Of a stretch of DNA of 64,000 nucleotides, positions 1 to 64,000 are shown piece after piece (position 1 is the stretch's first letter; each line of letters starts with the position of its first letter). Source of the DNA: an uncultured Bacteroidota bacterium (GTDB lineage: Bacteria; Bacteroidota; Bacteroidia; Flavobacteriales; Flavobacteriaceae); assembly GCA_903902795.1 (NCBI GenBank), contig CAIUWH010000034.1:1-64000 (forward strand). Reading direction: 5' to 3'. Under the pieces are notes generated by a model, which was not told the origin of the DNA, made no database searches, and worked only from the letters and a program-made list of their open reading frames with translations. A program made the translations under genes and the position numbers.

Positions 1-34
1 AAAACCCTATCCAAACCGGATAGGGTTTTTTGTT
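1..34 (+). terminator. Intrinsic terminator hairpin AACCCTATCC..GGATAGGGTTTTTT
   Basis: Perfect inverted repeat ccctatcc/ggataggg followed by a T-run. Confidence 0.75.
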
Positions 35-71
35 TTATACTAATTTTTAGAAAAAATTAATTAAAGTATAT

Positions 72-147
72 TGAACAGAGAAGTTAAGCCCGAAGGCGCA
101 GATGGTAGTGTCCGCCTAGGCGGATGGGAGAGTATGTGCTTTGCCAG
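72..147 (+). pseudogene. 3' portion of a 5S rRNA-like sequence (5' half absent)
   Basis: gaacagagaagttaagccc...gatggtagtg(hairpin)tgggagagta...tgccag matches the canonical 5S rRNA 3' half; upstream sequence is AT-rich and not 5S-like. Confidence 0.6.
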
Positions 148-231
148 TTCCCCGATTAAGCGGGTCGGGTCGTGGTCTGATTTTTGAAAACCCATAGTGA
201 AAATGAAGTTTATTTTGTTTACAAAAGGTTC

Positions 232-294
232 AAGTTTCAAGTTTCAGGTTTCAAGTTGTGTGATGTAGAACATCAAACCTGAAACTTGAAACTT
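232..294. repeat. Long hairpin: 20-bp perfect inverted repeat plus inner stem
   Basis: aagtttcaagtttcaggttt (232-251) and aaacctgaaacttgaaactt (275-294); inner TGATGT/ACATCA stem. Confidence 0.85.
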
Positions 295-519
295 TTCTTT
301 GCGTGAGGGATAGCAGCGGCATCCTTTTGCGACAAAGAGCAATAGGATTATTTATACAAATGCTGTGGAGCAAAAGATAGAGCGAATAGCCCGACCCAAT
401 TGAATTAAGAGTGATTTCCTACTTATAATAAATGACGAGTTCAATTGGGGCACGCCCAAATAAAAAACCTGCTCACTTTCGTACACAGGTCTTTTCTCTT
501 TTTTCTAAGTTCTATTCTC

Positions 520-2406
520 TTATCGAATCAACTCAAAGCTACGTTTTACAAAAGCCGTTAACTCTTCACCTTTTAATAATCCTTGGGAGATTTTGGCTAA
601 ATCGAGCGCTTGTTTTACCAAACTTTCTTGTGCTGATTTGTCTTCTGTGCTTAGAATGGTTGCCGCCAAATCGCTGTTGGTGTTGACTACCAAATTGTAC
701 ATTTCTGGGAAATTACCCATGCCAAACATTCCGCCTCCGCCGCTTTGCGACATTTCTTTCATTCGACGCATGAACTCGGGTTGCGTAATCATAAACGGCG
801 CGGCAGTGCTATCCATCGGTTCTAATTGTACATTATAATTTGTTTTAGGCACTAATCCTTCCAAGACTGTTTTAAGGTTGGTTTGTTCTTCCTCAGACAG
901 TTTTGAGATTTGGGTGTCTTCTTTTTGAATTAATTTATCGATGTGATCAGAATCGACACGCGTAAACGTTAGGTTTTCGTTATCAGCCTCTAATTTTTGT
1001 ATTAAATGCGATACGATAGGCGAATCCAATAACAGTACCTGATAGCCTTTCTCTTTAGCAATATCAATGTAACTGTGTTGTGATTCTTTGTTGGACGCAT
1101 ATAAAACGACTATCTTTCCGTTTTTGTCGGTTTGATTAGTTGTGATTGCTTCTTTTAATTCGGATAACGTGTAATATTTGTCATCTACGGTTGGATACAA
1201 TACAAAATCGCCCGCTTTTTCGTAGAATTTTGGTTCAGATAGCATTCCGTATTCCAACACAATTTTGATATCGTTCCATTTTTTCTCAAAATCTTCACGG
1301 TTTTCGTTGAAAAGACTTTTGAGTTTATCGGCAACCTTACGCGTAATGTAATTCGAGATTTTCTTCACGTTTCCATCGGCTTGCAAATACGAACGCGATA
1401 CGTTGAGTGGTATATCAGGTGAGTCGATCACACCTTTTAACATTCCGAGAAATTCAGGTACAATTCCTTCCACATTATCGGTCACGTACACCTGATTTTG
1501 GTACAATTGGATTTTATCTTTTTGTAGTTGCAGGTCTGATGACATTTTTGGGAAATACAAAATTCCGGTTAAATTGAACGGATAGTCAACGTTTAAATGG
1601 ATGTTGAACAACGGCTCTTCAAACTGCATTGGGTATAATTCCCGGTAGAAATTTTTATAATCATCATCCGACAAATCAACCGGCTGTTTAGTCCAAGCCG
1701 GATTGGGATTGTTAATGATGTTATCAACTTCAATGTACTCGGTTTTGTAGTCTTCAGGCGCATCTTCGGCCTTTGGAAGCGCTTCTTGTTTGGTCCCGAA
1801 TTTAATCGGAATCGGCATGAATTTATTGTATTTAGACAACAATTCACGTATTTTAAACTCTTCTAAAAATTCTAATGAATCTTCGGCAATATGCAGAATA
1901 ATTTCTGTTCCGCGTTCAGTTTTATCGGAAGGTTCAAGGGTGAAATCTGGACTACCATCGCATGTCCAGTGAGCTGCTGGTTCATCTTTAAATGATTTGG
2001 TGATGATTTCCACTTTTTCAGCAACCATGAAAGCAGAGTAGAATCCAAGACCAAAATGTCCGATAATTCCTGAGTCTTTAGAAGTGTCTTTGTACTTTTC
2101 AAGAAACTCTTCGGCTCCTGAAAACGCAATTTGGTTGATGTATTTTTCAACTTCATCCGCTGTCATGCCGAGTCCTTGATCGATGATGTGTAGTTTTTTA
2201 CTTTCTTTATCGATTTTTACTTCGATAATTGGATTGCCATATTCAACATTGGCTTCACCAATACTGGTTAGATGTTTTAGTTTTAGGGTGGCATCTGTAG
2301 CGTTGGAAACCAATTCACGAAGAAAGATTTCGTGATCGCTGTATAGAAATTTTTTAATTAAAGGGAAAATGTTTTCTACTGAAACATTAATTTTTCCTGT
2401 TGACAT
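520..2406 (-). CDS. htpG: Molecular chaperone HtpG (HSP90 family); likely start at MSTGKINV
   Basis: HSP90 N-terminal ATPase motifs (FLRELVSNATDA, GHFGLGFYSAFMVA); ORF 520..2430 with internal start preferred. Confidence 0.95.
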   Translation of the reverse strand: MSTGKINVSVENIFPLIKKFLYSDHEIFLRELVSNATDATLKLKHLTSIGEANVEYGNPIIEVKIDKESKKLHIIDQGLGMTADEVEKYINQIAFSGAEEFLEKYKDTSKDSGIIGHFGLGFYSAFMVAEKVEIITKSFKDEPAAHWTCDGSPDFTLEPSDKTERGTEIILHIAEDSLEFLEEFKIRELLSKYNKFMPIPIKFGTKQEALPKAEDAPEDYKTEYIEVDNIINNPNPAWTKQPVDLSDDDYKNFYRELYPMQFEEPLFNIHLNVDYPFNLTGILYFPKMSSDLQLQKDKIQLYQNQVYVTDNVEGIVPEFLGMLKGVIDSPDIPLNVSRSYLQADGNVKKISNYITRKVADKLKSLFNENREDFEKKWNDIKIVLEYGMLSEPKFYEKAGDFVLYPTVDDKYYTLSELKEAITTNQTDKNGKIVVLYASNKESQHSYIDIAKEKGYQVLLLDSPIVSHLIQKLEADNENLTFTRVDSDHIDKLIQKEDTQISKLSEEEQTNLKTVLEGLVPKTNYNVQLEPMDSTAAPFMITQPEFMRRMKEMSQSGGGGMFGMGNFPEMYNLVVNTNSDLAATILSTEDKSAQESLVKQALDLAKISQGLLKGEELTAFVKRSFELIR

Positions 2407-2576
2407 ATTTTGAACGTTTAAGTTAAACAATTTGGAAGTGGTAAGTCAAATTCAGTACCAAAAAAATAAAAGTGACAAAATGACGTAGTCGTAATTCTAT
2501 AATGAAAATTTAGTATTCTATAAATAAGTAATTGTAAATAGTAAGTATATTTGTATCAAAATTAAAACAGTAAACT

Positions 2577-3053
2577 ATGAAAAAAGTGCTACTTCTATTG
2601 GTTTTTGCAATTGCATTTGTGGGTTGTAAACCAAAACAAACAGTTGTGAATACCAAGCTTGACTACAAAGCGGCGTCGGTTATTAAAGGTAATTGGAATG
2701 TTTCGAATGTTTCCTATCCAGGTTCTGACTATATTAAAGTAACCTCTTTTGATATTGCAGATTCTAAGTGTTTTGTAGGAAGTGTGTGGAATTTTATTCC
2801 GAATAACAATAAAGGGAACATGGCTTTAAACAGTTCCACTTGCACTAGTTTTACTTCTCCAATTACATGGTACATCAACAAAGACGGAGATTTTGTCATG
2901 AAAATAATCAATGAAACTAAATCGAAAAAAGTTACAGAAGGTTATGTATTGAAAGTGGCTAACGTTTCTGAAAATTCGTTTCAATTAATTGATAAAATTA
3001 ATGTTGGCGGAAAGCTTGTTGATGTGGTGTATGAATTTCAAAAATCTAATTAA
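2577..3053 (+). CDS. Small lipoprotein (lipocalin-like, function unknown)
   Basis: Signal peptide with lipobox MKKVLLLLVFAIAFVGCK; promoter-like TATATTTG upstream. Confidence 0.7.
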   Translation: MKKVLLLLVFAIAFVGCKPKQTVVNTKLDYKAASVIKGNWNVSNVSYPGSDYIKVTSFDIADSKCFVGSVWNFIPNNNKGNMALNSSTCTSFTSPITWYINKDGDFVMKIINETKSKKVTEGYVLKVANVSENSFQLIDKINVGGKLVDVVYEFQKSN

Positions 3054-3068
3054 TTAAAAATTAAAAAC

Positions 3069-3764
3069 ATGAAAAATACGATAGTTTATTTGCTAGCAAC
3101 CCTATTTACAATAAGTACTATTTTTACAAGTTGTACTGCAGTAAAAAATTCAAATAATACTCAGAAAGGCGTTGCCATTGGCGCAGTAGCCGGCGGTGTA
3201 TTGGGAGCAGTGCTTGGAAACAATGTAGGTAAAGGCGGAAACGGAGCTTTAGGCGCTGTACTCGGTGGTGTAATTGGTGGCGTTGCAGGTGGTGTAATTG
3301 GAAATAAAATGGATAAGCAAGCCAGAGAAATTCAAACTGCTTTACCTGGAGCAGAAGTTGAACGTGTTGGAGAAGGAATTCGCTTGGTATTGGGCGAAAA
3401 TGCAGTGCGTTTTGACACGAATAAATCAACTTTAACAGCTTCTGCAAAAGCAAATTTAGATAAATTGGTTCCCGTTTTTCAAAGCTATGCAGATACAGAT
3501 ATTGTGATTTATGGTTATACTGATATTACTGGTAAGCCAGAATACAACCTTACCTTGTCGGAACAAAGAGCTATTTCTGTAGAAAAGTACTTAGAGTCTA
3601 AGGGTTTGAATATGTCAAGATTTAAAATGATTGGAATGGGTATTGCTGATCCTATTGCTACCAATGATACACCTGAAGGAAGAAGTCAAAATAGAAGAGT
3701 TGAATTTGCCATTACAGCAAATGAAAAAATGGTGGAAGATGCTAAAAAAGAAGCAGGTAATTAA
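3069..3764 (+). CDS. OmpA family lipoprotein with glycine-zipper region
   Basis: Lipobox; GAVAGGVLGAVLGNNVGKGGNG glycine zipper; OmpA C-terminal motif (YGYTDITGKPEYNLTLSEQRAISVEKYLESKG...SQNRRVEF). Confidence 0.9.
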   Translation: MKNTIVYLLATLFTISTIFTSCTAVKNSNNTQKGVAIGAVAGGVLGAVLGNNVGKGGNGALGAVLGGVIGGVAGGVIGNKMDKQAREIQTALPGAEVERVGEGIRLVLGENAVRFDTNKSTLTASAKANLDKLVPVFQSYADTDIVIYGYTDITGKPEYNLTLSEQRAISVEKYLESKGLNMSRFKMIGMGIADPIATNDTPEGRSQNRRVEFAITANEKMVEDAKKEAGN

Positions 3765-3784
3765 TTTGTAATTACTTTATATAG

Positions 3785-3816
3785 AAGCGTTCACGAAAGT
3801 GAGCGCTTTTTTTATT
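3785..3816 (+). terminator. Intrinsic terminator after OmpA-like gene
   Basis: aagcgttcac-gaaa-gtgagcgctttttttt. Confidence 0.8.
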
Positions 3817-3910
3817 TTCATATTTTTTGAAACACATTTAACAAAACATTTGCGTTAGTTTACACACTTAAATGTCAACTCAATTGTAACTTTGTTAAAA
3901 ATTCATCCAC

Positions 3911-4579
3911 ATGGAACCAGCAAAAAAAGTCAGAACAAAAAAGAAAATAGCAGACGATGCATCGATTATTTCGTTGTATATGAATCAGGTGCTTAGCAAA
4001 AATGAAGAACCGAAAAATGTATTTGTTTTTTGTAAGGATAACGGAATTGACGAAACCGATTTTTACACGTTCTTCGGTTCAATTGATGCGTTAAAGCAAG
4101 AAATTTGGGCCGCATTTTTTGAAAATGTGCAAACGACTATTCAAAGCGACGCCTCGTATGAAACGTATTCAGATAAAAATAAACTACTGACATTATATTT
4201 TTCTTTGTTTGAATTACTTACGCTCAATAGAAGTTATATTTTGTTTTCGTTAAAAGAAAATAAAGACGGACTAAAAAATCTCAAAACGTTAAAGTTATTT
4301 AGAACTCATTTTAAATCATTTATTGCTTCGATTATCGAGTCGAATGACACAGGAAATGATAAACTGAAACGCGTTTCGAAACCTATTTTTCAAGAAGGCG
4401 CATGGGTTCAGTTTTTATTTTTATTGAAGTTTTGGATGGATGACACGTCGAAAGGATTTGAAAAAACTGATGTGTTGATTGAAAAATCAGTAAATACGGT
4501 AGTCGATTTATTAGATACTAAACCTTTAGAAAGTTTGTTTGATTTAGGTAAATTTCTTTGGAAAGAAAAAATGAATTAA
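3911..4579 (+). CDS. TetR/AcrR-like regulator (divergent HTH)
   Basis: N-terminal FCKDNGIDETDFYTFFGSIDALKQEIW resembles TetR HTH; all-helical C-terminal part; 24 bp from the next gene. Confidence 0.6.
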   Translation: MEPAKKVRTKKKIADDASIISLYMNQVLSKNEEPKNVFVFCKDNGIDETDFYTFFGSIDALKQEIWAAFFENVQTTIQSDASYETYSDKNKLLTLYFSLFELLTLNRSYILFSLKENKDGLKNLKTLKLFRTHFKSFIASIIESNDTGNDKLKRVSKPIFQEGAWVQFLFLLKFWMDDTSKGFEKTDVLIEKSVNTVVDLLDTKPLESLFDLGKFLWKEKMN

Positions 4580-4603
4580 TTCGAAACAGATTACGTACAC
4601 GCT

Positions 4604-5914
4604 ATGAAAACATTAGATAAAATTCCGACCGGAAAAATCGAACGCGCCAGTCAGTTGGTGAAAACCGGATTTAAAGTAGGCGGGAACTATATGGCTTACT
4701 ACGGTGAGAAAATCGTAAATCCGTCGCTGAACAAAGACAAACTCAACGAAAGTAACGCTGAAGATATTTACGACGGTTTAAAAAATCTTAAAGGTAGCGC
4801 TCTCAAAGTGGCGCAAATGCTGAGTATGGACAAAAGCATCATGCCACAGCAATATGTGGACAAATTTTCTTTGTCGCAGTTTTCTGTTCCGCCTTTATCC
4901 GCGCCATTGGTTCGCAAAACATTTAAAAAATACCTTGGAAAATTCCCCGAAGAACTTTTTGACACGTTCACTCCCGATGCCATTAATGCTGCGAGTATTG
5001 GGCAAGTCCATAAAGCTACGTTGGACGGAAAAGTTCTAGCTGTTAAAATTCAGTATCCCGGAGTAGCCGACAGTATTAGTTCTGATTTGGCAATTGTAAA
5101 ACCTTTTGCCGTTCGCATGTTTAATATCAAAGGAAAAGATTCGGATAAATATTTTAAAGAAGTTGAAGATAAATTATTGGAGGAAACCGACTATATATTG
5201 GAGTTGAAGCAAAGTTTGGAAGTCTCCGATTGGTGTTCGGCCATTGATAATTTGCGTTTTCCTGCCTATTTTCCAGAGCTTTCCTCGGAAAAAATTCTCA
5301 CCATGGAATGGATTGAAGGAGAACATTTATCTGAATTTGCTGCACACAATACCGATCGTATAGCGGGTGACTTAATTGGTCAAGCGTTGTGGGATTTTTA
5401 TATGTACCAAATGCATCATTTGAAGCAAGTACATGCCGATCCACATCCCGGAAATTTCTTAATTGATAAGGATAATAAGCTTGTAGCCATCGATTTTGGT
5501 TGTATCAAACACGTTCCGGAAGAATTTTACGTTCCGTATTTTGAGTTGGCAAAACCCGAAATAATTGATAATCCAAAATTATTTAACGAGAAGTTATACG
5601 AATTGGAAATTTTGAGAAGTGATGATACTAAAGAAGAAATCGAGTATTTCACGAAGTTATTTCACGATTTGCTAAGTTTGTTTACCAAACCTTTTCACGG
5701 AGATTTCTTTGATTTTTCCAACGATGATTTCTTTGGTCAGATTGCTACCATGGGAGAAGAATTTGCAAAAGATACGCAACTCCGAAAAATGAATGGCAAC
5801 CGTGGTTCCAAACATTTTCTCTACATCAACAGAACGTTTTTTGGATTATATAACTTATTGCACGATTTAAAAGCACGGGTGCACACCAAATCTTTTGAAA
5901 AGTATATACAGTAA
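4604..5914 (+). CDS. ABC1/AarF/UbiB-family atypical kinase-like protein
   Basis: KGSALKVAQMLSMD, AAASIGQVH-like (NAASIGQVHKA), VHADPHPGNFLID, AIDFGC motifs. Confidence 0.9.
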   Translation: MKTLDKIPTGKIERASQLVKTGFKVGGNYMAYYGEKIVNPSLNKDKLNESNAEDIYDGLKNLKGSALKVAQMLSMDKSIMPQQYVDKFSLSQFSVPPLSAPLVRKTFKKYLGKFPEELFDTFTPDAINAASIGQVHKATLDGKVLAVKIQYPGVADSISSDLAIVKPFAVRMFNIKGKDSDKYFKEVEDKLLEETDYILELKQSLEVSDWCSAIDNLRFPAYFPELSSEKILTMEWIEGEHLSEFAAHNTDRIAGDLIGQALWDFYMYQMHHLKQVHADPHPGNFLIDKDNKLVAIDFGCIKHVPEEFYVPYFELAKPEIIDNPKLFNEKLYELEILRSDDTKEEIEYFTKLFHDLLSLFTKPFHGDFFDFSNDDFFGQIATMGEEFAKDTQLRKMNGNRGSKHFLYINRTFFGLYNLLHDLKARVHTKSFEKYIQ

Positions 5915-5937
5915 TTTTTTGTTTTTTGGTTAGGTTG

Positions 5938-5975
5938 AAGAGCGATGTGTGTTATATGCATCGCTCTTATCTTTT
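5938..5975 (+). terminator. Intrinsic terminator after AarF-like gene
   Basis: agagcgatg..catcgctct hairpin followed by T-rich tract. Confidence 0.75.
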
Positions 5976-6032
5976 TCCAAAAGTTTTGTTTTAGAAGCTC
6001 ATCCAGCCCTTTGTTTCACGTTTTTTTAAATC

Positions 6033-6150
6033 AATTGGTTGTACTAAGTTGTACTAAGAGCTTCCGTTGGTCGCTTTAGTCCAACAAGTACAGCGCAATC
6101 GCTTTGGCAAAAAGCGTTTCACTTCGGTCTGGGCTAGGGCAACCGATGTA
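6033..6150. repeat. Dispersed intergenic repeat, copy 1 (no palindrome insert)
   Basis: caattggttgtactaag...gcttccgttggtcgctttagt...cacttcggtctgggctagggcaa aligns to 26683-26830. Confidence 0.8.
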
Positions 6151-6477
6151 CATTTGATTAGTTACTTTTGGCACGTATATTCCAATTCAAAGGCAAAAAA
6201 AACATAAAAAAAACACTGAATTTCACTGTTTTTTTAAAGTGAAAACTAATAGTTTGTTGCAAAAAAATATTTTTCAGCCACGACTCCAGCATAGCGAACA
6301 GACGAAGTAATTATCGAATTTTATAACGTAAGCATTTGATTCAATTCGAATATTCATCGCAGATGAACTACTATTTATTTTGCTATTTTTTAATTCGTGA
6401 ATTCGTGGCAAAAAAAGCAATCTCAAAAGTGTTCTTTGCTAAAAGTACAATTGAAAACTGCAATTACGCTTATCTTT

Positions 6478-7147
6478 TTATCTGATTTGTCTCACTTCAA
6501 AGAAAGTCTTTCCTGGAAATGCATCAAGGTTTACTGTAGCTTGATAGTTTTCTGCAAATATTTCAACAAACCCACCAGCAGCTAAATTTACAACACAGTT
6601 AATATTTCTAGAAACAGGTCCTAAATTAGAATGATTTTGAGTTGTTTGTTGATATAAAGCGCCATTTACATATACGCCGATTGAGTAAAATTGAGCATTA
6701 CTTTGGTCGTCTGTATGATAACCCGCATTAATTTCATAAATTCCAGCTCGTGTTGCTGTGAATCGATTCGCTGCAAATTCAGAATTTGTGTCAATAACTA
6801 CTGTCGAAAAGTTAACAATCTGCCAACCCGCTGTGCCTAATAATTGATTTGCCGCTAAATTTGTTCTTATAACTGATAAAGTAGAATTTGGTGTAGTCCA
6901 TGAAAGAACACCACTTGCATTACTAGCTAAATATTGGTTGGCTGTACCTCGTGCCACCGGAAATACATAACCTGTTCCAGCTGGATCACCAATTTGAAAA
7001 GTACTGTTAGTTCTTAGAATTCTCGTTGGGCTAAACTCGCCATATATTAATGACGTAATTGGAGTAGTATTAGAATTTGTAATATATAATTTATTAGAAG
7101 TGGTTTCATTTTCACCCGCTTGATTACCGATTGCTTGAAATTTACCT
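6478..7147 (-). pseudogene. 5'-truncated secreted protein fragment with C1q/TNF-like C-terminal domain
   Basis: ORF 6478..6957 extends in frame upstream (GKFQAIGNQAGENETTSNKLYITNSN...GDPAGTGYVFPVARG) to an in-frame TAA at the 5' edge, with no ATG and no signal peptide. Confidence 0.65.
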
Positions 7148-7687
7148 ATTTATTAAAAAAATAACACTAAAAATGCAGTACTAATAATTATGAAGATAAT
7201 TATTTATGGAATTATTGCATCGTCATAACATGATAGTAAATCAAAGATTGAGTAGTTTATTCCTTTTTTAGATTTAATTTGGCTGCGCATAATAGTCGGT
7301 AGTAGTTTAGATTGACTAATTTGGTTTAAATAGTGGTGTATGGAATGATACATTGCTTAAGCACTTAGAAATCCTTCTATTGTTTGCTTGCATTTTATTC
7401 TTTTCTATACGTTTATCGCAGTATTAGTAAGCGCTAACAATTAAAAGGCGGTTCAATTGTATTTTACTTAGTACTATTTCATACTAGTAGCAGCGCCAGC
7501 TCGCATTAGTTGATAAATGTTGCTGCCAAGAGCTAATTTTGAATAAGTGGTTATAAGTCATTAAAATAAGTCGATTGAGTTTAAAAAGCATGACAGGTCG
7601 TTATTGTGAATTCATATAATGTTGCTAAAAGCTTAAGCGCTCAAAAAAAAAGCGGCATCCATTTTTGAATACCGCTTTTAATTAATT

Positions 7688-10546
7688 TTATTTTTTGACC
7701 TCTTTTGGTCGTGAGAGTTTTTCCGTTTCAGTATCAACTTTGTCGTTAGTTGGTCTATCCCAGCGGATAGCATTTCCATCCCACCACAAACTTTGGGCAG
7801 TATCAACTGTGTTATTTTCATTAAACATGACACCGTCCATTTTTTTATCAAAGTCGTTCGCTAGTAAATCACTGGGAACTTCCGGATTTTCTTCGCCTTT
7901 TATTTTGGTGATGGCAATCCATGAGATTTTGACATTGGAGGTTCCGTCATTATTTTCATACAACCAAAACCCTTCTTTGGTAATTTGGTCGATGTATACT
8001 CCGTTTGATTTTCCTTGTGGAGATGCAGTGATGATCACGTCTTCAATGTTAGAGATGATTTGGCTGAATGCTTTATCAAAAGGAACAAATATTTTTCCGT
8101 TTTCAAGAGTAACTTTACCATTTACAGTGACTTCTGGTTTCATCGAAGTACTCATATAACTGGCGGTTTTAGACGCACCATCCGTTGTGATTAAATAGGC
8201 AAGAGGCTTGTTGGTGTAGCCGTTTCCGTCTACATACAAACTATAGGTTTCTCCTTTAGTGTGAAACCCGTATTTCATCCCGCGAACCCATCCGCCCATC
8301 ACTCCACCATAAATACCTAAGCCGATATTAGTGTTTTTCTCCATAGGTTGATTGGATAAACGGCCCGTTGCAATTCCATTAAAGTAGGCTTGGCCAAATC
8401 CGTAAACCGAATAATCTATATTACTAAAAGCATAGTATCCTAATGCGCCGATAATACCGAAATCATAACCTATAACACCACCTGATCTTGGAGTTAATCC
8501 TCCACTTCCAGACACTCCAAATTTATAAGTTCCAGTAGATGTTGCATTTCCTGTAACACCTGTAGCTAGTGCATTAAATCCAGTCCCAGCCGTAGCACTT
8601 TGATAGATTCCTCTAATGCCGGTACCAGTAGCTCCAGTGCCATTGTATTCGCCCTGAACTGCACCGAAAGCTGTTGTTCCCGCCGTAACTTGTCCGTATA
8701 CTCCGCCGCCATTAAAGGAAGTGTACCCGTTACTTGCCCATGGAAAGGTTGCATTCCCAACAGCATTCATCAGATCACCTGGTAAAACGGTGCTTAAGGT
8801 TCCCACGAAGAATTCGCCTAGGTTACTGAAACGGCCTCTATAAATGTTGTTAGTTCTAAAGTCAATATTTTGATTGTCAGTTGTTCCGATGAAGTTGGTT
8901 CCAGCAGCTATAATAGTTCCACCATTAGTTCCTGCATTACCATTTGTTAGCCATGCTATACTACCTGGATTTTGCCAAGTTACGTCTCCTGTCCCGTTTG
9001 TTTGCATGATTTGCCCATTTGTACCTCTTGATGGCGGCATGATATATGTATTTCCTCCTGTTGTTCCAATGCCCACATTTCCTAAAAAATATCCTGCAAA
9101 GTTCGTAGCGCCAGGTTTCAAAACTTCTGAATAGACACCATAGTGAGTACCGCCAGCTACTGGTAAGATGTAAGAATATATTCCTGTTTTCAAGCCTACA
9201 CCTGTTCCCGACATTGTTGAAAGAACACCTGTGTGAGCAGAAGCGTTAGTCGTTGTTATTTCATTATAAGTTCCGATTTGCAGTCCAGTTCCAGTACCAG
9301 TAAGAACATTAAAATTCCCTGTTTGGTTTCCGTTTCCGCTAAGCTCGTTTCTAACTCCATATTTTAAACCATTGCCAGCACCAGTGATACGATTTAACGT
9401 TCCATAATGAATACCAGTTGATGAGTTACTGATTTCAGTATATGAACCATGTTGAGCACCGGTACTAGTTCCGAATAAAGTGCTGTAGATACCATAGTTG
9501 ATACTTGAGCTACCGCCATTAATGATGTTGTTTACACCATATATTCCTGCTGTGTTGGTTGAAGTAATTTGTGAGCGCACACCTATTTTGGCTCCAATTC
9601 CGTTCCCTGTCAAGATATTGAATATTCCTAAATGATCTCCATTTCCAGATCCACTGATAGTATTACTTTGTCCATATTTATCTCCTGTGCCTGCTCCACT
9701 AAGCGTACTGGAACTCCCGTAATGTATTCCCGACCCATCGCTTGAAATAAAGTTGTGATTACCAGCTTTTATGCCGTTACCATTATTAGATAAGGTGTTA
9801 AGTGTACCATATTGAAGTGCATCGCCAGCATTGGTAATTTGGTTGTAATTCCCGTATTGGAAACCTGATGAATTTCCAAATAAAACATTTGCTGATCCAT
9901 ACAAGTAAGAATTTCCTCCTGATTTGGTTACGGAATTGTAGTTTGCATAGGTGGTGCCATCTCCAGTGTTTGTTATTTCGGTTCTTATTCCATTTGTTAA
10001 GTCGTCTTGCGTGGAGGTAACTAAATTATGTAAACTATACTTCGGAGTCCCGTTGGTCGTCGATGTTGAAAATGTATTTACAATGCCTCTAGAAAATGCT
10101 GAGGAGCTTACTTCTAAAGGATAATCTGCAGTATTTTTTCCAATTGCCACATTACCCGTATGAAACATATCATCTGTGATGGCATTGGGAGCTGTGGTTG
10201 TGCCTTCTTCATACCAATCATGGTCTCCATTGGCAGAAGAGGAAATCCCTATCCAATCATTTGTTGGATTATTCCAGTAATAAAACCCGGGTTGACGTGC
10301 AGTAGCTAAAAAAGTTGTCGCAGTGGTCAAATAGACCAACATCCCTTGTTGTGCAGCGGTTGGATTTGTTGCCGAAAAAGCATCTACTTTAGGAATCAAA
10401 ACCCCGTCATTATTGGCAGGAGTAGCTTGATTACTCGAACGAATGTCTAATTGTGCATTTGGATTGGTAGCTCCAATACCGACTTGAGCAGTCATGCTGT
10501 TGATGCTTAAAATCAACAAAATCAGTTGTAAGTAACTCTTTTTCAT
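7688..10546 (-). CDS. Large secreted repeat protein with about 19 tandem 15-aa repeats
   Basis: Signal peptide MKKSYLQLILLILSINSMTAQVGIGATNPNAQLDI; repeats such as GIHYGSSSTLSGAGT/GDKYGQSNTISGSGN. Confidence 0.9.
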   Translation of the reverse strand: MKKSYLQLILLILSINSMTAQVGIGATNPNAQLDIRSSNQATPANNDGVLIPKVDAFSATNPTAAQQGMLVYLTTATTFLATARQPGFYYWNNPTNDWIGISSSANGDHDWYEEGTTTAPNAITDDMFHTGNVAIGKNTADYPLEVSSSAFSRGIVNTFSTSTTNGTPKYSLHNLVTSTQDDLTNGIRTEITNTGDGTTYANYNSVTKSGGNSYLYGSANVLFGNSSGFQYGNYNQITNAGDALQYGTLNTLSNNGNGIKAGNHNFISSDGSGIHYGSSSTLSGAGTGDKYGQSNTISGSGNGDHLGIFNILTGNGIGAKIGVRSQITSTNTAGIYGVNNIINGGSSSINYGIYSTLFGTSTGAQHGSYTEISNSSTGIHYGTLNRITGAGNGLKYGVRNELSGNGNQTGNFNVLTGTGTGLQIGTYNEITTTNASAHTGVLSTMSGTGVGLKTGIYSYILPVAGGTHYGVYSEVLKPGATNFAGYFLGNVGIGTTGGNTYIMPPSRGTNGQIMQTNGTGDVTWQNPGSIAWLTNGNAGTNGGTIIAAGTNFIGTTDNQNIDFRTNNIYRGRFSNLGEFFVGTLSTVLPGDLMNAVGNATFPWASNGYTSFNGGGVYGQVTAGTTAFGAVQGEYNGTGATGTGIRGIYQSATAGTGFNALATGVTGNATSTGTYKFGVSGSGGLTPRSGGVIGYDFGIIGALGYYAFSNIDYSVYGFGQAYFNGIATGRLSNQPMEKNTNIGLGIYGGVMGGWVRGMKYGFHTKGETYSLYVDGNGYTNKPLAYLITTDGASKTASYMSTSMKPEVTVNGKVTLENGKIFVPFDKAFSQIISNIEDVIITASPQGKSNGVYIDQITKEGFWLYENNDGTSNVKISWIAITKIKGEENPEVPSDLLANDFDKKMDGVMFNENNTVDTAQSLWWDGNAIRWDRPTNDKVDTETEKLSRPKEVKK
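9110..9975 (-). repeat. Region encoding 15-aa (45-nt) degenerate tandem repeats
   Basis: Consensus G(x)3-G-xxN-x-[IL][ST]-xxGxx, read from the 952-aa ORF. Confidence 0.85.
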
Positions 10547-10854
10547 ACGCTTTGTTTTATGTTGCTATCGTTTTATAGTATAAATTTAAGCACTATAAGT
10601 GTCTTAATTTCTTTTTATCGTTCAAATACAAATAATATCGTTCAAGTAACATTTTCATAATAAAAACGAATGACAACTAGGCTATTTATGTAGTCAAAAG
10701 ACGACAAGTGATTTAAGTTGGTAGTAGGTTCATTTTTGTTCATAGTCTAAGACTTTATTAAATACACCAGATATTTACTATATAAAAACTAATGTCTGAA
10801 AAAGTCTTTTGAAATCTAATAATTAATAGCCACTTTTGTACTAACTTTTTTATC

Positions 10855-11787
10855 ATGCTTGCAGTTAAGAACATCGACTTTTCGTATACTAAAAAAACAA
10901 TCATCCATCGCGTTAGTTTTGATGTCCAATCAGGATGTAACTTAGCCGTAATTGGCGAAAGCGGTTGCGGAAAAAGTACGTTGCTGCAATTAATTTACGG
11001 ATTGTATGATTTGGATGAAGGACAAATTTATTGGAATGATGTTGAAGTCCTCGGGCCGAAATTTAACTTAATTCCGGGTGTGGATTCTATGAAATATTTG
11101 GCTCAAGATTTCGATTTGATGCCTTTTATTACCGTAGCCGAAAACGTGGGGAAATACCTTTCTAATCTCTATCCTGAGAAGAAAAAAAGTCGAGTTTTGG
11201 AATTATTAGAATTGGTTGAAATGTCGGAATTCGCTTCAGTCAAAGCAAAATCATTAAGTGGTGGTCAAATGCAACGTGTTGCCATTGCTCGTGTTTTGGC
11301 TTTAGAACCCGAATTACTGCTTCTCGATGAACCGTTCAGCCATATCGATAATTTTAGAAAAAACAGCCTCAGAAGAAAACTGTTTTCGTATCTAAAAGAA
11401 AAACAAATTACGTGTATAGTTGCCACCCATGACAGTACCGACGTACTATCGTTTGCAGATGAAGTGATTGTTTTACAGGAAGGCACAATCGTTGCAAAAG
11501 GAACACCCAAGTACATTTTCCAACATCCAAAAAATAATTATGTGGCTTCTCTTTTTGGCGATGTGAATGCACTAGATATTAATGGCAAAACACACTTAAT
11601 TTATCCGCATCAATTGAAGGTAGTAAATCATGCTGCGATAAAAGTTATTGTCGAAAATTCTTATTTCAGAGGAAACCATTATTTAATTGAAGCCAATTAT
11701 AATAAACAAACCCTTTTTTTTGAGAGTGAAGTTGATGTCCCAAAATCATCCGAAGTTTACCTAAAAAAAATAGACTCCCAAAATTAA
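10855..11787 (+). CDS. ABC transporter ATP-binding protein
   Basis: Walker A GESGCGKST, signature LSGGQMQRVAIARVLA, Walker B LLLLDEPFS. Confidence 0.93.
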   Translation: MLAVKNIDFSYTKKTIIHRVSFDVQSGCNLAVIGESGCGKSTLLQLIYGLYDLDEGQIYWNDVEVLGPKFNLIPGVDSMKYLAQDFDLMPFITVAENVGKYLSNLYPEKKKSRVLELLELVEMSEFASVKAKSLSGGQMQRVAIARVLALEPELLLLDEPFSHIDNFRKNSLRRKLFSYLKEKQITCIVATHDSTDVLSFADEVIVLQEGTIVAKGTPKYIFQHPKNNYVASLFGDVNALDINGKTHLIYPHQLKVVNHAAIKVIVENSYFRGNHYLIEANYNKQTLFFESEVDVPKSSEVYLKKIDSQN

Positions 11788-11826
11788 TCAGAAGTCTATT
11801 CTCTATTCTCTATATTCTATTCTCTA

Positions 11827-14238
11827 TTATTTAAGATATTTCTCCAAAAATTGTTCTTGTTCCCACAACAAGTGCATAATGTTCTCTTTTGCAGCATAAC
11901 CATGTGATTCTTTTGGTAATATCACCATTCGCACCGGCGCACCCAAGTTTTTCAAGGCTTGAAAATAGCGCTCGGTTTGTAAAGTAAATGTCCCTGGATT
12001 GTTATCGGCTTCACCATGAGTTAATAATAAAGGAGTTTTCATTTTATCAGCATTCATAAAAGGCGACATCCCATTGTAAATCTCGGGAACGTCCCAGTAG
12101 TTGCGCTGTTCACTTTGAAATCCGAATGGCGTCAGCGTCCTATTATATGCACCGCTTCTTGCAATTCCGCATGCAAATAAATTGGAATGTGACAACAAAT
12201 TGGCTGTCATAAACGCGCCGTATGAATGTCCGCCAATCGCGACTTTTTTTCTATTGATGTAACCCAATTGGTCCACCGCATCTATCGCTGCTTCAGCGTT
12301 GGAAACGAGTTGCGGAATGAACGTGTCGTTGGGCTCGGTAGTGCCTTCTCCGATAATCGGAAAAGCCGCATCATCCAGAACCGCATAGCCTTTGGTTACC
12401 CAATATACAAAGGAACCGTAGTTCGGAAAAGTAAAATCATTAGGATTTTTATCATTTTGTCCTGCCGAATTCTTGTCTTTGTATTCTGCTGGATACGCCC
12501 AAATCAACAAAGGTAATTTTTCTTTTTTGGTTCGGTCATAACCTACAGGTAAATAAAGTGTTCCCGATAATTCAACGCCGTCTTTTCTTTTATATTTAAT
12601 TACTTCTTTATAGACGTTTTTAATGCTTTCAAACGGATTCTTGAAGTCAGTTATTTGTGTCAACTTATTCTTCGATTTGATGTTTCTCATGTAATAATTT
12701 GGAAACTCATTTTTCGACTGAATCATAACTAACACATCTCCTTTTTTAAAATCTTCAATTGATAACAAATCTTCCTTTTTGTCTTTAAAGGTAGATGTAT
12801 ACAAACGTTTGGTTTTTAAGGTTTCAAAATTAAGCTCGTCGATAAAGGGAAACTGACCTTCTTTGGTGTGTCCGTCGCCAATTAAGTACGCAGTATTGTT
12901 TTCGATGGCAATTACAAAGCGCCCATACTGATTCTTTTTTGTTTCAAAATTTCCGGGATCTGAATAAATGTCTTGTGAATTACGATCCGAAATTACCTTA
13001 GGAGCTTGATTCGGATTAGACGGATTGAATAAATAGGTTTTGGTATTTCTCGTATCGTACCAACTATCAGTCGCAATGGCTATCTTCTCATTTCCCCAAA
13101 GGATTCCGCCAAAACGTTGTTGGGTTTTTAAAATCGACGTGGGTTCGCCTGTAAAAGGCGCATTCCATAAGAAAACCTCATCTCTAAAATCTACTTTTTT
13201 CGATTGATCTCCTTCGTCTAGTGCTACAACATAGGATAAAGTTGCTGCCGCATCGGCTCTCCAGCTCATGCTTCTTTTTCCAGTACGAACCGATGAAAAA
13301 CCTTTGGGCATAATTTCATTCAAAGGAACGTCGTTCACCTGTTTGATTTCGTTTCCTTTGAGGTCGTAAACGATTGTTTTTTGAGGAAAACGACTTAACG
13401 GAACTATATACGAGTACGGTTTTTGTATGGTGGTCAACATTAAATAGGTGCCATCTGGAGAGAAACTTTCTCCGGCATAAATAGCAGCCGATTTGAATAA
13501 CTTCATCGTGCCAGAAAGAGTTACAGTATATAATTCAGAAGTAATCAAAGCATCAAAATTAGCTTCGTCGGTTTTGTTTTTCAGTAAATCTTGATAGGTT
13601 CTATTTTGCGATTTCGATCCGTCGCTTACCGAAACCGTTGGACCATTGGGTAATTCTCTTTTGACATCGATTAAGGCAGGTCTATTTTTGGGCAACACCT
13701 TCACCAATAAGGTTTCGTTGTCTTTCATCCAATTAAACGGACTGCCTAAATTGGCATTCAAATTATCGGCAGTTATTTTCGTGGCGACAGCTGTAACTAC
13801 GTCAACAACCCATAATTCAACACCCGATTTTGTAGTGTTGGTAAAGGCAATTTTTTTCTCATTAGGCGACCATGACACATTGGTAATCAAGGCATTTTCA
13901 GGCAATCCGCTTACTTGTTTTTCTTCTTTTTCTGCAACTTTTCTCAACTTTAAATTATTGATGTACGTCACAGTACTGGAAATATTGGTAATCGGATTGA
14001 TCCGTAAACCGCCCAAGCGCATGTCTTCCTGATTTAAATCGTCTAACGTTTTATAGGTGTTACGGTAACTCAATAACATGTATTCTTTCTTCGTGTCCAT
14101 ACTTACAGAAGGCGCTCTTTCATAGTCGGCAAGCGCTAAAATTTCAGCGGATGGTTTTTGGTACGTTACATTTTCTTGTGCTTGAATGTTCCATCCGAAA
14201 CCGAAGAAGAAAAGTGAAATAAATAGTTGTTTTTTCAT
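11827..14238 (-). CDS. Prolyl-oligopeptidase family (S9) serine peptidase, secreted
   Basis: Signal peptide; beta-propeller-like region; catalytic GGHSYGAFMTANLL; C-terminal GEADNNPGT and KESHGY. Confidence 0.9.
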   Translation of the reverse strand: MKKQLFISLFFFGFGWNIQAQENVTYQKPSAEILALADYERAPSVSMDTKKEYMLLSYRNTYKTLDDLNQEDMRLGGLRINPITNISSTVTYINNLKLRKVAEKEEKQVSGLPENALITNVSWSPNEKKIAFTNTTKSGVELWVVDVVTAVATKITADNLNANLGSPFNWMKDNETLLVKVLPKNRPALIDVKRELPNGPTVSVSDGSKSQNRTYQDLLKNKTDEANFDALITSELYTVTLSGTMKLFKSAAIYAGESFSPDGTYLMLTTIQKPYSYIVPLSRFPQKTIVYDLKGNEIKQVNDVPLNEIMPKGFSSVRTGKRSMSWRADAAATLSYVVALDEGDQSKKVDFRDEVFLWNAPFTGEPTSILKTQQRFGGILWGNEKIAIATDSWYDTRNTKTYLFNPSNPNQAPKVISDRNSQDIYSDPGNFETKKNQYGRFVIAIENNTAYLIGDGHTKEGQFPFIDELNFETLKTKRLYTSTFKDKKEDLLSIEDFKKGDVLVMIQSKNEFPNYYMRNIKSKNKLTQITDFKNPFESIKNVYKEVIKYKRKDGVELSGTLYLPVGYDRTKKEKLPLLIWAYPAEYKDKNSAGQNDKNPNDFTFPNYGSFVYWVTKGYAVLDDAAFPIIGEGTTEPNDTFIPQLVSNAEAAIDAVDQLGYINRKKVAIGGHSYGAFMTANLLSHSNLFACGIARSGAYNRTLTPFGFQSEQRNYWDVPEIYNGMSPFMNADKMKTPLLLTHGEADNNPGTFTLQTERYFQALKNLGAPVRMVILPKESHGYAAKENIMHLLWEQEQFLEKYLK

Positions 14239-14414
14239 AATGTTGTGTTTTTACTAAAGATAAGTCGAAGTTAATGGATTCCAGTTACAAGTGAATTGCA
14301 TGTTTCGTTAAAATTAATTTAATTTTTAGTAAGAACTTTTTTTCAGTCATATAAAAATTACTACATTTAATTGTAAACTAAAACTAAAATTAATTATTTA
14401 AAAGGTATTAAACA

Positions 14415-14747
14415 ATGGGAAAATTTGTAATTACAACAAGAAAAAACGGAGAATTTCAATTCAGTTTGAAAGCAGGAAACGGACAAGAAATTTTAGGCAG
14501 TGAAGGATACACTACAAAAGCGGCTTGCGAAAACGGCATCGAATCGGTTCGAAAAAATTCGCAAGAAGATGGTCGTTATGACCGTTTAGAGTCTAAAAAC
14601 GGAAAGTATTATTTTAACTTAAAAGCGGGAAACGGACAAATTATTGGAACCAGTGAAATGTACGAAAGTGCATCATCACGCGACAACGGAATTGCATCGG
14701 TAACCAATAATGCACCCGATGCTACCGTGGAAGATCAAACGGCCTAA
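14415..14747 (+). CDS. DUF1508 / YegP-family protein (two tandem repeats)
   Basis: Two copies of GKFxxxxxxNGxxxFxLKAGNGQxIxxSExY. Confidence 0.9.
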   Translation: MGKFVITTRKNGEFQFSLKAGNGQEILGSEGYTTKAACENGIESVRKNSQEDGRYDRLESKNGKYYFNLKAGNGQIIGTSEMYESASSRDNGIASVTNNAPDATVEDQTA

Positions 14748-14764
14748 TTGAACCATTTCAATAC

Positions 14765-14795
14765 AACCAGTTTAGAAATAGACTGGTTTTTTTAT
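14765..14795 (+). terminator. Intrinsic terminator
   Basis: aaccagt..actggttttttt. Confidence 0.75.
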
Positions 14796-14905
14796 GCAAA
14801 TAGTACAATCAGTAATTTACGATTCGTTATATTTATACTTTTTAAATAGGTGTTTTTTAACAAATGATTAAATTTGCAGTACTAATTTTATTAATTATAT
14901 AAAAT

Positions 14906-15913
14906 ATGTTTCATTCGAAAATATCAGGATTGGGATTTTATGTTCCTGAAAATGTGGTTACTAATGACGATTTGTCTAAAATAATGGACACTAATGATGA
15001 GTGGATTCAGGAGCGAACCGGAATCAAAGAACGTCGTCACATTATAAGAGGGGAAGATACTACAACGTCAATGGGTGTAAAGGCAGCTAAAATTGCAATT
15101 GAACGCTCTAAAATTGATAAAGATGATATCGATTTTATCATTTTTGCTACGTTAAGTCCTGATTATTATTTTCCAGGTCCAGGTGTTTTAGTACAGAGAG
15201 ATTTAGGAATAAAAACGGTGGGTGCACTTGATGTTCGTAATCAATGTTCCGGTTTTGTTTATGCTATTTCGATCGCTGATCAATACATAAAGACCGGAAT
15301 GTATAAAAATATTCTGGTAATCGGATCGGAAGTTCATTCTACAGGATTAGACTTTACGGATAGAGGCAGAGGTGTTTCCGTTATTTTTGGTGATGGTGCT
15401 GGAGCTGCCGTGCTTTCAAGAGAAGAGGATTTAAAAAAAGGAATTTTATCTACACACTTGCATTCAGAGGGTCAACATGCCGAGGAGTTAGTTCTAATTG
15501 CTCCAGGAATGGGTAAAAGATGGATTACTGATATAATTGCTGAGGATAATCCCGATGATGAAAGTTATTATCCTTATATGAACGGACAGTTTGTGTTCAA
15601 AAATGCAGTGGTTCGTTTTGCAGAGGTAATCAATGAAGGTTTGGAAGCGAATAATTTACACGTATCTGATGTATCGATGCTTATTCCGCATCAAGCGAAT
15701 TTACGTATTTCGCAGTTCATACAAAAGAAATTCGATTTAACGGATGATCAAGTATACAACAACATTCAAAGGTACGGCAATACGACAGCTGCATCCATAC
15801 CAATTGCACTAACTGAAGCCTGGGAAAAGGGAAAAATCAAAGAAGGCGACCTAATTGTTTTGGCTGCTTTTGGTAGTGGATTTACCTGGGCAAGTGCTAT
15901 AATTAGATGGTAG
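14906..15913 (+). CDS. fabH: 3-oxoacyl-ACP synthase III (FabH-like)
   Basis: DEWIQERTGIKERR, NQCSGFVYAI (catalytic Cys), IPHQANLRI, NTTAASIPIAL. Confidence 0.92.
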   Translation: MFHSKISGLGFYVPENVVTNDDLSKIMDTNDEWIQERTGIKERRHIIRGEDTTTSMGVKAAKIAIERSKIDKDDIDFIIFATLSPDYYFPGPGVLVQRDLGIKTVGALDVRNQCSGFVYAISIADQYIKTGMYKNILVIGSEVHSTGLDFTDRGRGVSVIFGDGAGAAVLSREEDLKKGILSTHLHSEGQHAEELVLIAPGMGKRWITDIIAEDNPDDESYYPYMNGQFVFKNAVVRFAEVINEGLEANNLHVSDVSMLIPHQANLRISQFIQKKFDLTDDQVYNNIQRYGNTTAASIPIALTEAWEKGKIKEGDLIVLAAFGSGFTWASAIIRW

Positions 15914-15940
15914 TATAGAAGGAACTATTTTATAAAATTG

Positions 15941-15974
15941 AAAAACTCCTGGAAATTAATTCAGGAGTTTTTCG
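15941..15974 (+). terminator. Intrinsic terminator after fabH
   Basis: aaaaactcctg..caggagttttt. Confidence 0.8.
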
Positions 15975-16011
15975 TTTATATAAAAGGCAAATTTGGGGCG
16001 TATTTTTGTGT

Positions 16012-19000
16012 TTATCGTTTTAAAGAGAAATGGGCTTTAAATTCTTTTGGATCATTGTTTTTACTGTAGGAAATCGTAAACCAATAATCATCGGACGTAA
16101 CCATTTGTCCGTTGTAGGTTCCATCCCAACCCGATCCAGAAGGATAAATTTGTTTAAGTAATATTCCGTAACGGTCAAAAATATGAATGACAGCTTCGCT
16201 TTGTCTTCGCAAGTCGACTATATTCCACGTATCGTTAATTCCGTCGCCATTAGGTGTAAAATATTTTGGATAGTTGACAATTAATGCCTGCGCCGTTGTA
16301 ATTCCGCAACCATTTTTATCACGCACTGTAATCAAATGAATTCCAGATGGAACGTTTTCAAAAATTGGACTATCTTGAAATGGTCCATCTCCTAATTGAT
16401 ATTCATAATCGCCACCTGTTCCTGTTGCAATAACGGTTACGGTTTGGTTCAGAGAGAAATCTTCACTGACCGTATACGCTACTGCGGCTGGTTCTGAAAC
16501 CGAAACGATTGCAGTTTGTTCTTCTGAGGTACAACCCGTGCTTAGACTTGTTGCCAAAACACTATAGGTACCGGGTAAAATGGCTGTGTAATTTGCACCA
16601 GTGCCGACAATTAAGCCATTAGAATCAAACCATTCAAAAGTATGAGTAGATGCTGATAGTCCGCTTGAAATGGTATACGGGTTGAGCAAATTACCTGTCT
16701 CACTATCAATACAGACAATACCATCTTGTGGATTCGTTTCCGGTATTTGGTGAATGATGAATGTAATCGGCTTGATATCGTCGCAACTTCCTGCAAGCGA
16801 ATTTACTACTTTGGCATAGATTGTTGTCAGTAGTGTAGTGGTAACGGCATTCAAATTGGATGTGGCATTAGCAAAAGTTTCAAAATAAGATACCGTAAAT
16901 TCACTTCCAGTTTGCGTTCCTAAAACACTTGCAGTAAGTGTCGTTAGATCAATTGAGGTAACCCCATCATTGATGCCGTCTTCATCACAAAATGTTCTTA
17001 ACGAGAGTGGCACCGGATTTACGGTTGGTGTATCGATGATAGTCACCACAAAAGACGTTTCATCCGAACAATTTGGAGTATATCCTGAAAAAGCAAAAAC
17101 ATAGATGGTTTTGGTAGTCGAAACTGTACTTCCCTGACTGATCATTCCACCGGTTCCATTTGGACCGTTAAAATAGTTTCCAATGGTTAAAGCCGGTAAA
17201 ACATAACTTTCACACGTAGTAACATCGGCTATCGCATCAACGTTGAAAAGGGTAACGGTAAACGATTTTTCGTCCGAGCAATTCGGAGTTGTCCCCGTTT
17301 CTGCATATACATAAATGGTTTGGTTCGTCGTAATTTCGTCCCCAGCATTCAACTGGTTGCCAGTTCCTCCAGGTTGAGTAAAATAATTTCCTACACTTAA
17401 AACAGGCAAAATATAAGTGTTACAAGTTTGTACATTCGTTATGGCCGCAATAAACGGAGTTGGAATTATAGTAACCGTAAAACTGCTTTCATCAAAACAA
17501 TTGATGCGTTCGGACGATTCAACATAGACAAAAATAGTTTGCGAAGTCGTAATAGGTGTTCCAGCAAATAGCTCGGTTCCGCCGCCAAGTGGTCCGCCAC
17601 TTTGAGTATAGTAGTGATTATCTACTGATAAAGCAGGTAACACAAAACTATCACAAGCGGTAACGTCTGCAATAGCGTCTGCAGTTAAAATAAATACATC
17701 GATATAAAAACTATTTTGAGCAAAACAACCATTAGCATTTGTTCCATAAATATAAATGGTTTGCGAAGATGTAATTACATCTCCACCAGTGAGTAAAGTT
17801 CCCGTCCCATTAGGACCTGTATAATAACTTCCATTGCTCAAACTTGTTAATGTATAGGAATTACAAGGCGTTTGATCAGGGCGTGAATCAATGATTGGCG
17901 CCGGAAAAACCGTTATATTGATCGGTGCTTCATTTTGACAACCATTCCCGTTGTCGACAAATACATAAAGAGTTTGCGAAGTAGATACTTCATGGCCAGG
18001 TTGCAATAAAGTTCCGGTTCCCATTGAACCTGTATAATAATTTCCTGCTGCTAACGGAGGCAGAACGTAACTAACACAACTATCTAAATCATTTGGCGTC
18101 ACAATTTGTGGTAAAACAATAGTAACCGTAAAGGAATAGTTGTCCGTGCAATTGGGTTGTGAAGATGTGATTGCATACACATAAATATTTTTAGTAGATG
18201 TGATAAACGTTCCAGCAGGTATCATTGTTCCGCCGCCAATAGGCGCAGTATAGTAATTCCCAACAGGTAATGGCGGTAGAGTAAAACCAACACATTCGGT
18301 AACATCTTGTGGAAAATCTAATCCTATGATTACTTCAAAAGATAATTGAACAGAACATTGTCCGTTAATGGCATAAATGTATACTGTTTGTGTTGACGTG
18401 AGCGCCGTTCCCGAAAGTAATTCAATTCCCGCACCGTTTGGACCACCAGGAGCACTGTAATATTTCCCAGAAGTTAATGGCGGTAAGGTATAAGAAACAC
18501 AATCAAATACGTTTGGTAAATTTGGTACTGCTGGTGAATTAGTAATGATAACATCAAAAGATAAATCCAAGACACAAAAAGGAGGAACAATCGAAACAAA
18601 ATAAAAATAGATAGTCTGATTGCTAGAAATAACTGCTCCAGCAAATAGTTCGGTTCCTAGTCCGCCTGCTTGGGTGAAATATTGTCCATAAGGTAACGAA
18701 GGTAAAACATAATTATCACAAACTTCTTTTGTACTCATGTCCAATTCCAAGGGATCTATAATTGTCACGGTAAAATTGGATTGAGCAATACAAGGTGGAG
18801 TAGTAGTATTAATATTGTAAATGTAAATAGTTTGAGTTACCGTAATTATATCGCCCGCAAAAAGTGGAGTTCCTTGTCCGCCGGGTTCTGTAAAATAATT
18901 TCCATTAGTTAACACAGGTAAGGTATAGCTATCACAAGTAATTACGTCTTCTAGATCATCTACAAGTGGAAGCGGGTTTACAATCAAATTAATCGGAACT

Positions 19001-20604
19001 ATACTCGAACAACTTGGGTCAGATATCAAGGTAACCGACGCATAAATTGTTGTATTTCCGGTAAAATAATTTGGATTTGTATAAGCGTTTATTCCATTTT
19101 GAGCGTTGGCTTGATTTAAATAATATTTTACTGCATAAATACTTGCCGATTGACCGTTTAATATTCCTTCAACCATACTTGCCAAATTAAACCAATTTAG
19201 ACCAGGCTGCGAGTTGCTTGAGCAACGGTAAAAAGTAAGCGCTTGTCCTGCTGCCGGTGGAGTAGCTAAAAGTAATTCGAATGATTTTACTGTATGACAA
19301 CCGGTTTCCCCATTTGTGATTCTCACATAGATCGTTTGATTCCCCGCCGAAGTATAGCTAGTTGGTAATGGATTTGTATTATTTTCCGCATCTAAAGCAG
19401 TTGCAAAATAGGCTACTGTAGATCCAGTTGGAGTGCCAGCAGTAACGACAGGCGTATTAAGTGCCAAGTTGTACGTATAGGACGCAGCATTTATATTGCA
19501 CTTGTATAAGTTATTAGGCTGCGGTGTTACAAAATCAGGATAGAATTCTACCAAAATTGTATCGGAAATATTTTGGCACGATAGAACAATATTCGAATAC
19601 AAAAGTTCATACATTCCAGGTTGAGAGACTACTAACGTTGGACCATTTTCACCTGCTAAAATCACACCGTCTTTTTTCCATATAAAAGTGTATAAAGCTG
19701 GATCTAATGACGAATTAAGCGTTTGATTTTCTCCAGAGCATAAGGCTGAGTTATTAGAGACAGTCAAATTATCGCCTAAGACTTCTTGCCCAATGTTGAA
19801 ACTATTGGATGATAGAAAAATAGCAGAATCTGATTCTGAATCACCACGATCTGCGATAACCAATTTAATTCGATACGGAACATTTGGTGTTAAAGTCGAA
19901 GATGCATTCATCAATACCGTTTGACCGTTATAATTGGTGGCCGAAGATGCCACATTAGAACCTCCGTTGAAGGAGCCAAAATATTGAGGATTTACTGAAT
20001 TACATGTCGAATTGAATAGGAAATCACGTATGGTTACTACTGAAATTGGACTTGTTGTACCTGGAACGACAGCCAAGTTGGTCGTCACACCCGTATTTAG
20101 ATTCGTCAATAAAAAGGCAAAAGCATCTGAAAACTGACACTGAAAATTGCCATATTCTTCCGAAGCAAATAAAAAGTCGAAATCGAAATAAGAAGAAAGT
20201 GGTACGAAATCAAATTCTAAAACGGTCGCGTTAACCGAATTCATGGTTATTCCAGATGCAGCCAAAATTGATTCTAATTGGGCATCGCCTGTCCATGCTG
20301 CTGTTCCGTCGTTTAACATGGTCAAATTCGGACCGGGAGCGTTCATCGCATTTCCAGTCGTTAAGATCACTCCACTTTGCATCGGGAAATTCGGATTGGT
20401 ATTCTGAAAATATCCTATTCCGTTGGTTGATCCAAAGTTAGTTCCTGTCCGCCAGTTGATGTTGGTCGCGTTGGTACAGGAACTACTAATAAGCACGTCG
20501 TTAACTAGTTGCGGAACTGTATGCGAAGTCACATTAACGTTTATCGCCTGTGAGAATACGTGAAGACAAGATAAAAAAGAAATTAGGGTTACAATCTTTT
20601 TCAT
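16012..20604 (-). CDS. Large T9SS type-B (gliding-motility-associated C-terminal domain) adhesin-like protein with choice-of-anchor-L-like N-terminus and 9 tandem repeats
   Basis: MKKIVTLISFLSCLHVFSQ signal; C-terminal YFTPNGDGINDTWNI...IFDRYGILLKQI...GWDGTYNGQMVTSDDYWFTI. Confidence 0.92.
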   Translation of the reverse strand: MKKIVTLISFLSCLHVFSQAINVNVTSHTVPQLVNDVLISSSCTNATNINWRTGTNFGSTNGIGYFQNTNPNFPMQSGVILTTGNAMNAPGPNLTMLNDGTAAWTGDAQLESILAASGITMNSVNATVLEFDFVPLSSYFDFDFLFASEEYGNFQCQFSDAFAFLLTNLNTGVTTNLAVVPGTTSPISVVTIRDFLFNSTCNSVNPQYFGSFNGGSNVASSATNYNGQTVLMNASSTLTPNVPYRIKLVIADRGDSESDSAIFLSSNSFNIGQEVLGDNLTVSNNSALCSGENQTLNSSLDPALYTFIWKKDGVILAGENGPTLVVSQPGMYELLYSNIVLSCQNISDTILVEFYPDFVTPQPNNLYKCNINAASYTYNLALNTPVVTAGTPTGSTVAYFATALDAENNTNPLPTSYTSAGNQTIYVRITNGETGCHTVKSFELLLATPPAAGQALTFYRCSSNSQPGLNWFNLASMVEGILNGQSASIYAVKYYLNQANAQNGINAYTNPNYFTGNTTIYASVTLISDPSCSSIVPINLIVNPLPLVDDLEDVITCDSYTLPVLTNGNYFTEPGGQGTPLFAGDIITVTQTIYIYNINTTTPPCIAQSNFTVTIIDPLELDMSTKEVCDNYVLPSLPYGQYFTQAGGLGTELFAGAVISSNQTIYFYFVSIVPPFCVLDLSFDVIITNSPAVPNLPNVFDCVSYTLPPLTSGKYYSAPGGPNGAGIELLSGTALTSTQTVYIYAINGQCSVQLSFEVIIGLDFPQDVTECVGFTLPPLPVGNYYTAPIGGGTMIPAGTFITSTKNIYVYAITSSQPNCTDNYSFTVTIVLPQIVTPNDLDSCVSYVLPPLAAGNYYTGSMGTGTLLQPGHEVSTSQTLYVFVDNGNGCQNEAPINITVFPAPIIDSRPDQTPCNSYTLTSLSNGSYYTGPNGTGTLLTGGDVITSSQTIYIYGTNANGCFAQNSFYIDVFILTADAIADVTACDSFVLPALSVDNHYYTQSGGPLGGGTELFAGTPITTSQTIFVYVESSERINCFDESSFTVTIIPTPFIAAITNVQTCNTYILPVLSVGNYFTQPGGTGNQLNAGDEITTNQTIYVYAETGTTPNCSDEKSFTVTLFNVDAIADVTTCESYVLPALTIGNYFNGPNGTGGMISQGSTVSTTKTIYVFAFSGYTPNCSDETSFVVTIIDTPTVNPVPLSLRTFCDEDGINDGVTSIDLTTLTASVLGTQTGSEFTVSYFETFANATSNLNAVTTTLLTTIYAKVVNSLAGSCDDIKPITFIIHQIPETNPQDGIVCIDSETGNLLNPYTISSGLSASTHTFEWFDSNGLIVGTGANYTAILPGTYSVLATSLSTGCTSEEQTAIVSVSEPAAVAYTVSEDFSLNQTVTVIATGTGGDYEYQLGDGPFQDSPIFENVPSGIHLITVRDKNGCGITTAQALIVNYPKYFTPNGDGINDTWNIVDLRRQSEAVIHIFDRYGILLKQIYPSGSGWDGTYNGQMVTSDDYWFTISYSKNNDPKEFKAHFSLKR
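17020..18970 (-). repeat. Nine tandem ~72-aa Cys-containing repeats
   Basis: C-x-SYxLPxLxxGNYYxxPxGxGxxLxxGxxIxxxQTIYIYxxxxxxxCxxxxSFxVTI repeated. Confidence 0.9.
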
Positions 20605-20811
20605 AAATTTGTTTATTTTGAATGTAAATCTATATAAAACATCGATAAAGCAACAAATAAAATCGATTAAATACATCTTGTGTTGTCAATATAAAGTAAA
20701 TACTTACAAATTTAATTAGGTTAAATGTTGATTTTTGATTTCATGACTACATCGGACTGACTATCACTACTTTTAATGATGTTTTTAGAACGATTTTTTT
20801 TAGAATAATTC

Positions 20812-20819
20812 TATCTTTG
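20812..20819 (+). promoter_or_regulatory. Bacteroidota-type -7 element TATCTTTG upstream of argS
   Basis: TAnnTTTG motif 22 bp before the likely ATG. Confidence 0.6.
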
Positions 20820-20840
20820 CAACCTCAAAATACATACACC

Positions 20841-22619
20841 ATGTCATTAGTTCACCTCTTAGAACCAAGTATCAAAAAAGCAATTAGCGAATTGTTTGAA
20901 GTTTCAATGGAGAAGATTGAATTTCAGTCTACTAGGAAAGATTTTGAAGGTGATGTAACGGTTGTTATTTTTCCTCTTTTGAAGGTCATCAAAGGCAATC
21001 CAGTTGAAATCGGAACGAAAATCGGAACCTATTTGGTCGAGCATGTTGCTGAAGTAGAGAAATTTAATGTGGTAGCCGGATTTTTAAACATCGTGATTTC
21101 GGATGCATATTATGTGAAATTCTTCAGCCAGATTCAATCGGAAACCAACTTTGGTTTTGTAAAAGTGAAGGAAAACGAAAAAGCAGTAATGGTCGAATAT
21201 TCTTCTCCAAATACTAATAAACCATTGCATCTCGGACACATTCGAAACAATTTATTAGGATTTTCGGTAGCCGAAATCATCAAGGCTTCGGGCAAAAAAG
21301 TATATAAAACGCAAATCATCAACGATCGTGGCATTCACATTTGTAAATCGATGTTGGCGTGGCAAAAATTCGGAAACGGACAAACTCCGCAATCTTCTGG
21401 ATTAAAAGGCGATAAGTTGGTCGGGAATTTTTATGTACAGTTCGACAAATTGTACAAAGCTGAAATCAGTGATTTGATGGCAAATGGTAAAACAGAAGAT
21501 GAAGCCAAAAAGCTAGCGCCAAGTATTATTGAAGCACAGCAAATGTTACTCGATTGGGAAGCAGGAAAACCTGAAGTCATCGAACTTTGGAAAACCATGA
21601 ACCAATGGGTGTACGATGGTTTCGCTCAAACGTATACTAATTTAGGAGTTGATTTTGATAAAAATTATTACGAATCCAATACCTATTTATTAGGAAAAGA
21701 AGTCGTGCAATTCGGATTAGAAAAAGGCATTTTCGATAAAGATCCCGATGGTTCGGTGTGGATTGACTTAACTCCCGATGGTTTGGACCGTAAAATTGTA
21801 TTGCGTTCGGATGGAACGGCAGTCTACATGACGCAAGACATCGGAACCGCGATTCAGCGTGTAAAAGATTTCCCCGATGTAGGCGGAATGGTTTACACCG
21901 TTGGAAATGAGCAAGATTACCATTTTAAAGTGTTGTTTTTGATTCTGAAAAAACTCGGCTTTGATTGGGCAGAAAGTCTGTATCACTTGTCGTACGGAAT
22001 GGTGGAGTTGCCTTCCGGAAAAATGAAATCCCGTGAAGGAACGGTTGTAGATGCCGATGATTTGATGGAAGAAATGACTACAACTGCACAAACTATTTCT
22101 GAAGAATTAGGAAAATTAGAAGGTTATTCAGCCGATGAAAAAGCCAAATTATTCAAAACCATCGGTTTGGGTGCGTTGAAGTATTATATGTTAAAGGTTG
22201 ATCCTAAAAAACAAATGATGTTCAACCCTGAAGAATCGGTCGACTTTAACGGAAATACAGGTCCGTTTATTCAATATACCTACGCTCGTATTCAGTCGAT
22301 TTTGCGAAAAGCTAATTTTGATTTGGTCACATCGAGCATAATCGAGGCGTTACATCCTAAAGAAAAAGAACTTATCAAACAAATTCAGTTATTCCCCGAG
22401 GTAATTCAGGATGCGGCCAAAAACCATAGTCCGGCTTTAGTAGCGAATTACACCTATGAATTGGTCAAAGAATTCAACTCGTTCTACCAAAATGTTTCTA
22501 TTTTAGGAGAAGAACAGCACGATACCAAAGTGTTCCGCGTTCAACTTTCCAAAAAAGTAGCCGATACGATTCAACTGGCATTTGGATTACTCGGCATTGA
22601 AGTTCCGGAACGAATGTAA
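20841..22619 (+). CDS. argS: Arginyl-tRNA synthetase
   Basis: SSPNTNKPLHLGHIRNNLLG (HIGH-like), KMKSREGTVV; class I ArgRS C-terminal domain. Confidence 0.96.
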   Translation: MSLVHLLEPSIKKAISELFEVSMEKIEFQSTRKDFEGDVTVVIFPLLKVIKGNPVEIGTKIGTYLVEHVAEVEKFNVVAGFLNIVISDAYYVKFFSQIQSETNFGFVKVKENEKAVMVEYSSPNTNKPLHLGHIRNNLLGFSVAEIIKASGKKVYKTQIINDRGIHICKSMLAWQKFGNGQTPQSSGLKGDKLVGNFYVQFDKLYKAEISDLMANGKTEDEAKKLAPSIIEAQQMLLDWEAGKPEVIELWKTMNQWVYDGFAQTYTNLGVDFDKNYYESNTYLLGKEVVQFGLEKGIFDKDPDGSVWIDLTPDGLDRKIVLRSDGTAVYMTQDIGTAIQRVKDFPDVGGMVYTVGNEQDYHFKVLFLILKKLGFDWAESLYHLSYGMVELPSGKMKSREGTVVDADDLMEEMTTTAQTISEELGKLEGYSADEKAKLFKTIGLGALKYYMLKVDPKKQMMFNPEESVDFNGNTGPFIQYTYARIQSILRKANFDLVTSSIIEALHPKEKELIKQIQLFPEVIQDAAKNHSPALVANYTYELVKEFNSFYQNVSILGEEQHDTKVFRVQLSKKVADTIQLAFGLLGIEVPERM

Positions 22620-22699
22620 AGTGAAGTGGGAAGTACGATATACGAAGTACGAAGTTTAGAACAAACCTTGGATAAAACTTCGCTAATGCAAGAAAAAAA

Positions 22700-23165
22700 T
22701 TAAAAAGTATACCGTACAAATGCATTTGGAGTGAAGTCTAGAGCAAATGTATTTACTTTTTCGATGGTTGAGGTGTTAGGATTAATTCTGAAAAACTGAT
22801 TGATGGTGTTTTTAGTATTAAAAATATTCTGTACCGATGCACCCATTTGTAGTTTTGATTTTGGCGTGACTTCAATCGTGTAGCCCGCAGAAAAGTTTAC
22901 CTGAAAATAAGCATCTAGATTGGATGAATTGGGTTCGGCGTAAACAATTTGATTATCAGCAATAGTGTTGTTCAATGGTAAAGTAGTTGGTTTTCCGGTA
23001 AACCATCGCGCACCCAAAGCCAATTTTAGTTGCTTGTAATCGTAGATAACACCCGTGTTGACTTGGTGTTTGTTTTCAAAATTATTCGGAAATGTAGAAG
23101 GCGAAAAATCATCAAACGTATAATCGTTATCACTATAAGCATAGGTTAGTGTCTTCGTAATCAAT
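22700..23165 (-). pseudogene. C-terminal remnant of a TonB-dependent receptor
   Basis: Beta-barrel end YAYSDNDYTFDDF...NTGVIYDYKQLKLALGARWFTG...ASVQNIFNTKNT...FTPNAFVRYTF; no 5' part. Confidence 0.75.
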
Positions 23166-23639
23166 TTCAAAGTCTTCTTCCACATCATGCCAAAACACAA
23201 ATGGAGTTCCATTAATAGTACCACTAATTTCAATAGACTTATTGTACATAGCACTTCCCGTGGTACGATTTTTTGCCATTTTAAACTCCACTTCTTCATA
23301 AATTCCATTTGGAATGTTTAAGGAAGTAATTTCGGTAGTTCCATTGAGTAGGTTCAATTCAAACGGACCTCTCAATTCAATGTCGTCGTCATCCCCGTAA
23401 AATCCGTCACCCGAAGAAAAATCATCATCCATATCAAACTCAATTTCCTTGATGTTAATTTTAAAAGATGTCAGCACCACTGTAGCATTCGCATTTGATG
23501 CGGTAAAGCGATTAGTAGCGTTGTAGTTTGATCGAGCTAAAATAGTAAAGTTATCGCGTGTCGGTGCCTCATCTTTACTACACGATGTGCTTGCCAAAGT
23601 CAGGCAAAAAAGTCCTAATAGAATTACTTTGTTTTTCAT
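23133..23639 (-). pseudogene. N-terminal part of a lipoprotein, truncated by fusion into TonB-receptor remnant
   Basis: Lipobox MKNKVILLGLFCLTLASTSCSKDE; reading frame ends just after the sequence switches to TBDR coding in another frame. Confidence 0.65.
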
Positions 23640-23728
23640 AATAAATATTTTTTTGAAGTTTTATAATTTGGATATAAAACAAATCACTTTTGTTTTACCC
23701 TACCTATTTTTTTTCAATGGAGTATTAT

Positions 23729-23759
23729 TTGAAATTTTTAGAACTTTAAGTTATCTTTG
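23729..23759 (+). promoter_or_regulatory. Promoter TTG-N20-TATCTTTG upstream of ffh
   Basis: Bacteroidota -33 (TTG) and -7 (TAnnTTTG) elements with expected spacing. Confidence 0.7.
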
Positions 23760-23780
23760 TGGCTCAAAAAAAATCTGAAC

Positions 23781-25118
23781 ATGTTTAATAATTTAAGCGA
23801 TAAATTAGATAAAGCGTTCCACATCTTAAAAGGACACGGAAAAATCACCGAAGTAAACGTAGCGGAAACACTCAAAGAAGTGCGTCGTGCCTTACTCGAT
23901 GCCGATGTTAACTTTAAAATTGCCAAAGATTTTACGACTAAAGTAAAAGAAAAAGCAATGGGTCAAAATGTTTTGACTACATTAGAACCAGGACAGTTGT
24001 TGGTTAAATTGGTTAAAGACGAATTGACCGAATTGATGGGTGGCGATGCAGCCGGAATTAATTTATCAGGAAACCCAACCGTTATTTTAATGTCGGGTTT
24101 ACAAGGTTCGGGTAAAACGACTTTCTCTGGAAAATTAGCCAATTATCTTAAAACTAAAAAGAACAAAAAACCTTTGTTGGTTGCTTGTGATATCTACCGT
24201 CCAGCAGCAATTAATCAGTTGCATGTGGTTGGAGAACAGGTTGGAGTAGAGGTGTATTCTGAACCGGAAAACAAGAATCCAGTTGACATTTCATTAAAGG
24301 CAATTGCGTATGCAAAAGCAAACGGATTCAATGTAGTCATTGTCGATACTGCGGGTCGTTTGGCTGTTGATGAAGAAATGATGACCGAAATTGCTAATGT
24401 TCACAAAGCGATTCAACCGCAAGAAACTTTATTTGTTGTTGATTCGATGACCGGTCAAGATGCCGTGAATACCGCAAAAGCCTTCAACGACCGTTTAAAT
24501 TTCGACGGAGTAATTTTAACCAAATTAGACGGTGACACCCGCGGTGGAGCTGCCATTTCGATTAAATCGGTTGTAGATAAACCGATTAAATTCATTGGAA
24601 CAGGCGAGAAAATGGATGCGATTGACGTCTTCTATCCATCGCGTATGGCCGACCGAATTCTCGGAATGGGAGATGTCGTTTCCTTGGTAGAACGTGCACA
24701 AGAACAATACGACGAAGAAGAAGCGCGCAAATTGCAAAAGAAAATTGCTAAAAATGAATTTGGTTTCGACGATTTCCTTGCGCAAATTCAGCAAATCAAA
24801 AAAATGGGAAGCATGAAAGACTTAGTCGGAATGATTCCAGGTGCCGGAAAAGCACTGAAAGACGTTGAAATTGAAGATGATGCGTTCAAACACGTGGAAG
24901 CCATCATCCATTCAATGACACCAAAAGAACGCAGCAAACCGTCCATCATCGACTTAAAAAGAAAAACCCGAATTGCAAAAGGCGCGGGACGAAAAATAGA
25001 AGAAGTAAATCAGTTGATGAAGCAATTCGATCAAATGAGCAAAATGATGAAAATGATGCAAGGTCCAGGAGGAAAGAACATGATGAAAATGATGGGCGGC
25101 ATGAAAGGAATGAGATAA
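23781..25118 (+). CDS. ffh: Signal recognition particle protein Ffh
   Basis: GLQGSGKTTFSGKLA, DTAGRL, TKLDGDTRGGAA, Met-rich M domain. Confidence 0.97.
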   Translation: MFNNLSDKLDKAFHILKGHGKITEVNVAETLKEVRRALLDADVNFKIAKDFTTKVKEKAMGQNVLTTLEPGQLLVKLVKDELTELMGGDAAGINLSGNPTVILMSGLQGSGKTTFSGKLANYLKTKKNKKPLLVACDIYRPAAINQLHVVGEQVGVEVYSEPENKNPVDISLKAIAYAKANGFNVVIVDTAGRLAVDEEMMTEIANVHKAIQPQETLFVVDSMTGQDAVNTAKAFNDRLNFDGVILTKLDGDTRGGAAISIKSVVDKPIKFIGTGEKMDAIDVFYPSRMADRILGMGDVVSLVERAQEQYDEEEARKLQKKIAKNEFGFDDFLAQIQQIKKMGSMKDLVGMIPGAGKALKDVEIEDDAFKHVEAIIHSMTPKERSKPSIIDLKRKTRIAKGAGRKIEEVNQLMKQFDQMSKMMKMMQGPGGKNMMKMMGGMKGMR

Positions 25119-25124
25119 GTAACA

Positions 25125-25150
25125 GACGCGATTCATCGCGTCTTTTTTAT
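25125..25150 (+). terminator. Intrinsic terminator after ffh
   Basis: gacgcgattcatcgcgtctttttt. Confidence 0.85.
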
Positions 25151-25191
25151 TCGAAATATTTTTATGAATTTGCTGATTTTTAATTCGTGAA

Positions 25192-25211
25192 CCTGTCTGC
25201 TGATAGGCAGG
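25192..25211. repeat. 20-bp palindromic unit CCTGTCTGCTGATAGGCAGG
   Basis: Near-palindrome interrupting taattcgtgaa|ttcgt; empty relative at 6391-6410. Confidence 0.85.
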
Positions 25212-25243
25212 TTCGTTACTAACAAAACAACAACACTACAACA

Positions 25244-26128
25244 ATGACTATTTTAGACGGAAAAAAAGTATCGGAAGACATCAAAAACGAAATCGCCGCC
25301 GAAGTTCAGAAAATGCGTGACAACGGTGAAAAAGTACCTCATTTAGCTGCCATTATTGTCGGAAATGACGGCGCGAGTTTGACTTATGTTGGGAGTAAAG
25401 TGAAAGCGTGCGAACGCGTAGGTTTTGAATCTACTTTGATTCGGATGCCCAATACCACTTCGGAAACCGAGTTGTTGAAAAAAATCAAAGAGTTGAACCA
25501 AAACGATGACATTGATGGCTTTATCGTGCAACTTCCGTTACCCAAACAAATCGATACCCAACACATCATTATGTCAATTGATCCTAGTAAAGACGTAGAT
25601 GGTTTCCACCCCGAAAACTTCGGAAAAATGGCGCTCGATATGAGTACGTTTATTCCCGCAACACCATTCGGAATACTTGAATTATTAGAACGCTACAACG
25701 TCGATACTGAAGGAAAACACACTGTAGTTATTGGTCGCAGCCACATCGTAGGTCGCCCAATGAGTATACTTATGGGACGAAAAGGTTTCCCCGGAAATTC
25801 AACCGTAACGCTCACACACAGTCATACCAAAAACATCAACCAAATTACCTCACAAGCCGATATCATCATCACAGCGCTTGGCGTTCCCAATTACCTCAAA
25901 GCCGAAATGATTAAAGACGACGCGGTCATTATCGATGTTGGTATCACCCGAGTAGTAGACGAAACTGCAGAAAAAGGCTACCGCATCACAGGCGACGTCG
26001 ATTTTGAAAATGTGGTCAAAAAAGCATCTTTTATTACTCCGGTTCCAGGCGGTGTTGGTCCTATGACCATTGCCATGCTTTTGAAAAATACACTTTTGGC
26101 CCGAGAACAAAAACGCCTCAAAAAATAG
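25244..26128 (+). CDS. folD: Bifunctional methylenetetrahydrofolate dehydrogenase/cyclohydrolase FolD
   Basis: YVGSKVKACERVG, VQLPLPKQID, DVDGFHPEN, GRSHIVGRPMS, TPVPGGVGPMT. Confidence 0.96.
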   Translation: MTILDGKKVSEDIKNEIAAEVQKMRDNGEKVPHLAAIIVGNDGASLTYVGSKVKACERVGFESTLIRMPNTTSETELLKKIKELNQNDDIDGFIVQLPLPKQIDTQHIIMSIDPSKDVDGFHPENFGKMALDMSTFIPATPFGILELLERYNVDTEGKHTVVIGRSHIVGRPMSILMGRKGFPGNSTVTLTHSHTKNINQITSQADIIITALGVPNYLKAEMIKDDAVIIDVGITRVVDETAEKGYRITGDVDFENVVKKASFITPVPGGVGPMTIAMLLKNTLLAREQKRLKK

Positions 26129-26129
26129 C

Positions 26130-26621
26130 ATGAACATTTCGGTGGCAACCCAAGAGCAATTACCAATCATCCGTGACTTGGCGTTCCGAATTTGGCCTGT
26201 TACTTACGGACACATATTGTCGAAAGATCAATTCGATTATATGATGGAAATGATGTACAGTTTGTCTTCTTTAGAAAAGCAATTAGTACATCCAAAACCG
26301 TTTTTATTGGTTGAAGACGAAGGTCAATACATCGGTTTTGCATCCTATGAAATCAATTGGGAACATACCTCCAAAACCAAAATTCACAAACTCTATGTTT
26401 TGCCCAGCATTCAGGGGAAAGGCATCGGAAAAGCACTGATTCAGTACCTTCGTGACATCGCTCAAAAAGCCGAAAATACGATACTAGTTCTAACGGTAAA
26501 TCGGTTCAATTCCGCCAAAGAATTCTACCTCAAACAAGGATTCCACATCGTAGAAGAAAAGCAATTCCAAATCGGAAACGGCTACATCATGGACGATTAT
26601 GTGATGGAGTTGCCTATTTAA
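26130..26621 (+). CDS. GNAT family N-acetyltransferase
   Basis: KIHKLYVLPSIQGKGIGKALIQYL acetyl-CoA binding motif. Confidence 0.9.
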   Translation: MNISVATQEQLPIIRDLAFRIWPVTYGHILSKDQFDYMMEMMYSLSSLEKQLVHPKPFLLVEDEGQYIGFASYEINWEHTSKTKIHKLYVLPSIQGKGIGKALIQYLRDIAQKAENTILVLTVNRFNSAKEFYLKQGFHIVEEKQFQIGNGYIMDDYVMELPI

Positions 26622-26682
26622 CTCAGCGTCATTGCGAGGCACGAAGCAATCTCCAGCTTTACGTTTCAAGTTTTTCAAGCCT

Positions 26683-26830
26683 CAATTGGTTCTACTAAGC
26701 CCAACTAAGCGCTTCCGTTGGTCGCGTTAGTTCGGCAAGTGCCACGCAATTGTTGCTTCAAAAAGCTTTCCACTTCAATCTGGCCTGCCTGCCGGTAGGC
26801 AGGGCTAAGGCAATCTCTTCGTACAAGAAA
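26683..26830. repeat. Dispersed intergenic repeat, copy 2 (contains the 20-bp palindrome)
   Basis: Aligns to 6033-6150 apart from an inserted cctgcctgccggtaggcagg. Confidence 0.8.
26784..26803. repeat. 20-bp palindromic unit CCTGCCTGCCGGTAGGCAGG
   Basis: Near-perfect palindrome interrupting the repeat at 26683-26830. Confidence 0.9.
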
Positions 26831-26942
26831 CTAATTGTAAAGAACTTCGCGACCTTTGCGCTTGCTTTGTGTCTTTGCGGTTTAAAAAACTAATTCAAAC
26901 GATAAGCAATAATATTATTCTTTGCCCAATACTACAAAACTA

Positions 26943-28931
26943 CTAAATCCGTGTTTGCAACACTTTAATCTCATCGCGTAATTTTGCCGCTTGCATAAAA
27001 TCTAAATCTTTGGCCGCTTTTTCCATGGCTTTTCTAGCATCACGGATTTTCTTTTCTATTTCGGGTTTGGATAAGTATAAGCTCTCAGGTTCAGCAGCTT
27101 TTAGTGCTTGGTTTTCGTAGTATTGCGTAGAAACTGAGTTGTTACCTAACGCACTTCCCAAACTTTTATTTAAGGCTTTTGGTTGTAAATTATGTTTCGT
27201 ATTGTAAGCCATTTGCTTTTCACGACGATACGTCGTTTCATCCATCGTTTTTTGCATGCTGTTGGTGATTTTATCAGCGTATAAAATTGCTTTTCCATTT
27301 ACATTTCGCGCAGCACGACCTACGGTTTGTGTTAACGATCGATGACTTCTCAAAAATCCTTCTTTATCCGCATCTAAAATGGCAACCAATGAAACTTCGG
27401 GTAAATCCAGTCCTTCGCGCAGTAAGTTTACACCAATCAATACATCGAACAATCCTTTTCGCAAATCTTGCATGATTTCAACGCGTTCTAATGTATCGAC
27501 ATCGGAGTGGATGTAACGACATCTTATGGAAACTTTCGTCAAATATTTCGTCAATTCTTCCGCCATACGTTTGGTCAATGTTGTGACTAAAACGCGCTCG
27601 TCCACTTCACATCGCAGCTGAATTTCTTCAATTAAATCGTCAATTTGATTCAAACTCGGACGCACTTCTATAATTGGATCTAATAAGCCAGTTGGTCGAA
27701 TGACTTGCTCCACATAAATTCCTTCACTCTTTTCCAATTCGTAATCCGCCGGTGTAGCCGAAACATAAATGACTTGGTTTTGCATGCCTTCGAATTCCTC
27801 AAACTTCAACGGTCGATTGTCCATCGCAGCAGGTAATCGGAATCCGTATTCGACAAGATTTTCCTTCCGACTCCGATCGCCGCCGTACATAGCATGCACT
27901 TGCGAAATCGTAACGTGACTTTCATCCACTACCATCAAAAAATCGTCCGGAAAATAATCCAATAAACAAAATGGCCGCGTTCCCGGAAGTCGTCGATCCA
28001 AATAGCGGGAATAATTTTCAATTCCGGAGCAATAGCCCAATTCACGTATCATTTCCAAATCGAAGTTAGTACGTTCTTCCAATCGTTTGGCTTCTAAATG
28101 CTTGCCAATTTCTTTAAAGTAATCGACTTGTTTCACCAAATCCTGCTGAATATCCCAAATGGCTGCTTGCAACACATCAGGTGATGTTACAAACATATTC
28201 GCGGGATAAATCGTCAGTTTTTCATATTTTTCTAACACCTTGGACGAACGAGCGTCAAAAGCTTCAATTTCTTCAATTTCATCACCAAAAAAATGAACAC
28301 GAAACGGTTCGTCAGCATAACTAGGGAAAATTTCAACCGTATCACCTTTGATTCTAAAAGTTCCAGGAGTAAATTCGGCTTCCGTTCTCGAATACAAACT
28401 TTGCACCAATCGGTGTAGTAATTTGGTTCGGGAAATCACTTCGTTTTTTAATATCGAAATGACGTTCTTTTGAAACTCAACCGGGTTTCCAATTCCATAC
28501 AAACACGAAACAGAAGCCACAACTAACACGTCACGTCGACCTGAAAGGAGAGCTGAGGTCGTGCTCAAGCGCAGTTTTTCTAACTCTTCGTTAATGGACA
28601 AATCTTTTTCAATGTAGGTTCCGGTTACCGGAATATACGCTTCAGGTTGGTAGTAGTCGTAGTATGAAACAAAATATTGCACCGAATTATTAGGGAAAAA
28701 CTGCTTAAATTCAGAGTATAATTGAGCAGCTAGTGTTTTGTTATGCGCTAAAACCAACGTTGGTTTTTCAACCTTTTCAATCACATTGGCCACCGTAAAC
28801 GTTTTTCCAGAACCTGTAACTCCGAGAAGCGTTTGGTATTTTTCACCATTGCGAATTCCGGCCGCTAATTTTTCAATGGCTTGCGGTTGATCTCCTGTAG
28901 GTTGGTATTCGGATACGACTTGGAATTTCAT
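26943..28931 (-). CDS. uvrB: Excinuclease ABC subunit UvrB
   Basis: GVTGSGKTFTVANVI, YYDYYQPEAYIP, DESHVTISQ, C-terminal UVR motif. Confidence 0.97.
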   Translation of the reverse strand: MKFQVVSEYQPTGDQPQAIEKLAAGIRNGEKYQTLLGVTGSGKTFTVANVIEKVEKPTLVLAHNKTLAAQLYSEFKQFFPNNSVQYFVSYYDYYQPEAYIPVTGTYIEKDLSINEELEKLRLSTTSALLSGRRDVLVVASVSCLYGIGNPVEFQKNVISILKNEVISRTKLLHRLVQSLYSRTEAEFTPGTFRIKGDTVEIFPSYADEPFRVHFFGDEIEEIEAFDARSSKVLEKYEKLTIYPANMFVTSPDVLQAAIWDIQQDLVKQVDYFKEIGKHLEAKRLEERTNFDLEMIRELGYCSGIENYSRYLDRRLPGTRPFCLLDYFPDDFLMVVDESHVTISQVHAMYGGDRSRKENLVEYGFRLPAAMDNRPLKFEEFEGMQNQVIYVSATPADYELEKSEGIYVEQVIRPTGLLDPIIEVRPSLNQIDDLIEEIQLRCEVDERVLVTTLTKRMAEELTKYLTKVSIRCRYIHSDVDTLERVEIMQDLRKGLFDVLIGVNLLREGLDLPEVSLVAILDADKEGFLRSHRSLTQTVGRAARNVNGKAILYADKITNSMQKTMDETTYRREKQMAYNTKHNLQPKALNKSLGSALGNNSVSTQYYENQALKAAEPESLYLSKPEIEKKIRDARKAMEKAAKDLDFMQAAKLRDEIKVLQTRI

Positions 28932-29038
28932 CTTTTGGAGTTGCTGATTGGCTGAATAAGTTGATGTACAAAGTTATAAATTTTAGATAGGAATTCGGTC
29001 TATCTTAACTAAAGAAAAGGAATTTTATCGCAATCACT

Positions 29039-29974
29039 TTATTCAAACTTCCAATCGTGCTGCTGTTGTTTACTCAAAAATGTCCATGCTACCAAACGAC
29101 TGATTTTTTGTCCTTGATTCATTTCGATGGTTTTGATTTCGATGACACCGATTTTATTCAGCGTTCGATAAATAGTACGAAGGTTGTCTTTTTTAGAAAC
29201 TAGGGTTGTAAACCAAAAGCAATTCAGTGGAAATTTTACACTTTCGTACATCATTTGAGTGATGAAGCCGATTTCACCGCCAGTACACCACAATTCGGTA
29301 TTTTGTCCGCCAAAATTTTGTCCGCTTGGATTACCAAGATTTGTGGTTTTTCGTTCGGAAGTTTTACTGGCTTCTTGCTGTGAGGAGTGAAACGGTGGAT
29401 TGCAAATGGTAAATGCAAATTTGTCTTCGGGTAAAATGATGTTTTTAAAAATAAATCGAGGTTCTATTTGCAGTTGCAAACTAATGGCTTCAATTAATTT
29501 AGGGTTTTCACCAATTATTTTTTTGCAATTTTGGATTGCTTTTTCGTCGATATCGGTTCCCACAAAACTCCAATCATAAATTGCATTCCCCATGATTGGA
29601 TAAATGCAATTTGCTCCAATTCCGATATCTAAACCGACTACATTTTCACCAGTTGGAATAACTCCGTTATTCGACTCGGCGAGAATGTCCGCGATGTAGT
29701 GAACGTAATCGGCTCGTCCGGGAATAGGCGGACACAGATAATCACTTGGAATATCCCATGACGTAATTCCGTAATCAGAAATCAAAATGGCTTTGTTCAA
29801 GGCTTTTACGGCTTCAGGCTCACTGAAATCGATTGTTTCGGTATTGTGTTCGTTTATAAAAACAAACGACTTTAGCTCTGGTAAGGCAAATGATAGTTTT
29901 TCGAAATCGTATCTTGTTCTGTGGAGATTTCGAGGATGTAAATTGATTTTTTCGGTATTCTTTTTTTGTTTCAT
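29039..29974 (-). CDS. rlmF: 23S rRNA (adenine(1618)-N6)-methyltransferase RlmF
   Basis: LHPRNLHRTRYDF, VGLDIGIGANCIYP, FTICNPPFHSS. Confidence 0.92.
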   Translation of the reverse strand: MKQKKNTEKINLHPRNLHRTRYDFEKLSFALPELKSFVFINEHNTETIDFSEPEAVKALNKAILISDYGITSWDIPSDYLCPPIPGRADYVHYIADILAESNNGVIPTGENVVGLDIGIGANCIYPIMGNAIYDWSFVGTDIDEKAIQNCKKIIGENPKLIEAISLQLQIEPRFIFKNIILPEDKFAFTICNPPFHSSQQEASKTSERKTTNLGNPSGQNFGGQNTELWCTGGEIGFITQMMYESVKFPLNCFWFTTLVSKKDNLRTIYRTLNKIGVIEIKTIEMNQGQKISRLVAWTFLSKQQQHDWKFE

Positions 29975-30043
29975 TTTTAACTAAAGTCTAAGCAAAGATA
30001 CTGAGAAAAAGACTTACTTTTATTTTTTAAAAAGTGACTCTAT

Positions 30044-30904
30044 ATGATTGCTGTTCCCCGATTTAAAAAGCGTTATGCATTTTTTTTTGTATTTGCTTTG
30101 TATGTGATTGTTTGCCAATCGTGTATGAAAATGCGGATGAGTTCGGCAAAAACCAAAGCCTATTTTGAAACAGGAAAAGTCAGTTTTTTAGATAAGACAA
30201 TTCTATTGGACGGACATCAATTGCATTACATTCAAACCGGTGATCCGAATAAACCTACCTTATTTTTCGTGCACGGTTCACCCGGAAGTTGGGATGCGTT
30301 CAAAATCTATTTGAACGACAGTTTGTTGCGGACAAAATTCCGATTGATTGCAGTTGATCGACCGGGATTTGGGTACAGCGATTTTGGTTCACCTGAAAAT
30401 TTAGCGACACAATCCAAATGGATGAATCAATTGGTAAAATTGTTGAATAATAAAAAACCAATTGCATTAATCGGACATTCGCTCGGCGGACCACTGATTT
30501 TGAAAATGGCAATCGATGAACCACAGCTATATTCCCATTTGATTATTCTCTCAGGTTCGGTTGATCCGAAAGCAGAAAATCCGGAGTTATGGCGGCCAAT
30601 ATTGAAAAGTAAACCGTTGCGGTATTTGATTCCGGGTGCGTTGCGACCTTCGAACGATGAATTGTGGTGGTTGAAAACCGATTTAGTTGACATGCAACCC
30701 AATTTGGATAAAGTTGTGGCGGAAGTAATCATAATCCATGGAACAAAAGATCGATTGGTTCCGTATTCGAATGTGGCGTTTATGCAAAAGGAATTGGTCA
30801 ATTCGAAAAAAGTAGAAACGATTTCAATTACAGACGCGGATCATTTTATTCCGTGGACGCATTATGAGATTATTCGTAATCGCTTTTTACAATTGAAATT
30901 ATGA
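30044..30904 (+). CDS. Alpha/beta hydrolase
   Basis: FFVHGSPGSWDAF, DRPGFGYSD, LIGHSLGGPL, ADHFIPW. Confidence 0.9.
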   Translation: MIAVPRFKKRYAFFFVFALYVIVCQSCMKMRMSSAKTKAYFETGKVSFLDKTILLDGHQLHYIQTGDPNKPTLFFVHGSPGSWDAFKIYLNDSLLRTKFRLIAVDRPGFGYSDFGSPENLATQSKWMNQLVKLLNNKKPIALIGHSLGGPLILKMAIDEPQLYSHLIILSGSVDPKAENPELWRPILKSKPLRYLIPGALRPSNDELWWLKTDLVDMQPNLDKVVAEVIIIHGTKDRLVPYSNVAFMQKELVNSKKVETISITDADHFIPWTHYEIIRNRFLQLKL

Positions 30905-30950
30905 TAGTTTTTAATTTTTTTTGACTGCACTTAAACTATTCATTTTTTTT

Positions 30951-31064
30951 AACACATAGAAACATAGTTTTTGTCAGATGAGAAAAAGCGTTATACTTTT
31001 CATAGCAGTCATAGATAAATGAATCAAGAAATGATTTATATTTTTTTCTATGTTTCTATGTGTT
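30951..31064. repeat. Long-range 17-bp perfect inverted repeat AACACATAGAAACATAG / CTATGTTTCTATGTGTT
   Basis: Arms at 30951-30967 and 31048-31064. Confidence 0.9.
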
Positions 31065-31083
31065 TTAATACAAACACTTAACT

Positions 31084-31746
31084 TCAGTCAAAACACTCCA
31101 TCAACAACAAATCGCCGTCAGTGTGTTCAATTTTTACGATGCCGTCTTCAATGACATGGTTGCTGCTTCCCGAGCGATAGCCCATGGTTAATTCTTCATT
31201 CTGTAGTGGATAAAACAAATTGTGTGTGGTAATTCCGCTTGCTTTTCCCACCGGAATTAACGAAATCGGTGTGTTGGCGGTGTACCATTTTTCATAGATT
31301 CGCGGCAATACAAATATTTTCGAATGATCGTCTAAAATCACAATCTTAAGTTGATTGCGGTATTGTACTATAGTGGTAATATTGCTGACGGTATGGTCGG
31401 CTCTTTTGCCCGTTGCCCAAACTACGTTTACAGCTTGATGGCCTTTTTCGATTAAATAATCGAACGCTTTTTCTAAATCGGTTTTGTCTTGATTGGGCGA
31501 GTATACAATTTCGAGCGGAAACTGTTTTTCTTTGTACAACTCTGGTTGGAAGTCGTCGTCGAAATCGCCCAGAAGCACGTCGATTTTAATATCGAGTTGC
31601 AACACACGATCGATGGCGTTGTCTAAAACGATGACAATTGGCGACCATTCGAGCAATTGCCCGAGTAATTCCATACTGCATTCAGCGCCGTTAGCAATGA
31701 TTAAAGCGGGTTCTTGGTCGTCACGAACAATATGATGAGAAGACAT
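31084..31746 (-). CDS. Thiamine pyrophosphokinase-like protein
   Basis: IANGAECSMELL, LLGDFDD, SPNQDKTDLEKAFDYL, VVWATGKRADHTVSNI. Confidence 0.85.
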   Translation of the reverse strand: MSSHHIVRDDQEPALIIANGAECSMELLGQLLEWSPIVIVLDNAIDRVLQLDIKIDVLLGDFDDDFQPELYKEKQFPLEIVYSPNQDKTDLEKAFDYLIEKGHQAVNVVWATGKRADHTVSNITTIVQYRNQLKIVILDDHSKIFVLPRIYEKWYTANTPISLIPVGKASGITTHNLFYPLQNEELTMGYRSGSSNHVIEDGIVKIEHTDGDLLLMECFD

Positions 31747-32036
31747 GTTTAAGTACGATGTTAGAAGTTAGAGTTACGAAGAGTTTTTTGTTTGCTTCGC
31801 CAGTCGCCCGATGGGCTCGTGTCAGGTTTCAAGTTTCAAGTTGGCTGTAAAAGCATATCTTCTCAGATTTCAAAGAGTATCATTATTACATTCTGCATTC
31901 TGCTACTGCGTTCTGAAATTTTTATGTTTTAAGTTTCAAAAATAGTTATTTTATCTCGATTACTACCATTGTCTTACTTCGTACTTCGAACTTCGTATTT
32001 CGTACTTTCATAGCCCAGATGGAATGAAAAACAAAA

Positions 32037-32121
32037 AGCAGCGGTAATTTTAGTTTTTTTGGGATGAAAAAGCGACTACCAGAAGCTCTTTTCATACCGT
32101 TAAAAACTGATTACGGCTGCT
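32037..32121. repeat. Two-tier long hairpin in intergenic region, ending in T8
   Basis: agcagcggtaattttagttttt pairs with aaaaactgattacggctgct; inner GATGAAAAAGC/GCTCTTTTCAT stem. Confidence 0.8.
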
Positions 32122-32183
32122 TTTTTTTGAAAGGACAGCTGGACACGAGCTCCAAAAGAGCGAACTGACGAAGTAAAAGCTAC

Positions 32184-32996
32184 TTATTGAATCGTATATT
32201 CTTCGGTATCGACTTCCGACATGTGGAAATAGCCCAAAGGAAAATTATTTGCATCGGTTTGATTGATGATGTTGCCGCGTAAGGTTGCTGGTGGCGTGGC
32301 AAAAGGATTACCCGTACTTCCAACAATATTGATCAATTTGTTGATGTAATTGTAGTAGCGGAGTGACATACCTTGAAGTCCAAAAGTGAGTTGATCGCCT
32401 GCTTCTAATTCGTCGTCAGAATAGAAACCGAACATCTGATTTCCTTGGAAAAACTCGTCACTAACTGCGCCAAGTTCCGGAATCACTTCGTCTGATTTTT
32501 TAACAATGATCAAGTAGTTATTATCTTCCAATCCGTTGTCTTGAAAGAAAAACTTCACTTGCAGCAAGTCGCCGCCAATTCCTTCTACAGTAGTTTGTTC
32601 CACAGAATCGATATCGGGCGTTGCCAATAATGTTTGAATCGCGGTATACGTTATTCCGTTCACAATAACTGTAAGCGTATAGTTTTCGTTGACTACCGGA
32701 ATAAAATTGGTGCAAATGTATTCACCCGTATTCGGAATGATTTCGGTAAAAGTAAAGACAGTCGCGCTTGAATTGGTAATGAAAACGGTTGCACCAGAAA
32801 CGGTTGGAATTTCGGTACTATAAAATCCAGTCGTCGTTGAAAGCTTGATGCGTTGCTCATTTCCGGAAGTTCCTTTTTTCCATAAAATGTTAGCATCGAT
32901 GACCAATTTTGGAGCTGCGGTGTCGAGATCGATGTCGACTACATCTTCACAACTTGTCAATAAAATCAGGGCAAATAAAGCGAGTATATTTTTCAT
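32184..32996 (-). CDS. DUF4249-type lipoprotein (TonB receptor partner)
   Basis: Lipobox MKNILALFALILLTSCEDVVDIDLDTAAPKLVIDANI; directly downstream of TBDR gene. Confidence 0.85.
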   Translation of the reverse strand: MKNILALFALILLTSCEDVVDIDLDTAAPKLVIDANILWKKGTSGNEQRIKLSTTTGFYSTEIPTVSGATVFITNSSATVFTFTEIIPNTGEYICTNFIPVVNENYTLTVIVNGITYTAIQTLLATPDIDSVEQTTVEGIGGDLLQVKFFFQDNGLEDNNYLIIVKKSDEVIPELGAVSDEFFQGNQMFGFYSDDELEAGDQLTFGLQGMSLRYYNYINKLINIVGSTGNPFATPPATLRGNIINQTDANNFPLGYFHMSEVDTEEYTIQ

Positions 32997-33008
32997 AATT
33001 AGGTGATT

Positions 33009-35384
33009 TTAAAATTTAAAATTATAAGAAACGGCCGGAACGATTCCGAATATAGATAAACGAGTCGCTTCGTTTTGCCCAGTTTCTTCGTTTTGTGCAA
33101 ATCCGATTGACGCTGCATTTCGTCGAGAATAAATATTGTAAATACTAAATACCCATTCGGCTTGCCATTTGCGGTTTAGGTTTTTCTTAGGAATAAGCGT
33201 TGCTGAAACATCTAAGTGATGATAGGTCGGAAGGTTGTTTTCATTTCGCAGTCCGTAACTCGGAATGTTAAGACCTTGGTACTGATATTGTCCATTTGGA
33301 TATGTCACAGGTTGCCCGGTTTGTAAGGTGAAATTGGCTCCAAATGTCCATTTCGGATTCAATTTATAGGAACCAGTTACTGCTAAATTATGCGTTTTAT
33401 CGTAGGCATTTTTGTACCAATTGCCATTGTTGATTCCGATTTCATTGGCAGATCGGCCAGGTGTTCTTTGTTCGGAACGTGATAGTGTGTAGGCAATCCA
33501 ACCGTTGAGTTTTCCTGTATTTTTTCTAAATAAAATTTCCAATCCATACGAGCGCATTTCACCATTTAAAATAACTTGTTCGATGGCTTCGTTGGCAATT
33601 AAATCGGCTCCGTCAATATAATCGATGCGATTTTGCACTGTTTTGTAGAAAGATTCGATTTCGAGTGAATATTCGTCCTCTTTAAGATTGGTAAAATATC
33701 CAACGGCAATTTGATCGGCGATTTGCGGTTGGATGTAGTTGTCGCTTGGCGTCCAAACATCGAGTGGAGTAGGAGAAGCGGTATTAGTAATCAACTGCAA
33801 GTATTGTACCATTCGGTTATAGCCGATTTTAACCGATTTGTTATCGCTGATTTCGTAGGCTAACGCAAAACGCGGTTCAAGGTTATCAAAGCTAGCGATG
33901 GTTTTATTTTTTCCAAAGAATTCGGTTCGAATGGGAGTTGCTTTTTCATAAATATCCAATTCATCATCATAAAATACGGGTAAATTATTTTCGTAATAGT
34001 TGACGGTTGAACTTCCTACACGATAAAATAAGCTGTAACGCAATCCATACTGAATATTTAATTTATCACTAATTTTTTGTTCGGTATCAATATAAAATGC
34101 GGGTTCAAAGGCAAATTTTTGTTCTAATTTTCGGTAGTTGATACCAGAGTCTTCTCGTGAAGGCTTAATTTCGCCTGGATTGAACTGATAGTACATGGTG
34201 TTCGCTCCGAAGTTTACTTTGAATTTATCGTTCAAGTAGTATTTGAAATCGTATTTGATGTTGTAATTGGTGATTCCGGAATCCCATTCGAATCCGACGA
34301 AATCCAATTCCAATCCGTAATAATAATCGCTGTATATAAGTGATAAATTCGAGAAGAGTTTTTCGGAAAACAAATGATTCCATCTCAAATTCAGTGTCGA
34401 ATTTCCGTAGGTATTGATAAAGGTTTGTGCAATTTCGAACACATCTCTTCCAAAATATCCGGAAAGGTACAAGCTGTTATTTTTATCTATTTTGTAATTG
34501 AGTTTAGTATTTAAATCGTAGAAGTAAGCCGAGTTGTCGTTGTCTGCCAACTTAAGGAATAAGTGGGCGTACGAACCGCGACCGCCGATCAGAAACGAAC
34601 CTTTGTCTTTTACAATCGGACCTTCGGCAAGTAGTCGACTCGATATGAGTCCGATGCCACCGTTCATGCTGAATTTTTTACTGTTTCCGTCTTTCTGATA
34701 GATATCTAAAACCGAAGAAGCGCGGCCGCCAAAGCGCGCTGGAATGCCGCCTTTATATAATTTAAGGTCTTTGATGGCGTCGGGATTGAAAACGGAAAAG
34801 AATCCGAATAAGTGCGACGAATTGTAAATAGTAGCTTCATCCAAAAGAATTAAATTCTGATCTGCGCCACCGCCACGTACGTTGAATCCCGATTGACCTT
34901 CGCCCGCATTGGTTACTCCGGGTAAAAACAAAAGCGATTTGATGACATCAACTTCTCCCAAAACAACGGGCATTTGCTTAATTTGAGCGATCGAAAGTTT
35001 GTTGACACTCATTTCGGGTTTTTTGATGTTGATTTTGGTTTTTTCGGTGATGACTACTTCTTGCAATAGTTCGCCCGTTTCAGTGAGAAAGTAATTTTTC
35101 TTAATATTTTGGTTGAGTGCTATTTGTTCTTCAATCGTTTCAAAACCCACATAACTGATGATGAGGTCATAGTTGCCTTTGGGTAAGGTGAGTGAATAAA
35201 ATCCGTATTCATTGGTAATGGTAGAATAGTTGGTTCCTTTTAAATTAATATTGACTCCAATTAGTGTTTCGTTGGTTTTATTGTCTGAAATGGTTCCTGA
35301 AAGTGTGAATTTTTCTTGGGAAAAACTTGCGATGGTAAACATTAATAGAAATAAAATGAGAATTGGTATCTTTTTTGATAACAT
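33009..35384 (-). CDS. TonB-dependent receptor with N-terminal carboxypeptidase-like domain
   Basis: FTLSGTISDNKTNETLIGVNINLKGT; plug motif GVTNAGEGQSGFNVRGGGADQNLILLD; barrel. Confidence 0.95.
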   Translation of the reverse strand: MLSKKIPILILFLLMFTIASFSQEKFTLSGTISDNKTNETLIGVNINLKGTNYSTITNEYGFYSLTLPKGNYDLIISYVGFETIEEQIALNQNIKKNYFLTETGELLQEVVITEKTKINIKKPEMSVNKLSIAQIKQMPVVLGEVDVIKSLLFLPGVTNAGEGQSGFNVRGGGADQNLILLDEATIYNSSHLFGFFSVFNPDAIKDLKLYKGGIPARFGGRASSVLDIYQKDGNSKKFSMNGGIGLISSRLLAEGPIVKDKGSFLIGGRGSYAHLFLKLADNDNSAYFYDLNTKLNYKIDKNNSLYLSGYFGRDVFEIAQTFINTYGNSTLNLRWNHLFSEKLFSNLSLIYSDYYYGLELDFVGFEWDSGITNYNIKYDFKYYLNDKFKVNFGANTMYYQFNPGEIKPSREDSGINYRKLEQKFAFEPAFYIDTEQKISDKLNIQYGLRYSLFYRVGSSTVNYYENNLPVFYDDELDIYEKATPIRTEFFGKNKTIASFDNLEPRFALAYEISDNKSVKIGYNRMVQYLQLITNTASPTPLDVWTPSDNYIQPQIADQIAVGYFTNLKEDEYSLEIESFYKTVQNRIDYIDGADLIANEAIEQVILNGEMRSYGLEILFRKNTGKLNGWIAYTLSRSEQRTPGRSANEIGINNGNWYKNAYDKTHNLAVTGSYKLNPKWTFGANFTLQTGQPVTYPNGQYQYQGLNIPSYGLRNENNLPTYHHLDVSATLIPKKNLNRKWQAEWVFSIYNIYSRRNAASIGFAQNEETGQNEATRLSIFGIVPAVSYNFKF

Positions 35385-35506
35385 GATATGTAATTTTGCA
35401 CAAATGTCATTAATAATTGCATAGGTTTTTGCAGTACAAATGTTAATGTATGGTTAAGATTGTTTTGCCAACCGCTGATTTTTAAATACTTTTATCAAAA
35501 AATACA

Positions 35507-36190
35507 ATGCGATACTACATAGTACTTCTTTTTTTGTTGGCAACGCAATTGGGTTTCTCACAATTTGAAAATCCGAAGAAGTCCGTTCGGATTGGTGCTG
35601 TAAAAGATAAAAAGGCGCCCGAACAAAAAGTGGACATTGATTCGACGGTTGCTCCCATAAAATTTGAAAGCAGTATAGGTAAAAATAAGGACGAAAAATT
35701 ATTGAGGAACTTCTCAATCTTACCGGATAAAGTAGGTGAAAGCGGACAGCCAAAAAAAGATCCACTTCGCAATCCATCAGAATTCTATACAGAGAAATTT
35801 AACAAAAAAGGAAACGACGGTGAGATTTTAGAAAAATACCGTTCGGATAGTTTTTTGGGTGAATTCAGAACGGGTTCGAAAATTGTAAAGATTTCATGTC
35901 GCGATCACGAATATCCTGATGGTGATTTGGTGCGGATTTGGTTGAACGGTCAGGTTGCCATCAATGCCATACAATTAGAAGTGGAATTTAGAGAAGTATA
36001 TTTGGATTTGAATGAAGGAATAAATAAAGTTGAAATTGAGGCTTTGAATCAAGGCGAGTCTGGACCCAACACAGCACAATTTGTTGTTTTAGACGATAAC
36101 GGAAAAGTAATCACGACCAACAAATGGAATTTGACTACGGGTGTTAAAGCTAAGCTAATTATTACGAAACAAGAAGTTATGGAGAAGTGA
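35507..36190 (+). CDS. Secreted protein of unknown function
   Basis: Signal peptide MRYYIVLLFLLATQLGFSQ; no recognised domain. Confidence 0.7.
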   Translation: MRYYIVLLFLLATQLGFSQFENPKKSVRIGAVKDKKAPEQKVDIDSTVAPIKFESSIGKNKDEKLLRNFSILPDKVGESGQPKKDPLRNPSEFYTEKFNKKGNDGEILEKYRSDSFLGEFRTGSKIVKISCRDHEYPDGDLVRIWLNGQVAINAIQLEVEFREVYLDLNEGINKVEIEALNQGESGPNTAQFVVLDDNGKVITTNKWNLTTGVKAKLIITKQEVMEK

Positions 36191-36286
36191 TTTTGATGAA
36201 ATAGTCAATTTTACAATAAATTAAAAAAAGTTTATACTAGTTCCTTATATATTTGCGCTTCAGTTGTTCAACTCAAGCGTTTTTTT

Positions 36287-37543
36287 ATGTCCGTATTTCC
36301 AAGAAGTTTTTGTAGTTTAGTTTTCTCCCTTTTATTTAGTGTAACGATTTCATTCGCACAGAATGATACTTTAGTTAAACAACCTGATTACCTTTTTGCT
36401 GCGGTTGAATATTCAATTGGAAAAACATCTAAGGCGAATGTCGATTTTCCTGAATTACGCCCGCAAAACGGATTGCTATTTAGCATCGGAACAACCAATA
36501 ATAACCCGCAAATAGAATGGGCGCGACAACTTAATTATCCCGAAACTGGGCTTACATTTTCGTACGTTGACATGGGAAATTCTGCGCAGTTGGGTCAGAC
36601 GATTTCACTTATTCCCTTCATTGATTTCAAAGTTTTTTCGGGATGGACGAATCGAATGAATTGTAAAATCGGACTCGGAGCTTCTTATTTTAACACAATA
36701 TACGATGAAGTGGACAATCCAAATAATAAAGCCATTTCTACTTCTTTTACATGGGCGTTTCGTTCAAACCTATATTATTCCATGTTTCAAAACCAAGACT
36801 ATAATTTTAAATTAGGAATCGGTTATTTTCACAATTCCAACGGACATTTGCGATTGCCAAATCAAGGATTGAATACGTTTTTGCTTAGTGCTTATTCACA
36901 ATTTAATTGGAAAAAATCAGAACCTTCAATCGAAAGTAGTGAGTCGCAAATTCCAAATTCAAGACAAACTCAACGGTATTTTTCGAGCCGAGTCGGTTTA
37001 GGTCAGAAAGTCTTGTCAAAATACAGCACTGAAAAAAAAGAGGTGTATGCGTTTGCGGTTTCTACAGGAAAGGTAATCAACAAAACGTTCAAATATGGAT
37101 ACGGAATGTATTATCGTTTTTACGAGGACTATTATGACTACATCAAAGACGACGAAAAATTAGTGCGAGAATTGTATCCTGAATTTAGAGATAAGCCCGT
37201 TTTGTATGCGTCGAATTTCGGACTTTTCGCTAGTGGAGAATTGCTACTAAGTCATGTTGGAATTGAATTTGAACTGGGTTTGAATCTCTATAAGCCAGCC
37301 TACAAAATTGATTGGCAGATTAATGAAGAAAAATATGTCGAAGGAGTGTATCAGTTAGGCGAATTAAATTGGTACTACCAATTAAAGAAGACTGTTTCTT
37401 CACGATTAGGTGCAAAATGGTACGCGATTAGTACTAACAAATCGCCGAGACATAATATTTTTTTAGGCGCATACATTAACGCCAACTTTGGTCAAGCCGA
37501 TTTTACCGAACTGACTTTAGGTTACGTGTATGCCTTGAAATAG
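36287..37543 (+). CDS. Outer-membrane beta-barrel, possibly acyloxyacyl hydrolase / PagL-like
   Basis: Signal peptide; alternating barrel pattern; family assignment from general resemblance only. Confidence 0.5.
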   Translation: MSVFPRSFCSLVFSLLFSVTISFAQNDTLVKQPDYLFAAVEYSIGKTSKANVDFPELRPQNGLLFSIGTTNNNPQIEWARQLNYPETGLTFSYVDMGNSAQLGQTISLIPFIDFKVFSGWTNRMNCKIGLGASYFNTIYDEVDNPNNKAISTSFTWAFRSNLYYSMFQNQDYNFKLGIGYFHNSNGHLRLPNQGLNTFLLSAYSQFNWKKSEPSIESSESQIPNSRQTQRYFSSRVGLGQKVLSKYSTEKKEVYAFAVSTGKVINKTFKYGYGMYYRFYEDYYDYIKDDEKLVRELYPEFRDKPVLYASNFGLFASGELLLSHVGIEFELGLNLYKPAYKIDWQINEEKYVEGVYQLGELNWYYQLKKTVSSRLGAKWYAISTNKSPRHNIFLGAYINANFGQADFTELTLGYVYALK

Positions 37544-37545
37544 AA

Positions 37546-37767
37546 GACTTCTTAGAAGGTTAGAGTTTTAGACTACTTAGATTCTTGTGAATCCTTAAAA
37601 TCTAACGTGTCTAACTTTTCTAAGAAGTCTAAAAGGTCTAAGAAATTTAAAAAGACTTCTTAGAAGGTTAGAATTTTAGACTACTTAGATTCTTGTGAAT
37701 CCTTAAAATCTAACGTGTCTAACTTTTCTAAGAAGTCTAAATGGTCTAAAAGGTCTAAGAAGTCTAC
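37546..37767. repeat. 108-bp tandem duplication, each unit an imperfect hairpin
   Basis: gacttcttagaaggttaga...tctaacttttctaagaagtc at 37546 and again at 37654. Confidence 0.95.
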
Positions 37768-37768
37768 C

Positions 37769-38992
37769 TTACGCTAATTTCGTGTCTAAATTTTCTTTTA
37801 AAGCCTGCAAGAAACCTTCCGTAGTCAAGTAATCAGCTGATGTCAATCCTTCTGGTTTTACTAGCATAGCTAAATCTTTTGTCATTTTTCCACTTTCAAC
37901 GGTTTCCACACATACTTGTTCTAGTTTCAAACAGAAATCTATAAGTTCTTGGTTTCCGTCTAATTTACCTCGGTGTTCCAAACCTCTTGTCCAAGCAAAA
38001 ATGGATGCAATCGGATTAGTAGAAGTTGCTTTTCCTTGCTGGTGTTGACGGTAATGACGTGTTACAGTTCCGTGCGCGGCTTCTGCTTCAACGGTTTTCC
38101 CATCAGGAGTAACCAAAACAGAAGTCATTAATCCGAGTGAACCAAATCCTTGTGCCACTGTATCCGATTGAACGTCGCCATCGTAATTTTTACATGCCCA
38201 TACAAAGCCGCCGCTCCATTTCATTGCCGAAGCAACCATGTCATCGATTAATCGGTGTTCGTATACCATTCCGTTTGCTTCAAAATCGGCTTTGTAATGT
38301 TGCTGGAAAACCTCCTCAAAAATATCTTTGAATCGTCCATCATAGGCTTTCAAAATAGTATTTTTAGTAGATAAATAGAGCGGCCATTTTTTAGTCAACG
38401 CCATTTGAAACGATGAATGTGCAAATCCGTATATTGATTCGTCGGTGTTGTACATTGCCATCGCTACGCCATCGCCTTTAAAATCATACACTTTCCATTC
38501 GGTTGTTTCGCCTGCTTCATTGGTAAACGACATGGTTAACGTTCCTGTTCCTTTGATTACTTTATCCGTCGCTTTGTATTGATCACCAAAAGCATGACGC
38601 CCAATTACAATGGGTTTGGTCCAACCTTGAACGTATCTAGGAACATTACTCATAATGATGGGTTCGCGGAAAACCGTTCCGCCGACAATATTTCGTATAG
38701 TTCCGTTGGGTGATTTCCACATTTCAGAAAGGTTGAATTCTTTTACGCGTTCTTCATCTGGAGTGATGGTTGCGCATTTGATGCCTACATTGTATTTCTT
38801 TATGGCTTCGGCGCAGTCAATTGTAATTTGGTCTTTTGTCGCTTCACGACTTTCAATTCCTAGGTCGTAGTATTTGATATCTATGTCTAAATACGGGAGA
38901 ATTAATTGTTCTTTGATAAAGCTCCAAATAATTCGTGTCATTTCGTCGCCATCGATTTCCACAACCGGATGAGCTACTTTAATCTTTGCCAT
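37769..38992 (-). CDS. icd: NADP-dependent isocitrate dehydrogenase (eukaryote-like type)
   Basis: [68 protein letters not shown]. Confidence 0.95.
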
Positions 38993-39157
38993 ATTGCTTT
39001 GATTTGTTTTTGTTCGTTAAAATTTTCGCGATAGCAAATATAAATAATATAAGAGGATTTTCCTTTATGTTTTCTGGCGAAATCGATTGATTTGTCAAAT
39101 TGACATTTAAACCCTAGATAATTATGAATATCATAAATTTCGATTCGGTTTTTTGTA

Positions 39158-39193
39158 TAAAAAAAGCCCTGAAAAAATCAAGGCTTCTTTTAT
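39158..39193 (-). terminator. Terminator for rplS
   Basis: gaagccttgattttttcagggcttttttt on the minus strand. Confidence 0.7.
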
Positions 39194-39209
39194 CATGAGA
39201 AAGGAAGTA

Positions 39210-39560
39210 TTATCTTCTTCTTTCTTTAATTTTTGCTTTTTTACCAGTAAGTTCTCTGAAGTAGTAGATACGAGCTCTACGAACTTTACCTCTTTGGTTT
39301 AATTCCACTTTTTGCAAAGCAGGCATGTTCACCGGGAAGATACGCTCTACACCAACTGCACCCGACATTTTACGAATGGTAAAAGTTTCTGTTGCACCTG
39401 AACCTTTTCTTTGGATTACAACTCCTTTAAAAAACTGAGTTCTTGTTTTTTCACCCTCTTTAATTTCGTAGTACACTGTGATGGTATCACCAGCTCCGAA
39501 AACAGGGAAATCTTTTCTTGTTGATATTTCGTTATTTACGAAATCTACTAAATTTGCCAT
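39210..39560 (-). CDS. rplS: 50S ribosomal protein L19
   Basis: FPVFGAGDTITVYYEIKEGEKTRTQFFKGVVIQRKGSG...RRARIYYFRELTGKKAKIKERR. Confidence 0.96.
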   Translation of the reverse strand: MANLVDFVNNEISTRKDFPVFGAGDTITVYYEIKEGEKTRTQFFKGVVIQRKGSGATETFTIRKMSGAVGVERIFPVNMPALQKVELNQRGKVRRARIYYFRELTGKKAKIKERRR

Positions 39561-39631
39561 TTTTATAACTATTATGGTTTAAATCTGAGCAACATTCACG
39601 GTTTTCGCCAGAGGTTGGTCAAATGAGGTGG

Positions 39632-39661
39632 CAAAGGTAAGAAAAAAGTTTAAAGTTGCAA
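39632..39661 (-). promoter_or_regulatory. Promoter TTG-N19-TACCTTTG for rplS
   Basis: Bacteroidota -33/-7 elements, about 70 nt upstream of the rplS ATG. Confidence 0.65.
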
Positions 39662-39694
39662 GTGTTATTTTAAAAAAGAAGAAAGAGAAAAGAA

Positions 39695-39797
39695 CGCTTT
39701 GCTGAAAGACCGCTTTGCTGCAAGATTGCTTTGCTGCAAGACCGCTTCGCTGTAAGATATTCGTAAAGTCTTTCTTCTTGCAGCGAAGCGGTCTTGC
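39695..39797. repeat. Four 16-bp tandem repeats (CGCTTTGCTGCAAGAC) plus an inverted copy
   Basis: Units at 39695, 39711, 39727, 39743; inverted arm cttgcagcgaagcggtcttg at 39777-39796. Confidence 0.9.
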
Positions 39798-39801
39798 TTC
39801 T

Positions 39802-40479
39802 TTATTCTTCCAACAAATCCGGTCGTCTATTCTTCGTATGCTCATACGCCATATCTTCGCGCCATTTATCAATTTTAGCAAAATGACCGCTGGTCAATAC
39901 CTCGGGAACTTTCCAACCTTTGTAATCCGCTGGGCGCGTATAAATAGGAGGTGACAATAAATTATCTTGAAAACTATCCGTCAAGGCAGAAGTTTCGTCA
40001 CTTAAAACACCCGGAATCAATCGAATCAAAGCATCCGACAAAACTAAAGCACCTAGTTCACCGCCACTCAACACATAATCGCCAATCGAAATTTCTTTAG
40101 TAATAAAATGATCGCGAACGCGTTGATCGACACCTTTGTAATGGCCGCATAAAATGATAATGTTTTGGTACATCGACATCGTATTAGCCATCTTTTGGTT
40201 TAGGGTTTCGCCATCCGGAGTCATATATATGATTTCGTCGTAGTTGCGCTGACTTTTCAAATGCGTGATGCAATCGTCAATCGGCTGAATATTCATCACC
40301 ATTCCGGCACCACCGCCAAACGGATAATCGTCTACACTTTTTTGTTTATTGGTAGTATAATCGCGCAAATTGTGAAAATGTACTTCCACCAATCCTTTGT
40401 CGATTGCTCGTTTCATAATTGAAGCTTCAAACGGACTGCGCAATAATTCAGGTAAAACGGTAATGATGTCTATTCTCAT
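39802..40479 (-). CDS. trmD: tRNA (guanine-N1)-methyltransferase TrmD
   Basis: [45 protein letters not shown]. Confidence 0.96.
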
Positions 40480-40551
40480 GTTTGATATTTGAGTGCAAAG
40501 GTAAAAAGCTTTCAGCAATTAGCGGTTAGCTTTTAACTGCTTTCTTTTAAG

Positions 40552-41364
40552 CTAAATGCTGATAGCTTTTTTACTCGCCAAAATTGAATACACCATTGGA
40601 ATTTTATTACCAAAAGCCTTTATTCGGAATTTTCCAGTTTCAGATTCTTCCATATCGTGTAAACAATTATAGGGCGAATAGTCAAACTCATTGAATTGCT
40701 TCAGTTCCAATCCCGATTGCAACAACGAATTTAAAATTTCACTAATCGGATGATTCCAGCCCACGGATTTATCTACTAAATCAGCATTTTTTTCCGCGTA
40801 CGTTCCCGAAGTATCTTCAATGATGGGTTCTACATTAAAATAATTGTAAAATACTTTTGTAAAATCATCATCGTACATCCAAACCACAGGATGAAAATCG
40901 GCCATTATGAATTGTCCGCCGGGTTTGAGAAAATGCGTAATCACGTTCGCCCATTTTGCCAAATCGGGCAACCAACCAATGGTACCATAACTCGTAAAAA
41001 CGAGGTCAAATTGTTCGTCAAGGTATTTGGGAGTGTCATAAAGATCACAACAGACAAAAGTCGCATCCAACTCGAGCTGTTTTGCAAAAGCGGTAGCTCG
41101 TTCGACGGCTTTGTCCGATAGATCGACGCCAACAGTACTTGCACCCATGCGGGCTAACGTCATCGTATCTTGCCCAAAATGACATTGCAGATGCAGTATT
41201 TTTTTGCCTTTCACATCACCTAATAATTCCAATTCAATGGTATTCAACGTTGATTTTCCATTCAGGAAACTTTCATTGTCATAAAACTCCGAAGCAATGT
41301 GAACGTCGGTTTTATTGTTCCACGTTTGTTTGTTGATGTTAATGTAATTTAAATCTTCTTTCAT
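40552..41364 (-). CDS. Class I SAM-dependent methyltransferase
   Basis: KILHLQCHFGQDTMTLARMGASTVGVDLSDKAVERA. Confidence 0.9.
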   Translation of the reverse strand: MKEDLNYININKQTWNNKTDVHIASEFYDNESFLNGKSTLNTIELELLGDVKGKKILHLQCHFGQDTMTLARMGASTVGVDLSDKAVERATAFAKQLELDATFVCCDLYDTPKYLDEQFDLVFTSYGTIGWLPDLAKWANVITHFLKPGGQFIMADFHPVVWMYDDDFTKVFYNYFNVEPIIEDTSGTYAEKNADLVDKSVGWNHPISEILNSLLQSGLELKQFNEFDYSPYNCLHDMEESETGKFRIKAFGNKIPMVYSILASKKAISI

Positions 41365-41400
41365 CGGTATGTTTTCTAAATCTTACTTTTCTGAGCTAAC

Positions 41401-41465
41401 GTCTTTCCCGCGATGGCGGGAATCCAAGGCTTGGAAAAATAGATTCCCGCCTGCGCGGGAAAGAC
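41401..41465. repeat. REP-like inverted repeat GTCTTTCCCGCGATGGCGGGAATC...GATTCCCGCCTGCGCGGGAAAGAC
   Basis: 24-nt arms with few mismatches. Confidence 0.9.
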
Positions 41466-41540
41466 GCAGCGCTAGGTACTACTCCGTGCCCTAATAACGT
41501 CCTTCTTTCTGCGTTCTAATGTCTGCCTTCTGCTTTCTAC

Positions 41541-41990
41541 TCAAACTCCAAACTGCTTCAAATGATGATCCAAATGCATCGCATGCAATTTATCCCATTC
41601 TTCAAAACTCATTTCGCCAAAAAAAGGATGTTTTTTACTTTTAATCGATTGGTGACCTAATTCAGCAAACTTTGAAAACTTCGCAATCAACTCAGCTTTG
41701 GTTGTTTCAAAGTCATACGTGCCCGTCCGGATAAAATCGGGTGCCGTCGGACTGTCCTTTTTAAATTCATTGGAATTCAGGATTTTGTTTTTAAATAATT
41801 TCCCGATCAGTTTCATGAACCAATTGGATCGCAAAGGCAACGTTCCAAAAGCAACGTCTATTGGCGCTTGGCAATGGGATAACATTTGGTCGACGGTCAT
41901 TTTTCCCCAAATCGGGCGACTCTCATTGCTCAACAAATTAATGCGTTTAATAAAGGTGTCGTTGTCGGTTTGATTGTAAATGGATGGCAT
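41541..41990 (-). CDS. DUF1569 / DinB-like family protein
   Basis: PIWGKMTVDQMLSHCQAPIDVAFG...WDKLHAMHLDHHLKQFGV. Confidence 0.7.
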   Translation of the reverse strand: MPSIYNQTDNDTFIKRINLLSNESRPIWGKMTVDQMLSHCQAPIDVAFGTLPLRSNWFMKLIGKLFKNKILNSNEFKKDSPTAPDFIRTGTYDFETTKAELIAKFSKFAELGHQSIKSKKHPFFGEMSFEEWDKLHAMHLDHHLKQFGV

Positions 41991-42251
41991 GTGATTTCGT
42001 TTTTTGATGAACTCAAATGTACAATTTTAGAATTTATCTGCAATAATAACTTTGAACTCACCTTGACTTATTCAATGGGTTACAAAATAGTCTTTTTACC
42101 CCAAATTTAAATTTTTTCTTACTCCGTAGCTTTTACTATGCAGTGCAAAAAAAAAGCGAAAATTTGGGACATAAATCCATATTTTTCAATTCAATAAAAA
42201 AAATCAAGATAAGTTCAGTAAATTTGCACCACAATTAAAAAAATCAATAGA

Positions 42252-43184
42252 ATGGAAAACGGAATATACGCTAAATTCAACACTACAAAAGGTGCGATCT
42301 TAGTAAAATTAACACACGATTTGACACCGGGTACGGTTGGGAATTTCGTAGGATTGGCTGAAGGTCAATTAGAAAATACAGCTAAACCAATGGGTAAACC
42401 CTATTACGACGGGTTGAAATTTCACCGTGTAATTCCCGATTTTATGATTCAAGGCGGTTGTCCACAGGGAATCGGAACGGGCGGACCAGGGTACAACTTT
42501 GAAGATGAGTTTCACCCAACCTTAAAACACGATAAACCCGGAGTATTATCGATGGCAAATTCGGGTCCGGCAAGCAACGGCTCACAGTTTTTTATCACGC
42601 ATGTTCCGACCAATTGGCTGGATAACAAACATACCGTTTTCGGATTTGTAGTAGAAGGTCAGGACGTTGTCGATGCAGTTGCTCAAGGCGATGTAATCGA
42701 TTCATTGGAAATTGTTCGAGTAGGAGCAGAAGCAGAACAATGGAATGCTATCGAAGCGTTCAGAACATTTGAAGGTTCACGATTAAAAAGATTAGAAGAA
42801 GCTAAAAAACAAGCAGAAGCCGAAATGGAAAAATTGGCCGCTGGATTTGAAAAAACAGAAAGTGGTTTGCGTTACCAAATCATCCAAAAAGGAAGCGGCA
42901 AGCAGGCTGAAAATGGAAAAACAGTTTCAGTTCATTACCAAGGTGCCTTAGATAACGGGAAAGTTTTTGATTCGTCGTATGCGCGAAAAAAACCAATCGA
43001 ATTTCCACTGGGAAAAGGACACGTAATTGAAGGATGGGACGAAGGAATCGCTCTTTTACAGGTTGGCGATAAAGCGCGTTTTGTAATTCCGTCTTACTTG
43101 GGTTACGGAGCTAGCGGTGCGGGAGGAGTGATTCCGCCGAACGCAACCTTAGTTTTTGACGTTGAATTAATGGATGTGCGTTAA
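42252..43184 (+). CDS. Dual-domain peptidylprolyl isomerase: cyclophilin + FKBP
   Basis: Cyclophilin [25 protein letters not shown]...[37 protein letters not shown]...[26 protein letters not shown]. Confidence 0.95.
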
Positions 43185-43212
43185 TAGCGAAATCTTAATT
43201 AAATTATAAAGT

Positions 43213-43248
43213 TAAATCCCGAAAGTTAACCTCTCGGGATTTTTTTTA
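43213..43248 (+). terminator. Intrinsic terminator
   Basis: aatcccgaaagttaacctctcgggatttttttt. Confidence 0.85.
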
Positions 43249-43279
43249 TATTTACTTCACCAACCAAAAAAATGAAAGC

Positions 43280-43606
43280 ATGAAATTACGCATTCTAGCA
43301 TTTGTTGTAATCGGAACAGTGATGTATTCCTGCTCGCCAAAACTTGCTCCAACGCCACCACCAGCTCCGCCAGAGCCAGCGCCCGCAGAACAAATTGCAG
43401 CGGTTGCTCCAACACCAACTATTTCAGACGATCTCGCAGAGGGAAAATCGCTGTATGAAAATAATTGCGCGAAGTGTCATGAACTGCATGATCCGAAAAA
43501 ATTTAATGAAATGCAATGGTTTGAAATTACGTTGAGAATGCAACCCATGGCAGAAATATCTGATGAAGTCCGCCAAAAAATATATAAGTATGTTACAGCG
43601 AAATAG
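43280..43606 (+). CDS. Small c-type cytochrome lipoprotein
   Basis: Lipobox MYSCSPK; Pro-rich linker; heme motif CAKCH. Confidence 0.8.
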   Translation: MKLRILAFVVIGTVMYSCSPKLAPTPPPAPPEPAPAEQIAAVAPTPTISDDLAEGKSLYENNCAKCHELHDPKKFNEMQWFEITLRMQPMAEISDEVRQKIYKYVTAK

Positions 43607-43692
43607 CACAAAATCCGTCTGAAATTAAATTCTACGGATTTTTTATTGGAATAGTCTTTGTCGTACTATCTTTATATTCTCAAACCAATTCG

Positions 43693-44250
43693 ATGCGCAG
43701 TTTTATATTTTTTTTACTTTTTACTTTTTCAATGAACGCCCAAGATTTAGGTATGGCGCAGCATTGTGGCTATGATTTTACTTCGTATTTAGTACTCAAT
43801 GTGCACGAAGAGGGCACAAAAGAAAATATAAAAGGTTTACAACTCACGTTGGTTGATTTAGAAGGAAACGAAGTCATAAACACCAACAGTAAATACAGTT
43901 GGAACCACGCCGACAAAACTTTGGTGTTTTCGTTTAATTATTTGATTGATCAAGACAATCAGCCGTTGCAACAAGCTATGCCAGGCATAAAAGAGCGTTG
44001 GTTTTTTCCTTATGCCAAAGACAATTATTTTTTATCAGTGGTTAATGGTTTAGAAGTGGATAAACTTAAAGTGAAAATAGAGGATGTTGATGGTGCTCAA
44101 AATGGAGGTTTCTTTGAGTCGCAAGTTATTGAACTCAACTACTTTGATTTATTTGTGCTTTGTTCCAATCAAGCTAATGACTATGCCGTTCAATTTGGTC
44201 GAAAGGCAAATAAACCTTTGGAAGTAATTATAAAAAAAGCCCAACAATAA
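43693..44250 (+). CDS. Secreted protein of unknown function
   Basis: Signal peptide MRSFIFFLLFTFSMNAQ; no recognised domain. Confidence 0.6.
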   Translation: MRSFIFFLLFTFSMNAQDLGMAQHCGYDFTSYLVLNVHEEGTKENIKGLQLTLVDLEGNEVINTNSKYSWNHADKTLVFSFNYLIDQDNQPLQQAMPGIKERWFFPYAKDNYFLSVVNGLEVDKLKVKIEDVDGAQNGGFFESQVIELNYFDLFVLCSNQANDYAVQFGRKANKPLEVIIKKAQQ

Positions 44251-44279
44251 CAGTTTATATCACTGCTTAATAAAAAAAC

Positions 44280-44456
44280 ACCGCAGATTCGCAGATTTTT
44301 TTATTTCTAAATCTGTGAATCTGCGGTAAAAAAATACTCATAAACTGTACGTAGTCAACTGGAATGAACTATAAATTTCGAATTGTTTAAAACTTCCCTT
44401 TCACTGCTGTTAAAAATACCGCAGATTAATTGCTTTTAAATCTGCGAATCTGCGGT
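44280..44456. repeat. Two direct copies of a hairpin repeat ACCGCAGATT(CGCAGATTT)...AAATCTGCGAATCTGCGGT
   Basis: Copies at 44280-44327 and 44418-44456, both preceded by tcactgct. Confidence 0.9.
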
Positions 44457-44511
44457 AAAAATTAATCCTTAATAGCAGTTTTAGTAAGCCCAATTAGGCT
44501 CATTTAATATT

Positions 44512-45783
44512 TTAAATCGTAAATCCGTCCGGTAAAACTGTGCCCTTTTTGACTACGATAATTCCGTCTTTAATACTATACCACTTAGTGTTTGCGTCTT
44601 CCAAATGAGTACCTCCGTTGAGTTTAACATCGTTTCCAATACGACAGTTTTTATCGACTATGGTATGATTGATCGAACAACGATCGCCAATTCCGATGTT
44701 GATAATTCCGTTTTCAGAATTATGCCGGATTTCCTCTAAATTTTGATAATAATCATTACCCATCAAATACGAATTGGTAATAACCGAACCCAAGCCAATC
44801 CGACTTCTAATTCCCACTACCGAATGTTCAATTTGAGCGCCATTAATAATGCAGCCTTCTGCGACAACCGACTTGTCGACCGTTGTAGAACCCGTAATTT
44901 TCGACGGAGGTAAAACCCGTGCACGCGTATAAATTTTACTCGAATTGTCAAATAAATTAAACTTCGGAATATCATCCGTTAATCCCAAATTGGCCTCAAA
45001 AAACGAATCGATGTTTCCGATATCCGTCCAATATCCTTCGTATTGATAACTCAGGATTTTTTCTTTTCCAATGGCTTGCGGAATGATTTCTTTTCCAAAA
45101 TCTTTGGTTTCCGTATTCGACATCAACCGAACTAATAATTCGCGGTTGAAGATGTAAATACCCATCGACGCCAAATAATGCTTGCCTTCGGCTGCCGATT
45201 CCTCGCTTACTTCCGAAGTCCAATCAGGCAACAAACTTACATTAGGTTTTTCAATAAATGAGGTTACTAAATGCTCAGAATCGGTTTTTAGAATTCCGAA
45301 ATCAGTAGCTTCTTTAGCTGTTACAGGCAACGTTGCAATCGAAATCGTCGCCCCACTTTTTTCGTGCGCAGCAATCATTTCATTAAAATTCATATGATAC
45401 AATTGATCACCAGAAAGGATTAACGCATAATCAAAATCGTGATTCAAAAAATGGTTCATACATTGGCGCACGGCATCGGCTGTACCTTGGAACCAAGTCG
45501 GATTGTCAGGCGTTTGTTCTGCCGCCAAAATATCCACAAAAGCCGTACTAAAGTGACTAAAATGATAGGTGTTTTTGATGTGCTGATTCAGCGACGCCGA
45601 ATTAAATTGCGTCAGTACAAACATCCGCTTGATGTCGGAGTTGATGCAATTCGAAATCGGAATATCAACCAATCGGTATTTTCCAGCAATCGGAACGGCT
45701 GGCTTTGATCTACTTTCAGTTAAAGGGTATAAGCGCGATCCTTGTCCGCCGCCCAAAATAATGGCTAATGTGCTTTTTTTCAT
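44512..45783 (-). CDS. glgC: Glucose-1-phosphate adenylyltransferase
   Basis: AIILGGGQGSRLYPLTESRSKPAVPIAGKYRLVDIPISNCINS. Confidence 0.96.
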   Translation of the reverse strand: MKKSTLAIILGGGQGSRLYPLTESRSKPAVPIAGKYRLVDIPISNCINSDIKRMFVLTQFNSASLNQHIKNTYHFSHFSTAFVDILAAEQTPDNPTWFQGTADAVRQCMNHFLNHDFDYALILSGDQLYHMNFNEMIAAHEKSGATISIATLPVTAKEATDFGILKTDSEHLVTSFIEKPNVSLLPDWTSEVSEESAAEGKHYLASMGIYIFNRELLVRLMSNTETKDFGKEIIPQAIGKEKILSYQYEGYWTDIGNIDSFFEANLGLTDDIPKFNLFDNSSKIYTRARVLPPSKITGSTTVDKSVVAEGCIINGAQIEHSVVGIRSRIGLGSVITNSYLMGNDYYQNLEEIRHNSENGIINIGIGDRCSINHTIVDKNCRIGNDVKLNGGTHLEDANTKWYSIKDGIIVVKKGTVLPDGFTI

Positions 45784-45789
45784 AGGTTT

Positions 45790-45915
45790 ATCATTACGAG
45801 GAACACGATTTTTTCCTCATTATTATTGTCATTACAAGGCATACTATACTTTCCTAATTATTATTGTCATTACGAGGCACGACCTGTTCGCCTGGGCGAA
45901 AGTAATCTCGCATTT
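45790..45915. repeat. Three partial copies of GTCATTACGAGGCAC-type dispersed repeat
   Basis: tcattacgagg, attattgtcattacaaggca, attattgtcattacgaggcacga...aagtaatctcgc. Confidence 0.75.
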
Positions 45916-46085
45916 TCTTATTGTTTTTTCTATTTGGGCACCAATTCCGCCCTCCACTCTCGCTTTTTTTTGTCCCCAAAAAAGGCCAAAAAAAGAGCTC
46001 CGTTCAGGTCGGGGTGCGGGCTTCATCTTTCAATCAAATGCTGGTTTTTAATTCATACATTAGAATATTTTTGCGTCTTTGTGAC

Positions 46086-46105
46086 CCTGCCTGCCGTCAG
46101 GCAGG
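46086..46105. repeat. 20-bp palindromic unit CCTGCCTGCCGTCAGGCAGG
   Basis: Near-perfect palindrome flanked by tctttgtgac / tttgtggg. Confidence 0.85.
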
Positions 46106-46149
46106 TTTGTGGGAACGAATTGATTTTATATTATAATCAATCAACCGCT

Positions 46150-47376
46150 TTAAGCTTTCTCTTTTTCAAATTTGGAAATCACTTCTTCGTAATACGCATA
46201 CGTTGTTTTAGCAATCGATTCCCAACTAAAAATATTCAGCACGCGTTGTCTTCCCGCTTTTCCCATTTGATTTGCTAGGTTTTCATCATCTAACAAACGA
46301 TTGATTTTGGCTGCAAAACTTTTCTGGAATTCAACTGGGTTCTTCGGATTGAAATCGGTTCGTGATACACTTTCCAATTCAATCAAATAACCCGTTTCAC
46401 CTTCTATTATGATTTCAGGAATTCCGCCCACGGCACTGCCGACAACAGGAGTTTCGCACGACATCGCTTCCAAATTAATAATACCAAACGGTTCGTACAA
46501 AGATGGACACGCAAAAACCCGCGCGTGACTATACAATACTTTAATTTTTTCTCTCGGTAGCATTTCAGAAATCAAAATAACTCCGCTTCTTTTCGATTGT
46601 AGTTCGGCAATTAATTCTTCTGTTTCTTGAGCAATTTCAGGCGTATCGGGCGCGCCGGCACACAACACAATCTGACAATCTGCATTGAAGTAATGCGCCG
46701 CAGCAATCAGTTGTGAAATTCCTTTCTGACGTGTAATTCTTCCCACAAATAGCACAAACGGAATGTCGGGATCAATACCGTATTGGTGTAATAAATCGGT
46801 GTCAATCGTAGGTTTATAAAACTCCGGATCGATTCCGTTGTGAATCACAGTGACTTTTTCCGGATTGATTCCGTACGCTTCTACGACATCGGTTTTCATC
46901 TGCTGACTCACCGCAATAACGCCGTCTGCCGTGTTGTAGGCATGGTGTTCAATCCAACGTGAAAGAAAATAGCCATTGCCCAATTGCTCTACTTTCCACG
47001 GTCGGTGTGTTTCCAAACTGTGCGTCGTTAAAATAAGCGGCACTTGTAGCAACTCGCGCGAAAAGATTCCGGCCAAATGCGTATACCAAGTATGGCAATG
47101 AATGACATCGGCTTCTAAAGTATGCTGCGCCATTTCAACATTCCGACTCAAATTATGAAACATTTTGAGATGCGGATTCGAATCGTCTTCCATTTTGTTT
47201 AAAGACGACTGAATTCCGAGTACGTGCATCGCATCGGTTTGCTCTGATTGATTCCCGAAGCAACGCACTTCAACCTGACCTAATCGCGCTAACTCCTGAC
47301 TTAAAAAATCGATATGCACACCAGCGCCGCCGTAAATATTGGGTGGAAATTCATTCGAAAAAAGAGCTATTTTCAT
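46150..47376 (-). CDS. Glycogen synthase-like glycosyltransferase (GT4 type)
   Basis: MKIALFSNEFPPNIYGGAGVHIDFLSQELARLG; adjacent to glgC; PSLYEPFGIINLEAMSCETPVVGSAVGGIPE. Confidence 0.88.
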   Translation of the reverse strand: MKIALFSNEFPPNIYGGAGVHIDFLSQELARLGQVEVRCFGNQSEQTDAMHVLGIQSSLNKMEDDSNPHLKMFHNLSRNVEMAQHTLEADVIHCHTWYTHLAGIFSRELLQVPLILTTHSLETHRPWKVEQLGNGYFLSRWIEHHAYNTADGVIAVSQQMKTDVVEAYGINPEKVTVIHNGIDPEFYKPTIDTDLLHQYGIDPDIPFVLFVGRITRQKGISQLIAAAHYFNADCQIVLCAGAPDTPEIAQETEELIAELQSKRSGVILISEMLPREKIKVLYSHARVFACPSLYEPFGIINLEAMSCETPVVGSAVGGIPEIIIEGETGYLIELESVSRTDFNPKNPVEFQKSFAAKINRLLDDENLANQMGKAGRQRVLNIFSWESIAKTTYAYYEEVISKFEKEKA

Positions 47377-47511
47377 AGGATACACTTTGTTTGTTTTATG
47401 TATGTCATAAATGTATAAAAATATTTGACTTATTTTGTATTTACTATCCTATATAAAAACTCAACAAACGTTATTTTTTCATTAAGGAACTAGTTAAAAA
47501 AATAAATTACC

Positions 47512-47847
47512 ATGGGAGAACTTAATTGGATGGATTTTGAAAAAGTAGAAATGCGCGTGGGAACTGTTTTAGAAGCCAATGATTTCCACGATGCACGCAA
47601 ACCAGCCTATCAATTGATGATTGATTTTGGCAGTGAAATCGGCATCAAAAAATCATCGGCGCAGATTACCAAACGGTATCAAAAAGAGGATTTAATCGGA
47701 AAACAAATTATCGCCGTGGTCAATTTTCCTAAAAAGCAAATTGGAAAATTCATGAGTGAATGCTTGGTTTTGGGTTCGGTGAATGGTGATGAAGTTGTGC
47801 TTTTGACTTCAGATTTAAAAGTTGAAAATGGATTGCGAATTGCATAA
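47512..47847 (+). CDS. tRNA-binding domain protein (CsaA-like)
   Basis: VEMRVGTVLEANDFHDARKPAYQLMIDFGSEIGIKKSSAQIT. Confidence 0.9.
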   Translation: MGELNWMDFEKVEMRVGTVLEANDFHDARKPAYQLMIDFGSEIGIKKSSAQITKRYQKEDLIGKQIIAVVNFPKKQIGKFMSECLVLGSVNGDEVVLLTSDLKVENGLRIA

Positions 47848-47876
47848 AAAAATCCGCCTTGATAGACGGATTTGTA
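47848..47876. terminator. Intrinsic terminator (possibly bidirectional)
   Basis: aaatccgccttgatagacggattt. Confidence 0.65.
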
Positions 47877-47877
47877 A

Positions 47878-48084
47878 TTATTGTTTTTTTGTTTTTCTTT
47901 CTTTAAGTGCTTTCGCGATTCCATAGCCGTTTAAAGCAAGCATAAGAATATATAGCAAAGAAAGCATTATTGCAGGTAAATCACCCTGTAGTAATTTTTC
48001 AATCTTTTCGGATAGTAACCATAGCCAAAATAAAGAAAGAATTGAGTTGATTAGAATTTTATTGGTGATCAATTTATTTAGCAT
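47878..48084 (-). CDS. Small membrane protein
   Basis: Two hydrophobic segments; 68 aa. Confidence 0.5.
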   Translation of the reverse strand: MLNKLITNKILINSILSLFWLWLLSEKIEKLLQGDLPAIMLSLLYILMLALNGYGIAKALKERKTKKQ

Positions 48085-48089
48085 GCTGA

Positions 48090-48467
48090 TTAAATATCAT
48101 CAAAATCAACATCCGTAAAACTCTTTTCTGAAGAGGTCGTTTCAGTCGTGTTTTCCGCTGCATATTCTCTTTTAAAATCTTTTTGGTGGCGTTCTGAAAT
48201 CACTTCTTCTCCTTTGTTATTCAATACAAACGAAGTCATTTCGTTTAATATTTCAGCAAATGCAGCAAAATCTTCTTTGTATAAATATATTTTGTGTTTT
48301 TTGAAGTGAAACGAGCCATCTTCTTCGGTAAATTTTTTGCTTTCAGTAATCGTTATGTAGTAATCTTCCGCCTTTGTAGCTCTAACATCAAAAAAATAAG
48401 TTCTTCTTCCGGCTCTTAGTACTTTAGAAAAAATTTCGTCTTTTTCTAACATATCGTTTTCTCTCAT
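48090..48467 (-). CDS. PUR-alpha-like DNA/RNA-binding protein (DUF3276)
   Basis: EIFSKVLRAGRRTYFFDVRATKAEDYYITITESKK. Confidence 0.9.
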   Translation of the reverse strand: MRENDMLEKDEIFSKVLRAGRRTYFFDVRATKAEDYYITITESKKFTEEDGSFHFKKHKIYLYKEDFAAFAEILNEMTSFVLNNKGEEVISERHQKDFKREYAAENTTETTSSEKSFTDVDFDDI

Positions 48468-48539
48468 AGTGGTTGAATCAAATTAAAGTTGTTTGTTTAC
48501 CATCCAAAAATGGTAAAAAAAAAGTTACAAAACAAGTCT

Positions 48540-50303
48540 TTATTCGACTTCTTTCTCAGAAAGTTGTTTGAAATAAAGTTCCTTATAATAACCTTCGACG
48601 TTTATAAGTTGATTATGAGAACCTTGTTGAATAATTTCACCTTCTTCTAAAATAATAATTTGATCTGCATTTTTTGCAGAAGACACACGATGACTTACAA
48701 TGATAGTAGTTTTGTTTTTAGAAATATCTAATAAATTGTTTAGAATTTGCTCTTCGGTTTCGGTGTCGACCGCTGATAAACAGTCGTCTAACAAAAGTAT
48801 GTCTGGATTTTTGATGATGGCTCGAGCAATTGAAACCCGCTGTTTCTGTCCACCCGACAATGTAATGCCACGTTCGCCCAATATGGTTTCGTACTGCTGT
48901 GAGAAATCGATGATGTTGTTGTGTACTGCTGCTTTTTTTGCTGCTTCAATTACTTCTTCATCGGTAGCGTTTTCTTTGCCAAATTTGATGTTGTTTTTAA
49001 TGGAGTCTGAAAATAGAAAAGCATCTTGTGGCACAATGCCGATGCTGTTTCTCAAGTCGTATAAATTGACTTTAGAAAGTGGCGTGCCATCCATCGTAAC
49101 GCTTCCTTTTTGCACCTCATACAGACGAGTAAGCAAAGAAAGTATAGTTGATTTTCCTGATCCCGTTTTTCCGAGAACTGCTAATGTTTCTCCCTTATTC
49201 ACTTTAAAAGAAATGTCTTTCAGAGCGGTGATGTTGGTGTCTTCGTAGGTAAATGAAACATTTTTGAATTCGATTTCACCCTGAATAGGCGTGCTCGTTT
49301 CGGCGTTGTTTTTGATATCGGGTTCTGTTTTCAAAAATTCGTTAATACGTGTTTGAGATGCTTCGGCCTCTTGTATCAACGATGAAACCCAGCCAATAGA
49401 GGTTACTGGCCAGTTAAGCATGTTTACATACAATATAAATTTAGCAATAACTCCAATGTTAGCTACAGCAGGATCGTTATTGATGTACATTGATCCGCCA
49501 ACATAGATTACAATCAGATTGCTCAATCCGATTAATCCCAAAATCAGCGGAATAAATAAGGTCTGAATTTTTGCCAAACTCATACTTTTATTTTTGCTTT
49601 CCTGCGCCAATTGGGCGAGTTTCTGATTCTGATTTTTTTCTAAAGCATAGGCTTTAACGACTCTAATTCCGGAAAAAACTTCTTGCGAAAACGAAGATAC
49701 GGTCGATAAATTTTCTTGGAAAAGCGTACTTCTTTTGTTGATTTCTTTACTGACTTTGTAAATCAAATAGGATAAGAAAGGCAGTGGAAGTAAGGTGTAA
49801 AAGGTAAGTTTGGGCGAGATTGAATACATATAAATAATCACTACTGCAAAACGGATGACGGTATTGATGGTATACATCACCGCTGGACCAACATACATGC
49901 GTACTTTTGCCACATCTTCGGTAATCCGACTCATTAAGTCACCTGTACGGTTTCGTTTGTAGAAATTTTGAGTCAGCACTTCGTAGTGCTTGAAGATTTC
50001 GTTCTTAAGATTAAATTCGATGTGGCGCGACATCACAATTAATGTTTGACGCATCAAAAAAGTCAAAAATCCTGCAATCAAGGTAGTGCCAATAATGAGT
50101 AAAATATTAGAAAGTAATTCGGCTTGTATGACCTCGCGACTTACCTGATTCTTACTGAACTTATCGATGGCTTCAAACGACTTTCCGATCAATTCGGGTG
50201 TGAATAGCGAAAAAATTTGTGCAACTATTGTGATGATAATTCCTAGTAGAAAGCGGTATTTGTATTTTACAAAATATTTATTTAAGTACTGAAGTTCTTT
50301 CAT
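48540..50303 (-). CDS. ABC transporter, fused permease/ATPase (MsbA/MdlB type)
   Basis: TM region; LGKTGSGKSTILSLLTR; LSGGQKQRVSIARAI; ILLLDDCLSAVD. Confidence 0.95.
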   Translation of the reverse strand: MKELQYLNKYFVKYKYRFLLGIIITIVAQIFSLFTPELIGKSFEAIDKFSKNQVSREVIQAELLSNILLIIGTTLIAGFLTFLMRQTLIVMSRHIEFNLKNEIFKHYEVLTQNFYKRNRTGDLMSRITEDVAKVRMYVGPAVMYTINTVIRFAVVIIYMYSISPKLTFYTLLPLPFLSYLIYKVSKEINKRSTLFQENLSTVSSFSQEVFSGIRVVKAYALEKNQNQKLAQLAQESKNKSMSLAKIQTLFIPLILGLIGLSNLIVIYVGGSMYINNDPAVANIGVIAKFILYVNMLNWPVTSIGWVSSLIQEAEASQTRINEFLKTEPDIKNNAETSTPIQGEIEFKNVSFTYEDTNITALKDISFKVNKGETLAVLGKTGSGKSTILSLLTRLYEVQKGSVTMDGTPLSKVNLYDLRNSIGIVPQDAFLFSDSIKNNIKFGKENATDEEVIEAAKKAAVHNNIIDFSQQYETILGERGITLSGGQKQRVSIARAIIKNPDILLLDDCLSAVDTETEEQILNNLLDISKNKTTIIVSHRVSSAKNADQIIILEEGEIIQQGSHNQLINVEGYYKELYFKQLSEKEVE

Positions 50304-50495
50304 TTATTTTGATCCTATAGATGCAAATCATCAATTTATATGTTAAAAATATATCAAAACAGCATTTAATATATTCGCAGTAAAAATAAATTTTATTAAC
50401 AAATTACTAATTTATTATACAAAAAGCGAATTATTTTGAATAATAAGTTAAATTTGCGACGACTTGTTGATAAAGTCGTAACTCAATTCTTTTTT

Positions 50496-51599
50496 ATGAC
50501 CACAGAAATCACTTCAGTAAGAGAGCTTCAGAAAATGGATCCCGTTTTTGGCCAGTTATCATTTGACAATCACGAGCAAATTGTTTTTTGCAACGACAAA
50601 GATACAGGTTTAAAGGCAATTATTGGTATCCATAATACGGTTTTAGGACCAGCTTTGGGCGGTACGCGAATGTGGAATTACGATAACGAATGGGAAGCAC
50701 TTAACGATGTGTTGCGATTGTCTCGAGGGATGACCTACAAATCGGCGATTTCCGGATTGGATTTAGGTGGAGGAAAAGCAGTTATCATTGGTGATGCCAA
50801 AACTCAGAAAACACCTGAATTGATGAAGAAGTTTGGCGAGTTTGTTCATTCGCTATCAGGTAAATACATCACCGCTGAAGATGTGGGTATGGTTACGGCA
50901 GATATGGATATTGTTCGAGAAGTAACTCCCTATGTAACTGGAATTTCTGAATCGCTTGGTGGCTCCGGAAATCCTTCTCCTGTTACCGCTTATGGCGTGT
51001 TCATGGGCATGAAAGCTGCAGCTAAATTTCAATTTGGCTCCGATAATTTAGAAGGCAAAAAGGTATTAGTTCAAGGAATTGGTCATGTAGGCGAAACCCT
51101 AGTACAACATTTAACTAACGAAGGTGCATTGGTACTAATTACCGACATTAATGAATCGCGTCTGGAAGAAGTTAGCAAAAAATATGGTGCTACTATTTTT
51201 AGAGATGACTTATATCAGGCTGATGTTGATATTTACGCGCCTTGTGCTTTAGGAGCGACAATTAACGACGAAACGGTATATAAAATAAAAGCGAAAGTCA
51301 TTGCTGGTGCAGCCAATAATCAATTGGCTGATGAAAATATACATGGCCCGATTTTGTTGGAAAGAGGAATTGTTTATGCACCCGATTTTTTAATTAACGC
51401 AGGTGGAATCATTAACGTTTATGGCGAAATTGCGCACTATGATAAAGCCGAAGCATTACGAAGAACTGAAAATATTTACAATACTACACTTGAGATTTTT
51501 GACTACGCCATTAAAAATAAGATGACCAATCAAAAGGCTGCCATGGCCATTGCTCAAAATAGAATTGACCAAAGAAAAAAAGAAAACGAGAAACGATAA
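50496..51599 (+). CDS. Glu/Leu/Phe/Val dehydrogenase (leucine dehydrogenase-like)
   Basis: HNTVLGPALGGTRMW, LSRGMTYKSAISGLDLGGGKAVI, VQGIGHVGETLVQHL. Confidence 0.93.
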   Translation: MTTEITSVRELQKMDPVFGQLSFDNHEQIVFCNDKDTGLKAIIGIHNTVLGPALGGTRMWNYDNEWEALNDVLRLSRGMTYKSAISGLDLGGGKAVIIGDAKTQKTPELMKKFGEFVHSLSGKYITAEDVGMVTADMDIVREVTPYVTGISESLGGSGNPSPVTAYGVFMGMKAAAKFQFGSDNLEGKKVLVQGIGHVGETLVQHLTNEGALVLITDINESRLEEVSKKYGATIFRDDLYQADVDIYAPCALGATINDETVYKIKAKVIAGAANNQLADENIHGPILLERGIVYAPDFLINAGGIINVYGEIAHYDKAEALRRTENIYNTTLEIFDYAIKNKMTNQKAAMAIAQNRIDQRKKENEKR

Positions 51600-51619
51600 G
51601 ACGTTTTAAAAAATAGTAT

Positions 51620-51658
51620 TATTTTTGCGGAGCGAAAGATTCATCTTTCGCTCTTTTA
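51620..51658 (+). promoter_or_regulatory. -7 element TATTTTTG followed immediately by a perfect 11-bp hairpin (nusB leader / terminator)
   Basis: TATTTTTG 51620-51627; gagcgaaagat-tc-atctttcgctc 51630-51653 then tttt. Confidence 0.65.
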
Positions 51659-51678
51659 ATAAAAAAAAGTTCTTACCC

Positions 51679-52620
51679 GTGTTAAACAGAAGACATATTC
51701 GTATTAAAGTGATGCAGACTATTTATGCAATGCATCAAAAAGGTTCAGACAGTATTGAAAAAGAAGAAAAATTCTTGCTTTCGAGTATTGAAAATTTAAT
51801 GGATTTGTACCTTATTATTTTGTCTTCATTAATTGAATTGACTCAAAAAGAACTTGAGTACATTGACGCATCTAAAAAGAAGCATTTAGCAACGGCCGCC
51901 GAGCGAAATCCCAATTTAAAGTTTACCGAAAATCAAGTGTTGCAGTTGCTGAAATCAAGTAAATCAATTCAGGCAGCGCTAGATACCAGAAAAATTAATA
52001 ATTGGAGTGCTAATGACGACACCATTTTACTATTGCTTCAAGATGTGAAGCAGAGTAAAGTGTATCTCGATTATATGAACGATAAAGTTTCGTCCTTTGA
52101 ATTAGATAAGCAATTTGTGGCGGATTTATTTTCGGAAGTTATTGCGCCTAATGAAAAGCTGTATAACTATTTAGAAGACTATAAACTGACTTGGATTGAC
52201 GATATACCTGTAGTAAATACTCAGATTTTGAAGCAATTAAAACAGTTGACCGACAAATCAGAGTTTAGAGTTTCATCGTTATTTAAAGACGAGGAAGATA
52301 AAGAATTTGCGACGCTACTTTTCAAAAATACGGTTTTAAATGAAGTTGAATTGGCCAAAGAATATTTAGATAAGACTCCGAATTGGGATGTAGATCGTAT
52401 CGCAGAAATCGACACTATTTTACTAAAGATGGCTATTTGTGAATTGTTGAAATTTCCATCCGTGCCGGTAAAAGTGACGATTAACGAATTTTTAGAAATT
52501 GCGAAAGAGTATTCAACACCCAAAAGTAGTATTTTTATCAACGGAATTTTAGACAACTTAGTGAAAAGCTACCAATCGACCGGACGATTAAATAAATCGG
52601 GGAGAGGTTTATTAGAATAA
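51679..52620 (+). CDS. nusB: Transcription antitermination factor NusB (long Bacteroidota form), likely GTG start
   Basis: (V/M)LNRRHIRIKVMQTIYAMHQ; C-terminal KMAICELLKFPSVPVKVTINEFLEIAKEYSTPKSSIFINGILD. Confidence 0.93.
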   Translation: MLNRRHIRIKVMQTIYAMHQKGSDSIEKEEKFLLSSIENLMDLYLIILSSLIELTQKELEYIDASKKKHLATAAERNPNLKFTENQVLQLLKSSKSIQAALDTRKINNWSANDDTILLLLQDVKQSKVYLDYMNDKVSSFELDKQFVADLFSEVIAPNEKLYNYLEDYKLTWIDDIPVVNTQILKQLKQLTDKSEFRVSSLFKDEEDKEFATLLFKNTVLNEVELAKEYLDKTPNWDVDRIAEIDTILLKMAICELLKFPSVPVKVTINEFLEIAKEYSTPKSSIFINGILDNLVKSYQSTGRLNKSGRGLLE

Positions 52621-52643
52621 ATAATTTTAAAAATGTATATACG

Positions 52644-53252
52644 ATGAACAAAACGAATTTTTACTTTTTAATGCTAACGGGATTAGTCCTTTTTTCAGGA
52701 TGTAAAAACACCGATGACGCTTCTTCAAAAATCGATGCGAACGCGCAAGAAATTGCGCCGGCTTCACCCGATGCTGCAGCACCTGTTGCTCAACCGACCA
52801 CGCCGACAAATAGTCAAGAAACCACGGCTTCTACAACTACCAACATGCCGGTATCGAATGCAAAAACTACAGAAATGGTTTTTAATAAGAAAGAGCATGA
52901 TTTTGGAACCATTACGCAAGGCGATAAAGTGAATTATACCTACACGTTTAAAAATACGGGAACCAACGATTTGATTATTTCTAGTGCAACGGGTTCATGC
53001 GGTTGTACTGTTCCAGAATATCCAAAAGAACCAATTAAACCTGGCAAATCGGGAAAAATGAAGGTTTCGTTCGATTCAACTGGAAAAACTGGACAACAAA
53101 GCAAAACCGTTACAGTGCGAGCCAATACGCCAACTGGAGTTGAAACATTGACTGTAAAAGCGAACATAAAAGGTGGAGATGTAACTATTTTACCAACCGC
53201 AACAACGGTAACGCCGATGCCATCATCAACCGGAGAAGCACCTAAAAACTAA
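52644..53252 (+). CDS. DUF1573 lipoprotein
   Basis: Lipobox LVLFSGCKN; HDFGTITQGDKVNYTYTFKNTGTNDLIISSATGSCGCTVPEYP. Confidence 0.92.
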   Translation: MNKTNFYFLMLTGLVLFSGCKNTDDASSKIDANAQEIAPASPDAAAPVAQPTTPTNSQETTASTTTNMPVSNAKTTEMVFNKKEHDFGTITQGDKVNYTYTFKNTGTNDLIISSATGSCGCTVPEYPKEPIKPGKSGKMKVSFDSTGKTGQQSKTVTVRANTPTGVETLTVKANIKGGDVTILPTATTVTPMPSSTGEAPKN

Positions 53253-53269
53253 CTAAATAAATATACAAA

Positions 53270-53545
53270 ATGGATCAATTTGGCGGTATTTTACCAATTT
53301 TACTAATTTTTGTTGTGATGTTTGTCTTTATGATTTTACCACAACAACGAAAAATAAAGAAAGAGAAAGAGTTCGAAACAGGTTTGAAAGTAGGCGACAA
53401 AATCATAACTAAAAGTGGTTTCCACGGAAAAGTAGCTGAATTGTCTGAAACTACAGCTGTCATCGAAACCATGTCGGGGAAAATGAAGATTGAAAAATCG
53501 GCTATTTCAATGGAATACAGTGTGGCTTTGAATAAGAAAGCATAA
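53270..53545 (+). CDS. yajC: Preprotein translocase subunit YajC
   Basis: FMILPQQRKIKKEKEFETGLKVGDKIITKSGFHGKV. Confidence 0.95.
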   Translation: MDQFGGILPILLIFVVMFVFMILPQQRKIKKEKEFETGLKVGDKIITKSGFHGKVAELSETTAVIETMSGKMKIEKSAISMEYSVALNKKA

Positions 53546-53571
53546 ACGGATAAATTCCAAAACAAAAAAAG

Positions 53572-53609
53572 AAAATCCCAAATTCTGATAAAGAGTTTGG
53601 GATTTTTTA
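53572..53609 (+). terminator. Intrinsic terminator after yajC
   Basis: aaaatcccaaattctgataaagagtttgggatttttta. Confidence 0.85.
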
Positions 53610-53810
53610 TTTGACTTTAAGTAAAATAAGGCAGAAGGCAGTAGCAGAAGGCAAAATTGCTATTTTAAGAAACTTGAAACCTAAGCCGAGACGCAAACGA
53701 ATTGTATCGTGCGTAGCGGAATAAAACAAGATTTATAGTATTCAGTGGTTAGTATTCAGTGTTCATTCTTTTCGCAGAACTATTGATTTTGTGCACGACG
53801 ATTGCCGATT

Positions 53811-53930
53811 AGCCCCGACCTGCCTGTCGGCAGACAGGTTGAGCAAGTATCCTTTTTTTATTCAAGCCATTTCGACTGCGCTCGATGTGACAAAAAAGAT
53901 ACTGCGTAAAGCGGGAATAAGGTTTACAAA
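53811..53930. repeat. Composite intergenic hairpin element (AGCCCCGA...TATCCTTTTTT...AAAAAAGATACTGCGTAAAGCGGGAATAAGG) carrying palindrome insert and TTTCGACTGCGCTCGATGTGAC loop
   Basis: agtatcctttttt pairs with aaaaaagatact; inserted sequences visible. Confidence 0.7.
53819..53838. repeat. 20-bp palindromic unit CCTGCCTGTCGGCAGACAGG
   Basis: Palindrome interrupting agccccga|ttgagc. Confidence 0.85.
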
Positions 53931-53956
53931 AAAGCCCAAGCCAATCGCTCCAAAAA

Positions 53957-55201
53957 TTAAAAACCTGCCGTCGCGGTTAATTCACAAATCTTCACAATCA
54001 CTTCGGTGGCTTTGACCATACTCTCCACGGGAACGTACTCGTATTTTCCGTGGAAATTGTGCCCGCCCGCAAAAATATTTGGGCACGGCAAACCTTTATA
54101 CGATAATTGTGAACCATCGGTTCCACCGCGAATCGGTTTGATGATGGGTGTGATTCCGAGTTCAAGCATCGCTTTTTCGGCTATGTCAACAATATGAAAA
54201 ACGGGTTCCACTTTTTCGCGCATGTTGAAGTACTGGTCTTTGATTTCAACCACGCAAATGTCTTCGCCAAATTGAGTTGCATAGTGGTCGTTGATTTTCT
54301 TGGCAATGGTGCCAATTTGCTGCTTTCTACCTTCGAAAAGCGATTTGTCGTGGTCGCGAATAATCAATTCCAAGACCGTTTCTTCAATACTACCTTTTAA
54401 CCCGTGTACGTGGTAAAACCCTTCGTAATCTTCGGTAGTTTCCGGAGTTTCATCAGCAGGTAAAGCGGCGATAAACTGACTCGCCAACAGCATTGAATTA
54501 ATCATTTTTCCTTTGGCATAACCGGGATGTACGCTTTTTCCTTTTAAGGTAATTTTTGCGCCTGCAGCATTGAAATTTTCGTATTCAAGTTCGCCAATCT
54601 GACTTCCGTCCATCGTGTACGCCCATTGGCAACCGAATTTTTCAACGTCAAATTTATGTGCGCCACGACCAATTTCTTCATCAGGTGTAAATCCGATGCG
54701 TATTTTGCCGTGTTTGATTTCTGGATGCTGAATGAGGTATTCCATCGCCGACATGATTTCGGTTATTCCAGCCTTATCGTCGGCACCCAAAAGTGTCAAA
54801 CCATCGGTTGTGATGAGCGTCTGACCTTTGTATAATAATAAATCATCAAAATAATTAGGAGATAAAATGATGTTGTGTTCGGCATTCAATACGATGTCTT
54901 TCCCATCGTAATTTTCGATGATTTGCGGATTGACATTCGCTCCCGTAAAATCAGGTGTTGTATCAAAATGCGATACAAACCCGATGGTTGGAACGTCATG
55001 GTCAACATTGCTTGGCAAAGTCGCCATGATGTAAGCATTTTCGTCGATGGTCACGTCTTGCATGCCCATAGCCTTAAGTTCTTCGACTAATTTATTCGCC
55101 AAATCCCATTGTTTGGCTGTACTTGGAGTGGTATCTGAGTTTGGATCCGATTCGGTATCGATGGTTACGTAGCTGATAAAGCGCTTGATAATTTCTTGCA
55201 T
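53957..55201 (-). CDS. pepT: Peptidase T (tripeptide aminopeptidase)
   Basis: [32 protein letters not shown]-like, [39 protein letters not shown]. Confidence 0.96.
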
Positions 55202-55241
55202 TTTGATTTATTTTTTACAAATATAAAATAGAATAGTTTTG

Positions 55242-56030
55242 TTATTGTCTTCTAAAATCTCTTTTTGTTGCTTCAGTTTTTTTAAAATCGGGTTTTGGCA
55301 AACTCGCTTCTTCGGTTTTGCTTGAAGGTTCGATGAGTTGATTGAGTTGCGTAATTTCTGAAGAAGTCAGTTCGCGGTAACGACCAACGGCAACATCTAA
55401 GGATATATTGATGATTCGAACCCGTTTCAAAGCCGTAACTTCGTACCCTAAATACTCGCACATTCGTCGAATTTGACGGTTTAAACCCTGCGTTAATATG
55501 ATTTTAAACGTGTCTTTACTGAGTTGTTCCACATAACATTTTCGGGTCACGGTATCCAAAATCGGCACACCATTTCCCATGCGTTGTATGAATCGGTAGG
55601 TAATCGTTTTGTTGACTTTTACAACATATTCTTTTTCGTGGTTGTTGCGTGCGCGAAGAATTTTGTTGACAATATCGCCGTCGTTGGTCATAAAAATGAG
55701 ACCTTCGCTGGCTTTATCCAAACGACCAATAGGGAAAATACGCTCGGGATAATTGATGTAATCAACAATGTTATTTCGAACCGTTAAATTGGTCGTACAT
55801 TCGATTCCGACTGGTTTATTAAAAGCCAAATAAATGTGGTTGTCTTTTCTTTCTCGTATGAGTTTTCCGTCTACGCGGATTTCATCGTTAATCGAAACTT
55901 TTGTGCCCATTTCTGGAACTTTTCCATTAATCGTAACGCGTCCGGCATCGATGAGTTTATCGGCTTCGCGTCGCGAACAAAAGCCAGTTTCCGATAAAAA
56001 TTTATTGATGCGAATGAGTGGTTCTTCCAT
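55242..56030 (-). CDS. rluF: 23S rRNA pseudouridine synthase RluF-like
   Basis: S4 domain RINKFLSETGFCSRREADKLI; FPIGRLDKASEGLIFMTNDGD; GLNRQIRRMCEYLGYEV. Confidence 0.92.
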   Translation of the reverse strand: MEEPLIRINKFLSETGFCSRREADKLIDAGRVTINGKVPEMGTKVSINDEIRVDGKLIRERKDNHIYLAFNKPVGIECTTNLTVRNNIVDYINYPERIFPIGRLDKASEGLIFMTNDGDIVNKILRARNNHEKEYVVKVNKTITYRFIQRMGNGVPILDTVTRKCYVEQLSKDTFKIILTQGLNRQIRRMCEYLGYEVTALKRVRIINISLDVAVGRYRELTSSEITQLNQLIEPSSKTEEASLPKPDFKKTEATKRDFRRQ

Positions 56031-56151
56031 ACTGCAAAGGTAAATTTATTTATTAATTTTAACTCAATCAAACGAGGTATTCTGTGTGAATCGAAATAAT
56101 TTGTAAATTGCACAAAATTGTTTGATTTAAAATGTTTTTAAATAAATTGCG

Positions 56152-57837
56152 ATGAAAAAGATACTACTTTTTTTACTAGTGTTTTGTGGTCTTTTTGGGT
56201 TTGCTCAAAGTCGAAAAGGTCAGTTGTACCTTTCTTCTATCAATGCACCCCACGATTTGTTCGTGTCGTTTGGTTTGAATGTAAATTTCACCTCAACCGA
56301 ATGGACTGCTGAACTTAAAAATTATTCACCCGATTTTAAAGTTGTTGCTGATAAATACAACATACTGCTCCAAAAAGAACTACTGATTTCGGAAGAGAAA
56401 TTACAAGAAATGGAAGTTAACGCATTGAAAATTTCAGGTTCAGCGGCAGCGGTACAAAAGCTTCGCGGGATTTTTAAAGTTCAAGTTTCCGATCCGTCCA
56501 ATTCAAGACTATTAGAAATTGCAACCGAATTAGAACGTTTGTCAATTGTTGAGTATTGCAGTTTGGTTTCTCTTGAACCGGTTCAACCGCCTATCGATAT
56601 TCCACCGACAACTCCTAATTACGAAAGTAATCAAACCTATATTCAATCCAATCCAGGTGTAAACATGCAATTTGCGTGGGATTTAGGGCTAAACGGACAA
56701 GGAATTCGCTTGCGCGATGTGGAGTACGGGTTCAATAAAAATCATGAAGAACTCGCTGAAATTCCTACGAGTATTGCATCGGGTATGACGGTTTCTTCAA
56801 GTGCTTTTGCCGATTATACCGAACACGGAACGGGAGTTTTCGGAATACTATATGCTCATAAAGGAACTTACGGAATATCTGGTTTGGCTTTTGGTGCATC
56901 CGAATTAATTTTGTATCCTGAGTGGCAACAAATTGGGTATGATCGAGTGAATGCCATTACACAATCAATTGCCAATTCAACCGCTGGAGACGTTATTGTG
57001 TATGAAATGCAATCGGATGGACCTGGACCAACATCAACTGATTATATTTTGGCAGAGTTCGAGCAGGTCGTATGGGATTTAACACAAGCGGCAACGGCTT
57101 CTGGAATTACTATTGTCGCGGCAGCAGGAAATGGGAATGTCGATTTAGATGGACCACTTTATCAAAGTTATATGGCCCGCGGTGATAGCGGTGCGATAGT
57201 GGTTGGAGCAGGAACTTCGAATCTTGATCACAACCGCTTGAGCTATAGCACCTATGGTTCGAGAGTGGATTTGCAGGCTTGGGGTGAGAATGTTCGTTCA
57301 ATTGGGAGATTGACAGGATTTAATTTTACTTTAATTGGCAATGATTTCAATCAAAGTTATATAATTTTCACAGGAACCAGTGCTGCGACTCCAATTGTGG
57401 CTTCTTGTGCAGCTGTTTTACAATCGTATTATCATTCCTTGACTGGAAACTATCTGACATCCGTTGAACTTAGAACCATTTTACAAACTACTGGAATTGC
57501 TCAAGGAACGGGAGTTGCAGGAAATATAGGGCCGATTCCTAATATGCAAGCCGCTGTTGAAGCCGTTTTTAATTTATCATTAGAAAGCAACGAATTTTCA
57601 TCTGAACAATTCTATGTCTATCCAAATCCTGTAACCGATCAACTTAATTTTGTAGTGAGCAATTTAATTGATTCCAATATGAAATTAACTTTGGTCAATA
57701 GTTTAGGGCAAGTGGTGTTTTCGACAGTACTAACTTCAGAAAAAACCATTGATGTTTCGGATTTGCCGAGTGGTTTTTATTTGGTAACACTTACTGACGG
57801 AAATCGTTCATTTATGCAAAAAATAGTGAAGAACTAA
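56152..57837 (+). CDS. S8 family (subtilisin-like) peptidase with T9SS type-A sorting domain
   Basis: RDVEYGFNKNHEEL, HGTGVFGILYA, GTSAATPIVASCAAVLQSYY; C-terminal FYVYPNPVTDQLNFVVS...GFYLVTLTDGNRSFMQKIVKN. Confidence 0.92.
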   Translation: MKKILLFLLVFCGLFGFAQSRKGQLYLSSINAPHDLFVSFGLNVNFTSTEWTAELKNYSPDFKVVADKYNILLQKELLISEEKLQEMEVNALKISGSAAAVQKLRGIFKVQVSDPSNSRLLEIATELERLSIVEYCSLVSLEPVQPPIDIPPTTPNYESNQTYIQSNPGVNMQFAWDLGLNGQGIRLRDVEYGFNKNHEELAEIPTSIASGMTVSSSAFADYTEHGTGVFGILYAHKGTYGISGLAFGASELILYPEWQQIGYDRVNAITQSIANSTAGDVIVYEMQSDGPGPTSTDYILAEFEQVVWDLTQAATASGITIVAAAGNGNVDLDGPLYQSYMARGDSGAIVVGAGTSNLDHNRLSYSTYGSRVDLQAWGENVRSIGRLTGFNFTLIGNDFNQSYIIFTGTSAATPIVASCAAVLQSYYHSLTGNYLTSVELRTILQTTGIAQGTGVAGNIGPIPNMQAAVEAVFNLSLESNEFSSEQFYVYPNPVTDQLNFVVSNLIDSNMKLTLVNSLGQVVFSTVLTSEKTIDVSDLPSGFYLVTLTDGNRSFMQKIVKN

Positions 57838-58688
57838 GGCGTTTTTTCAGTAATAAATGCGACTATTTTTTCGTATAATTCGGCATCATGCATGCTGTGA
57901 CCTAATCCACTGGTTTCTATAAACCTCGAAGTTTTCCAAGAGTTTGCAATCTTCTTTCCTTCTTCAAACAAAACAACATTGTCTTCTTTGTCGTGAGCAA
58001 TAATACCTTGGACAGTAGTGTTTTCAAGGTATTTTGCTGCAGAAAAGGCATCTATATCCAAGTTAAAACGCTCCTTGGTGTAACCAGCCAACAATTGGTG
58101 AACTTTCGAGTTTAATCCGAGTAGTTTGATATAGTTATTGAGAATCACTTTGAATTCATCAGGCGAACCAATTAGAATCAGTTTTTCAAATGTATGAGGG
58201 TAATGTGCTTGAAAATAGGCTAGAGCATTTCCTCCAATCGAATGACCAATCGCAATTTTAGGATTGTATTTCTGTACAATTTGATCGATGTATTTCGCGT
58301 ATGCCGGAACGTTGAATTCCTTGCCACCTGACAAGCCGTGTGCAGGACCGTCAATTGCAATAATCGTTTTCCCCGTTTTTTTAAGATATGGAATCGACTT
58401 TTTCCAACGCGAAGCATTGCTTTCCCAACCGTGAATGAGTAAAATAGTCTCGTCGTTGCCTTTCCATTTGTGCGTGTGGAATTGTGTTTCTTCAAACGCG
58501 TGACTTTCTTGTTCGGCTTTGAGAAGTGATTTAGGTAAACGATCGATTTTTAATTTACCTTTTCTGGGTTCGCTGAACAAACGGTACGCCAATCGAAGTG
58601 ATTTTTTTGGCGCCAGAAAACTAAGTGCGTTAATGTAGAGTCCGACAGACTTTACAGTAATATAGACCAGTGATTTTTTAAACATCAA
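57834..58688 (-). CDS. Alpha/beta hydrolase
   Basis: ILLIHGWESNASRW, AIDGPAHGLSGG, AIGHSIGGNALAYF. Confidence 0.92.
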   Translation of the reverse strand: MMFKKSLVYITVKSVGLYINALSFLAPKKSLRLAYRLFSEPRKGKLKIDRLPKSLLKAEQESHAFEETQFHTHKWKGNDETILLIHGWESNASRWKKSIPYLKKTGKTIIAIDGPAHGLSGGKEFNVPAYAKYIDQIVQKYNPKIAIGHSIGGNALAYFQAHYPHTFEKLILIGSPDEFKVILNNYIKLLGLNSKVHQLLAGYTKERFNLDIDAFSAAKYLENTTVQGIIAHDKEDNVVLFEEGKKIANSWKTSRFIETSGLGHSMHDAELYEKIVAFITEKTP

Positions 58689-58857
58689 GTAAAAAAAAAG
58701 TTATGAATAAGTAAGCAATTGTAACACTACAAATAGCAACACAATTTACACAAATTTTCGCAGATTAATCAGTTAAACAGTTTTTCTTAGAGAGTTAGGC
58801 TATTAATATTCCTTCTAAATGCGATACGCTTCACCTTTTAGGTTTTACTATCAGACA

Positions 58858-58886
58858 AAAAAAAACCATCCGAGTGGGATGGTCTA
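58858..58886 (-). terminator. Terminator of the coiled-coil/zinc-ribbon-like gene
   Basis: accatcccactcggatggttttttttt on the minus strand. Confidence 0.8.
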
Positions 58887-58891
58887 GATTT

Positions 58892-59671
58892 TTACATATT
58901 TGAAAACAATTGTTCCATTTTTTCTTTTTCTTCGTCGGCCAAAACGGTATCAACTAAAATTCTTCCAGAATGCTCGTCAGTGATGATTTTCTTTCTCGAT
59001 GCAATTTCAACTTGTGTTTGCGGTGGAATCGTAAAAAACGAACCTGCAGAAGCACCTCGCTCAATTGAAACCACGGCTAAACCATTACGCACACTAGAAC
59101 GGATTCTTTTGTAAGCGGCCAATAGACGATCTTCGATTAACGCTTCGTATTCGGCTGATTTTTCAATCAAGAATGCTTCTTCTTTTTGAGTTTCCGCCAT
59201 AATGTCGCTCAACTCTGACTTCTTATGTTTTAAGTGATTTGTTTTTTCATCTAATTTTTCTTTAGAACTTGCAATCACTTCCTTTTTATGTTCAATTGAT
59301 GCTTTTAGTTCTTTAATCTGCTTTTCAGCCAATTGAATTTCTAATTCTTGAAACTCAATTTCTTTGGTTAAAGAGTTAAATTCTCTATTGTTACGTACTT
59401 CTTTTTGTTGTTCAGTGTAGCGTTTGATGGCGATTTGATGATCATCAACGTTATTTTTTTTAGTTTTGATGCTCTCTTCAATTGTAACTAAATCTTGCTG
59501 TAATTTTTCTAATCGGGTAGATAAACCAGCTACTTCATCTTCTAAATCTTCTACTTCTAAAGGCAATTCACCTCTTACATTTCTGATTTCATCAATTCGA
59601 GTATCAATTAATTGTAAATCATACAGCGCTCTTAATTTGTCTTCAACGCTTAATTCTTTTGTAGTAGCCAT
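58892..59671 (-). CDS. C4-type zinc-ribbon family coiled-coil protein with cysteines lost
   Basis: Coiled coil then ERGASAGSFFTIPPQTQVEIASRKKIITDEHSGRILVD, at the expected zinc-ribbon position. Confidence 0.85.
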   Translation of the reverse strand: MATTKELSVEDKLRALYDLQLIDTRIDEIRNVRGELPLEVEDLEDEVAGLSTRLEKLQQDLVTIEESIKTKKNNVDDHQIAIKRYTEQQKEVRNNREFNSLTKEIEFQELEIQLAEKQIKELKASIEHKKEVIASSKEKLDEKTNHLKHKKSELSDIMAETQKEEAFLIEKSAEYEALIEDRLLAAYKRIRSSVRNGLAVVSIERGASAGSFFTIPPQTQVEIASRKKIITDEHSGRILVDTVLADEEKEKMEQLFSNM

Positions 59672-59674
59672 ATT

Positions 59675-60790
59675 CTATAAGTACTTAACTGGGTTTGTAT
59701 TTTCTTCTGATAAAACAACTTTCCCTACCGGAAAGGAGAGTGCAAAATTAGTAATTTTTTCTTTAAGAAAATCAACAATATAATTTTTTGTATATCTTTC
59801 ACTTTCAAAGTGACCTATGTCTGCCAAAACTATCTGATTTTCAGATTCATAGAAGTTGTGGTATTTCAAATCAGAGGTGATAAAGACGTCGGCTCCAGCC
59901 TTAATAGCATTTTTGATAGCAAAGCTACCTGAACCACCTAAAACCGCTACTTTAGCAATCGACTTTCCTAAAAAAGAACTGTGTCGAATGCCACCACATT
60001 GCATTTTGTCTTTTACAAAAGTCAAGAAATCTATTTCGGTCATGGGTGTTTCGAGTTCACCTATCATTCCCAATCCTATATTTTGATGCTCATTTTGCAG
60101 ATCATAAATTTCGTAAGCTACTTCTTCATAGACATGATTCGATAGTAAAGCTTTTACAACTTTTGACTGTAATTGTTTTTCAAAAGTGACTTCAATTTTG
60201 ATTTCTTGAGCTTCCACAAATTCAAATCGCTCTCCAATTTCTGGATTGCTGTCCTCGTTTCCCATATAGGTTCCAAGGCCTTTTGAAGTAAAGCTACAAT
60301 CTTCATAGTTGCCGATTTTTCCCGCTCCAGCATCAAATAAGGCATTACGCACTTTCTCAACGTTTTCCGGAATCGTATAGGTGACCAATTTCTGAATAAA
60401 ATGTTGTTTCGGAACTAATATTGATGTGTTTTTCAAGCCCAATGCATCACTCAAAATTTTATTCACTCCTTTTTTGTGATTGTCCAAGGCGGTGTGAACT
60501 GCATAAATGGCAACGTCATTTTGGATTGCTTTGATAACGGCTCGCTCAACATAGTTTTTACCCGTAATTTTTTTTATGCCGCTGAATACTATCGGATGGA
60601 AGCAAACCACCAAGTTGCAGTTTTTTACAATGGCTTCGTCAATTACGTTTTCCAAGGCATCGTGACACACCAGAATTCCTGTGGTTTCATTTTCCTGATT
60701 TCCCACCAATAATCCAACATTATCAAAATCCTCGGCATAGGCCAAAGGCGCCAGTTCTTCTAGGATGGGAAAGAATTCTTTTATTTTCAT
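59675..60790 (-). CDS. Nif3-like dinuclear metal centre hexameric protein
   Basis: LAPLAYAEDFDNVGLLVGNQ, VVCFHPIVFSGIKKITG, VAVLGGSGSFAIKNAIKAGADVFITSDLKYH. Confidence 0.94.
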   Translation of the reverse strand: MKIKEFFPILEELAPLAYAEDFDNVGLLVGNQENETTGILVCHDALENVIDEAIVKNCNLVVCFHPIVFSGIKKITGKNYVERAVIKAIQNDVAIYAVHTALDNHKKGVNKILSDALGLKNTSILVPKQHFIQKLVTYTIPENVEKVRNALFDAGAGKIGNYEDCSFTSKGLGTYMGNEDSNPEIGERFEFVEAQEIKIEVTFEKQLQSKVVKALLSNHVYEEVAYEIYDLQNEHQNIGLGMIGELETPMTEIDFLTFVKDKMQCGGIRHSSFLGKSIAKVAVLGGSGSFAIKNAIKAGADVFITSDLKYHNFYESENQIVLADIGHFESERYTKNYIVDFLKEKITNFALSFPVGKVVLSEENTNPVKYL

Positions 60791-60825
60791 AATGTAATTT
60801 ACTTATTTTTAAAACCGACAACCAA

Positions 60826-61389
60826 TCAAGTTTCCCATTCGTTCAAAACCTCCTTTACAACCCAAGTATTGTTCACTTTTTCAAACAGAAAATACCTTCC
60901 GCTGTTGTGCTCGATGTTACGGTAAAAAGCCACTCGAACCAAGCAATATTTTTTTGCAAAATGAATGGGTTTATTCACAATCATCAAGCGTTGATTGTTG
61001 TCGTTGAATCGATTGGAAAGAACTTGAAATTCTTCTAAACTTACGCATTTATTGACTTTACTCTTCAAATATTGATGTTCTTTGGCAAACAGTTGTTCAA
61101 ATTCTTTCGACCAGTCTTCGTTTAAATGGATATTAATTTGGTTTTTGACCTCTTTCTCATGCGATTTCAACAATTGACTTTTAGTAATGACTTCCAAAAC
61201 TTCTTCATTATTCGGTGATTTATTGCAATAGAAACGCAAATGTTGCAGGCGATCTTTAACAATTACTTTTTCGTTGGCATAGTATTTTGTCAACAGTATT
61301 TTTAATAAATCGGCATCATTATTCTCTTGACTCCGTGCAGTCATATGAAAGAAACACAAGGTCAAAAAGACTCCAAATTTTATTTTCAT
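60826..61389 (-). CDS. Secreted protein of unknown function
   Basis: Signal peptide MKIKFGVFLTLCFFHMTARSQ. Confidence 0.6.
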   Translation of the reverse strand: MKIKFGVFLTLCFFHMTARSQENNDADLLKILLTKYYANEKVIVKDRLQHLRFYCNKSPNNEEVLEVITKSQLLKSHEKEVKNQINIHLNEDWSKEFEQLFAKEHQYLKSKVNKCVSLEEFQVLSNRFNDNNQRLMIVNKPIHFAKKYCLVRVAFYRNIEHNSGRYFLFEKVNNTWVVKEVLNEWET

Positions 61390-61516
61390 GTGTACAGTTA
61401 ATTGCTATAAAATGAGTTATCAATAATCAACTTCAAATATAATTGATAAATTGTTTTTTCCCTTAAAAATAGCAAAATAATTCGTGATTTAAGTCGTAAA
61501 TAATTACTTTCGTACT

Positions 61517-62557
61517 ATGATTTTTGTACGGTATTTGTTTTTCCCTTTTGCAATTCTCTACGGATGCGTTACTTCAATTAGAAACTTTCTTTTTGATAGA
61601 GGAATACTTAAATCCTATTCTTTCGTTCTACCAATTATTGCCGTTGGAAATTTAAGTACGGGTGGGACAGGAAAAACACCTCAAATTGAATATTTGATTC
61701 GTTTACTTTCACCAACTTATAAAGTGGCCGTATTGAGTAGAGGTTACAAACGAAAATCGAAAGGTTTTGTTCTTGCTGATGAAAATTCGTCCGTTGCTGT
61801 TTTGGGAGATGAACCGTTTCAAATGCACTCGAAATTTCCAAATGTTCAAATTGCAGTAGACTCGAATAGAGTAAACGGAATTCAACAATTACTGCAACAG
61901 AAAATCAAACCCGACTTAATTTTGCTCGACGATGCCTTCCAACACCGAAAAGTAAAAGCGGGATTTTATGTTTTGCTTACAGCTTACAATGATCTATTTT
62001 GTGACGATTGGATGCTTCCCACCGGAAATTTACGAGAAAGTAGAAATGGAGCCAATCGAGCGGACATGATAATTGTCACCAAATGTCCAAAAGATATTTC
62101 TAACCTTGCTCACGAAAGTATAAAGAAAAAAATTAGGCCTTTTTTTCGAGGAAATCAGGATGCTATTTTTTTTAGTTCTATTGAATACGACGATTTTGTC
62201 TACAGTCAATTAGAGCGCAAAAGTGTGAAAGAAGTACAAGCAGTTGAAAAGTTGCTTTTGGCTGGTATAGCAAAGCCACAACCATTTTTTAAGTACCTTC
62301 AAGGTGAAAATGATGAGGTACTCGTTTTTCCCGATCATCACAATTTTACAGCTAATCAAATCAATGAAATAGAACAAAAAGGCCAGCACAAAATTATTGT
62401 TACAACCGAAAAAGACTTTGTTCGTTTGAAGGATTTAAGCAATGCAAGCAACATTTATTATTTGCCTATTAAAAGTGAATTTATAACCGGCGATTCGAAA
62501 ATTAATTTTGATAATACAATAAAACATTATGTGGGAACAGCTTCAACAAACCGTTGA
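61517..62557 (+). CDS. lpxK: Tetraacyldisaccharide 4'-kinase LpxK
   Basis: VGNLSTGGTGKTPQIEYLIRLL, LSRGYKRKSKG, LLDDAFQHRKVKAG. Confidence 0.95.
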   Translation: MIFVRYLFFPFAILYGCVTSIRNFLFDRGILKSYSFVLPIIAVGNLSTGGTGKTPQIEYLIRLLSPTYKVAVLSRGYKRKSKGFVLADENSSVAVLGDEPFQMHSKFPNVQIAVDSNRVNGIQQLLQQKIKPDLILLDDAFQHRKVKAGFYVLLTAYNDLFCDDWMLPTGNLRESRNGANRADMIIVTKCPKDISNLAHESIKKKIRPFFRGNQDAIFFSSIEYDDFVYSQLERKSVKEVQAVEKLLLAGIAKPQPFFKYLQGENDEVLVFPDHHNFTANQINEIEQKGQHKIIVTTEKDFVRLKDLSNASNIYYLPIKSEFITGDSKINFDNTIKHYVGTASTNR

Positions 62558-63341
62558 TTTTATTAAAGAGAAAACGGGTTTTTCTCCTGAATATGGAGTG
62601 ATTTTAGGCTCTGGATTAGGCAGTTTTACAGACGATATTCAAATTGAGCATACCTTACCTTACAACGAAATTCCGAATTTTCCAGTATCAACAGTCCAAG
62701 GTCACAAAGGCGCTTTGGTTTTCGGAACCATTGGTGCCAAAAAAGTGGTAGCCATGCAAGGTCGTTTTCACTATTACGAGGGTTACGATATGAAGCAAGT
62801 TACGTTTCCAGTGCGTGTGATGAAGTATTTAGGTGTTACTAAATTGATCGTTTCCAATGCTTCGGGCGGCGTGAATCCTAATTACGAAGTAGGTTCGATA
62901 GTGTTGATTAAAGATCATGTCAATATGATGCCTGAACATCCTTTAAGAGGAAAAAATGACGAGAGGTTCGGACCTCGATTTGTAAACATGAGCGAACCAT
63001 ACAGTCGTATGATGATAGCTAAAGCCAAAGAAATAGCAAAGAAAAACGCAATTGAAGTGCAAGACGGCGTTTATCTAGGTTTACAAGGTCCGACTTTTGA
63101 GACCTTAGCTGAATACCGAATGGTAAAAATTTTAGGAGCTGATTGTGTTGGAATGTCGACTGTTCCTGAAGTAATTGTTGCCCGTCACATGGATATGGAA
63201 GTATTTGGCTTATCGGTCATTACCGATATGGGCGACGAAGAGAACATCGAAGAAGTCAATCATGCAGAAGTATTAAAAGCGGCTCAAAAGGCAGAACCAC
63301 ACGTTCGTCTATTGATTAAATCACTGATTGAAAATTATTAA
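62529..63341 (+). CDS. Purine-nucleoside phosphorylase (PNP-I, trimeric type)
   Basis: GVILGSGLGSFTD, VQGHKGALVFG, MQGRFHYYEGY, VSNASGGVNP, GLQGPTFETLAEYRM. Confidence 0.95.
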   Translation: MWEQLQQTVDFIKEKTGFSPEYGVILGSGLGSFTDDIQIEHTLPYNEIPNFPVSTVQGHKGALVFGTIGAKKVVAMQGRFHYYEGYDMKQVTFPVRVMKYLGVTKLIVSNASGGVNPNYEVGSIVLIKDHVNMMPEHPLRGKNDERFGPRFVNMSEPYSRMMIAKAKEIAKKNAIEVQDGVYLGLQGPTFETLAEYRMVKILGADCVGMSTVPEVIVARHMDMEVFGLSVITDMGDEENIEEVNHAEVLKAAQKAEPHVRLLIKSLIENY

Positions 63342-64000
63342 TTAAGATAAATAGTTGGCAATCGTTTTATAGAATTTTTTAGGATCGAACGGCTTTGTGA
63401 TAACATCGGTCATTCCGAATGATAAAAGCATTTCTCTATTTTCGTTGAGTGATATTGCTTTCAAAGCAATAATAGGAGTAGACGAGTTGAATTCTCTAAT
63501 CAATTTCGTTGCGATGGTTCCATTTATTCCTGGTAAGTGAACATCCATCAACACTAAATCATAAGCGTGTTCGGTTCTCATGGTTTCGATAGCCAGTTCG
63601 CCGTTGTCTACAATATCGCAATAGATCCCTTTATTTTCAAGCATTTTTTTTGTAATCATTTGATTGATTTTGTTGTCTTCAACCAAAAGAATGGTTTTTT
63701 TGTAGAGTTTTTTCTCGTCGTATTCAATTTTTGCTATGACAATTGGCGTATCATCAGTAAGATGAAAAGGCAGTTCAAAAGTAAATGTAGTTCCTAATCC
63801 AACTTTACTGTTCAAATAAATTGATCCATCCATCAGCTCAACTAGTTTTTTAACAATAGCCAATCCGAGTCCGGTTCCACCATACTTGCGATTAATTTCA
63901 ATAGATCCTTGCGCAAAACTATCAAAAATTGTGTCTTGTTGATCATCCGGAATTCCGATTCCGTTGTCGGCAATTTTGAATGAAATAGTAATCGATTTAT
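63342..64000 (-). CDS. C-terminal part of hybrid sensor histidine kinase/response regulator (runs off window end)
   Basis: HATPase motif IADNGIGIPDDQQDTIFDSFAQG...GGTGLGLAIVKKL open to position 64000; receiver KKTILLVEDNKINQMI...DLVLMDVHLPGING. Confidence 0.92.
   Translation of the reverse strand, partial: KSITISFKIADNGIGIPDDQQDTIFDSFAQGSIEINRKYGGTGLGLAIVKKLVELMDGSIYLNSKVGLGTTFTFELPFHLTDDTPIVIAKIEYDEKKLYKKTILLVEDNKINQMITKKMLENKGIYCDIVDNGELAIETMRTEHAYDLVLMDVHLPGINGTIATKLIREFNSSTPIIALKAISLNENREMLLSFGMTDVITKPFDPKKFYKTIANYLS

Follow-up and report, generated by a model that had tools for sequence, protein, structure and literature searches.

A 20-bp palindrome, apparently among the smallest units of mobile DNA

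Introduction

Very small mobile repeats are known already from the cyanobacteria, whose small dispersed repeats (SDR) have units that Elhai et al. 2008 (doi 10.1101/gr.074336.107) are said to have put at about 20-27 bp. These repeats are dispersed and judged mobile (PMC3116915, PMC2884548). REP and REPIN elements, in turn, are hairpins of 20-40 bp, present in many copies and mostly intergenic, that are associated with RAYT transposases. RAYT genes always lie between two copies of their REP (PMC2817692), and two features of sequence mark such a system, a guide tetranucleotide and a cognate gene with the repeat on either side (PMC2817692, PMC8266576). The wider class of Y1/HUH enzymes takes single-stranded hairpins as its substrate and leaves no target duplication (PMC8266576, PMC6006769). 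To these may be added the CGTC-tagged palindromic repeats (2013), short stem-loops of several phyla including Bacteroidetes with a CGTC end and an unpaired CCA-like tail (PMC3733652), the Rickettsia palindromic elements (RPE), reported from Rickettsia with a length of about 150 bp (PMC10969869), and the MITEs and IS200/IS605-derived elements, which are non-autonomous mobile units.

Here we describe a complete palindrome of 20 bp, hereafter P (summary form CCTGCCTGCCGGYAGGCAGG, consensus form CCTGCCTGCCGGCAGGCAGG), found in a 64,000-nucleotide stretch of contig C34 (the window) of an uncultured member of the Flavobacteriaceae, the genome of which comprises 2.77 Mb in 120 contigs. P resembles SDR in a length of ~20-27 bp, in its many loci and in its clean filled and empty sites; SDR were reported for cyanobacteria, whereas P is a complete palindrome identical across many phyla. 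Like REP and REPIN it is a small hairpin in many, mostly intergenic copies, but it occurs as single units with the same sequence in unrelated phyla, its unit is exactly the palindrome, its flanks vary and show no guide GTAG (GTGG) 5' of it outside the stem, and neither in its own genome nor in P-positive Flavobacterium was a cognate RAYT gene found between inverted copies of P. With the CGTC-tagged repeats it shares the form of a short stem-loop common to several phyla, and neither a terminal CGTC nor an unpaired CCA tail is seen in P or its flanks. RPE are likewise palindromic and likewise lie in frame within protein genes, but P is 20 bp long and inhabits other phyla. MITEs and IS200/IS605-derived elements exceed P several-fold in length, and their ends correspond to a transposase of the same genome, of which none was found for P; IS200/IS605 elements leave no target duplication, and the target-site duplication of DDE-type MITEs is absent from the coding and tRNA filled/empty pairs of P. 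A search of the literature returned nothing for the sequence of P or for shorter cores, in agreement with the original prediction from this DNA, which knew of no named element with it; nor were its complete palindromy, its identity across phyla or its tRNA-arm and loop targets found in the literature searched.

Copies in the window and in the genome

The copy of P that first drew attention, at 26784-26803, makes nine of the ten possible pairs and one G.T pair, while the consensus folds into an 8-bp stem with a CCGG loop at -8.0 kcal/mol (DNA parameters). The original prediction of a 20-bp palindrome at this place without a target-site duplication was borne out to the letter. Its host is a Flavo-1 (RF01705) repeat lying between a convergent GNAT acetyltransferase gene (26130-26621, + strand) and uvrB (26943-28931, - strand), and the point of insertion falls between CAATCTGG and GCTA. 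P itself lies outside the Flavo-1 model and interrupts some copies at two fixed points. The matching empty site that had been proposed some 20 kb away does differ by just these 20 bp; it is, however, a diverged paralogous repeat (the stretches 6031-6135 and 26682-26786 are copies of one repeat with 77% identity) and not an allele. Three further copies of P, beyond the original prediction, bring the window to four against 0.07 expected (Table 1), and a scan with up to 3 mismatches returned 8 strand-matches, a number equalled in none of 100 shuffles.

Flavo-1, although filed as an sRNA, acts in this genome (76 matches, with window copies at 296-400 and 26646-26790) as a dispersed, interruptible repeat, which agrees with the remark that Flavo-1 matches disregard the direction of transcription (PMC9723704). 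Elsewhere in the window a tandem pair of 108-bp units, 94% identical, occupies 37544-37759 and follows immediately on the gene at 36287-37543.

Table 1. Copies of P and associated features in the window, junction phrases in its own genome and P-bearing tRNA fragments elsewhere; a slash marks the point of insertion.
Feature	Position	Strand	Remarks
P, CCTGCCTGCCGGTAGGCAGG	26784..26803	.	8-bp stem incl. one G.T pair, CCGG loop; DNA hairpin -7.0 kcal/mol; class A' site
Flavo-1 (RF01705) repeat carrying P near its own 5' end	26646..26790	-	Rfam match, 47.2 bits
Flavo-1-like paralogous repeat without P	5996..6139	-	Rfam 40.6 bits, just under the 42-bit cut-off; junction near 6132/6133
Diverged copy of P, CCTGTCTGCTGATAGGCAGG	25192..25211	.	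inside phrase AATTCGTGAA/TTCGT
Copy of P, CCTGCCTGCCGTCAGGCAGG	46086..46105	.	inside phrase TTTGCGTCTTTGTGAC/TTTGTGG; class B
Copy of P, asymmetric subfamily CCTGCCTGTCGGCAGACAGG	53819..53838	.	inside TTAGCCCCGA/TTGAG; class A
P junction phrase TAGCCCNGA/TTGNAG			16 own-genome sites
P junction phrase TTTGCGNC/TTTGCGG			10 own-genome sites
P junction phrase CACAGA/TTACACAG			6 own-genome sites
P junction phrase TAGC/CCNGATTG			4 own-genome sites, including the window site 26784-26803
P junction phrase TTCGTGAA/TTCGTGG			3 own-genome sites
Other P junctions			15 own-genome sites
P-bearing tRNA-Arg fragments			Flavobacterium G156, G052, G106
P-bearing tRNA-Leu fragments			Flavobacterium G128, G080
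P-bearing tRNA fragments, other phyla			L179, L382, L383

Across the whole genome, the scan with mismatches and alignment of flanks that had been suggested for P yielded about 53 copies: at up to 2 mismatches there were 53/54 strand-matches, against 5/5 for a control with the pattern reversed. The exact size of the unit emerged from a register test, in which a unit with variable ends was cut from each of the 53 copies and the joined 22-mer sought at other places on both strands of a 1.1-Mb portion of the genome. Removal of exactly 20 bp produced an empty-site match (at most 3 of 22 positions mismatched) for 32 of the 53, whereas a unit one base shorter or longer (19 or 21 bp) gave 0-4 matches and shifted 20-bp units gave fewer the further they lay from the true register.

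These copies, which are mutated and form subfamilies, occupy fixed junctions within small repeat phrases of several unrelated kinds (Table 1). One and the same junction can hold asymmetric variants such as CCTGCCTGTCGGCAGACAGG in either orientation, so that the copies of a phrase were hit independently, at least in part; with many sites in the same few phrases, some copies of P may nonetheless have spread along with the phrase. Arrays of imperfect short words (GTTCAGTGTTCAATGTTCAATG, CTTTGCGTCTTTGCGG, ACACAGATTACACAGATT) also recur in the spacers of this genome, for instance upstream of P at L002, and are frequent hosts of P.

Filled and empty sites in other genomes

A filled site in a protein gene comes from a sister Flavobacterium (G106), in which a PF01797 (Y1_Tnp) gene is split by P and its frame is restored when the flanks are joined. 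Seven homologues of ~80% DNA identity read uninterrupted through GGTTAGA/TGTTTTT, the empty site of this insertion, such that 20 bp have been added between an A and a T with neither duplication nor deletion. A second set of pairs comes from tRNA genes, where P lies in the D or T arm of a partial duplicate tRNA beside a GIY-YIG gene and the intact neighbouring tRNA provides the exact empty site. Eight such same-locus pairs were counted, with up to 45 and 22 exact flanking bases, and ARAGORN confirmed the intact tRNAs at all of their loci; G052 was left out of the count as its intact tRNA copy runs off the contig. G080 has a tRNA fragment with two units of P, and on the two sides of the second unit 45 and 22 bases are identical to the intact tRNA. 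The notion that these might be functional tRNAs interrupted by P was rejected, the P-bearing copies being partial duplicates, mostly by GIY-YIG genes, with an intact tRNA alongside.

The intact tRNAs and the seven uninterrupted homologues represent the ancestral state, and the direction is therefore insertion and not excision. Of the discrete inserting or excising unit originally proposed, it is the inserting half that is strongly supported. At the level of the sequences compared, P was inserted, in either orientation, without duplicating or deleting a base. A chance alignment had also been envisaged, in which orthologues would always carry P and no other flanks would pair cleanly; instead, orthologous sites in related species lack P and clean 20-bp pairs are many. 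The spacer orthologous to that of the copy at 25192-25211, for one, is without P in eight related sequences, although its words differ, so that it documents the absence of P and not an exact empty site.

Standalone GIY-YIG (PF01541) genes of ~80-100 codons are themselves found within tRNA-Arg, -Leu and -Lys genes of Flavobacterium and Patescibacteria (L460-L464, L179, L382, L427), where one end of the tRNA is duplicated and an intact copy left; several may also follow one another in tandem (G007:C24, L466, L427). They resemble independent mobile elements that target tRNAs.

Distribution among genomes and phyla

Exact P was present in 18 of 200 Flavobacterium genomes, by a pattern with Y at position 13, and in 28 of 397 good Bacteroidota genomes (7%), spread over 27 of 181 genera; the reversed pattern was found in none of either set. 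In GTDB at least 120 stretches contain the 20-mer without a mismatch, where 0.002-3.8 would be expected by composition, and the phyla among the matches listed are Patescibacteria (many classes), Omnitrophota, Nitrospirota, Elusimicrobiota, Planctomycetota, Verrucomicrobiota, Chloroflexota and Bacteroidota. In 50 of these listed genomes P numbered 1-92 copies at up to 1 mismatch (reversed control, zero), an Uhrbacteria genome of 1.0 Mb carrying 54. Bearers include the named isolates Winogradskyella echinorum, Longitalea luteola, Aquiflexum lacus, Flavivirga and Salegentibacter, as well as two Flavobacterium genomes in a single contig (G128, G202); a plasmid search with a filled site found no match. 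Judged from these genomes, P has spread within and between genomes of many phyla. Replication slippage, one of the mechanisms offered in the original prediction, cannot account for the same 20-mer in so many of them.

Target sites

With both strands counted, the base preceding P is A in 44-76% of cases and T in 2-9%. Junctions of the form A/T make up 23 of 80 GTDB sites (29%, with 8% expected; p=1e-7) and 26 of 54 sites in the own genome (48%; p=2e-12). Overall, P has a modest preference for loops. Arms of an inverted repeat of at least 8 bp surround 4% of GTDB sites, compared with 0.4% of control positions, and none in the own genome, while direct repeats of at least 7 accompany 10-17% of sites and 4-5% of controls. 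Individual sites include the centres of inverted repeats (L362, L366, L233), the loop of P itself, with one unit nested inside another (L182, L240), and positions between repeated words (L212, L245, L421).

Open reading frames are avoided, with P in them at 15 of 110 sites compared with 59% of nearby control positions. P has no stop in any frame and is translated as LPAGRQ, PACRQAG or CLPAGR; though most copies lie outside genes, it is read through in long open frames of Patescibacteria and other genes (L183, L185, L198, L219, L386, L387). Read by eye, three of these (L183, L185, L198) seem to need 21 extra bases and not 20. At such in-frame Patescibacteria sites the additional base may be one duplicated G, a 1-bp duplication, or may reflect selection for frame.

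Mechanism and alternative explanations

We favour, with a probability of roughly 0.6, the reading that the palindrome alone constitutes a non-autonomous mobile unit, exactly 20 bp long, which moves as a folded single strand by means of an enzyme acting in trans. The unit would travel as a hairpin, with its 8-bp stem and CCGG loop as the recognised feature, and the enzyme would join it into single-stranded DNA, for instance the lagging-strand template. The comparisons show that insertion takes place between two bases, preferably at A/T junctions and at loops or unpaired positions of folding sequences: the D and T arms of tRNAs, the centres of inverted repeats, the loop of P and the fixed points of Flavo-1. 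Joining of single strands would leave no target duplication and would favour loops, loops being single-stranded. Given that the 20-mer has stayed identical from phylum to phylum, the putative enzyme is probably common to them or has been passed on widely. Inspection of the genes between close pairs of P revealed no gene in common.

Two families of enzyme present themselves as movers, and both are improbable. Were P a REP moved by a RAYT (TnpA_REP) or another Y1 HUH transposase of the genome, as the original prediction found plausible, its mover would belong to the known class of enzymes that work on single-stranded hairpins without target duplication; moreover, of 28 P-bearing genomes drawn from many phyla, 25 contain a match to PF01797, and a common variant of P contains GGTAGG. 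This is nevertheless unlikely, as the resident IS200-like Y1 transposase gene (L082, C28:20003-23359) adjoins no P and has flanking hairpins of its own, CTCCAGCTTCAGCTGGAG and CCTCCAACTGAAGTTGGAGG, unrelated to P, while in P-positive Flavobacterium 15 of 16 Y1 loci lack an adjoining P and the exception is the gene that P interrupts. In the neighbourhood of 30 Y1 genes from other genomes P occurred at the level of chance (3 against 1.36 expected; p=0.16), G158 (100% complete) has P and no PF01797 match, and PF01797 shows no general association with P (8 of 12 Flavobacterium positives and 13 of 21 in the search of relatives); the GTAG that is required outside the stem is absent from P. A little less probable still is a role for the small GIY-YIG nucleases of tRNA genes, either as movers of P or as triggers of its insertion, for example at their own cut sites. 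In five Flavobacterium genomes no more than 60 bp separate P from a standalone GIY-YIG gene, P being always in a duplicated tRNA fragment, an arrangement repeated at L179 and L382, and these 5 of 57 listed Flavobacterium copies compare with 0.003 expected under uniformity or 0.03 when only spacers are counted. Yet the own genome, with dozens of copies of P, has no tRNA-linked gene among the GIY-YIG loci examined, counts of PF01541 genes do not set P-positive apart from P-negative Flavobacterium, L383 has a P-bearing tRNA fragment and no GIY-YIG gene, and a spare copy of a tRNA may simply be a harmless and hairpin-rich target.

The most serious competitor, although an unlikely one, grants that P is mobile and attributes the excess in tRNA fragments and repeats to selection, insertions there being harmless or breaking a defective tRNA, and not to targeting. 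The scarcity of P in open reading frames fits such selection, which leaves unexplained why the same arm, and nearly the same base, is hit in tRNAs of different amino acids and phyla, and why junctions in the repeat phrases are fixed. Far less credible, and already unfavoured, is that P is a 20-bp scar of excision, in which the two CCTGCCTGCC ends of a larger transposon have been joined. A perfect inverted repeat without a spacer does resemble two joined ends. Most cut-and-paste elements, however, leave a target duplication; no trace of one is seen here, the half-sites CCTGCCTG and CAGGCAGG are confined in the window to copies of P, and none of the loci inspected has pairs of P around a transposase gene. 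That P is an artefact of sequencing or assembly, such as an adapter-like palindrome, can be almost wholly discounted: many matches do come from metagenome assemblies, but P is also present in the single-contig Flavobacterium genomes and named isolates, is confined to 7% of good Bacteroidota genomes, and has copies that are mutated and fall into subfamilies.

Conclusions

P apparently ranks among the smallest pieces of mobile DNA observed so far. Taken a step further, and more tentatively than the reading of a non-autonomous hairpin, at somewhat less than even odds, P may be transposable in its own right and identical across many phyla, with an enzyme other than RAYT, possibly one tied to the tRNA-inserted GIY-YIG nucleases, carrying it into loops as a folded single strand; there is a real chance that such a putative mobiliser makes it more than a variant of the known small repeats. 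P would set a new lower size for mobile DNA with clean empty sites, in a protein gene and in copies of tRNAs, with the same unit active in phyla that have few other mobile elements in common, and it accounts for in-frame LPAGRQ and PACRQAG peptides in proteins of Patescibacteria. The hunt for the enzyme becomes a defined task, with one substrate sequence, known targets and dozens of P-rich and P-free sister genomes. If the bolder proposal is true, no other mobile DNA unit known from bacteria would be as small or as widely shared as P.
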